Made by a program: the position numbers and the translations under genes
Part shown: positions 1-49,042 of the stretch, one piece after another
Position numbering within the stretch: the first letter of the stretch is position 1
Layout of the letters: each line of letters opens with the position of its first letter
From: Burkholderiales bacterium
GTDB lineage: Bacteria; Pseudomonadota; Gammaproteobacteria; Burkholderiales; Casimicrobiaceae
Assembly: GCA_025981645.1 (NCBI GenBank)
Contig: JAICXH010000007.1
Location: forward strand, 1-49,042
Direction of reading: 5' to 3'
Length of the DNA stretch: 49,042 nucleotides
The notes under the pieces: generated by a model
The model's input: only the letters and a program-made list of their open reading frames with translations
Told to the model about the DNA's origin: nothing
The model's database searches: none

Positions 1-27
1 GACGCTCGACGTTTCCTCATACCGCCG

Positions 28-618
28 ATGCGAGAACACCAGTTCCGTCGGGGGCCAGTGCGCTCGCTGATCGTCGATCGGGGCGGCATCGTTGCGCCCG
101 CGACATTCATCGCGTCACCCAACTGCGACGAACGACCGGAGGGCGCGCCGATCGTTCTCGCGGTAATCCACGGCATCTCGCTGCCACCGGGGCATTTCGG
201 CGGCGACGCGATCGCGCGCCTGTTCACCAATCGGCTCGAGGCATCCGCACATCCGTCGTTTGCCGCGGTCGCGTCGCTTCGCGTTTCCGCCCACTTCCTG
301 ATCCGGCGCGACGGGATGCTCGTGCAGTTCGTTGCCTGCCGGCTGCGCTCCTGGCATGCGGGCGAGTCGTCGTGGCGCGGCCGCGCACGCTGCAACGACT
401 TCTCCATCGGGATCGAGCTCGAGGGGACCGATGACGATCCGTACACCGGGGCCCAATATCCTGCGCTGGGGAAGCTCCTCCGCGCGCTGCGACGGCGCTA
501 TCCGATCGAGGCGATCGCCGGACACAGCGACGTCGCGCCCGGGCGCAAGACCGATCCCGGGCCGGCGTTCGACTGGCGCCGAATCGAGCGTCTTGCGCGC
601 ATGCAACGCGTGGTATAA
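28..618 (+). CDS. ampD: 1,6-anhydro-N-acetylmuramyl-L-alanine amidase (AmpD family)
   Basis: 196 aa ORF with amidase_2-type features (VIHGISLPPGHFGG, SAHFLIRRDG, IGIELEGTDD, IAGHSDVAPGRKTDPG). Confidence 0.93.
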   Translation: MREHQFRRGPVRSLIVDRGGIVAPATFIASPNCDERPEGAPIVLAVIHGISLPPGHFGGDAIARLFTNRLEASAHPSFAAVASLRVSAHFLIRRDGMLVQFVACRLRSWHAGESSWRGRARCNDFSIGIELEGTDDDPYTGAQYPALGKLLRALRRRYPIEAIAGHSDVAPGRKTDPGPAFDWRRIERLARMQRVV

Positions 619-619
619 T
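614..619 (+). promoter_or_regulatory. TATAAT -10-like box just upstream of yciB
   Basis: Exact TATAAT 10 nt before the yciB ATG at 629; possible weak -35 TTGCGC at 593-598 with a short spacer. Confidence 0.35.
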
Positions 620-628
620 GGGCGGTTT

Positions 629-1168
629 ATGCGCCTCCTCGCGGATTACTTCCCGCTCCTCCTCTTCTTCCTCGCGTTCAAGTGGCAGGGAATCTGGGTT
701 GCGACGGCGGTCGCCATCGCGGCATCGGTTGTCCAGATCGTCTGGTTCCACTTCCGCGGCACCGTGTCGCCGGTGCACTGGATTTCGCTCGCGATCATCG
801 TCGTCTTCGGCGGTGCGACCCTGCTCCTCCGGGACGAGGCGTTCATCAAATGGAAACCCACGGTCCTCTACCTCGCCTTCGGCGGAATCCTCGCGGCCGG
901 CAAGCTTTTCTGGCGCCGCGACCTGCTCGCGGTGGTGATGAAGGACATGCAGGTCCCGCCGCCGATCTGGACCCGCGTGACGTGGTCGTGGGCCGCGTTT
1001 TTTGCGGCGATGGCGTTTGCCAACTGGTACATCGCGTTTCATTACCCCACCGACACCTGGGTCAACTTCAAGGTGTGGGGCGGCATCGGCCTGTTTCTCG
1101 CGTTCGGTGTGATCCAGGCGCTGTTCCTCGCCCGCCACATGATCGAACCGGCGGAGCGCGCGAGGTGA
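629..1168 (+). CDS. yciB: YciB/septation protein A family inner membrane protein
   Basis: MRLLADYFPLLLFFLAFKWQGIWVATA... multi-TM protein; start placed at ATG 629 inside ORF 332..1168. Confidence 0.92.
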   Translation: MRLLADYFPLLLFFLAFKWQGIWVATAVAIAASVVQIVWFHFRGTVSPVHWISLAIIVVFGGATLLLRDEAFIKWKPTVLYLAFGGILAAGKLFWRRDLLAVVMKDMQVPPPIWTRVTWSWAAFFAAMAFANWYIAFHYPTDTWVNFKVWGGIGLFLAFGVIQALFLARHMIEPAERAR

Positions 1169-1443
1169 GCCACGCCGACACCGCCGCGGCGCTCGAGGCG
1201 CGCCTCGCCGTTCTCGCGCCGCTCACGCTCGATATCCGCGACGACAGCGCGCTCCATGCCGGCCACGCGGGCGCCGCGGGCGGAGGCGGGCACTTTTCGC
1301 TGACCATCGTGTCCGAGCAGTTCCGCGGATTATCGCAACTCGCCCGCCACCGCGCGATCCTCGACCGCGTCGGCGATCTGATTCCCCATCCGGTGCATGC
1401 GCTGGCCATCCACGCTTTCGCGCCCGGCGAATCCCCTTCCTGA
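1165..1443 (+). CDS. BolA family protein
   Basis: GTG start at 1165 overlaps yciB TGA (GTGA); LAPLTLDIRDDSALHAGHAGAAGGGGHFSLTIVSEQFRG is BolA-like. Confidence 0.88.
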   Translation: MSHADTAAALEARLAVLAPLTLDIRDDSALHAGHAGAAGGGGHFSLTIVSEQFRGLSQLARHRAILDRVGDLIPHPVHALAIHAFAPGESPS

Positions 1444-1459
1444 CGAAAGGAACCGCAAG

Positions 1460-2269
1460 ATGAAACGCATGTTGATCGTCCTTGCAACGTCCGCTGCCCT
1501 CGCCTCCGGCGGCGCACTCGCGCAGGGCACCACCGCCGCGCCCGCCAAGACCCCGGCGGCGAAGCCGACGGCGCCGGCGAAGGCGCTTTACACCCAGAGC
1601 CAGTTCGACATGGTTCTGCAGCAGCAGCTTGGCCAGGGCGGCAAGGATTCGCCCGAACTGCGCGACGCGCTGCGCAACAAGCTGAACACTGTCGTGCTGC
1701 TCGCGCGCGAGGCCAAGAAGGCGGGCCTCGACAAGACGCCCGAGGTGAAGACGCAAATCGAGCTCACCACCGACGGCGCGCTCGCCAACGCCTACATCGG
1801 CGACTGGCTGAAGAAGAACCCGGTGCCCGACGCCGACCTGCACAAGGAGTACGACGCGATCAAGGCGCAGCGCGGCGACAAGGAGTACGACGTCCGTCAC
1901 ATCCTCGTCGACAAGGAATCCGATGCGAAGGAGATCATCGCCGAGCTGCAGAAGGGGGCAAAGTTCGCCGACCTCGCGAAGGCGCGCTCGAAGGATCCGG
2001 GATCGAAGGACAAGGGCGGTGAGCTCGGTTGGAGCTCGCCCGCCAACTTCGTGAAGCCATTCGGCGATGCGATCAAGTCGCTTCCGAAAGGCAAGTTCAG
2101 CGCCGAGCCCGTGCACACGCAGTTCGGCTGGCACGTGATCGAGGTCGAGGACGTTCGCGATGCGAAGTTCCCGACCTTCGACGAAGTGAAACCGCAGCTC
2201 GAGGAGCACGCGCGCAGCGCGTGGATCGAGAAGCACATCGCCGACCTGCGCCTCAAGAACGGCGTCTAG
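1460..2269 (+). CDS. Peptidylprolyl isomerase, parvulin/PrsA-like, exported
   Basis: Signal peptide MKRMLIVLATSAALASGGALAQ; rotamase core VRHILVDKESDAKEIIAELQKGAKFADLAKARSKDPGSKDKGGELGW. Confidence 0.92.
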   Translation: MKRMLIVLATSAALASGGALAQGTTAAPAKTPAAKPTAPAKALYTQSQFDMVLQQQLGQGGKDSPELRDALRNKLNTVVLLAREAKKAGLDKTPEVKTQIELTTDGALANAYIGDWLKKNPVPDADLHKEYDAIKAQRGDKEYDVRHILVDKESDAKEIIAELQKGAKFADLAKARSKDPGSKDKGGELGWSSPANFVKPFGDAIKSLPKGKFSAEPVHTQFGWHVIEVEDVRDAKFPTFDEVKPQLEEHARSAWIEKHIADLRLKNGV

Positions 2270-2360
2270 CACTCGCGGGGTACGGGCGGCCGGGCGCAAG
2301 GCGCTGGGCCGCACCCGCCTCGGACTGTAGCCTTCTGCCTCCGGCAAGCCGTCTTTCCGC

Positions 2361-3944
2361 ATGGACTGGTCGCTGCCCTACGCCTCGCGCCGCCAGCCGA
2401 TCCTGGCCGGCAACGTCGTCGCGACATCGCAGCCGCTCGCGACGCAAGCGGGAATCGCCATGCTCGCCCGCGGCGGCAACGCCGTCGACGCGGCGCTCGC
2501 CACGGCGATCACGCTAACCCTCGTTGAGCCGTGCAGCAACGGCATTGGATCGGATCTCTTCGCGATCCTGTGGGACGGCGAACGCGTCGTCGGATTGAAC
2601 GCCTCCGGACGGGCTCCGGCCGAATGGTCGGCTGCGCGCTTCGCCGGGCGCGATGCGATGCCGCAGCGAGGCTGGGACACGGTCACGATCCCCGGCGCCG
2701 TCTCGGGCTGGGTCGCGCTGTCGCAGCGTTATGGGAAGCTTGCGTTCGCCGATCTCTTCGAGCCGGCGATTCGCTACGCGCGCGACGGCTTCGCCGTCTC
2801 GCCCGTCGTCGCCGAGAAGTGGCGCCTTGCAGTGCCGGTAATGCCGTCTGGACTCGGCTGGCAAGACCACTTCCTGCCGTGGGGACGCCCGCCGCGGCCC
2901 GGTGAACGCTTCGCCTCGGCGGCGGTTGCCGATACGCTCTCTGCGATCGCCGAGTCGAAGGGCGAGGCGTTCTATCGCGGCCGGCTCGCCGACGCGATGA
3001 TCGCGCATGCGCGGACCCATGGCGGCGCGCACACCCAAGCCGATTTCGCCGCGCACACCGTCGACTGGGTGACTCCGGTCACCGTCGACTACCGTGGCAC
3101 GACGATCCACGAGATTCCACCCAACGGCCAAGGCATCGCCGCGCTGATGGCGCTCGGCATGCTGGAATCGTTCGATCTCGCGTCGCTGCCGCCCGACTCC
3201 GTGGCGAGCCAGCACCTGCAGATCGAGGCGATGAAGCTCGCGTTTGCCGATGCGCAGCGCTTCGTCGCCGATGTGCGTTCGATGCCCTTCCCGCCGGCCT
3301 CGCTCGTCGACCGTGACTACCTCGCGCAGCGTGCGCGGCAGATCGATCCGAAACGCGCGCAGCGCTTCGGTCCCGGCGAGCCGCCGCAAGGCGGGACGGT
3401 CTACCTCGCCGCGGCCGATGCGCGCGGCATGCTCGTTTCGCTGATCCAGTCGAACTACATGGGATTCGGGTCGGGCGTCGTCGTTCCAGGAACCGGCATC
3501 AGTCTGCAGAACCGCGGGGCGGGATTCATTCTCGAGCGCGCGCACCCCAACGAGGTTGCCGGCGGCAAGCGCCCCTACCACACGATCATCCCCGGCTTCG
3601 CGACCCGCAAGGGAAACCCGTTGATGGCCTTCGGCGTGATGGGAGGACCGATCCAGCCGCCCGGCCACGTGCAGATCGTCGCGCGAATGCTCGACCACGC
3701 AATGAATCCGCAGGCGGCGCTCGATGCGCCGCGATGGAAGGTCAACGGCGACCAGTCGATCGAGCTCGAAGCGAGTGCGGCGGCCGAATTACGCCGCGGA
3801 CTGATCGACCTCGGTCACGTGATGGAATCAGTGCCCGACTCGTACATGGATTTCGGCGCCGGGCAGATCGTCGTGGGTGCCGAGCACGTCGGCTACGTCG
3901 CGGCGTCGGATTCGCGGCGCGACGGACAGGCCGCCGGATTCTGA
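2361..3944 (+). CDS. ggt: Gamma-glutamyltransferase family protein
   Basis: 527 aa; ATSQPLATQAGIAMLARGGNAVDAALA, GGTVYLAAADARGMLVSLIQSNYMGFGSG, RGAGFILE, GVMGGPIQPPGHVQ. Confidence 0.93.
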   Translation: MDWSLPYASRRQPILAGNVVATSQPLATQAGIAMLARGGNAVDAALATAITLTLVEPCSNGIGSDLFAILWDGERVVGLNASGRAPAEWSAARFAGRDAMPQRGWDTVTIPGAVSGWVALSQRYGKLAFADLFEPAIRYARDGFAVSPVVAEKWRLAVPVMPSGLGWQDHFLPWGRPPRPGERFASAAVADTLSAIAESKGEAFYRGRLADAMIAHARTHGGAHTQADFAAHTVDWVTPVTVDYRGTTIHEIPPNGQGIAALMALGMLESFDLASLPPDSVASQHLQIEAMKLAFADAQRFVADVRSMPFPPASLVDRDYLAQRARQIDPKRAQRFGPGEPPQGGTVYLAAADARGMLVSLIQSNYMGFGSGVVVPGTGISLQNRGAGFILERAHPNEVAGGKRPYHTIIPGFATRKGNPLMAFGVMGGPIQPPGHVQIVARMLDHAMNPQAALDAPRWKVNGDQSIELEASAAAELRRGLIDLGHVMESVPDSYMDFGAGQIVVGAEHVGYVAASDSRRDGQAAGF

Positions 3945-3987
3945 GGCGGCGCGATCGATCGAGCGGGATGGAATCGGCGCGACCGAT

Positions 3988-4617
3988 TCAGCCCGACCGC
4001 GATTTCACCGCCGACAGGGGCAGGAGCTCCGGCAACTCGATTCTCCGGCGATCGGGCTCGACCACGGTGAGCGGTACCGTCGCTTTCATCGTCGCGAGGC
4101 TGCGGCGCGTGAGCTCCTGGTAGCTTCGCGTGCCTTCGATCTTCCACGCGAGCTCGGTCTCGGTGAGCGCGCGCACGATGCGCGCCGGCATGCCCGCTAC
4201 CAGTACCCGCGGTGGCACCACCATTTTCGCCTTCACGAATGCCATCGCCGCGACGATCGCGCCGTCGCCGATCGACGCGTTGTCGTTGACGACGGCGTTC
4301 ATGCCCACGAGCGCGTTGCGTCCGATGACGCAGCCGTGGAGGATCGCGCCATGTCCGATGTGCCCGTCCGCGTCGACGATCGTATCGGTTCCCGGAAAGC
4401 CGTGCATGACGCAACTGTCCTGCAGGTTCGCTCCGTCCTTCACCACGATGCGCCCGAAGTCGCCGCGCAGCGACGCGCAGGGTCCGATGTAGCAGCCGGC
4501 GCCGACGATCACGTCGCCGATCAGCACGGCGGATGGATGCACGTAGGCGCGCGGATCGACGACGGGCCTGACGCCGTCGATCGAATAGACGGTGAGGATT
4601 GAAGATTGTTCGCCCAT
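3988..4617 (-). CDS. paaY: PaaY-like gamma-carbonic anhydrase fold protein
   Basis: Left-handed beta-helix hexapeptides; [56 protein letters not shown]. Confidence 0.85.
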
Positions 4618-4659
4618 CGGTTCACGCCTTTCCGGCTATGAGAGCATCGTCGCGGGGCA

Positions 4660-4784
4660 GTCGGCACGGCCGCTACGGTTGCGCACCGATGACGCGCAAA
4701 CCCATCGCCTGCGGCCGCCACGCCGAGCGCGCGCAGGTGCTTGCTCAGGCGGTTTTTGAGGTCGGCAATGCCGATTTCATTCAT
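4660..4784 (-). pseudogene. Remnant of a Phd/YefM-type antitoxin gene, no adjacent toxin
   Basis: MNEIGIADLKNRLSKHLRA matches the Phd N-terminal pattern, then the sequence degenerates (...GDGFARHRCATVAAVPTAPRR) and runs on into paaY. Confidence 0.5.
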
Positions 4785-4880
4785 GGCCATAACGTAGCCA
4801 TATCCAGGCATGAGCGCAACCGCGGCGGAGGGGTGCCTCGGCGCATGGCAACGCGCCGCACAGCAGGACGCAAACGGCGA

Positions 4881-8858
<3,978 letters not shown>

Positions 8859-8884
8859 CGGCCAGGGCCGTCCGGAAAAGGCGA

Positions 8885-8890
8885 ATTATA
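8885..8890 (-). promoter_or_regulatory. TATAAT -10-like box of purL
   Basis: Plus-strand ATTATA (minus TATAAT) about 27 nt upstream of the purL start. Confidence 0.45.
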
Positions 8891-8959
8891 CGGTGCGGCT
8901 GCGACGGTGCGGCTGCGACGGTGCGGCTGCGACGGTGCGGCTGCGACGGCGCGGTCGCA
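8890..8959. repeat. 14-bp tandem repeat (acggtgcggctgcg), four identical copies plus one degenerate copy
   Basis: Copies at 8890-8903, 8904-8917, 8918-8931, 8932-8945; degenerate copy 8946-8959. Confidence 0.95.
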
Positions 8960-8995
8960 TCACCTGCGCCGCCGCGCGCGCAGCGCAATGACGAC

Positions 8996-9730
8996 TCAGT
9001 GGTGCAGGATCTTGGCGAGAAACTGCTGCGCGCGCTCGGAGCGGGGCTTGCCGAAGAACTCGGCCTTCGACGCATCCTCGACGATGTGTCCGGCGTCCAT
9101 GAAGATCACGCGGTTGGCGACGCGATTGGCAAAGCCCATTTCGTGCGTCACCACCATCATCGTCATGCCTTCGGTCGCGAGCTTCTGCATCACCTCGAGC
9201 ACCTCGTTGATCATCTCCGGGTCGAGCGCCGAGGTCGGCTCGTCGAACAGCATGCAGATCGGGTCCATCGACAGCGCGCGCGCGATCGCGACGCGCTGCT
9301 GCTGGCCGCCCGAAAGCTGACCCGGAAACTTGTCCTTCTGGTCGATCAGCCCGACGCGGTCGAGATACTTGAGGCCGCGCTCGTCGGCCTCCTGCTGCGG
9401 CCGCCCGAGCACCAGCGCCTGCGCGAGCGACAGATTCTGGCGCACCGTCAGATGGGGGAAGAGCTCGAAATGCTGGAACACCATGCCGACGCGGGCGCGC
9501 AGCTTCGGCAGATTGGTCTTCGGATCGTTGACCCTGACGCCATCGACGAAGATCTCGCCCTTCTGCACCGGCTCGAGCGCGTTCACCGCCTTGATCAGCG
9601 TCGACTTGCCGGAGCCGGACGGGCCGCAGACGACGATCACCTCCCCCTTCTCGACGCTCGTCGTGCAGTCGGTCAGCACCTGGAAGCTGCCGTACCACTT
9701 GGAGACATCCCTGATCTCGATCATCGCCAT
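8996..9730 (-). CDS. gltL: Polar amino acid (glutamate/aspartate-type) ABC transporter ATP-binding protein
   Basis: Walker A GPSGSGKST, signature LSGGQQQRVAIARAL, Walker B MLFDEPTSALDPE. Confidence 0.95.
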   Translation of the reverse strand: MAMIEIRDVSKWYGSFQVLTDCTTSVEKGEVIVVCGPSGSGKSTLIKAVNALEPVQKGEIFVDGVRVNDPKTNLPKLRARVGMVFQHFELFPHLTVRQNLSLAQALVLGRPQQEADERGLKYLDRVGLIDQKDKFPGQLSGGQQQRVAIARALSMDPICMLFDEPTSALDPEMINEVLEVMQKLATEGMTMMVVTHEMGFANRVANRVIFMDAGHIVEDASKAEFFGKPRSERAQQFLAKILHH

Positions 9731-9803
9731 GGCGAAATTTTTCCGTGTCTATAGGGCGGGCAGGAATCGGCAGCGGGCCGGGTCGATGGGTGCCGGTGCC
9801 GTC

Positions 9804-10496
9804 TCAGCGGATGATCGCGATCCGGCGCTGCAACCTGCGCACCAGGAACGAGATGACGACGCAGATCACGAAGTAGACCACGGCCGCGAAGATATACATC
9901 TCGACGTAGCGTCCGTCGCGCTCGGCGATCTTCGACGCCGCACCGAGGAAGTCGGTGATCGACAGCACGTAGACGAGCGACGTGTCCTGGAACATGACGA
10001 TCGTCTGCGTGAGCAGGATCGGCACCATGTTGCGGAACGCCTGTGGCAGCACGATGCGCGCCATCGTCTGCCAGTAGTTGAGGCCGAGCGCATAGCCGGC
10101 CCACACCTGGCCGCGCGGGATCGACTGGATGCCCGCGCGCATGATCTCGGCGTAGTACGCCGCCTCGAACATCGAGTAGGTGATCACCGACGAGAGAAAC
10201 GCGCCGACGCGAACCGGAGTGGGCGAGCGGATGATCCACGCGCCGATGTACGGGACGAGGAAGTAGAACCAGAAGATCACCAGCACCAGCGGCACCGAGC
10301 GCATCAGGTTGATGTACGCGGTGGCGAACGCTGACAGCACCTTGATGCTGGACAACCGCATCATCGCGAGCAACGTGCCGAAGACGATGCCGAGGACGAT
10401 CACCAGAATCGTGAGCTCGATCGTGAACGCCATCCCGACCTTGATCAGGTACGGGAGGTTCCTCGTGATGACGCCGAAGTCGAATTGTCCGAACAT
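9804..10496 (-). CDS. gltK: Amino acid ABC transporter permease (GltK-like)
   Basis: HisM/GltK-type permease; MRSVPLVLVIFWFYFLVP, EAAYYAEIMRAGIQSIPRGQVWAGYALGL. Confidence 0.92.
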   Translation of the reverse strand: MFGQFDFGVITRNLPYLIKVGMAFTIELTILVIVLGIVFGTLLAMMRLSSIKVLSAFATAYINLMRSVPLVLVIFWFYFLVPYIGAWIIRSPTPVRVGAFLSSVITYSMFEAAYYAEIMRAGIQSIPRGQVWAGYALGLNYWQTMARIVLPQAFRNMVPILLTQTIVMFQDTSLVYVLSITDFLGAASKIAERDGRYVEMYIFAAVVYFVICVVISFLVRRLQRRIAIIR

Positions 10497-10514
10497 CGCG
10501 GTATCCGTCCGTCG

Positions 10515-11270
10515 TCAGTGGCCGCCCGCCTGGACCGCCGGACCGATGAACCCCGGAATGGCGACGCGACGCTCGACCCAGCGCATTCCGTAGATGACCA
10601 GGATGTTGGTCAGGATGTAGAGGATCGTCGCCCCGGTGAACGCCTCGAACACCTGGAAGCTGAACTCCTGCATCGCACGCGCCGCCGCGGTCAGCTCGAC
10701 GACGCCGATGGTGAGCGCGACCGACGAGTTCTTGATGATGTTGAGGAACTCGGACGTGAGCGGGGGCAGGATGATGCGGAAGGTCATCGGCAGGATCACG
10801 TGGCGATAGGTCTGTGGCAGCGTGAGCCCGAGCGCGGTACCCGCCATCCGCTGGCCGCGCGGCAGCGCCTGGATGCCGGCGCGCACCTGCTCGGCCACGC
10901 GAGCCGAGGTGAAGAAGCCGAGGCAGAGCACCGCCGGCACGTAGGAAGCCCACGGCGGCGGCATCTGCTTGATTGCGTCGCCGAGGTGCTTCGGCAGCAG
11001 CTCGGGAATCACGAAGAACCACAGGAACATCTGGACCAGCAACGGAATGTTGCGGAAGAGCTCGACGTAGCCATTGCAGAAGCGTCCCGCCCATTTGCGC
11101 GGGGTCGTCCGGATGACGCCGACGATCACTCCGAGGACCAGCGCGATCACCCATGCGGCGAGCGCCGTCGCGAGCGTCCACAGCAGGCCGACGAGGAGCG
11201 TGTGCAGGTAGGTGCCGCTTCCTTCCGGGGTCAGGTCCCAGAAGATCTTCCAGTTCCAGTGGTAGTTCAC
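10515..11270 (-). CDS. gltJ: Amino acid ABC transporter permease (GltJ-like)
   Basis: MNYHWNWKIFWDLTPEGSGTYLHTLLVGLLWTLATAL; FRNIPLLVQMFLWFFVIPELLP. Confidence 0.92.
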   Translation of the reverse strand: MNYHWNWKIFWDLTPEGSGTYLHTLLVGLLWTLATALAAWVIALVLGVIVGVIRTTPRKWAGRFCNGYVELFRNIPLLVQMFLWFFVIPELLPKHLGDAIKQMPPPWASYVPAVLCLGFFTSARVAEQVRAGIQALPRGQRMAGTALGLTLPQTYRHVILPMTFRIILPPLTSEFLNIIKNSSVALTIGVVELTAAARAMQEFSFQVFEAFTGATILYILTNILVIYGMRWVERRVAIPGFIGPAVQAGGH

Positions 11271-11334
11271 GCGTCACCCCCCTGCGTTGCATCGAGCCCG
11301 CGCAATCCAACACATGCCGCCGCGCCGATGCGCA

Positions 11335-11358
11335 GCGGGGGGCTCCTCCGCCCCCCGC
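11335..11358. other. Intercistronic stem-loop between gltI and gltJ
   Basis: GCGGGGGGC-TCCTCC-GCCCCCCGC: perfect 9-bp inverted repeat, 6-nt loop. Confidence 0.8.
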
Positions 11359-11405
11359 CCTCGACTTCGGTTACGCTGCGCGCCCGGCCCGGACGCGCGG
11401 CGTCG

Positions 11406-12323
11406 TCACTCGTAGACCTTCGGATCCGGCGAGTCGGTCGGGTTCGCGAACACCTTCTGCAGCGCATCGGAGATCGGAATGTTGAGGTTGATCCCCTTCG
11501 GCGGAATCGGGCTCTCGAACCACTTCTTGTAGATCGTCTCGATCTCGCCGCTCTTGTAGAGCTTGGTCATCGCGTCGTCGACGACCTTCTTGAACTCGGG
11601 GTCGTCCCTGCGCATCATCAGGCTGTACGGCTCGAGTCCGAGGCTGTCCTTGGAAATGTGGAACTCGGCCGGGTTCTTCGAATTCGCGACAAGGCCCGAG
11701 AGCAGGATGTCGTCCATCAGGAACGCCTTCGCGCGCCCGGTCTCGACCATCAGGAACGCGGCCGGGTGGTCATTGGCCGACAGCACCGTCATGCCCATGT
11801 TCTTCGACGTGTTGAGCTCGTTCAGCGCCTTGATGTCGGTGGTGCCGGCGGTCGAAACCACCGTCTGCCCCTTCAGGCTGTCGACCGTGTCCATGTGATC
11901 GGACGCCTTCGACACCCAGCGGTACTTGATCACGAAGTAGGTCATCCCGAAGTCGACCTGCTTCTTGCGCTCGGCGTTGTTGGTCGTCGAGCCGCACTCG
12001 AGGTCGATCGTGCCGTTCGCCATCAGCGGGATCCGCGTCGACGAGGTGACCGGATTGAGGGCGATCTTGATGTCCGGCATCTTGAGCTTCGCCTTTACCG
12101 CGTCGACGACCTTGTAGCAGATGTCCATCGCGTAGCCGATCGGCTTCTGGTTCTGGTCGAGATACGAGAACGGAATCGAGGCGTCGCGATAGCCGATCGT
12201 GATCGTCCCGCTGTCCTTCACCTTTTTCAGCGTCCCGGTGAGTTCCTGGGCGATGGCCGGCGCGGCAACGAACATGAGCGCTGCGATCAGCAGCGGAAGC
12301 TTGCGGGTATGCATGCGGTTCAC
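11406..12323 (-). CDS. gltI: Glutamate/aspartate-type ABC transporter substrate-binding protein
   Basis: Signal peptide then ELTGTLKKVKDSGTITIGYRDASIPFSYLDQNQKPIGYAMDIC; SBP_bac_3-like. Confidence 0.93.
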   Translation of the reverse strand: MNRMHTRKLPLLIAALMFVAAPAIAQELTGTLKKVKDSGTITIGYRDASIPFSYLDQNQKPIGYAMDICYKVVDAVKAKLKMPDIKIALNPVTSSTRIPLMANGTIDLECGSTTNNAERKKQVDFGMTYFVIKYRWVSKASDHMDTVDSLKGQTVVSTAGTTDIKALNELNTSKNMGMTVLSANDHPAAFLMVETGRAKAFLMDDILLSGLVANSKNPAEFHISKDSLGLEPYSLMMRRDDPEFKKVVDDAMTKLYKSGEIETIYKKWFESPIPPKGINLNIPISDALQKVFANPTDSPDPKVYE

Positions 12324-12556
12324 TCCTCAGACAGAAAGCAGAGTTGTCGAATGTGTCGGCCCGCGCGCGGGCGCTCTTCGCGGTCCGCCCGTGCGGCGCC
12401 GCGTCCCTCCAGTGGACGGATTCTACGGGCCCGCCGGATGAAAGTCCAAGGCGCCCTCCTGCGCTTGCGCGTTCGCTTCCGGTCGGCAGCCGCACACGCG
12501 GCAGGACGCTGGCGCCGGTGGCGAAGCGGCGTAAGCTCCGAGGCAGCGAACGCCGC

Positions 12557-14164
12557 ATGATCCCGACACCTGCCCGCGTGCCGCCCGGGGGCCCCGTCCT
12601 CTACGGGCGCAAGGATCGCGCAATCCTGACGCTCGAAGCGCTGCGCACGCTCGAGCGCCGTCACGCCGCGTTGCCGCTGATGGAACGCGCTGGACTCGCT
12701 GCTGCCGACGTCGCATCGGACATGATCGGGCAGCCGCATGCGCGCGTCGTCATACTCGCCGGTCCCGGCAATAACGGTGGTGACGCCTGCATCGTCGCGC
12801 GCCTCCTGCACGAGCGCGGCGGGACGGTCGAGGTGCTCGGGCGGCCACCGGCGACCGGTCTGTCCGTCGAGGCGACTGCAGCGTGGACGGCGCTACGCGC
12901 GGCGCAGGTGCGCGAGATCGAAGCCCCCCCCGACGAGCCGCCGGCGCTCGTCGTCGACGGCCTGTTCGGAATCGGTCTCGCGCGGCCGATCGCTGCACCG
13001 TGGTCGCAGTGGATCGGCTGGGCGAACGGCGGCGGTTCGCCGATCCTCGCGCTCGACATCCCGAGCGGTCTCGATGCGTCGACCGGCGTCGCACGCGCGC
13101 CAACGATCGTCGCGACGCGCACCACGACCTTCATCGCGCTCAAGCCCGGGCTCCTCACCGGCGACGGACCCGATCACTGCGGAACGATCTCGGTGCACGA
13201 CCTCGGACTCGATGACACTGCGGCAGCGCGCACTGGCGACTGCCTCACGTGGAGGGATCTCGCCATCGATCTGCCCGAGGTCCTCGTGCGCAACCGGCTT
13301 GCGACACACAAGGGGACGTTCGGCACCGCCGTCGTCGCCGGAGGCGCCGAAGGCATGGTCGGCGCAGCGCTGCTCGCCGCACGCGCCGCACTCACTCTCG
13401 GCGCCGGTCGCGTGGTCGTCGAGCTGATCGCGCGCGGCGGTCCCCGCTTCGATCCCACCGCGCCCGAACTCATGTTGAACGAAGCGCGGATCGACGACGC
13501 CAGCCCGTCGACGAATGGCGAACGATCGCCGGCAAGCGCTTCGCGCGGCCGGTGGCGCGCCACCGACGCGCAGGCGCTCGTCGTCGGCCCGGGGCTCGGG
13601 CGCAGCCCGCTCGCACGGGCGATCGTCGCGTCGGCCATCGCGAGCGATGTCCCGCTCGTGCTCGACGCCGATGCCCTCAACCTGGTCGCCGAAGAGCGGG
13701 GCGCGGCAGACGGCAATCTCTCCGAGGGGCTCGTACGACGCCGCGCCGCCACGATTCTCACCCCGCACCCGGCCGAAGCTGCGCGTCTCTTGCGCCGCGA
13801 CACGGCGGCCGTCCAGGGCGACCGCGTTGCCGCGGCCACAACGCTCGCCCGACGATTCCACGCCACCACGATCCTGAAGGGCGCCGGAAGCATCGTCGCG
13901 CATCCGGGAGATGGCTTCGACATCAATGCGACGGGCAATCCGGCGCTTTCGACCGCAGGGTCGGGCGACGTCCTCTCGGGAATGCTGGGCGCCCTACTCG
14001 CCCAAGGGATCACTGCGGCCGACGCCGCGCGCATCGCGGTGTGTGTGCACGGCGCAGCAGCCGATGCGCTGGTCGCCGACGGCATCGGCCCCGTCGGCGT
14101 TCGCGCGTCCGAAGTGATCGAGCGCGCACGCGCGCTCGTCAACGCCGCGCGGGGTCACGCGTGA
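12557..14164 (+). CDS. nnr: Bifunctional NAD(P)H-hydrate epimerase / ADP-dependent NAD(P)HX dehydratase
   Basis: N-terminal VILAGPGNNGGDACIVARLL (YjeF_N) and C-terminal VLDADALNLV, ILTPHPAEAARLL, TGNPALSTAGSGDVLSGMLGALLAQG (carbohydrate kinase-like). Confidence 0.95.
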   Translation: MIPTPARVPPGGPVLYGRKDRAILTLEALRTLERRHAALPLMERAGLAAADVASDMIGQPHARVVILAGPGNNGGDACIVARLLHERGGTVEVLGRPPATGLSVEATAAWTALRAAQVREIEAPPDEPPALVVDGLFGIGLARPIAAPWSQWIGWANGGGSPILALDIPSGLDASTGVARAPTIVATRTTTFIALKPGLLTGDGPDHCGTISVHDLGLDDTAAARTGDCLTWRDLAIDLPEVLVRNRLATHKGTFGTAVVAGGAEGMVGAALLAARAALTLGAGRVVVELIARGGPRFDPTAPELMLNEARIDDASPSTNGERSPASASRGRWRATDAQALVVGPGLGRSPLARAIVASAIASDVPLVLDADALNLVAEERGAADGNLSEGLVRRRAATILTPHPAEAARLLRRDTAAVQGDRVAAATTLARRFHATTILKGAGSIVAHPGDGFDINATGNPALSTAGSGDVLSGMLGALLAQGITAADAARIAVCVHGAAADALVADGIGPVGVRASEVIERARALVNAARGHA

Positions 14165-14186
14165 CCCCACACCACGACCAGCGCGA

Positions 14187-15161
14187 TCACGGCAGCAGCA
14201 GCGTCGATCCGACGGTCTGGCGCGATTCAAGCGCGCGATGCGCCTCGGCCGCCTCGGCGAGTGGCCAGGTCTGGCGGATGTCCGCCCGAATCTTCCCGGC
14301 ACGTACCATCGCGAAGAGCTCGCCCGCCATCGTCGTCAGGGCGCTCCGCGTCGCCGCATAGGTGAAGAGTGTCGGTCGCGTGATGTCGAGCGAGCCCTTG
14401 CGCGCGAGGAGGCCGAGATCGAACGGCGGAATCGGTCCCGATGCAGCGCCGAAGCAGACGAGCATCCCGCGCGGCGCGAGGCAGTCGAGCGATCGCTGCC
14501 AGGTGTCCTTGCCGATCGAGTCGTAGGCGACCGGGACGCCCCGTCCGCCGGTGATCTCGCGCACGCGCTCGTCGAACTTTTCGCGCGTGTACACGATCAC
14601 GTGCGCGCACCCGCTGTCGCGCGCGAGAGAAGCCTTCGCGTCCGAGCCGACGGTGCCGATCATCGTGACGCCGAGCGCGCGTGCCCATTGGCAAGCGATC
14701 AGCCCGACACCGCCGGCGGCGGCGTGGAAGAGAATCGTTTCGCCGCCGTGCAGCACGAAGGTCTGCCGAAACAGGTACTGCACGGTCAACCCCTTCAGCA
14801 TCAGTGCCGCAGCAACCCGATCGTCGACGCCCTCGGGGAGCGCCACCAGCTTGTCCGCGGCCATCACGCGCTCGGTACTGTAGGCGCCGACGCTGCTCGT
14901 ACAGTACGCGACGCGATCGCCCGGACGCAGCCAGTCGACGCCTTCGCCGACCGCCTCGACCACACCCGCCGCCTCGGTGCCGATCCCCGACGGCATCGTC
15001 AGCGGATAGAGGCCGCTGCGGTGGTACGTATCGAGATAGTTGACGCCGATCGCCGTGTGGCGCACGCGCGCTTCACCGGGGCCAGGGTTACCGACCTGCA
15101 CCTCTTCGTAGCGCAGAACTTCGGGGCCGCCCTGGCTTTGGATGCGGATTGCGTGGGCCAT
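14187..15161 (-). CDS. Quinone oxidoreductase / zinc-type alcohol dehydrogenase family, QOR-like
   Basis: MAHAIRIQSQGGPEVLRYEEVQVGNPGPGEARVRHTAIGVNYLDTYHRSGLYP; AAAGGVGLIACQWARALG. Confidence 0.93.
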   Translation of the reverse strand: MAHAIRIQSQGGPEVLRYEEVQVGNPGPGEARVRHTAIGVNYLDTYHRSGLYPLTMPSGIGTEAAGVVEAVGEGVDWLRPGDRVAYCTSSVGAYSTERVMAADKLVALPEGVDDRVAAALMLKGLTVQYLFRQTFVLHGGETILFHAAAGGVGLIACQWARALGVTMIGTVGSDAKASLARDSGCAHVIVYTREKFDERVREITGGRGVPVAYDSIGKDTWQRSLDCLAPRGMLVCFGAASGPIPPFDLGLLARKGSLDITRPTLFTYAATRSALTTMAGELFAMVRAGKIRADIRQTWPLAEAAEAHRALESRQTVGSTLLLP

Positions 15162-15286
15162 GCGCGTCACCTTGCGTCGATCGGAAGAACGTTATCGTAG
15201 CGCATGCGACCGAACGCCGCCGCAAACTTCGCCAACCGTCGGGGAGCGCCGCAAGCCCTAGAATGGGGTCTGAAGGGAGAATTGCG

Positions 15287-15757
15287 TTGATCGACATCGC
15301 CGTACCTGGATTCGGGCTTCTCGAGCTGACGGCCGTCGTCTGCGATTTCAACGGCACGCTCGCCCGCGACGGGCAACTGGTGGACGGTGTGCCGGAGCTG
15401 CTCGCCCGCGTCTCGCGACTCCTCACCGTGCATGTGGTAACGGCCGACACCTTCGGCACGGTGCGGAGCGCTCTTGCCAGCACAGGCTGCGACGTCGCGG
15501 TCATCGATGGGCCCGACCAGGCTCTCGCCAAGGCCGCATTCGTCGAGCGCATCGGCGCTTCGGGCGTCGTCGCGATCGGCAATGGACGCAACGACCGCCT
15601 GATGCTCGCGAGTGCCGCCCTCGGTATCGGCGTGATCGGTGACGAGGGCATCGCCGGCGAAGCGCTGTCCGCCTGCGACATCGTCGCGCGGAACATCGGT
15701 GACGCACTCGGCCTGCTGCTCGAGCCGCGGCGCGTCATTGCGTCGCTTCGCGACTGA
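15287..15757 (+). CDS. HAD-family hydrolase resembling the soluble P-domain of P-type ATPases
   Basis: VVCDFNGTLARDG (DxxGT/V motif) and VVAIGNGRNDRLMLASAALGIGVIGDEG; TTG start chosen after SD-like GGGAGA, ATG 15263 is an alternative. Confidence 0.75.
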   Translation: MIDIAVPGFGLLELTAVVCDFNGTLARDGQLVDGVPELLARVSRLLTVHVVTADTFGTVRSALASTGCDVAVIDGPDQALAKAAFVERIGASGVVAIGNGRNDRLMLASAALGIGVIGDEGIAGEALSACDIVARNIGDALGLLLEPRRVIASLRD

Positions 15758-15819
15758 GCCTGGGGCGTGCCGCGGCGACCGATCCGGTCGGCGACTCCAA
15801 GACCCGGCCCCCGGGGACA

Positions 15820-17328
15820 CTAGTGGGCGTACCGACTCGGGCGCCGCGGCACGACGCGCGAACGCGATCGTTCGCGCGCAACCGCCTTCGGCTCGCGCAA
15901 CACCTGCCGCAGTTTGCCGCTCTTCGCATCGAACTGCGGCGCGAGCACATCGAGCTCGATCGCGACGCTTGGCGCGCCCTGACCTTCGAGATAGCGGACA
16001 AGCGCGTCGCTCGCCAGACGAAAGGCAGCACCGCGCTCGCGCGGGTCGCCCCCGCCGATCCGCAGCAGCAGTCGATCGACCTCGACCTGGACGAGCTGGA
16101 AGCGATGCGTGTGGATCGCCTGCTCCACGACATCGGTGAGCGCGAACGGCGCGAGCGCGACCGCACCGCCGTCGGCGGCGCGAACCTCGAGCACGTCGTC
16201 GCGCCGGCCCTCGACGCGGATCGCCGGGAGCGGATTGCCGCAGCGGCACCGCTCGGGATTCACGGTGACCGAGTCGCCAAGGTCGTAGCGGATGATCGGT
16301 TGCACGTGATTGGCGAGATTGGTGACGAGCACCGTGTGCGACGGCTCACCGGGACGAACCGGGCGGTAGTCGGCATCGACGGCCTCGACGAGCACCCAGT
16401 CGCCATTGACGTGCAGCCAATCGTCGGCACAGCCGAACGCGATGCTCATGCATTCGGAAGCGCCGTACTCGTTCACCACCGGGCAGCCCCATGCGTGCTC
16501 GAGCGCAGCCCGCGCAGACGGCGCAAGCGCTTCACCCCCAGCCCAGACGAGGCTGGGATAGACGCGCAGCCGCCCTGCGCGGCGCTCGTCGGCGAGCACC
16601 TGCAGCATCGCCGGGTAGGTCGCGAGGTATGCCGGACCGAACGCGTTCAATTGCGCCACGAGCTCGGGTACGGGGACCGCGATCGAGAAGCTCCGTGCCG
16701 CGAGACGCGGCATTGCGCGGCACGCGCGCTGCCATGAGACGATGCTCGCGAAGTGCTCGGCGGTCGCCGCGATCAATGCGGCGCGGCCACCCTTGATCAG
16801 TCCCGCGAAGCAATGCGAAGCGAGGCGTCCTGCGCTCATCTGCACGGCGATCAACGCATCGTAGACTTCGAGGGCACGATCGTCCTGCACGAAGATCCCG
16901 CAGTCGCCGCTCGTGCCCGAACTCTGCCAGACGACGTAGCGGTCGAGGTAGCGCTGACCGACGCGCGACGGATCGGCGAGGAGCGCGTCGATCCCGCTTC
17001 GGCGGACCGCCGCATCGGTCACCCAGTCGTCGAACCGCTCCATCAGATCGCGTTTGCGGGTGACCGGCAACTCGCGGGGTATCGGCGTCGCGCCGGCGTT
17101 GCAGTAGAGCTCGCGCAACAGCGGCGAGTGGCGCCTCGCGTGTGCGACCAGCGCGTCGAAGCGCAGCCGCGCCGCATCGCGGAGCACGTTGGCGCCGGCC
17201 GCTCGACTCCACCAGAGCTGCCAAACGCCGGGCCACCACGCCACCGGATGCCCGGCCGCGTCGGCGGACGCGACGGGAAGCGGCAGCGGGCGCCTCGCTC
17301 CGAACGGATCGTGGTCGCCGGCGACCAT
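15820..17328 (-). CDS. PaaK/F390-synthetase-like adenylate-forming ligase
   Basis: WQSSGTSG, VVNEYGASECMSIAFGC, IIRYDLGDSVTV, CRCGNPLPAIRVEGRRDDVLE. Confidence 0.8.
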   Translation of the reverse strand: MVAGDHDPFGARRPLPLPVASADAAGHPVAWWPGVWQLWWSRAAGANVLRDAARLRFDALVAHARRHSPLLRELYCNAGATPIPRELPVTRKRDLMERFDDWVTDAAVRRSGIDALLADPSRVGQRYLDRYVVWQSSGTSGDCGIFVQDDRALEVYDALIAVQMSAGRLASHCFAGLIKGGRAALIAATAEHFASIVSWQRACRAMPRLAARSFSIAVPVPELVAQLNAFGPAYLATYPAMLQVLADERRAGRLRVYPSLVWAGGEALAPSARAALEHAWGCPVVNEYGASECMSIAFGCADDWLHVNGDWVLVEAVDADYRPVRPGEPSHTVLVTNLANHVQPIIRYDLGDSVTVNPERCRCGNPLPAIRVEGRRDDVLEVRAADGGAVALAPFALTDVVEQAIHTHRFQLVQVEVDRLLLRIGGGDPRERGAAFRLASDALVRYLEGQGAPSVAIELDVLAPQFDAKSGKLRQVLREPKAVARERSRSRVVPRRPSRYAH

Positions 17329-17342
17329 CGCTCGCTTGCGGC

Positions 17343-17675
17343 CTAGCCTCCGGCCGCTTCCCCGTTAATCACTCCGATTTCGACCGGGACGCGCAAATAA
17401 AAGATCCTGATCCCCTCGGCCCGGATCCGCTCGAGCAGCCGGTTCGCCTCGTCGTCGGTGACCGCGAAGTCGACCTCGACGGTGAGGTCGCCGGCGAGTT
17501 CGAAGAAGCGCTCTTCGTGAAGCACGCCCTGCTGTCCGAAGCCCGCAATCGCGCGAAATGCCGAGCCGCCGTGGATGCCGAGGCCCTTCGCCTGCTCGAG
17601 CAGCCACTCGTAGAGAAGGATGTGCCGGTGCTTGCGATTCTCGTGCGCGTAGAAGCGAAGCAGCGTCCCGTTCAT
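17343..17675 (-). CDS. DUF190 domain protein
   Basis: 110 aa MNGTLLRFYAHENRKHRHILLYEWLLEQAKGLGIHGGSAFRAIAGFG; start overlaps crcB stop. Confidence 0.88.
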   Translation of the reverse strand: MNGTLLRFYAHENRKHRHILLYEWLLEQAKGLGIHGGSAFRAIAGFGQQGVLHEERFFELAGDLTVEVDFAVTDDEANRLLERIRAEGIRIFYLRVPVEIGVINGEAAGG

Positions 17676-18073
17676 GACGATGATCCCCAAGCGAAGGCCG
17701 CGCGCATCAGCAGGATCCCGATCACCGTCATCGCGAGCGATCCCACGACGTGGGCGGCGATGCCGACGGTTCCCCACAGCCACTCGCGCCGCATCAGCAG
17801 CGACGTCATCTCGGCCGAGAACGTCGAGAACGTGGTGAGACCGCCGAGAAAGCCGGTCATCACGAAGAGCCTCGCCTCGGCGCCGAGCAGCGCATGCCGC
17901 GCGACGAGTTCCATTGCGAGCCCCATCATGAGGCCGCCGGCGAGGTTCGCCGTCAGCGTGCCGAGCGGAAGGGTCGGGAAGACCGGATTGAGGGCAATGC
18001 CGAGCGCCCAGCGCAGCCACGCCCCGACGGCAGCACCCACACCGACGGCAAGCACCGAACTCCAAGGGACCAC
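17672..18073 (-). CDS. crcB: Fluoride channel CrcB/Fluc
   Basis: GAWLRWALG, PLGTLTANLAGGLMMGL, FVMTGFLGGLTTFSTFSAE. Confidence 0.94.
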   Translation of the reverse strand: MVPWSSVLAVGVGAAVGAWLRWALGIALNPVFPTLPLGTLTANLAGGLMMGLAMELVARHALLGAEARLFVMTGFLGGLTTFSTFSAEMTSLLMRREWLWGTVGIAAHVVGSLAMTVIGILLMRAAFAWGSSS

Positions 18074-18279
18074 GCACGACCTCCCTCCGCGACGACGGCA
18101 TCGGCATCGACCGCCGGGCCCACGACCAAGACATCACGCCGGGCCTCCCCGCTTGCCACCCTGTCGGCGATTCTAGCCACCCACTCCCGGAGCGACAAGC
18201 GACGGGAATATCATTGAGTTCCGGCACTAGCCGCCACACGCACGGTCCATCGCACTGTCAGCGTCATGGAGATCTGCCG

Positions 18280-18813
18280 ATGCGCCTTACCCGCGCCGGA
18301 TATTTTGCGGACTTTCTCGTCTATCCCCTGTTGCTGGGGCTGCTCGCGTGGCTCTCGCTTGACCACGAGGTCGTGCACGAACGGCTGCTCTGGCTTGCGG
18401 CAGCCGCGGCGGGTGTCGCCGTCTGGACGCTGATCGAGTACATCCTGCACCGATATGTGTTGCACGGCGTACCGCCGCTGCGGCAGATGCATGCTCGGCA
18501 CCACGCGTCACCGACCGAGCTGATCGGCACGCCGAGCTGGTTCAGCGTCGCGGTCTTTGGCGGACTTGTGTTCGCGCCGCTCGTCCATTGGGCGCAGGCG
18601 AGCATCGCCTACGGTGCAACCGCCGGCCTGATGCTGGGCTACCTCTGGTACGTCGCGGTCCACCACGCGACGCATCACCGACGTGCGCGGCTGGGGTCGT
18701 ACCTGCATCGCGCCAAGCTGCGCCACGCCGTGCACCATCACGCGCAGGAGCCGTGCAATTTCGGGGTCACGACGTCGCTCTGGGACCGCGTCTTCGGCAC
18801 GGCGAGCCCCTGA
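18280..18813 (+). CDS. Fatty acid hydroxylase superfamily membrane protein
   Basis: Histidine-box pattern EYILHRYVLH, HARHHASP, HHATHHRR, HHHAQEPCNFGVTTSLWDRVFGT. Confidence 0.9.
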   Translation: MRLTRAGYFADFLVYPLLLGLLAWLSLDHEVVHERLLWLAAAAAGVAVWTLIEYILHRYVLHGVPPLRQMHARHHASPTELIGTPSWFSVAVFGGLVFAPLVHWAQASIAYGATAGLMLGYLWYVAVHHATHHRRARLGSYLHRAKLRHAVHHHAQEPCNFGVTTSLWDRVFGTASP

Positions 18814-19736
18814 CTGCGCAGCAACGCGGCGACCGCGTTGGAGCGCGGCAGCGGAGCGACGGCGCCATATCCGGTCGTCGCGAGCGCTGCGGCCGCATTG
18901 GCGTAGCGCGCCGCGTCGGGCGCTGCGTCGCCTGCGGCAATTCGCGCGAGGAACGCGCCGTCGAAGCAGTCTCCGGCACCGGTCGCATCGACGGCATCGA
19001 CCGGAATGCCCGCGATGCGGTCCGCGCAATCGTGTTGCGAGACGTAACAACCGTCGCGGCCGAGCTTCACGACGACGACCGCGACGCCGAGCGCGTGGCA
19101 CTCGTCGGCGATTCGCCGCGGATCGTCGCTGCCGAACAGATGCCTCGCGTCGTCGGCGCCGGGGAGCGCGAAATCGCAGCGGCGCAGCGTTTCCACGACG
19201 ATCGCGCGTGCGCGTGCCAGCGGCCACAGCGCGGGGCGCAGGTTCGTGTCATAGGCGACGCGCGCGCCGGCGCGATGCGCGAGGTCGATCGCCGCGAAGC
19301 AGGCGTCGCACGCGGTTGCCGAGATCGCCTGGCTGATCGCCGAGACGTGCAGCAGGCGCGTATTCGTCAGGCATCGCTCGGGAAGCCCTGCCGGTGCGAG
19401 GCGCGACGCCGCGGAACCGCTCCGCAGATAGGCGAAGTGATGGCCGGCGTCGTCGTGGGTGACGAAGTAGACGCCGGTCGGCGCGGCCGCATCGATCGCG
19501 ACCGCCGACGTGTCGACGCCCTCCGCCGACCAAAGCGATACGAGCTCGCGTCCGAACACGTCGTCGCCGACACGCGTCACGTAGGCGCAGCGAGCGCCGA
19601 GGCGCGAAGCGGCGATGACCGCATTGGACGTGTCGCCACCGAAGCCCTGCAGCCAGCCGCGCGCGGCGCCGCCTCGCGCGCGATTGAATTCGACCATCGC
19701 TTCGCCGAGTGCAACGAGATCGAAGGGTGTCTTCAT
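18738..19736 (-). CDS. kdgK: PfkB-family sugar kinase, probable 2-keto-3-deoxygluconate kinase
   Basis: MKTPFDLVALGEAMVEFNRA, GFGGDTSNAVIAASRLGA, DAVDATGAGDCFDGAFLARIA. Confidence 0.85.
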   Translation of the reverse strand: MKTPFDLVALGEAMVEFNRARGGAARGWLQGFGGDTSNAVIAASRLGARCAYVTRVGDDVFGRELVSLWSAEGVDTSAVAIDAAAPTGVYFVTHDDAGHHFAYLRSGSAASRLAPAGLPERCLTNTRLLHVSAISQAISATACDACFAAIDLAHRAGARVAYDTNLRPALWPLARARAIVVETLRRCDFALPGADDARHLFGSDDPRRIADECHALGVAVVVVKLGRDGCYVSQHDCADRIAGIPVDAVDATGAGDCFDGAFLARIAAGDAAPDAARYANAAAALATTGYGAVAPLPRSNAVAALLRSQGLAVPKTRSQSDVVTPKLHGSCA

Positions 19737-20368
19737 CCGCGACGCGCGGGCAGCGACCGGAACGCGCTCGCGTAGGCAGCAGCAGCGGCCGCGACGCTCG
19801 CGGCATCGCTGCCGGGCCGATACAGGTTCGAGCCGGTACCGAACCCGGTCGCTCCCTCGGCCCACCATGGCGCCATGTTGTCCGGTCGGATGCCGCCCAC
19901 GGCGAAGACTCGCGTCGCCGGCGGGAGCACGGCGCGCCACGCACGCAACACGACCGGGACCATCGCCTCGGCCGGGAAGAGTTTCAGCCCGTCCGCACCG
20001 GCGGCGAGCGCTGCGAACGCCTCGGTCGGCGTCGCGACGCCGGGCAGGCAGGCGAGGCCGAGGCGCTTCGCCTCACGAATGACCGTGGCGTCGGCATGGG
20101 GCATGACGATGAGCCTGCCGCCGGCGTCGCGAACGCGCGCGACATCGGCGGGATCGACGACCGTGCCGGCGCCGATCAGGCAATCGTCGCCGTATGCGTT
20201 GGCGAGCGCAGCGATCGACTGCAGCGGGCGCGGGGAGTTGAGCGGAACCTCGAGGATACGAAAACCCGTCGCGTGGAGCGTGTCGCCGACCGCGGCGACC
20301 TCGTCCGGGGCGATTCCGCGCAGCACCGCGACGAGCGGCAGCGGCGCGAGGTACGCGTCAAGATCCAC
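19733..20368 (-). CDS. dgoA: 2-dehydro-3-deoxy-6-phosphogalactonate/gluconate aldolase
   Basis: PLVAVLRGIAPDEVAAVGDTLHATGFRILEVPLNSPRPLQSI; IGAGTVVDPADVARVRDAGGRLIVMP. Confidence 0.92.
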   Translation of the reverse strand: MDLDAYLAPLPLVAVLRGIAPDEVAAVGDTLHATGFRILEVPLNSPRPLQSIAALANAYGDDCLIGAGTVVDPADVARVRDAGGRLIVMPHADATVIREAKRLGLACLPGVATPTEAFAALAAGADGLKLFPAEAMVPVVLRAWRAVLPPATRVFAVGGIRPDNMAPWWAEGATGFGTGSNLYRPGSDAASVAAAAAAYASAFRSLPARRG

Positions 20369-21320
20369 GGCCGGTATCGCTGACGACCGCTTCGCCGATC
20401 GAACGCACGCCCGTAAGCCCTGCCTGCAGCGCGATCCGCCACAGACCGTTCGCCGCCGCGTCGTCCGCGGCGATCTCGGTGGGCATTCCTGCGTCGCACA
20501 GGGCGCTCTCGTAGCGATCGGCGAGTGCGTCGTTGGCGATGATCCGCACCGCGCCCGATGCCGCGCCGCGTTCGTGCGCCCAGGCGAGCCCCGCGCGCAC
20601 CTCGCGGCCGATCAGGAGGCCCGACAACCACTCCGCGACGTCGTCAGGGGCGAGCTCGCCGGCGAGCGCGAGCGTGCGCGCGGCGAAGAGGTCGTGCGCG
20701 AGCTCGCCGGGCCCAAGACCGTGTGCGACGCCGCGCGCGAACGGCTCCCCGCTGCTGTCGCCGGGTACGCCGCTCGCGACGCGCCCCAGCATGCTGTGCT
20801 CGAGGAGCAGCGTATACAGCTCGCCGGTCATGAACGTCGCAAAATCGACGACGCGGCCATGATCGACGCGCGCCCACTTGCTGTGCGTGCCGGGGAGCAC
20901 TGCGAGCACGCCGGACTCGCCGAGCGCGACGGCGCCGAGGAGCTGCGTTTCCTCGCCGCGCATCGCATCGGGAACACCGCGCGCATCGACGGTAGCGACG
21001 CCAGGCACGATCGTGAGCTCGCCGACCGGAGTCTCGACGAGGCGATCGGCGAGCGAGGCGAGCGACGCCGGACATTCGACGTAAGGCGCTTCGATCCAGC
21101 CCTGACGACTGCCGATCATCCCGCACGCGAGGCGCGGCGCGCCATCGCCGCGCCACGGTCCGAGCAGTTCGGCGAGCGCAGCGTCGAACGGCCGTCCGCG
21201 CAGCATCCGCAGGCCGAGCGGCACGGCACGCCGCTCGCGGATCGCACCGTCGGCGTCGAGGCGCCAGGCACGTGCCTGCGTCGTGCCCCAATCGATCGCG
21301 ATCAGCGCGCTGGCCGTCAA
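20358..21320 (-). CDS. dgoK: 2-dehydro-3-deoxygalactonokinase
   Basis: IAIDWGTTQARAWRLDADG, CGMIGSRQGWIEAPYVECPA, LPGTHSKWARVDHGRVVDFATFMTGELYTLL; TTG start at 21320 likely. Confidence 0.93.
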   Translation of the reverse strand: MTASALIAIDWGTTQARAWRLDADGAIRERRAVPLGLRMLRGRPFDAALAELLGPWRGDGAPRLACGMIGSRQGWIEAPYVECPASLASLADRLVETPVGELTIVPGVATVDARGVPDAMRGEETQLLGAVALGESGVLAVLPGTHSKWARVDHGRVVDFATFMTGELYTLLLEHSMLGRVASGVPGDSSGEPFARGVAHGLGPGELAHDLFAARTLALAGELAPDDVAEWLSGLLIGREVRAGLAWAHERGAASGAVRIIANDALADRYESALCDAGMPTEIAADDAAANGLWRIALQAGLTGVRSIGEAVVSDTGRGS

Positions 21321-21348
21321 GTGGATGACCGCGCGGCGATGTGCAGAG

Positions 21349-21795
21349 CTACCAACGCCCTGCGGCGGCTTCGTCGCTTGCGCGCGCCTCGACCCAGTGT
21401 TCACCCGCCGGCGTGCGCTCCTTCTTCCAGAACGGCGCCTGCGTCTTCAGGAAATCCATCAGATAGCGGCACGCGTCGAAAGCACTGTCGCGATGCGCAC
21501 TCGTCACCGCCACCAGCACGATCTGATCGCCCGGAGCAAGCGCGCCTACGCGGTGAATGACGAGCGCGTCACGGATGTCGAAGCGTGTCTTCGCCGAGGC
21601 GACGAGATCGTCCAGCACCGCCTCGGTCATGCCGGGGTAATGCTCCAGGACCATCCCGTCCACCTGCGCGGCGTCGTTCTCCGCGCGCACCGTACCGACG
21701 AAGCTCGCGACGGCACCGACCCCGCGGTCGCCGGAGCGAAGCCGCGCGATCTCCGCCCCTGCATCGAAATCGGCAAGCTGGACACGCACCGTCAT
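21349..21795 (-). CDS. moaE: Molybdopterin synthase catalytic subunit
   Basis: VGAVASFVGTVRAEND, MVLEHYPGMTE, HRVGALAPGDQIVLVAVTSAHRDSAFDACRYLMDFLKTQAPFWKKE. Confidence 0.96.
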   Translation of the reverse strand: MTVRVQLADFDAGAEIARLRSGDRGVGAVASFVGTVRAENDAAQVDGMVLEHYPGMTEAVLDDLVASAKTRFDIRDALVIHRVGALAPGDQIVLVAVTSAHRDSAFDACRYLMDFLKTQAPFWKKERTPAGEHWVEARASDEAAAGRW

Positions 21796-21806
21796 CGCGC
21801 GACGCC

Positions 21807-22112
21807 TCAGCCTCCGGTCACCGGAGGAAAGAAGGCCACCTCGTCGCCGTCGCCGACCGGCGTTTCGGCGCGCGCGAGGCGCTGGTTGACCGCCACGCGC
21901 ACCGCCCTGCCAGCGGCGAGCTCGTGGGACCATGCTCCGCCGCGTCCGCGCAGCATCGCGACGACGTCGGCGACCGACGGCGCCGCTTCGGTTGCGACGG
22001 CCAGCCCTTCCGAGGTGCAGCCCAGTGCCTCGCGCAGGCGCGCCAGGTAGACGACGCGCACGGTGGTGACGCGAGGGATCGTCGCAAGTGCGCTGTCGGC
22101 AGGATCGTTCAT
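21807..22112 (-). CDS. moaD: MoaD/ThiS family molybdopterin synthase sulfur carrier
   Basis: VRVVYLARLREALGC ... VAVNQRLARAETPVGDGDEVAFFPPVTGG with C-terminal GG. Confidence 0.93.
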   Translation of the reverse strand: MNDPADSALATIPRVTTVRVVYLARLREALGCTSEGLAVATEAAPSVADVVAMLRGRGGAWSHELAAGRAVRVAVNQRLARAETPVGDGDEVAFFPPVTGG

Positions 22113-22181
22113 CGGATCGCCAAAGACCGCCGCGGCACGCGAAATCGGCCGCATGCGCCGATTCTACCGCCGCCGCGGGTG

Positions 22182-22871
22182 TCAGAAGCGGAATTGGACG
22201 CCGAACTGAACCTGATCCGATTCCGGGAGCGGGCCGGACGGCGCCTCGCCGGAGAAGTGCGGGAAGCGCGCGTATTCGAGGCGCAATCCCAGCGCGGAGG
22301 TGACGTCGTAACGCACTCCGAGACCGTAGTTGACCCCGTCGCGCGTACGCGCGTCGGGCGGCGACGCCAGCGCATAGCTCGCTGCGTTCCCGGCTTGCAG
22401 ATAGCCAAGGCGGCCGTACAGCGCGAATCGTCGCAGGAACGACCACGCCGTGTAGACGTCGGCGTTCCAACTCGTCGCAGGTGCGCCGGTCGGCCCGGCG
22501 AGCGAGAGCCCGACCCCTCCTCCTGGAATGGCCGAGCTCAACGCGTACCGGCGATCGCGGTCGGCCGTCGAAAACGACCCTTCGACGGCAAGATCGTTGT
22601 CGAAACGATAGCCACCGAAGAGCAGCGACCGATGCATCGCGGTGTCCGTCGATACCGGCGCCGTATAGCGGCCCCAGGTCGATGCCTGCCGCCCGAAATC
22701 GACGCCCGCCGTGTCGACGCCGGCGTCCCGAAGCTCGACGCCGCCGTAGAAGCCCGAGTCGTCCTGCTGCGGCGCGGCAAGTCCAGTGGCGGCGGCCAGC
22801 GGCGCAAGCGCCAGCCCAGCCAAGGCTAACAACGCAACCATATGATTCAACGTCGTTTTCACGCAGACCAC
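22182..22871 (-). CDS. Outer membrane beta-barrel protein (OmpA-like barrel)
   Basis: Signal peptide, GFYGGVELRDAGVDTAGVDFG, YALYGRLGYLQAG-type strand, terminal aromatic FGVQFRF. Confidence 0.8.
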   Translation of the reverse strand: MVCVKTTLNHMVALLALAGLALAPLAAATGLAAPQQDDSGFYGGVELRDAGVDTAGVDFGRQASTWGRYTAPVSTDTAMHRSLLFGGYRFDNDLAVEGSFSTADRDRRYALSSAIPGGGVGLSLAGPTGAPATSWNADVYTAWSFLRRFALYGRLGYLQAGNAASYALASPPDARTRDGVNYGLGVRYDVTSALGLRLEYARFPHFSGEAPSGPLPESDQVQFGVQFRF

Positions 22872-22988
22872 CGCTCCGTGCCCCGACTCGCCGACGACCC
22901 GCGCCTAACCCCCGATCGCTCGCCGTCCGAAAGCCTATGAAACCGCGCGTGCAGCAAGGTTCACGCTACTCCCGCCGGACCCCGATCG

Positions 22989-23519
22989 TCAATCGTTCTC
23001 CGCGCCGCCGGCCGGTCGAGGCGCTGGCCGGGCGCGCTCGACGACAAACGCGGCGATACCGGACAGGTCGCCGAGCGCGAAGATCGTGAGACCGGGCGCG
23101 CGGATCGTCCGGTCGTCGGTGGCAAGCGCGACGATGTTCGGATCGATCGGGTGGAGCTTGGGCTTGCCGACCGCGGGGCGCCACACTTCGAGCTTCGGGA
23201 TCGGCGCGGACTTGTACCCTTCGACGAGAACGAGATCGCACGGCGACAGGCGCGCGATGCTCGCTTCCAGCGAAGGCTCCGGAGCACCGCGCAACTCGTG
23301 CATCACCGCCCAGCGCACGGCCGAGCTCACCAGCACCTCGGTGCATCCCGCCTCGCGGTGGCGCCACGAGTCCTTGCCCGGCTGGTCGATGTCGAACCGG
23401 TGGTGCGCGTGCTTGACGAGCGAGATCGCGAGGCCTTGTGCGATCAGGACCGGGATCAGCGCCTCGATCAGCGTCGTCTTGCCGCTGCCGGACCAGCCGG
23501 CAAAACCGAACACGCGCAT
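22989..23519 (-). CDS. mobB: Molybdopterin-guanine dinucleotide biosynthesis protein MobB
   Basis: MRVFGFAGWSGSGKTTLIEALIPVLIAQGLAISLVKHAHHRFDIDQPGKDSWRHREAG. Confidence 0.95.
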   Translation of the reverse strand: MRVFGFAGWSGSGKTTLIEALIPVLIAQGLAISLVKHAHHRFDIDQPGKDSWRHREAGCTEVLVSSAVRWAVMHELRGAPEPSLEASIARLSPCDLVLVEGYKSAPIPKLEVWRPAVGKPKLHPIDPNIVALATDDRTIRAPGLTIFALGDLSGIAAFVVERARPAPRPAGGAEND

Positions 23520-23535
23520 CGCTGTCGGCCCGCGC

Positions 23536-24675
23536 TCAGGCCGTGACGGTGCGGTGACGCCAAGGATGAAGGGCCGGTCGCGTCCCCATTGCCGAGGCGA
23601 GTCCGGCATCGACGAGCACGCCGTCCCAGATCGCAACGCCCGCGGCGAGACCCGGATCGGCATCGAGCGCATCTGCGATTCCGTCGGCCGCAAGGCGCGC
23701 GATCCTGGGTAGCGCGGCGGCCGCGTACGCCTGCGTCGCCGTTCGCGGCACACGGGCGGGCATGTTCGGCACCGCGTAGTGAACGATCCCCTCGTCGACG
23801 TACATCGGATCGGAGAGCGTCGTAAGGCGCGAAGTTTCGGCGATCCCGCCGTGATCGATGCAGACGTCGACCAGCGCCGCGCCGCGCCGCATCGATCGCA
23901 GCATCGCGCGCGTGAGCAGCGTCGGCGATGCCTCTCCGGGTTCGAGCACTGCACCGATGACGAGATCCGCAGCTGCAACCGCCTCGGCGAATTCCGTTGC
24001 CGACCGCCCGATGCGGTCGGTTACGACGGGCGTGCGCGAGCGGGCGAGCGCGTGCGCCGTACGCGCGAGCCTGTCGCCACCACGCGACCACAGGTGGACG
24101 TGGCAACCCAGTGCGGCCGCGACGTGCGCGGCCTCGCGACCGACGTTGCCGGCACCGATCACAACGACGCGTGCGGGCGCAACATCGTCGACGCCGGTGA
24201 TCAGCGTGCCGCCGCCTTCGACGGCGTGGCACAGCGCCTCCGCTCCGGCGAGCGGCGCGAGGCGCCCGGCGATCCGCGACATCGGCGCGAGGACGGGCAA
24301 CTCGCCGTGGACGTCGCGCACCGCCTCGGCGGCGATGACATTGACGTGCGCCGCAGCGAGTGCCACGACGAGCTCGGGATCACGGATGAGTTGCGCAAAG
24401 CCGAACACCGTCGTGCCGCGGGCAAGCAGCGCGAGCTCGGAGCGCTGCACTTCCTTGACCTTGACGACGAGGTCGCTGTGCCACGCCGGTTCCGCGTCGG
24501 CGTGCAGCGTCGCCCCGGCATCGGCGTATTCGTCGTCGGCAAAACCGCTCGCGCGTCCTGCATCGTGCTCGACGACGACCTCGTGGCCGGCACGCACCAG
24601 CTCGCGTACGCCGTCGGGCGTCAGCCCGACGCGCCGCTCGCCGTCCTTCGTCTCACGTACCACGCCGATTCGCAT
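23536..24675 (-). CDS. Alanine dehydrogenase / PNT N-terminal family
   Basis: MRIGVVRETKDGERRVGLTPDGVRELVRAGHEVVVEHDAGRASGF; VVVIGAGNVGREAAHVAAALG; GTG 24684 is an alternative start. Confidence 0.92.
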   Translation of the reverse strand: MRIGVVRETKDGERRVGLTPDGVRELVRAGHEVVVEHDAGRASGFADDEYADAGATLHADAEPAWHSDLVVKVKEVQRSELALLARGTTVFGFAQLIRDPELVVALAAAHVNVIAAEAVRDVHGELPVLAPMSRIAGRLAPLAGAEALCHAVEGGGTLITGVDDVAPARVVVIGAGNVGREAAHVAAALGCHVHLWSRGGDRLARTAHALARSRTPVVTDRIGRSATEFAEAVAAADLVIGAVLEPGEASPTLLTRAMLRSMRRGAALVDVCIDHGGIAETSRLTTLSDPMYVDEGIVHYAVPNMPARVPRTATQAYAAAALPRIARLAADGIADALDADPGLAAGVAIWDGVLVDAGLASAMGTRPALHPWRHRTVTA

Positions 24676-24849
24676 TGCATTCACCCGCCTTTCGTCCCCG
24701 CGGTACGCCGGGAGTGCGCAACGCCTCCGCAGACCCGCGTCGATTGTAAACGCCGCCGCGCGCGGGCCGGAGCCCGGTTGCGACCGGCGGCCCGCCGCGT
24801 CGCCGCCGGGGTAGACTGGCCGCGTGGGCGGACCCTGATCGAGAACCCG

Positions 24850-25452
24850 ATGAACAATCCGATCGTCGTGCGCGCAAGTGGTTCCGGCGGTGGGGGCGCG
24901 CGCGATCTCGCCGAAACGCTGGCGTCGATGGTCGCCGACATTCCGCTTCCGCACGCCGGCCGGAGCGATCGCCCGGACGACGCTGGGCGGTCGATTGCCC
25001 GGCGCGCCGCCAAGCAGGCCGCGCTGCTGTCGGGCTCGCTTGCGCTGCCTCCGGGCCCGCTCGGCCTCGTCACGGTCCTGCCCGACCTCTATCTCATCTG
25101 GCGCACGCAGCGCCAGATGGTGTCCGACCTGTTCGGCGTCCATGGACGCGACGGCGAGCTCACCCGCAGCCACATGCTCTATTGCCTGTTCCGGCACGCG
25201 GCGAGCCACGTGCTGCGCGACGTCGCCGTCCGCAGCGGCCAGCGCTTCGTCGTACGGCAGCTTTCGGCGGGTGCCGTCAGTACCGCGCTCGGCGCGATCG
25301 GGGTCAGCGTGTCGCAGCGCATCGCCGGTACCGCGGCCGGGCGCTGGATCCCGCTCGCCGGCGCCGCCGCGGTTGGCGCGTATGCGTACTGGGACACGAT
25401 GCAGGTCGCGGCGACGGCGACGCGCCTTCTCTCGTCGGCTGAACCCGACTGA
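24850..25452 (+). CDS. Conserved hypothetical, possibly EcsC-like membrane-associated protein
   Basis: 200 aa, SIARRAAKQAALLSGSLALPPGPLGLVTVLPDLYLIWRTQRQMVSDLFGVHG. Confidence 0.6.
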   Translation: MNNPIVVRASGSGGGGARDLAETLASMVADIPLPHAGRSDRPDDAGRSIARRAAKQAALLSGSLALPPGPLGLVTVLPDLYLIWRTQRQMVSDLFGVHGRDGELTRSHMLYCLFRHAASHVLRDVAVRSGQRFVVRQLSAGAVSTALGAIGVSVSQRIAGTAAGRWIPLAGAAAVGAYAYWDTMQVAATATRLLSSAEPD

Positions 25453-25467
25453 CCGCAGGCAGCGGCG

Positions 25468-26139
25468 GTGTGCGGGCGCTACGAGCTTTCGAGTCACCCG
25501 GCGGCGATCGCGCTCGCGTTCGGGCTCGCCCATCCACCCGAACTCACCGCTCGCTACAACATCGCGCCGACGCAACGCGTGCCGATCGTCCGGCTCGACA
25601 GCGACGGTCAGCGCGAGCTCGTGCAGGTGAGGTGGGGACTCGTCCCGCGGTGGGCGAAGGATCCGTCGATCGGCGCGCGGCTAATCAACGCGCGCGGCGA
25701 GACCGTTGCGCAGAAGGCCGCATTCCGCGCGGCGTACGCGCGCCACCGCTGCCTGCTTCCGGCGACCGGGTTCTACGAATGGCAGGCGCGACCCGGCGGC
25801 AAGCAGCCGCTGCACATCGGCATGGCGGACGACGCGCCGTTCGGCATGGCGGGTCTGTTCGAGTGCTGGCGCTCCTCGGAGGGCGAGGTGCTCGATACCT
25901 GCACGATCATCACCACCGGCGCGAACGAGACGCTGCGGCCGGTCCACGACCGGATGCCGGTGATCGTTCCGACTGAGAGCCATGCGCGCTGGCTCGACGC
26001 GGCGAATGCCGATGTCGCCGATCTGCTCGCGCCCTGGTCGGGCATGGCGCTGCGGGTCTATCCGGTGTCGACCCGCGTCAACCGCGTGGCCAACGACGAT
26101 GCCGGCGTCCGCGAGCCGATCCAGGGACCGCTGCTGTAG
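25468..26139 (+). CDS. yedK: SOS response-associated peptidase (SRAP/YedK, HMCES family)
   Basis: Catalytic Cys after start (MCGRYELSS), ARYNIAPTQRVPIVR, RWGLVPRWAKDPSIGARLINARGETV, RCLLPATGFYEWQ; GTG start. Confidence 0.95.
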   Translation: MCGRYELSSHPAAIALAFGLAHPPELTARYNIAPTQRVPIVRLDSDGQRELVQVRWGLVPRWAKDPSIGARLINARGETVAQKAAFRAAYARHRCLLPATGFYEWQARPGGKQPLHIGMADDAPFGMAGLFECWRSSEGEVLDTCTIITTGANETLRPVHDRMPVIVPTESHARWLDAANADVADLLAPWSGMALRVYPVSTRVNRVANDDAGVREPIQGPLL

Positions 26140-26151
26140 CGCGCGGCAGGC

Positions 26152-27855
26152 TCAGCGACCGAACAGCTTGCCGAGCGCCTTGCCAAGATCCCTGGCGACG
26201 GCGCTTCCGCCCTGATCGGTCCCATGCTCTGCGGTGCGCTGCGCCGAGCCCGGCGCGGGCACGTGGTTCGCCCCGCTCATCGCGGTCGCGCACGGGGCGT
26301 CGTCGCCCGATCCGCCGGGCGCGAGGAGCGCGCCCCCGAGTACGGCGAGTCCGCCTCCGGTCGCGGCGAGCGCACCAATGCCTGCGATCGTTTCCGCGGT
26401 GGCGGCCGCGTCGACACCGACCGTCGGATGCGCGAACGGTCCGCGAACGCGCACGAGGCGCGCGATCTTCGACACGTCGACCGAAATTCCGCGCTGCAGA
26501 CGCGGCTGCACCGAGAGGTCGAGCGTGCGATTGCGGAAATCGATGCGCCCACTCGCAAGCACTCCGAGTGCGTTCGTCTCGGCGCCGATCGAGCGGTCGA
26601 CCTGCGCCACGCCGTCGGCGATCGGAAGCCTTACGACCGCGCAGCGCAACTCGGTGGTGCCGCGCGACGCCAGCGTCGGATCGAGGAGGCCGGCGACGCG
26701 CGACAGCGTCGAGCCGCTTCCGCCGGCCGCTCCCGCGAGAGTCGTCGGGCCGGCGACCGCGAGCACGTTGCCCGACATATTCCTCGCCCACTCCTCGGGG
26801 CCGGGGCCGCGCGACGTCAGCTCTGCGGTGACGCGAAGCCGTCCCGAGCGGATGCTGTCGGCAGCACCGGCCGCGCGTGCGATCGCCGGCAGATCGAGGT
26901 CCTGCGCCGAGAGCGCGAGTGCGAGGCGCAGCGGCGCTCCCGGCACCGACGTTAGCTCGACGGTTCCGGTCAGCGTTCCGCCGAAGGTGTGCAGCGGCGC
27001 TAGGCTCAGGCGGGTGACGCCATGGCCCAAATCGTTTGCGACGATCTTGCCGTTCGCGGCGAGCGAGCTCCAGCCGACATCGAGTTCGTCGAAAGTCGTC
27101 GCAGCGCCTGTGCGGGTGAGCTTGCTCTTCACGTGCGTCGGCGTCCCGCCGACGCTTCCGTCGAGCGCAACGGCGTACGGCCAGCGCGCTCCGACCCACG
27201 CCGACAGCGGCCCGAGATCGCCGTTCAGGGCGACCGGAACATCGCCGACCTTGCCGCGGAAATCGACTGCCACCGGCGTGTCGGCATTGGCCGAATGCAG
27301 CGCGAGGTGATCGATGCCGATTGCAGTGACGTTTCCCGTCGTCCCATCGCGATACGACACTTCACCGTCGTCGATCACCACGTTGGAGACGCCGATCGCC
27401 GTTGCAGCGCTGGCGGCGGCAGCCGGGCCTGCGACGGCCCCGGATGCGGCCGCCGTCGATCCGAACTGCCAGTTGCCGCGCCCCGACGCGTCGGTCTCGA
27501 GCGCAATCATCGGGTGCGACAGTGCCACCTCGACGATGTCGAACCTCCGGTGGATCAATGGCAGCAGTGCGAACCTCGCCTCGATGCTGCCCGCGGTGAG
27601 CATCTGCTTCGCCTTTCCCCATGGCGCGTTGGCGACGGCGACGTTGTCGAGCGAGATTGACGGCGTGAGCGAGACGTGAAACCTGATCGGACCCTCGACG
27701 GTCACCGCCCGCCCGGTCATTGCCTGGATGCGTGCGAGCACCGGCGCCATCAGCGTCCGCGGGTCGATCGTCGCAACGGCGATCGCCGCCGCGACGAGAA
27801 CCAGCACGACGAGGGCGCCGGCGGTGCCGAGAATGATCAGGGCGCTCCTCTTCAT
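26152..27855 (-). CDS. AsmA family protein
   Basis: N-terminal TM then TVEGPIRFHVSLTPSISLDNVAVANAPWGKAKQMLTAGSIEARFALLPLIHRRFDI. Confidence 0.92.
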   Translation of the reverse strand: MKRSALIILGTAGALVVLVLVAAAIAVATIDPRTLMAPVLARIQAMTGRAVTVEGPIRFHVSLTPSISLDNVAVANAPWGKAKQMLTAGSIEARFALLPLIHRRFDIVEVALSHPMIALETDASGRGNWQFGSTAAASGAVAGPAAAASAATAIGVSNVVIDDGEVSYRDGTTGNVTAIGIDHLALHSANADTPVAVDFRGKVGDVPVALNGDLGPLSAWVGARWPYAVALDGSVGGTPTHVKSKLTRTGAATTFDELDVGWSSLAANGKIVANDLGHGVTRLSLAPLHTFGGTLTGTVELTSVPGAPLRLALALSAQDLDLPAIARAAGAADSIRSGRLRVTAELTSRGPGPEEWARNMSGNVLAVAGPTTLAGAAGGSGSTLSRVAGLLDPTLASRGTTELRCAVVRLPIADGVAQVDRSIGAETNALGVLASGRIDFRNRTLDLSVQPRLQRGISVDVSKIARLVRVRGPFAHPTVGVDAAATAETIAGIGALAATGGGLAVLGGALLAPGGSGDDAPCATAMSGANHVPAPGSAQRTAEHGTDQGGSAVARDLGKALGKLFGR

Positions 27856-27938
27856 CGGACGATTCTAATCCGGCAGCCCGAACGCTTGGTATCGGCAAGC
27901 GACCACTCGCCGCCGGCGATCGGGCATCATCCGCTGCC

Positions 27939-28718
27939 ATGACCGCGATCGAACGCACCCTTCTCGACGCCGCAAGGACGCTCTCACGCGCCGTCGCGTC
28001 AATCGAATTTCCCGAGCCGGTCGCGCACGTCTACAATCCGCTCGACTACGCGTTCGCCGCATACCAGACCTACGTTCATCGCTACGGAACGTCGCGCAAG
28101 GAGATCGTGCTGGTCGGCATGAACCCGGGTCCGTTCGGCATGGTGCAGACCGGCGTGCCATTCGGCGAAGTCGCCGCCGTGCGCGACTGGATGCGCATCC
28201 GTGCGACGATCGGAAAGCCCGCGTCGGCGCACCCGAAGCGCCCGGTCGAGGGCTTCGCGTGCACGCGCTCCGAGGTGAGCGGACGGAGGCTCTGGGGATG
28301 GGCCGCCGCGCGATTCCGCAGCGCCGATGCGTTTTTCGCCGACTGGTTCGTGCTGAATTACTGCCCGCTCGCGTTCGTCGAGGCTTCGGGGCGCAACCTG
28401 ACGCCCGGCCACCTGCCCGCGACGGCGCAGCGCGAGCTCTACTCCGCGTGCGACATCCATCTCGCGCGCGCGCTCACCGCGCTCGCGCCGGCGTGGGTAA
28501 TCGGCATCGGAGATTTTGCGGCGAAGCGTGTGCGGTCGGTGCTCGAATCGCGCCTCGTCGATCCTGCGCTCGCCGGCACCGTGCGCCGCGGACGGATCCT
28601 GCACCCGAGCCCGGCGAGTCCGATCGCCAATCGTGGCTGGGCCGATGTGGCCGAGCGCGAGCTCGCCGCGCTCGGGGTGCCGCTTCCGGGAACCGCGATC
28701 AGCGCAACGACGCGTTGA
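27939..28718 (+). CDS. SMUG1-type uracil-DNA glycosylase (UDG family 3)
   Basis: Motif 1 GMNPGPFGMVQTGVPFGE and motif 2 HPSPASPIAN, both characteristic of SMUG1. Confidence 0.93.
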   Translation: MTAIERTLLDAARTLSRAVASIEFPEPVAHVYNPLDYAFAAYQTYVHRYGTSRKEIVLVGMNPGPFGMVQTGVPFGEVAAVRDWMRIRATIGKPASAHPKRPVEGFACTRSEVSGRRLWGWAAARFRSADAFFADWFVLNYCPLAFVEASGRNLTPGHLPATAQRELYSACDIHLARALTALAPAWVIGIGDFAAKRVRSVLESRLVDPALAGTVRRGRILHPSPASPIANRGWADVAERELAALGVPLPGTAISATTR

Positions 28719-29754
28719 TCGCGTCGAGCGCGGCGCTTCCCGGCACGAGCTCGGCGTCGCCCTGAGCGTTGAGCGGCGCCTCGATGGTCTCGAGCGCTGC
28801 GTGAAGATCGTGCGCGCCGGGGTCGAGGTAGAGCAAGCCAGTCACCACTTCGCCGGCCGCGCGATGCGATTCGAGGTAGGCCATCGCGCGCACGCGGTCC
28901 GAAGGATCGTAATCGTCGTCGAGCTTGTGCAGCTTCAGCGTGCCGCCGTCGTGGAGGACGACGTCGCGCGTGTTGCCTGGCTCGAAGTCGACGGTGATCG
29001 GATCGCGCTCGGGCATGAAATCGAGCCGGTTCACCGCCTCGTTGTGCTCGCGCACGTAGTCGTAGCTCTTCGTCGAGCCCGGGTGATTGTTGAACGCGAC
29101 GCACGGACTGACGACGTCGAGGAACGCCGCACCCCGATGGCGCAACGCGGCCTTCAGCAGCGGCACGAGCTGCGCCTTGTCGCCCGAGAAGCTCCGCGCG
29201 ACGAAGCTCGCGCCGAGCGCGAGTGCGAGTAGCACGAGGTCGATCGGCTCGTCGCTGTTCACCGCTCCGCGCTTGCTCCGGCTTCCCTTGTCGGCGGTCG
29301 CCGAGAACTGCCCCTTGGTCAGGCCGTAGACGCCATTGTTCTCGACGATGTAGACCATGTCGACGCCGCGCCGCAGCGCGTGGGCGAACTGCCCCAGGCC
29401 GATCGACGCCGAGTCGCCGTCGCCCGATACGCCGATGTAAATCAGGTCGCGGTTGGCGAGCGCCGCGCCGGTGAGCACCGACGGCATGCGCCCATGAACG
29501 CTGTTGAAGCCGTGCGAGTTGCCGAGGAAGTAGGTCGGCGTCTTCGACGAGCAGCCGATCCCCGACAGCTTGGCGACCCGATGAGGCGCGATGCCGAGCT
29601 CGAAGCATGCCTGGATCAGCGCGGCCGAGATCGAGTCGTGACCGCAGCCTGCGCAGAGCGTCGAGATCGCCCCCTCGTAGTCGCGGCGCGTGAGCCCGAG
29701 CACGTTCTGCGGCAGTCCCGGATGATGCAGCTTCGGTTTGGCGAGATAGGTCAC
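28699..29754 (-). CDS. korB: 2-oxoacid (2-oxoglutarate):ferredoxin oxidoreductase beta subunit
   Basis: STLCAGCGHDSISAALIQA, SGIGCSSKTPTYFLG, HGRMPSVLTGAALANRDLIYIGVSGDGDS. Confidence 0.94.
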   Translation of the reverse strand: MTYLAKPKLHHPGLPQNVLGLTRRDYEGAISTLCAGCGHDSISAALIQACFELGIAPHRVAKLSGIGCSSKTPTYFLGNSHGFNSVHGRMPSVLTGAALANRDLIYIGVSGDGDSASIGLGQFAHALRRGVDMVYIVENNGVYGLTKGQFSATADKGSRSKRGAVNSDEPIDLVLLALALGASFVARSFSGDKAQLVPLLKAALRHRGAAFLDVVSPCVAFNNHPGSTKSYDYVREHNEAVNRLDFMPERDPITVDFEPGNTRDVVLHDGGTLKLHKLDDDYDPSDRVRAMAYLESHRAAGEVVTGLLYLDPGAHDLHAALETIEAPLNAQGDAELVPGSAALDAINASLR

Positions 29755-29757
29755 GGC

Positions 29758-29799
29758 GGGGATCGGGGAGTGGGGAGCAAGGAGCGGGAAGTGGGATGG
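29758..29799 (+). other. G-run tract compatible with a G-quadruplex (mRNA strand is C-rich)
   Basis: GGGGATCGGGGAGTGGGGAGCAAGGAGCGGGAAGTGGG between korA and korB. Confidence 0.6.
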
Positions 29800-31662
29800 T
29801 TACGAGGCGCGGCGGATCGGCGGCCTGCGCCCCCCGGCCGCGCGCTCGCCGGTCCCGATGCCGAGAAGCTCTGCCTGCTCCGAAATCTCGCGCGTGATGA
29901 AGCGCTCGGTAATCGGCGTGCCATCGTAATGCAGCACCGAGACGATCCTGGCCGGATCGATCCCGCACTCGTTCACCAGCAGCATTCTGAGCTGTGCGTC
30001 GCGATTCTGCTCGACGACGAACACATGGCGATGCGCCGCGACGAACTCGGCGACGCTGTCGTGGAACGGGAACGCGCGGATGCGCATCCGGTCGAGGTGG
30101 ATACCCTGGCGCGTCAGCTCGGCGAGCGCCTCGGCCATCGCCGCCCCGGTCGATCCGAACCAGACGATGCCCGCGTCCGTCCGCTCGGCCGCACTGGTGA
30201 TCTCGGGCTTCGGCAGCCATGCGCGCGCACCGTCGAGCTTGCGCACGAGGCGCTGGACATTGTCGATGTAGGCGGTCCCGTCTTCGGTGTAGCGGGCGTA
30301 ACGATCCTTCGTTGTCCCCCGCGTGAAGAAGCTGCCGCGCGTCGGATGCGTCCCCGGCCAGGTCCGGTAAGGAATGCCGTCGCCGTCGACGTCGAGATAG
30401 CGTCCGAAGTCGCGCCCCGCTTCAAGCTCCTCGGCGGTCATCACCTTGCCGCGATCCATCCGGTGGGCGTCATCCCATGCGAACGGCTCGGTGAGCCAGT
30501 CCTGCATGCCGATATCGAGGTCCATCATCACGAACACAGGTGTTTGCAGCCGGTCCGCGACGTCGAAGGCGAGCGCGCCGAGCTCGAAGCACTCGCGCGG
30601 GTCCTCGGGAAACAGCAGCACGTGCCTGGTGTCGCCGTGCGATGCATAGGCGCAGGCGAGAAGATCGGCCTGCTGCGTACGCGTCGGCATCCCGGTCGAA
30701 GGGCTCCCCCGCTGGACGTCGAAGAGCACCGCCGGGATCTCGGCGAAGTACGCCAGGCCGAGGAACTCCTGCATCAGCGAGATTCCGGGGCCCGAAGTCG
30801 CGGTGAAGGCACGCGCACCGTTCCACGCCGCACCGATCACCATGCCGATCGACGCGAGCTCATCCTCCGCCTGTACGATCGCGTAGCGCCGTTTGCCGCT
30901 GGCGGGATCGGTGCGCAGCTTCCGGCACCATCTGGCAAACCCCTCGGCAAGCGACGACGACGGCGTGATCGGATACCAGGCCGCGACCGTGGCCCCGCCG
31001 TAGACGGCGCCGAGCGCGGCAGCCGAATTGCCGTCGACGAAGATCCGCGTGCCGACGCGATCGCGCCGCTCGACGCGAAGCGGCAGTGGACAGTCGAAGT
31101 GGTCGAGCACGTACGCGCGGCCGAGCTCCAGCGCGCGGCGGTTCGGCTCGAGCAGCGCCTCCTTGCCGCGGTACTGCTCGGCGAGCAGCCGTTCGATCTC
31201 GCCGGGATCGATCGCGAAAAATGCCGACAGCGCGCCGAGGTAGATGATGTTCTTGAAGAGTTGCCGCTGCCGCGCGTCGGTGTACTGCGCGTTGCACAGC
31301 TCGGTCAGTGGAACGCCCAGCGGCGTCACGTCGGTGCGGAATTTCGACGGCGGCAGCGGCCGGGTGGAATCGAAGAACAGGTAGCCGCCGGAGTCGATCT
31401 CGGCGACGTCCTTGTCCCAGGTCTGCGGATTCATCGCGACGGCGAAATCGACGCCGCCGCGCCGGCCGCGCCAACCGGCCTCGGTGATACGCACCTCGTA
31501 CCACGTCGGCAAGCCCTGGATGTTGGACGGAAAGATGTTGCGCGCGGCGACCGGCACGCCCATGCGCAGGATCGAGCGCGCGAAGAGCCCGTTGGCCGAA
31601 GCCGATCCCGAGCCGTTGACGTTGGCGAACTTGACGACGAAATCGTTGACTCGCGTTTCCAT
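29800..31662 (-). CDS. korA: 2-oxoglutarate:acceptor oxidoreductase, fused gamma-alpha subunit
   Basis: VVKFANVNGSGSASANGLFARSILRMG (gamma domain) followed by AWYPITPSSSLAEGFARWCRKL and TATSGPGISLMQEFLGLAYFAEIPAVLFDVQRGSPSTGMPTRTQQADLL. Confidence 0.93.
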   Translation of the reverse strand: METRVNDFVVKFANVNGSGSASANGLFARSILRMGVPVAARNIFPSNIQGLPTWYEVRITEAGWRGRRGGVDFAVAMNPQTWDKDVAEIDSGGYLFFDSTRPLPPSKFRTDVTPLGVPLTELCNAQYTDARQRQLFKNIIYLGALSAFFAIDPGEIERLLAEQYRGKEALLEPNRRALELGRAYVLDHFDCPLPLRVERRDRVGTRIFVDGNSAAALGAVYGGATVAAWYPITPSSSLAEGFARWCRKLRTDPASGKRRYAIVQAEDELASIGMVIGAAWNGARAFTATSGPGISLMQEFLGLAYFAEIPAVLFDVQRGSPSTGMPTRTQQADLLACAYASHGDTRHVLLFPEDPRECFELGALAFDVADRLQTPVFVMMDLDIGMQDWLTEPFAWDDAHRMDRGKVMTAEELEAGRDFGRYLDVDGDGIPYRTWPGTHPTRGSFFTRGTTKDRYARYTEDGTAYIDNVQRLVRKLDGARAWLPKPEITSAAERTDAGIVWFGSTGAAMAEALAELTRQGIHLDRMRIRAFPFHDSVAEFVAAHRHVFVVEQNRDAQLRMLLVNECGIDPARIVSVLHYDGTPITERFITREISEQAELLGIGTGERAAGGRRPPIRRAS

Positions 31663-31667
31663 CGCGA

Positions 31668-33548
31668 TCAGTCGGCCGCCATCGCGCCGGCCGCAGCCGC
31701 CGCAGGCGCGTGCTTCGACGGACGCACGCGATCGGCAGCGTGGGCCATGTCGAGCAGGAACTTCTGCATGTCCCACGCCCCGGTCGGACAGCGTTCGGCG
31801 CAAAGGCCGCAATGGAGGCACACGTCCTCGTCCTTCGCCATCACCCGCCCGGTCCTCACGGGCGCCGAAACGTAGAGGTCCTGCGCGAGGTTGGTCGCCG
31901 GCGCGGAGAGGCGCGCGCGCAGGTCGGCTTCGTCGCCGTTGGCGGTGAAGCTGATGCAGTCCATCGGACAAACGTCGACGCAGGCATCGCACTCGATGCA
32001 CAGCCGGTCGCTGAACACCGTCTGCACGTCGCAGTTGAGGCAGCGCTGCGCCTCGGCGTAAGCGAGCCGCGGATCGAAGCCGAGCTCGACCTCGGTGCGG
32101 ATGTCCTTCAGCGCGACCGTCACCTCGCGCAACGGCACCCGGTAGCGGCGATCGGCATGAATCGCGTTGTCGTAGATCCACTCGTGGATGCCCATCTTCT
32201 GCGACATCAGGTTCACGTGCGGAGCGGGACGGTTCGACAGCGCCTCGCCGCGGCAATGGAGGTCGATCGAGATCGCCGCCTCGTGTCCGTGCGCGACGGC
32301 CCAGATGATGTTCTTCGGGCCGAACGCGGAGTCGCCGCCGAAGTAGATCGCCGCGTGCGTCGACGCCATCGTCTGGCGATCGACGACCGGCATGCCGCGG
32401 TCGTCGAACGCGATACCGAGGTCGCGCTCGATCCACGGGAATGCGTTCTCTTGGCCGATCGCGACGAGCACGTCGTCGCAGGCGAACTCGACCGGGGGCT
32501 CGCCGGCGGGAACGAGCCGCCTGCGCCCGCGCGCGTCCTGCTCGGGCCGAACCTTCTCGAAGCGCACACCGGTCAGCGTGCCGCCTTCGTGCACGAACGC
32601 GAGCGGCACGAGCCAGTTGTGGATCGGGATGCCCTCATGCTGCGCATCCTCCTTCTCCCACGGCGAGGCCTTCATCTCGTCGAAACCCGAGCGTACGACG
32701 ACCTGCACATCGTCGCCGCCGAGCCTCTTCGAGCTGCGGCAGCAGTCCATCGCCGTGTTGCCGCCGCCGAGCACCACGACGCGCCGACCGATCCGGGTCG
32801 TGTGACCGAACGACACCGACGAGAGCCAGTCGATGCCGATGTGAATGTGTGCCGCCGCCTCGCGGCGCCCAGGCAGGTCGAGATCGCGACCGCGCGGCGC
32901 CCCGCTGCCGACGAAGACTGCGTCGAAGCGGCCATCGGCCTCGCCGTCCACAAGTGCGCGCAGCGAGTCGATGCGCACGCCCGGCCGAAACTCGATACCG
33001 AGGCCGAGAATGTAGCCGACCTCCTCGTCGATGACGCGGTCGGGCAGGCGAAACTTCGGGATCTGCGTGCGCATCATCCCGCCTGCCTGCGCGTCCGCAT
33101 CGAACACGACGCATTCGTAGCCGAGCGGGGCGAGGTCGCGCGCAACGGTGAGCGAAGCAGGTCCGCCGCCGACCAGCGCGATGCGCTTCCCGTTGCGCGT
33201 TGCGGCGGGCTGCGGAAGGCGCGGCCGGATGTCCTCCTTGTAGTCGGCCGCAACGCGCTTCAGGCGGCAGATCGCGACCGGCTCGGGCTTCGCCGCATTG
33301 CGGCGGTGCTCGGGCGAACCCTCTTCGACGCGTCCGCGGCGGCAGGCGGGTTCGCAGGGACGGTCACAGGTGCGGCCGAGAATTCCGGGAAAGACGTTCG
33401 AATGCCAGTTGACGAGGTAGGCGTCGCCATAGCGTCCCGCGGCGATCAGGCGAATGTACTCGGGAACCGGAGTGTGGGCCGGGCAAGCCCATTGGCAATC
33501 GACGACCTTGTGAAAATAGTCGGGACGCGTGATATCCGTCGGGTTCAA
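31668..33548 (-). CDS. korC: GltD-like FAD/NAD(P)H oxidoreductase with C-terminal 4Fe-4S domains (KorC-like)
   Basis: CQWACPAHTPVPEYIRLI, GRTCDRPCEPACRRG, ALVGGGPASLTVARDLAPLGYECVVFDADAQAGGMM, CIECDACVDVCPMDCI, CLHCGLCAERCPTGAW. Confidence 0.88.
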   Translation of the reverse strand: MNPTDITRPDYFHKVVDCQWACPAHTPVPEYIRLIAAGRYGDAYLVNWHSNVFPGILGRTCDRPCEPACRRGRVEEGSPEHRRNAAKPEPVAICRLKRVAADYKEDIRPRLPQPAATRNGKRIALVGGGPASLTVARDLAPLGYECVVFDADAQAGGMMRTQIPKFRLPDRVIDEEVGYILGLGIEFRPGVRIDSLRALVDGEADGRFDAVFVGSGAPRGRDLDLPGRREAAAHIHIGIDWLSSVSFGHTTRIGRRVVVLGGGNTAMDCCRSSKRLGGDDVQVVVRSGFDEMKASPWEKEDAQHEGIPIHNWLVPLAFVHEGGTLTGVRFEKVRPEQDARGRRRLVPAGEPPVEFACDDVLVAIGQENAFPWIERDLGIAFDDRGMPVVDRQTMASTHAAIYFGGDSAFGPKNIIWAVAHGHEAAISIDLHCRGEALSNRPAPHVNLMSQKMGIHEWIYDNAIHADRRYRVPLREVTVALKDIRTEVELGFDPRLAYAEAQRCLNCDVQTVFSDRLCIECDACVDVCPMDCISFTANGDEADLRARLSAPATNLAQDLYVSAPVRTGRVMAKDEDVCLHCGLCAERCPTGAWDMQKFLLDMAHAADRVRPSKHAPAAAAAGAMAAD

Positions 33549-33703
33549 TCAGGACCCTCGCTTGTGCCGATCGGCGCTCGTCGCATTGTCAATGCTACGC
33601 CTGGCCGCAAAGCAAGAAAAGCGCCGCGGTTGCAAGCGCTTGATCTCAGCGGTTTTTCCGCCGCGCACCTGAAGAACGCGGCGTGCGGCCGACGGTGCCG
33701 CGG

Positions 33704-33709
33704 TAGAAT
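33704..33709 (+). promoter_or_regulatory. TAGAAT -10-like box upstream of selD
   Basis: cggTAGAATg in the korC/selD divergent intergenic region. Confidence 0.35.
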
Positions 33710-33768
33710 GATGCCCTGTACGTCACACGCTGTGGCGCCGCCCGAATCCTCCGCCTTGCCGGACATCG

Positions 33769-34824
33769 ATGAACGCTCCAGACCACTCTGCGATCCGTCT
33801 CACCCAGTTCGCGCACGGCGGCGGGTGCGGATGCAAGATCGCTCCGGCTGTGCTGCAGGATTTCCTTTCCGGCGTGCCGGCCTCGCTCGTGCCTCCCGAC
33901 CTCCTCGTCGGGACCGAGACATCCGACGATGCGGCCGTCTACCGGCTGAATGATCACCAGGCGATCGTCGCGACGACCGACTTCTTCACGCCGATCGTCG
34001 ACGATCCCCACGACTTCGGTGCGATCGCCGCGACCAACGCACTGTCGGACATCTACGCGATGGGCGCGACGCCGCTTTTCGCCCTCGCGCTCGTCGGCAT
34101 GCCGGTCGACAAGCTTCCCGGTGGCGCCATCCGCGCGATCCTTGCCGGGGGCAGCGAGGTTTGCCGCCGCGCGGGAATCCCGATCGCCGGCGGGCACACG
34201 ATCGATTCGGCCGAGCCGATCTACGGCCTCGCCGCGATCGGTGTCGTCGACCCGGCGCGGCTGAAGCGCAACGGCGGCGCGCGACCCGGAGACCTGCTCG
34301 TACTTGGCAAGCCGCTGGGCATCGGCCTCTACAGCGCGGCAATCAAGCGCGACCGGCTTGCCGAAGACGGCTATCGCGACATGATCGCCTGCACGACGCA
34401 GCTCAACACACCGGGAGTTGCGCTCGGTGGCCTGCCCGGCGTCCACGCGCTGACCGACGTCACGGGGTTTGGGCTGCTCGGTCACCTGCTCGAAATGTGC
34501 CAAGCGTCGGAGCTCGCCGCGCGCATCGACTTCGGCGCGGTGCCGAAGCTGCCGCTCGCAGCCGCGTTCGCGCGCGACGGCTCCGTCACCGGCGCGTCGG
34601 GACGCAATTGGGCAAGCTACGGCCACAGCGTGACCCTCGCACCCGCGATCGCGCGCTCCGAGCGCGACCTCCTCACTGATCCACAGACGTCGGGGGGGCT
34701 CCTCGTCGCCTGCGCTGCCGACGAGCGAAGCGAGGTGCTCGAAATCTTCGCGCGGGAAGGCTTCGCGGAAGCCCGGGTGATCGGTCGCTTCGATCGGGGC
34801 GTGCCCGGCATCCACGTGAGTTGA
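33769..34824 (+). CDS. selD: Selenide, water dikinase (selenophosphate synthetase)
   Basis: LTQFAHGGGCGCKIAPAVLQDFL (catalytic Cys encoded by TGC, not Sec), DDAAVYRLN, TDFFTPIVDDPHDFGAIAATNALSDIYAMGATPLFALALVG, LLTDPQTSGGLLVA. Confidence 0.97.
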   Translation: MNAPDHSAIRLTQFAHGGGCGCKIAPAVLQDFLSGVPASLVPPDLLVGTETSDDAAVYRLNDHQAIVATTDFFTPIVDDPHDFGAIAATNALSDIYAMGATPLFALALVGMPVDKLPGGAIRAILAGGSEVCRRAGIPIAGGHTIDSAEPIYGLAAIGVVDPARLKRNGGARPGDLLVLGKPLGIGLYSAAIKRDRLAEDGYRDMIACTTQLNTPGVALGGLPGVHALTDVTGFGLLGHLLEMCQASELAARIDFGAVPKLPLAAAFARDGSVTGASGRNWASYGHSVTLAPAIARSERDLLTDPQTSGGLLVACAADERSEVLEIFAREGFAEARVIGRFDRGVPGIHVS

Positions 34825-36071
34825 AGGTCCGGGTGCGCGTTTCTTCCGCCCCCGAGGGGCCGGTGGTCGACCCTGGCGAGGCGCTCGCGGCACGGTATCG
34901 ACGGGTTCGCGCCCGCACGGAGGCGCTGATCGCACCATTGTCGGCCGAGGACTGCGCGCTCCAGTCGATGCCCGACGCGAGCCCTGCAAAGTGGCACCTC
35001 GCGCATACGACGTGGTTCTTCGAAACCTTCGTCGTGACGCCGGTCGACGGGCTGTATCGCTCCCCCGACCGCGTGTATCGGTCGCTGTTCAACTCCTATT
35101 ACCACGCGGTCGGCGCGCGGCACCCTCGCCCCGAGCGCGGGCTCCTGTCGCGACCTTCGCTCGCCGAAGTGCTCGACTACCGCATGCACGTCGACACCGC
35201 CATGCTGCGCCTGCTGCCGGACGCGCCCGGAGACGATCGACTGCGCGACCTGATCGAGCTCGGACTGCATCACGAGCAGCAGCATCAGGAACTCATCCTG
35301 ACCGACATCCTCCATCTGCTGTCGCGCAATCCGCTTCGTCCCGCCTACGCGCGTTCGAAGGTCGGTGCGACGCGTGCTGGCGCCTCCGGCGGCGCGCAGG
35401 CCTCGGCCCACGTCGCGGCACACGCCCCGACGGTCTGGATCGAATGTTCACCGGGCATCGCAATGATCGGGCACGACGGTGACGGCTTTGCGTTCGACAA
35501 TGAATGCCCACGCCACCGCGTGTGGCTCGATGCCTTCGCGATGGCGTCGCGCCCTGTGACCAATGCCGAGTTGGCGGCATTCATCGACGACGACGGTTAT
35601 CGGCGACCCGAGCTGTGGATGTCGTCCGGGTACGACGCGGTGACGGCGAACGCCTGGCACGCGCCTCTCTACTGGGAGCGCATGCAGGACGCGTTCGCCG
35701 AGTTCACGCTGCGCGGACTCGAAGCGCTCGATCCCGCGCGACCGGTGGCGCACGTGAGCTGGTTCGAGGCCGATGCCTATGCGCGGTGGGCAGGCGCGCG
35801 GCTCCCCACCGAATTCGAGTGGGAGGCGGTCGCACGCGGGCGAGGCGCGTCCGGCGGCGTGCCGATGGCCGGCGTCGGAGAAGTCTGGGAGTGGGCGTCG
35901 TCGTCCTACGCCCCCTATCCCGGCTTCCGGCCCGCCGGCGGCGCCATCGGCGAATACAACGGCAAGTTCATGTGCAACCAGTACGTGCTGCGCGGCGCCT
36001 CCGCCGCGACGCCGACGGGCCATTCGCGCATGACGTATCGCAACTTCTTTCCCCCCGAGACCCGCTGGTAG
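34821..36071 (+). CDS. egtB: EgtB-like (selfoneine/ergothioneine-type) iron-dependent sulfoxide/selenoxide synthase; C-terminus ends early at TAG
   Basis: DinB_2 part AKWHLAHTTWFFETF, LGLHHEQQHQELILTDILH; FGE-sulfatase part VSWFEADAYARWAGARLPTEFEWEAVARG, GEVWEWASSSYAPYPGFRPAGGAIGEYNGKFMCNQYVLRGASAATPTGHSRMTYRNFFPPETRW; TTG start overlaps selD TGA, true start uncertain. Confidence 0.9.
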   Translation: MKVRVRVSSAPEGPVVDPGEALAARYRRVRARTEALIAPLSAEDCALQSMPDASPAKWHLAHTTWFFETFVVTPVDGLYRSPDRVYRSLFNSYYHAVGARHPRPERGLLSRPSLAEVLDYRMHVDTAMLRLLPDAPGDDRLRDLIELGLHHEQQHQELILTDILHLLSRNPLRPAYARSKVGATRAGASGGAQASAHVAAHAPTVWIECSPGIAMIGHDGDGFAFDNECPRHRVWLDAFAMASRPVTNAELAAFIDDDGYRRPELWMSSGYDAVTANAWHAPLYWERMQDAFAEFTLRGLEALDPARPVAHVSWFEADAYARWAGARLPTEFEWEAVARGRGASGGVPMAGVGEVWEWASSSYAPYPGFRPAGGAIGEYNGKFMCNQYVLRGASAATPTGHSRMTYRNFFPPETRW

Positions 36072-36149
36072 TTCAGCGGCATTCGCCTGGCGCGCGATCG
36101 CAGTCAGGTCAGTCCGGAATCCCGCTTCCACAATTTTGAGGCACTCGGC

Positions 36150-36344
36150 ATGCCGGACACGTACGCAGGCATGATCAGTGCTACTGTGGGTGGCCCGATT
36201 GCCGGCATGATCTCCGGGCCCATGGACGAGCAATCGCTTCGCTCGGTTGCAATTGGCGGACTCAATAGACTATCGGGCGCCGCTCCGACTGTTGCGATCG
36301 CGGAGGGATTGAGGGGACGCTATCAATGCGGGTGTTCGCAATGA
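36150..36344 (+). CDS. Small hypothetical ORF with GxxxG-rich segment, in frame with run-on from egtB
   Basis: 64 aa MPDTYAGMISATVGGPIAGMISGPMDEQSL...; stop overlaps next ATG (ATGA); no recognised family. Confidence 0.35.
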   Translation: MPDTYAGMISATVGGPIAGMISGPMDEQSLRSVAIGGLNRLSGAAPTVAIAEGLRGRYQCGCSQ

Positions 36345-36583
36345 CTGATAACGACCCAAGTCCTGGTGTGTTGCGAGTGATTGCTCATACTCCATTCATA
36401 TCAACTCCGGCCATAGCTCTTGCGGCATACGGGGTCTATGGAACTCGAGGTTGGCCGGCCACTGAGTTCGATTTCAAGGTTCCAGATCGAATTTATGTGC
36501 TGGTTGTCGTCCTCGCAGTGTGGGGGGCACTCTGGGCAACAACGGGACGACTGATTTCGAAACTTCGGAAACGAAAGGGATAG
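36341..36583 (+). CDS. Small hypothetical membrane protein (two predicted TM segments)
   Basis: 80 aa MTDNDPSPGVLRVIAHTPFISTPAIALAAYGVYG...IYVLVVVLAVWGALWATTGRLISKLRKRKG; start overlaps upstream stop. Confidence 0.45.
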   Translation: MTDNDPSPGVLRVIAHTPFISTPAIALAAYGVYGTRGWPATEFDFKVPDRIYVLVVVLAVWGALWATTGRLISKLRKRKG

Positions 36584-36619
36584 ACTGACCGAAGGGAACT
36601 TGATCCAGCGCTCGACGCC

Positions 36620-37648
36620 CTACCCAGCGCCAGCGAAGTACACCGCGAAATCGCCGCGCTCGTCCTGCCAGCAGCGGACCGTCGCGAAACCGGCGCGGGT
36701 CAGCATCGCGATAAACGTCGCCGGGCGATATTTGTACGAGTACTCGGTGAGGATCCGTTCGCCGAATTCGAATCGCCGCTCGACCCCTTCGATCGAAACT
36801 GTCTGCACTTCACATGCCTCGAGATGCATCTCGATGCGATCGTGCGCGGTATCGTAACGGGCGACGTGATCGAACGCCGCGGGATCGAAGTGCGTTGCCA
36901 GCACGCGGTTGACGTGATTGAGGATGTTGCGGTTGAAGGCGGCAGTGACGCCCGCCGCATCGTCGTACGCGTCGCGAAGCCGGCCGGCGTCCTTGACCGT
37001 ATCGACCCCGATCAGGAGTCCGCTGCCCGGAACGTCGCAGTGCCCGCGAATTGCGCGCAGGAAGCCGACTGCGTCGTCCGGCAGGAAGTTGCCGATCGAC
37101 GATCCGGGATAGAAGAAGGTCGTCGGGCCGTCGTCGACGCCGAGACCGAGGTCGAGGCCGCGCTCGGCATCGAGCGAGCGCACGAAATCGGTGACGATGC
37201 CGGCGACGGCGGTCGCCGGGTGCGCCGAGGCGACGCGCTCGAGCGCGCGCTCCAGCTCGGTCGCGGCGACGTCGACCGCGACGTAGCGCCGCGGGGCGAG
37301 CGCGGCCATCCACGCTTCGGCCTTGCGACAGTCGCCGGCGCCGAGATCGACGAGTTGCCTGCCGGTGCCGATCGCCGCCACAATCTCGCGCCGGTGACGC
37401 TCGAAGATCGCCGCTTCGGTCCGCGTTGGATAATACTCTGGCAATTCGCAGATCGCGGCGAACAATGCGCAACCCACTGCATCGTAGAAGTATCGCGGCG
37501 CAATCGACGCCCGCTCCGCGACGAGCCCATCGGCGAGCAGCCTGCGCTCGGTTGCCGAGTCCGGGAGATCGCGCGTGTCGACGGTGAACTCGATCGCGCC
37601 GGCGTCTCCGGCACCCATCGCACGCGACGCCGATTGGCGGATCAGCAT
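36620..37648 (-). CDS. egtD: L-histidine N-alpha-methyltransferase (EgtD)
   Basis: RYFYDAVGCALFAAICELPEYYPTRTEAAIFERH, LVDLGAGDCRKAEAWMAAL, TTFFYPGSSIGNF, LIGVDTVKDAGRLRDAYDDAAGVTAAFNRNIL. Confidence 0.95.
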   Translation of the reverse strand: MLIRQSASRAMGAGDAGAIEFTVDTRDLPDSATERRLLADGLVAERASIAPRYFYDAVGCALFAAICELPEYYPTRTEAAIFERHRREIVAAIGTGRQLVDLGAGDCRKAEAWMAALAPRRYVAVDVAATELERALERVASAHPATAVAGIVTDFVRSLDAERGLDLGLGVDDGPTTFFYPGSSIGNFLPDDAVGFLRAIRGHCDVPGSGLLIGVDTVKDAGRLRDAYDDAAGVTAAFNRNILNHVNRVLATHFDPAAFDHVARYDTAHDRIEMHLEACEVQTVSIEGVERRFEFGERILTEYSYKYRPATFIAMLTRAGFATVRCWQDERGDFAVYFAGAG

Positions 37649-37671
37649 GGCGTCGCGCGACCGACCGCGGC

Positions 37672-39285
37672 GTGCGTGACCGCGCGCGAGGTGCGCCACT
37701 GGACGACGAACTCGACCCGGACCTCGTCCCAGCAACCGCGGCGGGCAGGCTCGGACCCTGGGATGCGGCCGATTTCGAGCTCGCGCCGCCGGCCGCACTC
37801 GATGCGCTGACGCCGTCCGAGTGCTTCTACTTTTCCGGCGAGTGCATCGCGGTTCCCCGCCGCGGCCTCGCGGTCGCCGGCTTCGCGCGAGGAGTTCGTG
37901 CCGACGACGACGTGGCGCAGTGGAGTCGGCAGTGGCAGTCCGGCACGGAGCCCGCGCACGCGCCGCTGATCCTTCTCGGTGCGCCGCTTCGCGCCGACGA
38001 TGCTCGGCTCGACGCCGCCGCGCGTACGATCACGATCGCCCGTCGGACGCACCCGTTCGCGCTGACGCCGAGGCTGCCGCTCAATCGTTCCTGGTTCGAC
38101 GCGTCGTCGGCAGCCTGGTTTGCTTCGCGCAGCCTGCGCGTGCGCGCGTCGATCGAAGGCGGAACCGTCGTTGCGCGAACGCTGTGGCCGGAGGAATTCG
38201 CGCTCGCCGGAACGCTTCCTTCCGCCGCACTCGCAGCCGATCGCCCGCCGGCCCTCGCGCTGCGGGCGCGGATGCGCGAGGACCCGCGAGGTGGAGCGGG
38301 ATTGCCGTTCGCCGCACATTCGATCCGGGAGCGTACCGGATGGACCGGGGACTGGACGGACAAGCCCGTCCTCGCGCTCGTCGTCAATGGCGCACAGGGC
38401 GACGACGACGAGGCCTGGGCCGGGCATTTCGCCGTCGCGACCGGGCGCACGTCTTCGCGCGGCTCGATCGCCGATCTCGTCGTCGACAACTTCTACACGC
38501 TCGACATCGTCAGCGAGAAGGGAATTCTTGCCGCACCGGTCCCGCTCGACGCGTACCTCGGCGACCTCAACAGCGGCCAGGCATGGTATCGGCCGTCGTG
38601 GGTTCTCGTGGTGGCACTCGCGAGCGACACCGCGCTCGCGCTCGTCCAAAGCGCCTTCGACCGAGTCTACCGGCAATTCTGGCGCCATCAGCTCGTCTAC
38701 CGGCATTCGACGATGAACTGCGCCGGGGTGAGCGTCGACGTGCTCCGCGCGCTCGGGTTGCCGGTTCGGCAACGCATGCCGCGGCACCGCTCGCGGGCGT
38801 GGCTCGCGCTGCCGTGGGTGGCACTTACCCAGCGTTCACTCTTCAAGGGGCGGCTCGCCTGCGAATACCTCGCCGAGGACACGACGCGCCTCCTTCCGGC
38901 GGTCGCCTTCGAGCAAACGAGTGCGCTGCTGCTGTCGCTCGCCGGCGGCGCCAACGCGGAAGGCGGTGGGCTGCTCGCCGGGATCCTCGCGCGCGATGTC
39001 GAGGCGATCGCACTCCTGCGCATCCCGCAGTTTCCTTCGTCGCGCAGGTTCGGCTCGTGGCCGGTGGCCTCGGCCGACGAATATTTCGCGGCGATTCCGA
39101 CCGACCCGGCGAAAATGGAAACCGTGCCCGTGCCGGCGCGGCTGTTCCCGCGCGAGCTGCGCGACGGCGATCTGCTGCCGCGTCCACGCGAGCCGTCGGA
39201 CCTCCCCCTCGCGCTGTGGGGCCTCGCGCTGCTCGCGGCGCTGGGAGCGCTCATCGCCTGGCTTGCCACGTTCGTGTCAGCGTGA
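37672..39285 (+). CDS. Conserved hypothetical, C-terminal TM; possible permuted papain-like/NlpC-P60-like cysteine hydrolase
   Basis: His-containing WAGHFAVATGR precedes Cys-containing HSTMNCAGVSVDVLRALG; C-terminal hydrophobic LALWGLALLAALGALIAWLATFV; start uncertain. Confidence 0.55.
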   Translation: MRDRARGAPLDDELDPDLVPATAAGRLGPWDAADFELAPPAALDALTPSECFYFSGECIAVPRRGLAVAGFARGVRADDDVAQWSRQWQSGTEPAHAPLILLGAPLRADDARLDAAARTITIARRTHPFALTPRLPLNRSWFDASSAAWFASRSLRVRASIEGGTVVARTLWPEEFALAGTLPSAALAADRPPALALRARMREDPRGGAGLPFAAHSIRERTGWTGDWTDKPVLALVVNGAQGDDDEAWAGHFAVATGRTSSRGSIADLVVDNFYTLDIVSEKGILAAPVPLDAYLGDLNSGQAWYRPSWVLVVALASDTALALVQSAFDRVYRQFWRHQLVYRHSTMNCAGVSVDVLRALGLPVRQRMPRHRSRAWLALPWVALTQRSLFKGRLACEYLAEDTTRLLPAVAFEQTSALLLSLAGGANAEGGGLLAGILARDVEAIALLRIPQFPSSRRFGSWPVASADEYFAAIPTDPAKMETVPVPARLFPRELRDGDLLPRPREPSDLPLALWGLALLAALGALIAWLATFVSA

Positions 39286-40515
39286 TGCGCGGATCGCAAT
39301 GAGGTACGACGCGAGTGCCGCGAAGCCGCCCGCGGCGAGCGCGACGAGCGCGACGCGCCCGCCCGCACCGGCGCCGGCGAGCAGCGTCACGACGAGCGGA
39401 GCGACCGACTTCAGCATGAACTGCGGCCGCGCGAGCCTGCCGAGCAGCGCGCCGTAATCGCGCTCGCCGAAGAGCACCCCGGGAACGGTGCCGCGAACGA
39501 TCGTCAGCACGCCGTTGCTCCAGCCATAGAGGAGCGCGAAGGCGAGCGCGACGATCCACGCTCCGTGAACGAGTGCCAGCACGACGAGCGCGCCCGCCAT
39601 CAGCGCGAATGCCAGCGTGCCGACGGCGAGCGGACGCAGTCGATCGGAGAAGGCGAACTCCATCAACCGCCCGGCAACCTGCATCGGGCCGATCAGTGCG
39701 CCGGCGAGCACCGCGTCGCGCGGGGCGATGCCTCCTGAGCCGAGCAGCGTGACGAGATGCGCCGACACACCCGCGGCGAGGAACGCCGCGATCGACAGCG
39801 CCGCAGCGAGCCAGATGAACACGCGTCGCGAGCCGCCCGCGCGGTGCCGCGCGACCACGGCCATCGTCCCCGTCGAGCGCCGCGACGCGCCGGGAACGGC
39901 GACGAGGTGGAGCGGAAGGGCGACGGCAAGGTTGAGCGCGGCGTGCACGCCGAAGGCCGCGCGCCAGCCCTCGCGCTCGAGGATGAACTGCGACAGCGGC
40001 CAGAACACCGTGCTCGCGAAGCCGCCGAACAGCGTCAGCGCCGTGACGGCACGCCGGTAGGACCCGCCGGCGACGCGATGCAGCGTCGCGAACGCGGCGT
40101 CGTAGAGGCCCATCCCCATCGCAGCACCCGCCACCACCCAGCCTGCCGCCATCGTCGCAGGACCGCGCGCGAACGCGAGCAGCATGCACGCGCAGACGGC
40201 GGTGAGCGACCCCGACGCGAGCACCCGGCTTCCCCCGTGACGGTCGATGCTGCGCCCCGCCCATGGCGCCACGAGTCCTGACACGAACAGACCCGCGGTG
40301 AAGCTGCCGTAAAGCTCGGTGTCGGTCGCGCCGATGTCGCGCGCCATCGGTGGCCCCAGCACGGCGATCGAGTAGAACAGCGTGCCCCACGCGATGATCT
40401 GCCCGACGCCGAGGGCGGGGACGAGGCGCGACAACGCGACCGCCGGCCGCGCGGCTGCGCCCGCGACGGGCGGGTCGCCGGTCGCCGGCTCGGGTGCGGG
40501 TGCGGACTCGCTCAA
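39277..40515 (-). CDS. MFS transporter
   Basis: 12-TM pattern; SRLVPALGVGQIIAWGTLFYSIAVLGPPMARDIGATDTELYGSFTAGLFVSGLVAPWAGRSIDRHG. Confidence 0.92.
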   Translation of the reverse strand: MSESAPAPEPATGDPPVAGAAARPAVALSRLVPALGVGQIIAWGTLFYSIAVLGPPMARDIGATDTELYGSFTAGLFVSGLVAPWAGRSIDRHGGSRVLASGSLTAVCACMLLAFARGPATMAAGWVVAGAAMGMGLYDAAFATLHRVAGGSYRRAVTALTLFGGFASTVFWPLSQFILEREGWRAAFGVHAALNLAVALPLHLVAVPGASRRSTGTMAVVARHRAGGSRRVFIWLAAALSIAAFLAAGVSAHLVTLLGSGGIAPRDAVLAGALIGPMQVAGRLMEFAFSDRLRPLAVGTLAFALMAGALVVLALVHGAWIVALAFALLYGWSNGVLTIVRGTVPGVLFGERDYGALLGRLARPQFMLKSVAPLVVTLLAGAGAGGRVALVALAAGGFAALASYLIAIRASR

Positions 40516-41285
40516 CGATGACGGAACTGCGGTTTCCTCTTCTCGACGAACGCGCGCATGCCCTCCTTCTGGTCATCGAGCGCAAACGTCGAATGGAATT
40601 CGCGTCGTTCGAATGCGAGCCCTTCGGTGAGCGACGATTCGTAGGCGCGATTGATCGCCTCCTTCACCTTCATCACCACCGGCAGCGAGAACGCGGCGAT
40701 CTTCGCTGCCGTCTCCAGCGCCTCGCGCTCGAGCTCGGCGGCGGGCACCACCCGGGCGACGAGCCCGCTCTTCTCGGCTTCCGCTGCGTCGACCATGCGC
40801 CCGGTCAGACACCAGTCCATCGCCTTCGACTTGCCGACGGCGCGAGGGAGGCGCTGCGTCCCGCCGAAGCCGGGCATCGTGCCGATCGTGATCTCGGGCT
40901 GGCCGAACTTCGCGGTGTCGGCGGCGATGATGAAGTCGCAGGCCATCGCGAGCTCGCAGCCGCCGCCAAGCGCATAGCCGGCGACCGCGGCGATGACCGG
41001 CTTTCTCACGCGGCGGATCGCCTCCCAGTCGCGCGTAATGTAGTCGTCGCCATAGACCTTCGCATAGCTCCATTCGGCCATTGCGCCGATGTCGGCCCCG
41101 GCGGCGAAGGCCTTCTCATTGCCGGTGATCACCGTGCAGCCGACGGCGGGATCGTCGTCCCAGGCGAGCAGTGCGTCGCAGATCTCGCGCGCCAGCGCGT
41201 TGTTGAGGGCGTTCATGCGCTGCGGGCGGTTGATGCGCAGCAGCGCAACGCGGTCCCTGACTTCGAGAAGAACGTGTTCCGGCAT
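40512..41285 (-). CDS. Enoyl-CoA hydratase
   Basis: [78 protein letters not shown]. Confidence 0.95.
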
Positions 41286-41397
41286 GGGGTTCGGCTTTCA
41301 GCAAAGTCGGATGGAGGATCGGCAAGCGTACCGGACATCGCGATGCAAGGCTAGAATGAGCGCATCGAACGATGATCGAATCGAATCCGGAGGCGCA

Positions 41398-42750
41398 ATG
41401 AACAAGGTGTATCCGAACGCGACGCAAGCCCTCGCCGGGCTCCTCGAGAACGACATCACGATCGCCGCGGGCGGCTTCGGCCTGTGCGGGATCCCGGAGA
41501 ACCTGATCCAGGCGGTCGTCGACAGCGGCGTGAAGGGGCTCACCATCATCGGCAACAATGCTGGCGTCGACGATTTCGGGATGGGGCTCCTCCTCAAGGG
41601 AAGGCAGGTGAAAAAGGTGATCGCCTCCTACGTCGGCGAGAACAAGGAATTCGAGCGCCAGGTGCTCGCGAAGGAACTCGAGCTCCGGCTGACCCCGCAG
41701 GGGACGCTCGCCGAGAAGATCCGCGCCGGCGGCGCCGGCATACCGGGCTTTTACACGCCAACCGCCGCAGGCACGCTGCTCGCCGAAGATCGCGAGACGA
41801 AGACCTTCGGCGGCCGCGAGTACGTGCTCGAGGAAGGCATTCGCGCCAACATTTCGATCGTCAAGGCGTGGAAGGGCGACAAAGCCGGCAACCTCGTCTA
41901 CCGCGAGACCGCGCGCAACTTCAATCCGATGATCGCAACCTGCGGTCACGTCACCATCGCCGAGGTGGAGGAGCTGGTCGAAGTCGGCGCGCTCGATGCC
42001 AACCAGATCCACACGCCCGGCATCTACGTCGACCGCATCGTCCGCGGTGCGCGCTACGAGAAGCGCGTCGAGTTCCGCACGGTCGCCGGAACGGCGTCGA
42101 AGAAGGACTCGCCGATCCGCGAGCTGATGGCGCGTCGCGCGGCACAGGAGCTTCGCGACGGCTACTACGTGAACCTCGGTATCGGCATCCCGACGTTGGT
42201 CGCGAACTTCATCCCGCCCGGCGTCAACGTGACGCTGCAGTCGGAGAACGGGCTGCTCGGCATCGGGCCCTTTCCTACCGACGACAAGGTCGACCCCGAT
42301 CTCATCAACGCCGGCAAGCAGACGATCACCACGATTCCCGGCAGCAGCTTCTTCTCGTCAGCCGATTCGTTCGCGATGATCCGTGGCGGTCACATCGACC
42401 TGTCGATCCTCGGCGGGCTCGAAGTCGCGAAGAACGGCGACCTCGCGAACTGGATGGTCCCGGGCAAGATGGTCAAGGGCCCGGGCGGCGCGATGGACCT
42501 CGTGTCGGGAGTGAAGCGCGTAATCGTGCTGATGGAGCACACGGCGAAGGACGGCAGTTCGAAGGTGCTCGACAAGTGCACACTGCCGATCACCGGCAAG
42601 GGCGTCGTCACGATGGTCATCACCGACCTCTGCGTGTTCGACGTGCTCCCCGGCGGCAAGGGCCTCGCGCTGACGGAGCTCCACCCCGGCGTCACGCTGG
42701 ATACGGTCAAGGCGAAGACCGCGTGCGACTTCGAGGTGCGGCTGAAGTAG
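41398..42750 (+). CDS. Succinyl-CoA:3-ketoacid CoA-transferase, A and B subunits fused in one ORF
   Basis: A part [47 protein letters not shown]; linker [10 protein letters not shown] part [52 protein letters not shown]. Confidence 0.96.
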
Positions 42751-42792
42751 CCTGGAAGGTTCCCTCGCAGTGGGGCCGATTGACTGCTTCGA

Positions 42793-42811
42793 ATGAGTCA
42801 ATTAGACTCAT
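42793..42811. promoter_or_regulatory. Putative VapB/RHH operator: perfect 7-bp inverted repeat
   Basis: ATGAGTC-AATTA-GACTCAT, with a further ATGAGT at 42815-42820 overlapping the start codon. Confidence 0.6.
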
Positions 42812-42814
42812 CGC

Positions 42815-43072
42815 ATGAGTAAGCGGCTCCAGGTGCTGCTTTCGGACAGGGAGCTCACCGACATCCAGCAGTTCGCCCGTCGCCGGCAGATGACGGTGGC
42901 CGAGTGGGTACGCCAGGCACTGCGTGCGGCGCGCCGGGTCGAGCCCCGCGTTTCGTCACGCAAAAAGCTCGAAGCGGTGCGCGCAGCTGCCGGCAACGCC
43001 TTTCCCGCCCCCGACATCGAAAAGATGCTCGACGAGATCGAGCAGGGTTACCGCTCGGAGATCAAGGCGTGA
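42815..43072 (+). CDS. Ribbon-helix-helix (CopG-like) antitoxin, VapB-type
   Basis: [41 protein letters not shown]. Confidence 0.88.
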
Positions 43073-43467
43073 TCTTCGTCGACTCGAACGTCCCGATGTA
43101 TCTGGTCGGAGCCGCGCATCCGCACAAGGCGGACGCGATCCAGCTCCTCGAGTCCGCTATCGCTGCGGCGGAGCCGCTGGTCACGAGCGCCGAGGTACTG
43201 CAGGAGATCCTGCACCGTTACGTCGCGATTCGCCGCCGCGACGCGATTCAGGCGGCATTCGACGCGCTGCGAAACGTCGTCGACGGCATTCTCCCCATCG
43301 AGGCATCCGACGTCGAGCACGCCCGCGCGCTCGTTGCGGGCCTTGCGGATCTGTCGGCGCGCGATGCGCTGCACGCCGCGGTGATGGACCGTCACGGGAT
43401 CGAACGCATCATGACGTTCGATCGCGGCTTCGATTCCGTCCCGGGCATCCGGCGGTATCTCGCCTGA
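43069..43467 (+). CDS. PIN-domain toxin, VapC-type
   Basis: [74 protein letters not shown] start overlaps antitoxin TGA. Confidence 0.93.
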
Positions 43468-43517
43468 CGCCCATACTCGGCCGAGGCTCCTGCGCAGCTG
43501 ACCCCGCTCGTGGCCCG

Positions 43518-44825
43518 TCAGGCGAGCGCGCGCTTGTCGACGACGCGCCGCGCCTTGCCAAGCGAGCGCTCGATGCCTCCCGGCGGCTTCACGTGGACCG
43601 CAGCGGTGACGCCGATCAGGCTCTTGACGTGCTCGGCGAGACGCTTGCCCGCCGCTTCGGCATCGGCGCTTCCCGCGTCGGGCGCGCGCTCGACGTTGAT
43701 CGCCAACTCGTCGAGGTTCTTCGGACGCGTGATCTCGACCTGGTAGTGGGGGGCAAGCGCGGGATCGCGCAGGATCAGCTCCTCGATCTGCGTCGGGAAC
43801 ACGTTGACGCCGCGGATGATCATCATGTCGTCGGAGCGGCCGCTGATCTTCTCGATCCTGCGCATCGTCCGCGCGGTGCCCGGTAGCAAGCGCGTCAGGT
43901 CGCGGGTGCGGTAGCGGATGACCGGCATCGCCTCCTTGGTGAGCGACGTGAACACGAGCTCGCCTCGCTCGCCGTCGGGAAGCGCCTGACCCGTCTCCGG
44001 ATCGACGATCTCCGGATAGAAGTGATCCTCCCACACGGTGAGGCCGTCCTTGGTCTCGATGCACTCCTGCGCGACGCCGGGACCGATCACCTCGGAGAGC
44101 CCGTAGATGTCGATCGCGTCCATCGCCAGCAGGCTCTCGATCTTCGCGCGCATGTTCGGCGTCCACGGCTCCGCGCCGAAGATGCCGATCGACAGGGACG
44201 TCGAGCGCAGGTCCATCCCCTGGCGCTGCATCTCCTCGGCGATCGCCAGCATGTACGACGGCGTCACCATGATGATGTCGGGCCGGAAGTCGCGAATCAG
44301 CTGTACCTGCTTCTCGGTCTGCCCACCAGACATCGGGATCACCGTGCAGCCGAGCCGCTCGGCGCCGTAGTGCGCGCCGAGCCCACCGGTGAAGAGTCCG
44401 TAGCCGTAGGCGACGTGGACGACGTCGCCGGCGCGACCGCCAGCGGCGCGGATCGAGCGCGCCATCACGTCGGCCCAGGTGCCGATGTCCCTCGCCGTGT
44501 AGCCGACGACGGTGGGTTTGCCGGTCGTCCCCGACGACGCGTGGATGCGCACGACTTCCTCGCGAGGCACCGCGAACATGCGGAACGGATAGTTGTCGCG
44601 CAGGTCGGCCTTCGTTGTGAACGGGAGTTTCGCGAGATCGGCGAGGCTCTTCACGTCGCCCGGTTTCACTCCGGCGGCGTCGAAGGCCTGACGATAGTGC
44701 GGCACGTTGCGATAGACGCGCTCGAGCGTCCACTGCAGGCGTGAGAGCTGCAGCGCCTCGAGCTCGTCCCGGCTCGCGGTCTCGATCGGCTCGAGATCGC
44801 CGGGGTGCGGGGTCTTTGCGGTCAT
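43518..44825 (-). CDS. paaK: Phenylacetate-CoA ligase
   Basis: LPFTTKADLRDNYPFRMFAVPREEVVRIHASSGTTGKPTVVGYTARDI; GVNVFPTQIEELIL. Confidence 0.97.
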   Translation of the reverse strand: MTAKTPHPGDLEPIETASRDELEALQLSRLQWTLERVYRNVPHYRQAFDAAGVKPGDVKSLADLAKLPFTTKADLRDNYPFRMFAVPREEVVRIHASSGTTGKPTVVGYTARDIGTWADVMARSIRAAGGRAGDVVHVAYGYGLFTGGLGAHYGAERLGCTVIPMSGGQTEKQVQLIRDFRPDIIMVTPSYMLAIAEEMQRQGMDLRSTSLSIGIFGAEPWTPNMRAKIESLLAMDAIDIYGLSEVIGPGVAQECIETKDGLTVWEDHFYPEIVDPETGQALPDGERGELVFTSLTKEAMPVIRYRTRDLTRLLPGTARTMRRIEKISGRSDDMMIIRGVNVFPTQIEELILRDPALAPHYQVEITRPKNLDELAINVERAPDAGSADAEAAGKRLAEHVKSLIGVTAAVHVKPPGGIERSLGKARRVVDKRALA

Positions 44826-44891
44826 CCTGTCCTCCTTCGGCGACGGGCGTGACGCGTGGCACCTCGCGCGGACACGTGCGTGCGGCTGCGC

Positions 44892-45347
44892 TCAGCCCTG
44901 CGGTGTATCGGGCACGACGTGGCCGTCGATCCGATAGCTCTTGCCGCGAAACAGCGCGACCGTGCGGCCGTGCTGGTCGCGCACGTCGATATCGTAGACT
45001 CCGGTGCGCCCGGAGCGGCTGCGCTCGACGGCGCTCGCCTGCAGTACGTCACCGGCGTGCGCCGGCGCGAGGTACTCGATCGAGCAGCCCTGCGCAACGG
45101 TCCTGTGGTTGTACGAGTTGCAGGCGAAGGCGAACGCGCTGTCGGCGAGCACGAAGATGATCCCGCCGTGGCAGGTTGCATGCCCGTTGATCATGTCGTC
45201 GCGCACCGTCATCGACAGCATCGCGCGTCCGGGAGCGACACGCTCGACGCGCATCCCGAGCGCCTGCGACGCACGGTCGGCCGCGAACATTTCGGCCGCA
45301 ACGCGCTCGGCGAGCGCCTGGGCGTCATGTTCGCCCGGCGCACTCAC
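44892..45347 (-). CDS. paaI: Phenylacetyl-CoA-pathway hotdog thioesterase PaaI
   Basis: MTVRDDMINGHATCHGGIIFVLADSAFAFACNSYNHRTVAQGCSIEYLAPAHAGDVLQA. Confidence 0.95.
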   Translation of the reverse strand: MSAPGEHDAQALAERVAAEMFAADRASQALGMRVERVAPGRAMLSMTVRDDMINGHATCHGGIIFVLADSAFAFACNSYNHRTVAQGCSIEYLAPAHAGDVLQASAVERSRSGRTGVYDIDVRDQHGRTVALFRGKSYRIDGHVVPDTPQG

Positions 45348-46135
45348 CGCCCGGTGAATTGCGGCGCCCGCTTGGCGAGAAACGCCGTCACGCCTTCGCG
45401 ATAGTCGGCGCTCGTCCCGAGTTCGCGCTGCAGATCGCGTTCGAGGTCGAGCTGCCCGGCGAGTGTGTTACCAGGCGACGCGTTGAGCGCGCGCTTTGTC
45501 GCGGCAAGCCCGCGCGTCGGCGCCCTTGCGAGCTCGGCGAGGAGCGCATCGACGGCGCCCGCGAACTCGGCGTCGTCGACGCTGCGCCAGATCATCCCCC
45601 ACGCTGCGGCCTGGTCGGCCGAAATGCGGTCGCCGAGAAGGGCGAGCCCCATTGCGCGCGCGGTGCCGACGAGACGCGGGAGGAAATACGTGCCTCCGCT
45701 GTCTGGAACGAGTCCGATGCGGCAGAACGCCTGCACGAAGCTCGCCGAACGGCACGCGACGACGAGGTCACAGGCGAGCGCGAGGTTGGCGCCCGCACCG
45801 GCGGCCACACCGTTGACCCCGCAGACCACCGGCAGCGGCAGCTCGCGCAGCGTGAGCACGAGCGGCCGGTAGTACTGTTCGATCGACGCACCGAGATCGA
45901 CGGGCTCCTCGCCAGGCGCGACGGCGCGGTCGGAAAGATCCTGCCCGGCGCAGAAGCCGCGTCCCTCGCCGGTCAGCAACAGCACGCGCGCCGTGGAATC
46001 GCCGGCCGTGCGCGTGAGCGCGTCGCGCAACTCGCCGTGCATCTGTACGGTGAAGCTGTTGAGCCGCTCGGGCCGATTGAGGATGATGCGCGCAATGCCG
46101 TCCGCGCACTCATACCTGATCTGCTCGTAGTTCAT
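45344..46135 (-). CDS. paaG: 2-(1,2-epoxy-1,2-dihydrophenyl)acetyl-CoA isomerase PaaG
   Basis: RPERLNSFTVQMHGELRDAL, GRGFCAGQDLSDRAV, AAGAGANLALACDLVVACRSASFVQAFCRIGLVPDSGGTYFLPRLVG. Confidence 0.95.
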   Translation of the reverse strand: MNYEQIRYECADGIARIILNRPERLNSFTVQMHGELRDALTRTAGDSTARVLLLTGEGRGFCAGQDLSDRAVAPGEEPVDLGASIEQYYRPLVLTLRELPLPVVCGVNGVAAGAGANLALACDLVVACRSASFVQAFCRIGLVPDSGGTYFLPRLVGTARAMGLALLGDRISADQAAAWGMIWRSVDDAEFAGAVDALLAELARAPTRGLAATKRALNASPGNTLAGQLDLERDLQRELGTSADYREGVTAFLAKRAPQFTGR

Positions 46136-47799
46136 CCGATGTGCATCCGGTGCTGGACGACGCGGAAGCGCCCCGCGACGTAGGCGGCATCGGTCAGGGC
46201 GGCGTTCGCCGCCGGGTTCGCACCGGTGCCGTGGAAGTCGGAGAACGCGGCCGACTGGTTGACGAACACGCCGCCGGTCAGATTGATCGACAGCGCGACC
46301 CCGGAATCCTCGGCGACCTCGATCGCTTTCGCGACGACGTCGTCGCGGGTCGAGTAGACCGACAGCGTCAGCGCGCCATGGCCCGCGGCGGCATCGCGCG
46401 CAATGGCGAGGCTGTCGTCGGTGCCGTCGGTCGCGATCACGAAGGAAATCGGGCCGAACCACTCGTTCAGATAGGTGGCACGGTCGCCGCGCGCGAGCTT
46501 GACGATGAGCGGCGTGTGCACGCGCGCTTCCGGCCATGCCGGAGGAGTCAGTGCGCGCGTATCGAGGGCGATCGTACCGAACGAGCGCGCCGCCTCGAGC
46601 CGCCGCAGCACCGCGTCGCCGGTGACCGCACCCAGCACCTCGACGGCACGCGCCGGGTCCTCGGTCAGCCGACCGACGGCCTGCGCGAGATCGCTGGCGA
46701 ACTCGTCGAAGCCGACGTGCCCTTCGGGGGTATCAATTCCGCCTTTCTGGACATAGAGGTTCTGCGGTGCCGTGCACATCTGGCCCGAATAGAGCGACAG
46801 CGAGAACGCGAGATTCTTCAGCATCCCCTGGTAATCGCTCGTCGAGTCGACGATCACCTGGTTGACGCCCGCCTTCTCGGTGAACACGAGCGCCTGCCGC
46901 GCGTGCTCCTCGAGCCAGCGACCGTTCGCCGTGCTGCCGGTGAAATCGATCAGCTTGATCTCGGGGCGCAGCGCCAGCGTCTGCACGATGTCGTCCCCGG
47001 CTTCGTGCGCGAAGAGCGTCACCACGTTCGGGTCGAACCCGGCCTCGGCAAGGACCTCGCGGGCGATTCGCACGGTCAGTGCGAGCGGAAGGATCGCCGC
47101 TGGATGCGGCTTGACGATGACGGCGTTTCCGGTCGCGAGGCTCGCGAACAGACCAGGGTAGCTGTTCCAGGTGGGAAACGTGCTGCACCCGATGACGAGC
47201 GCGATGCCACGCGGCACGATGCGAAACGCCTTGTTCATCCGCAGCGGCTCGCCGCGCCCTTGCGGCTTCTCCCACTGCGCATGGGCGGGTACGCGACGCA
47301 TCTCGTCCCAGGCGTAGGCGACGGCCTCGAGGCCGCGATCCTGGGCATGCGGGCCGCCGGCCTGGAACGCCATCACGAACGCCTGGCCGGTGGTGTGCAT
47401 GACGGCGTGCGCGATCTCGAAGCTCGCCTCGTTGATGCGCTTCAGGATTTCGATCGACACGCCGACCCAGGCTTCCGGCCCGGCGTTGCGCCAGCGCGCC
47501 TGCGCTGTCTCGACGGCGGCGAAGAGACCGTTCGGATCGGCCTTCGGATAGGAAATTTCCAGTGCGGGCCCGAACGGTGAGCGCTCGTTGCCGACGGTGC
47601 CGACGGTCGCCGGCTGGTTGAGCGTGAACGGTTTGCCGAGCAGCGCGTCGAAGGCGGCCTTGCCCTTCTCCGCCGTGCCCTCGCCGTAGACCTTCGGCGA
47701 TGGCGATTCCGGATACGGCGTCCAGTAGCCACGGTCGGCGATCGCCTGCAGCGCTCGGTCGAGTGTTGCGCGGTGACGCTCGAAAAGTGGATGAGACAC
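46132..47799 (-). CDS. paaN: Phenylacetic acid degradation aldehyde dehydrogenase PaaN
   Basis: HPLFERHRATLDRALQAIADRGYWTPYPESPSPKVYGEGTAEKGKAAF; GCSTFPTWNSYPGLFASLATGNAVIVKPHP; GTG start overlaps nothing upstream. Confidence 0.92.
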   Translation of the reverse strand: MSHPLFERHRATLDRALQAIADRGYWTPYPESPSPKVYGEGTAEKGKAAFDALLGKPFTLNQPATVGTVGNERSPFGPALEISYPKADPNGLFAAVETAQARWRNAGPEAWVGVSIEILKRINEASFEIAHAVMHTTGQAFVMAFQAGGPHAQDRGLEAVAYAWDEMRRVPAHAQWEKPQGRGEPLRMNKAFRIVPRGIALVIGCSTFPTWNSYPGLFASLATGNAVIVKPHPAAILPLALTVRIAREVLAEAGFDPNVVTLFAHEAGDDIVQTLALRPEIKLIDFTGSTANGRWLEEHARQALVFTEKAGVNQVIVDSTSDYQGMLKNLAFSLSLYSGQMCTAPQNLYVQKGGIDTPEGHVGFDEFASDLAQAVGRLTEDPARAVEVLGAVTGDAVLRRLEAARSFGTIALDTRALTPPAWPEARVHTPLIVKLARGDRATYLNEWFGPISFVIATDGTDDSLAIARDAAAGHGALTLSVYSTRDDVVAKAIEVAEDSGVALSINLTGGVFVNQSAAFSDFHGTGANPAANAALTDAAYVAGRFRVVQHRMHIG

Positions 47800-47863
47800 C
47801 GGGATGCCGCCCTTGCTGCGTTCGACCGCGTACTCTAGCACGCGTTCGTGACGCGCTCGCGAG

Positions 47864-48955
47864 CTACCCGGTTCCGGCCTGGTCGAAATCGACGGTGACT
47901 GCGTCGCTGACCGGATAGCTCTGGCAGGCGAGCCTGAAGCCACGCGCCACCTCGTAGTCTTCGAGCGCGAAGTTCACATCCATGTCGACCTCGCCCGCGA
48001 CGAGGCGGCAACGACAGGTCGAGCAGACGCCGCCCTTGCACGAGTACGGTAGCTCGATGCCGTTGCGAATTCCGGCGTCGATGATGTTCTCCTTCCCCTT
48101 CTCGAGCAGGAACTGCCGCGTGCCGCCGTCGATCATCACCGTGACCTCGCACTGGCTGCGCGATGCCTGAGGCAGCGGCCGTGCGACGTGCGTGTGCTTC
48201 GGAATGCTGGCGGCGAAGCGCTCGATCCTGATGCGCGACGCGGTAAAGCCGCGCGCCGCAAGCGCGTCGCGCACCGCCTCCATCATGCCTTCGGGTCCGC
48301 ACAGGAACGCGCAGTCGATGTCTTCGAGCGGCACCAGCTTCGTGAACAGCGCATCGGCCTTCGCGCGGTCGATGCGTCCGTGCAGGAGCTCGAGGTCCTG
48401 CGCCTCGCGCGACAGCACGTGCAGGAGCTGGAAGCGCGTCATCCAGCGGTCCTTCATCGCGGCGAGTTCCTCGCGGAACATCACCGACGACGACGCACGG
48501 TTGCCGTAGACCAGCGTGAAGCGCGTTCTCGCCTCGCGCTCGAGGGCGGTGCCGATGATCGAGATGATCGGCGTGATTCCACTGCCCGCCGCGAAGGCGA
48601 GATGATGGCGATCGGCCGCAGGATCGGTCGCAGGATCGGCCGGCGCGCTGAAGTGACCCATCGGCGGCATCGCCTCGACGACGCTCCCGCGGTGCAGCGT
48701 CTCGTTCGCCCAGGTCGAGAACGCGCCGCCCGGCGCACGCTTGATCGCGATCCGCAGCGGACCACCCGCCGGCGCGCAGATCGAGTACGAGCGCCTCATG
48801 TCCTCGCCGTCGAGGTCGGCGCGCAGCGTCAGGTGCTGGCCCGGCTCGAAGCGAAACACTTCGCGCAACCGCTCGGGAACGTCGAAGGTGATCGCGATCG
48901 CGTCGCGGGTTTCGGCATCGACGCGGGCGATCGGCAACGCGTGGAACTTGCTCAT
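47864..48955 (-). CDS. paaE: 1,2-phenylacetyl-CoA epoxidase reductase subunit PaaE
   Basis: RRSYSICAPAGGPLRIAIKR, FAAGSGITPIISIIGTALERE, ferredoxin Cys motif ELPYSCKGGVCSTCRCRLVAGEVDM. Confidence 0.96.
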   Translation of the reverse strand: MSKFHALPIARVDAETRDAIAITFDVPERLREVFRFEPGQHLTLRADLDGEDMRRSYSICAPAGGPLRIAIKRAPGGAFSTWANETLHRGSVVEAMPPMGHFSAPADPATDPAADRHHLAFAAGSGITPIISIIGTALEREARTRFTLVYGNRASSSVMFREELAAMKDRWMTRFQLLHVLSREAQDLELLHGRIDRAKADALFTKLVPLEDIDCAFLCGPEGMMEAVRDALAARGFTASRIRIERFAASIPKHTHVARPLPQASRSQCEVTVMIDGGTRQFLLEKGKENIIDAGIRNGIELPYSCKGGVCSTCRCRLVAGEVDMDVNFALEDYEVARGFRLACQSYPVSDAVTVDFDQAGTG

Positions 48956-48964
48956 CGGCGCACG

Positions 48965-49042
48965 TCAGTGCCGCTTGAAATGGTCGAAAGGCTCGAGGCA
49001 GTCGTCGCAGCGGAACTGCGCCTTGCACGGCGTCGAGCCGAA
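48965..49042 (-). CDS. paaD: C-terminal end of PaaD (window-truncated)
   Basis: FGSTPCKAQFRCDDCLEPFDHFKRH*, typical PaaD tail, directly upstream of paaE. Confidence 0.85.
   Translation of the reverse strand, partial: FGSTPCKAQFRCDDCLEPFDHFKRH

What the first reader, a model, noticed from the sequence alone, without database searches (positions are those of the whole stretch)
36100..36583. AT-richer two-ORF cassette between egtB and egtD
Seen: hand count of 36301-36540 gives about 54% GC (130/240), against about 73% (44/60) for 35881-35940. It carries a GxxxG-rich small ORF (GMISATVGGPIAGMISG) ending in an ATGA overlap with an 80-aa ORF that has two hydrophobic segments and a basic tail (LRKRKG). 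Neither is a family I recognise. Inference: a horizontally acquired pair, for example a small toxic/bacteriocin-like peptide with a membrane immunity partner, or the tail of a decayed larger gene. The junction lies just after the EgtB LARD motif, as if insertion replaced the native egtB end.
Basis: partly seen in the sequence, partly recalled or inferred. Interest (0 to 1): 0.6.

Follow-up and report, generated by a model that had tools for sequence, protein, structure and literature searches.

The report
Stray toxin-tail and immunity gene pair
A roughly 500-base piece of foreign DNA sits between two antioxidant-synthesis genes in one bacterium; it carries the broken-off end of what is probably a larger bacterial weapon protein plus an intact small membrane gene that probably protects against it, a known sort of leftover found here in an unusual place and as an undescribed family.

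Summary
A ~0.5 kb stretch (about 36,099-36,619) holds the lowest-GC windows of the 49 kb contig. It fills a junction that is only 35-117 bp in nine relatives with the same egtB/egtD layout, so it is an insertion seen only in this genome. ORF2 (80 aa from the ATGA start; two predicted membrane helices) has full-length homologues (32-34% identity) in two genomes of another class. Beside each lies the same partner: a C-terminal tail with two cysteines whose stop overlaps ORF2's start as ATGA. ORF1 aligns with the G604 tail (z = 14.5 against shuffles), and its ATG falls at an internal Met of that longer glycine-rich frame. ORF1 is therefore a 5'-truncated gene end, not a free-standing peptide. Best reading: a horizontally acquired orphan toxin-tail/immunity module (Rhs/CDI-like, probably membrane-acting) with the immunity gene intact. 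Toxin and immunity functions are inferred, not shown. Known kind, new family.

The parts
36099..36619 (.). Inserted foreign segment (approximate ends), 56% GC against 68% for the window
   Evidence: Junction is 35-117 bp in nine relatives, 563 bp here; GC; absent from 21 other genomes of the genus and a 399-genome sample of the order
36147..36344 (+). ORF1 homology region: 5'-truncated C-terminal tail of a larger glycine-rich protein (ATG at 36150 aligns with an internal Met of the homologue)
   Evidence: Aligns with G604 tail, z 14.5
36341..36583 (+). ORF2: intact small two-helix membrane protein, probable immunity protein; alternative upstream start at 36326
   Evidence: Homologues in G604 and G645; AF2 helices 8-35 and 49-79, mean pLDDT 65
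36341..36344 (+). ATGA overlap coupling ORF1 stop and ORF2 start
   Evidence: Same overlap in G604 and G645
36069..36071 (+). Premature TAG of egtB; CAA or CAG (Gln) in all nine relatives; the frame beyond it encodes FSGIRLARD and is open into ORF1
36107..36114 (+). Left arm GGTCAGTC of an 8-bp inverted repeat near the insert ends (part of GTCAGGTCAGTC, 36103-36114)
   Evidence: (shuffle P 0.016, chosen after the fact)
36583..36590 (+). Right arm GACTGACC of the same inverted repeat
34821..36071 (+). egtB (ergothioneine biosynthesis protein EgtB), host gene upstream of the insert, ending early
   Evidence: TIGR03440 522.6 bits against cut-off 360, matched to position 405 of 413
36620..37642 (-). 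egtD (histidine-specific methyltransferase), convergent host gene downstream
   Evidence: PF10017, E 1.8e-96

Best explanation
The stretch is a horizontally acquired orphan C-terminal toxin/immunity module. ORF1 is the detached last ~65 residues of a larger glycine-rich effector (a polymorphic-toxin C-terminus) without its own start or delivery parts. ORF2 is the intact cognate immunity gene, a two-helix inner-membrane protein coupled to the toxin tail by ATGA. In the intact source system the glycine-rich tail would insert into a neighbour's inner membrane and depolarise it, and ORF2 would bind and block it there. In this genome the toxin part is a remnant; ORF2, if transcribed by read-through from selD-egtB, could still give immunity. 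SHOWN: insertion, foreign composition, homology of both parts, conserved order and ATGA overlap, 5' truncation. INFERRED: toxin and immunity function, membrane target, expression, source system.
For: Insertion: nine relatives have 35-117 bp here, the window 563 bp. Homologous pair in another class: ORF2 E 2.4e-13 and 8.7e-13, full-length alignment with 21 invariant columns, z about 25; ORF1 against G604 tail z 14.5; ATGA overlap in all three. Truncation: the G604 frame runs at least 51 residues further upstream. ORF2 has two hydrophobic segments and two predicted helices. The G604 tail has more glycine zippers than its shuffles, P 0.003. Start-less toxin tails followed by intact immunity genes are the documented form of orphan CDI/Rhs modules (PMC3150448); membrane-depolarising toxins are mostly paired with membrane immunity proteins (PMC12744356; PMC11630599).
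Against: No toxin or immunity family model matches either ORF. No full-length parent protein was found: the G604 contig ends inside the frame, and no Rhs core was found in G604 or G000. No VENN-type or Rhs-core motif survives in the window. The window tail alone does not exceed shuffles in glycine zippers, P 0.21. Only three members are known, all in draft genomes. No promoter-like site.
Confidence: 0.6

Rival explanations
1. A free-standing small bacteriocin or microcin-like glycine-zipper peptide (ORF1, with its own start) plus a membrane immunity protein (ORF2), in the manner of Cdz or class II microcins.
For: Small Gly/Ala-rich peptide with two C-terminal cysteines next to a small membrane protein; a GAGG motif lies upstream of the ATG at 36150; Cdz toxins are 84-86 aa glycine-zipper proteins with a transmembrane immunity protein (PMC5380434).
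Against: The ATG aligns with an internal Met of a frame at least 51 residues longer in G604; no leader or secretion signal was recognised in either frame; no Pfam bacteriocin or colicin-immunity model matches; no secretion genes are adjacent.
Confidence: 0.17
2. The tail and its partner are not a toxin system but the end of some other large Gly-rich membrane or surface protein and an accessory membrane subunit, carried in as neutral horizontally transferred DNA.
For: No toxin evidence beyond architecture; no family hits; the G604 neighbours examined are housekeeping genes.
Against: Tail-plus-coupled-small-gene fragments detached from their parent in all three genomes are typical of polymorphic toxins (PMC3150448); next to the G645 copy is a DUF1493 gene and a Y1 transposase; G645 also has an Rhs fragment with a Gly-rich end overlapped by a small hydrophobic gene.
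Confidence: 0.18
3. Chance ORFs in decayed DNA, or an assembly chimera.
For: ORF length alone is unremarkable for this composition; the genome is a fragmented draft of 154 contigs.
Against: Both ORFs have homologues in the same order elsewhere; both flanks are the native egtB/egtD junction on one contig.
Confidence: 0.05

Closest known systems
Orphan cdiA-CT/cdiI and Rhs-CT/rhsI modules (Poole et al. 2011, PMC3150448)
   Same: Toxin-gene tail without its own start, followed by an intact small gene; modular; may leave expressed immunity
   Different: No VENN motif or Rhs core remains; stands alone between metabolic genes, not in an array behind a full-length toxin gene; sequence family unrelated to any model searched
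CDI ionophore toxins such as CT-EC93 with CdiI-EC93 (Halvorsen et al. 2024, PMC11630599)
   Same: Helical, glycine-zipper-bearing membrane-active C-terminus with a small very hydrophobic immunity protein (functional likeness only)
   Different: No detectable sequence relation; the five-helix ionophore domain is not shown here; only the last ~65 residues remain
Tse5-type Rhs pore-forming effector (as described in PMC11630599)
   Same: Pore-forming C-terminus on an Rhs protein is a plausible parent architecture
   Different: No Rhs core attached in the window or in G604
CdzC/CdzD-CdzI of Caulobacter (PMC5380434)
   Same: Gly-rich zipper toxin with a small transmembrane immunity protein
   Different: Cdz has two complete small toxins with secretion signals and a type I secretion system; CdzI has three predicted TM segments; ORF1 is a truncated tail

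Membership tests
Orphan polymorphic-toxin CT/immunity module | Toxin fragment lacks its own 5' end and start | tested here: met
   Homologous frame in G604 extends at least 51 aa upstream; the window ATG is an internal Met of it
Orphan polymorphic-toxin CT/immunity module | Intact small gene directly downstream, conserved as a pair | tested here: met
   ORF2 conserved full-length with the same ATGA overlap in three genomes
Orphan polymorphic-toxin CT/immunity module | Homologous tail attached to a full-length Rhs, CdiA or other effector somewhere | tested here: inconclusive
   No full-length parent found; the G604 contig ends inside the frame; Rhs core only elsewhere in G645
Orphan polymorphic-toxin CT/immunity module | Demarcating motif (VENN or Rhs core) at the fragment's 5' end | tested here: not met
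   Not present in window 36072-36344 by reading; no Pfam or NCBIfam hit. PMC3150448 notes that some orphans also lack VENN
Orphan polymorphic-toxin CT/immunity module | Toxicity neutralised by the partner | not testable with these tools
   Needs a bench test
Glycine-zipper membrane toxin | (G/A/S)xxxGxxxG or GxxxGxxx(G/S/T) repeats beyond composition | tested here: inconclusive
   G604 tail: 11 overlapping motifs, shuffle P 0.003; window tail: 2, P 0.21
Cdz / class II microcin-type bacteriocin | Complete small precursor with leader or secretion signal | tested here: not met
   Frame is truncated; no leader recognised by reading; no Pfam bacteriocin match

The most novel reading that the evidence does not exclude
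Toxin-tail/immunity modules of this kind move between genomes as short cassettes bracketed by REP-like inverted repeats and mobilised by REP-associated (RAYT, Y1-type) transposases. The G604 module is bracketed by 10-bp inverted repeats GTCCCCCGAA/TTCGGGGGAC (three copies in the contig, 0.005 expected). The G645 ORF1/ORF2 module lies about 0.4 kb downstream of a Y1 transposase gene. An unrelated Rhs-CT/small-hydrophobic-protein module in G645 is bracketed by GGGGTCAGGTCTTGTTTCGCG repeats. The window insert carries GTCAGGTCAGTC...GACTGACC near its ends, and its 11-mer GTCAGGTCAGT recurs just downstream of the G604 module.
Probability: 0.15. Interest if true: 0.65.

Novelty: new member of a known kind. 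Interest (0 to 1): 0.36.

Why it matters
It adds an undescribed two-gene family (Gly-rich tail plus two-helix partner) found in two classes, and gives a clean empty-site/filled-site comparison for an orphan immunity module that landed far from any toxin locus. If the repeats at its ends matter, it would suggest how such modules travel, which is poorly known. For this genome it also flags that egtB ends early, so ergothioneine synthesis by this enzyme should not be assumed.

Tried and rejected
Homologues in IMG/VR (six scans), GTDB contig scans with single sequences, phages and plasmids: none. Weak hits to Pfam YhhN (E 0.09), PADLOC PDC-M45A (E 0.026) and DUF4271 (E 0.019): below any cut-off, ignored. 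G771 (L063) ORF2 match lies in an 807-aa open frame and the G849 match has internal stops: judged chance. Genus-level ORF1 hits at E 0.02-0.09: judged chance. Rfam: nothing credible. RNA fold of the insert: z -0.8, not structured. Homology of the G645 Rhs-CT pair (L078) to ORF1/ORF2: z at most 2.3, so only the layout is shared. TAG as a sense codon: egtD and ORF2 also end in TAG, so it acts as an ordinary stop. Relaxed selection on egtB: pN/pS and loss of invariant sites like those of relatives. SenA rather than EgtB: below the SenA cut-off, above the EgtB cut-off. DUF1493 as a published immunity family: no paper found in the library. Fold search with the AF2 model was not run (pLDDT 65, two helices: uninformative).

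Full report
WHAT WAS CLAIMED. The counts are exact: 130/240 GC for 36301-36540 and 44/60 for 35881-35940. The lowest-GC 240-bp windows in the whole 49 kb lie here. ORF1 36150-36344 and ORF2 36341-36583 (or from 36326) are present with the ATGA overlap. ORF length alone proves nothing at this composition: 53% of shuffles have an ORF of 85 aa or more, 1.7% a comparable tandem pair.

IT IS AN INSERTION. The window is contig C66 of a draft genome (2.76 Mb, 154 contigs, 87% complete). egtB and egtD are found convergent in nine relatives (eight of the same genus, one of the same family), in most with selD and further neighbours also in place. The distance from the egtB RW codon to egtD residue 337 is 35-117 bp in all nine and 563 bp here. 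No other genome of the genus has a convincing match to either ORF, and neither ORF was found in the rest of a 399-genome sample of the order.

EGTB ENDS EARLY. In all nine relatives RW is followed by Gln (CAA or CAG) and then F(S/T)G.RLA.D. In the window that codon is TAG (36069-36071), with FSGIRLARD still encoded after it. The EgtB model TIGR03440 is matched to position 405 of 413. Upstream of the stop the gene looks normal: pN/pS and the count of substitutions at otherwise invariant sites are like those of the relatives. So the change is recent, tolerated, or a sequence error; reads are needed. The open frame after TAG runs into ORF1, so without the TAG EgtB would be fused in frame to the toxin-like tail. 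Whether the TAG was selected for that reason cannot be tested here.

BOTH ORFS HAVE HOMOLOGUES. A phylum-wide sample gave two clear ORF2 homologues, G604 (E 2.4e-13) and G645 (E 8.7e-13), in one family of another class. They align full-length with 21 invariant columns (z 24-26 against shuffles). Directly upstream in G604 is a glycine-rich tail that aligns with ORF1 from Gly-Met-Pro-Asp to the stop (score 122 against a shuffled mean of 33, z 14.5). The G645 remnant upstream of its ORF2 aligns with the G604 tail end (z 7.4) but is too short and diverged to align with the window (z -0.3). In all three the tail ends with two cysteines and Gln-stop overlapping ATGA. The ATG called for ORF1 corresponds to an internal Met in G604, whose frame continues at least 51 residues to the contig edge. 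ORF1 is therefore a 5'-truncated gene end. A search of 78 genomes of the G604 order found no more members, and neither did a class-level sample.

WHAT IT PROBABLY DOES. ORF2 has two hydrophobic segments (AF2 helices 8-35 and 49-79 at low confidence) and a basic C-terminus. The longer G604 tail has more glycine zippers than its shuffles (P 0.003), while the window tail alone does not (P 0.21). A start-less C-terminal fragment followed by an intact small gene is the documented form of orphan CDI/Rhs toxin/immunity modules, whose immunity genes can be expressed although the toxin fragment is not (PMC3150448). Membrane-depolarising toxins are mostly paired with membrane immunity proteins (PMC12744356; PMC11630599). 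G645 also contains a truncated Rhs-core protein (sub-threshold TIGR03696 match, 22.7 bits against a cut-off of 32.5) with a Gly-rich C-terminus overlapped by a 96-aa hydrophobic gene (L078); its similarity to ORF1/ORF2 is not significant, so it supports the layout only. My reading is an orphan membrane-acting toxin tail with an intact immunity gene. Homology and truncation are shown; toxicity, immunity, target and expression are inferred. There is no promoter-like site in the region, so expression would probably need read-through from selD-egtB.

HOW IT MAY HAVE ARRIVED. Near the insert ends lies an 8-bp inverted repeat (GGTCAGTC 36107-36114 / GACTGACC 36583-36590; shuffle P 0.016, chosen after the fact). 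The 11-mer GTCAGGTCAGT at 36103 also lies just downstream of the G604 module. The G604 module is bracketed by GTCCCCCGAA/TTCGGGGGAC (three copies in the contig, 0.005 expected). The G645 module lies about 0.4 kb after a Y1-type transposase gene (PF01797), and the unrelated G645 Rhs-CT pair is bracketed by GGGGTCAGGTCTTGTTTCGCG repeats. This hints at REP/RAYT involvement but is weak for the window itself: I recognised no target-site duplication, and the extended left motif has no exact second copy in the genome.

NOVELTY. Orphan CT/immunity modules are a known kind. This pair matches no family model above cut-off in Pfam, NCBIfam, PHROGs or PADLOC and stands outside any recognised toxin locus. 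It is filed as a new member of a known kind on the strength of architecture; the link to a delivery protein is not shown, and one common mark (VENN or Rhs core at the fragment's start) is absent.

Noticed in passing
36069-36071: egtB carries TAG where all nine relatives have Gln, cutting the last ~10 residues; the frame beyond is open into the inserted toxin-like tail.
   Followed up: partly
33769-36071: A selD gene (true SelD, not SenC-like by model name) overlaps the start of egtB, and this selD-egtB pair with convergent egtD is conserved in the genus; a selenium link to EgtB is possible but untested.
   Followed up: partly
L068:3470-4173: GTCCCCCGAA repeats bracket the homologous module in G604 as inverted copies, and the contig ends exactly at one copy.
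   Followed up: partly
L078:1387-2340: In G645 an Rhs-core fragment with a Gly-rich end and an overlapping 96-aa hydrophobic gene is bracketed by GGGGTCAGGTCTTGTTTCGCG repeats, with what reads like the start of a REP-associated transposase gene just after it.
   Followed up: partly
L069:903-1232: A DUF1493 gene directly upstream of the G645 tail remnant, possibly another immunity-type gene.
   Followed up: no
42904-43467: A PIN-domain (VapC-like) protein; no antitoxin partner was looked for.
   Followed up: no
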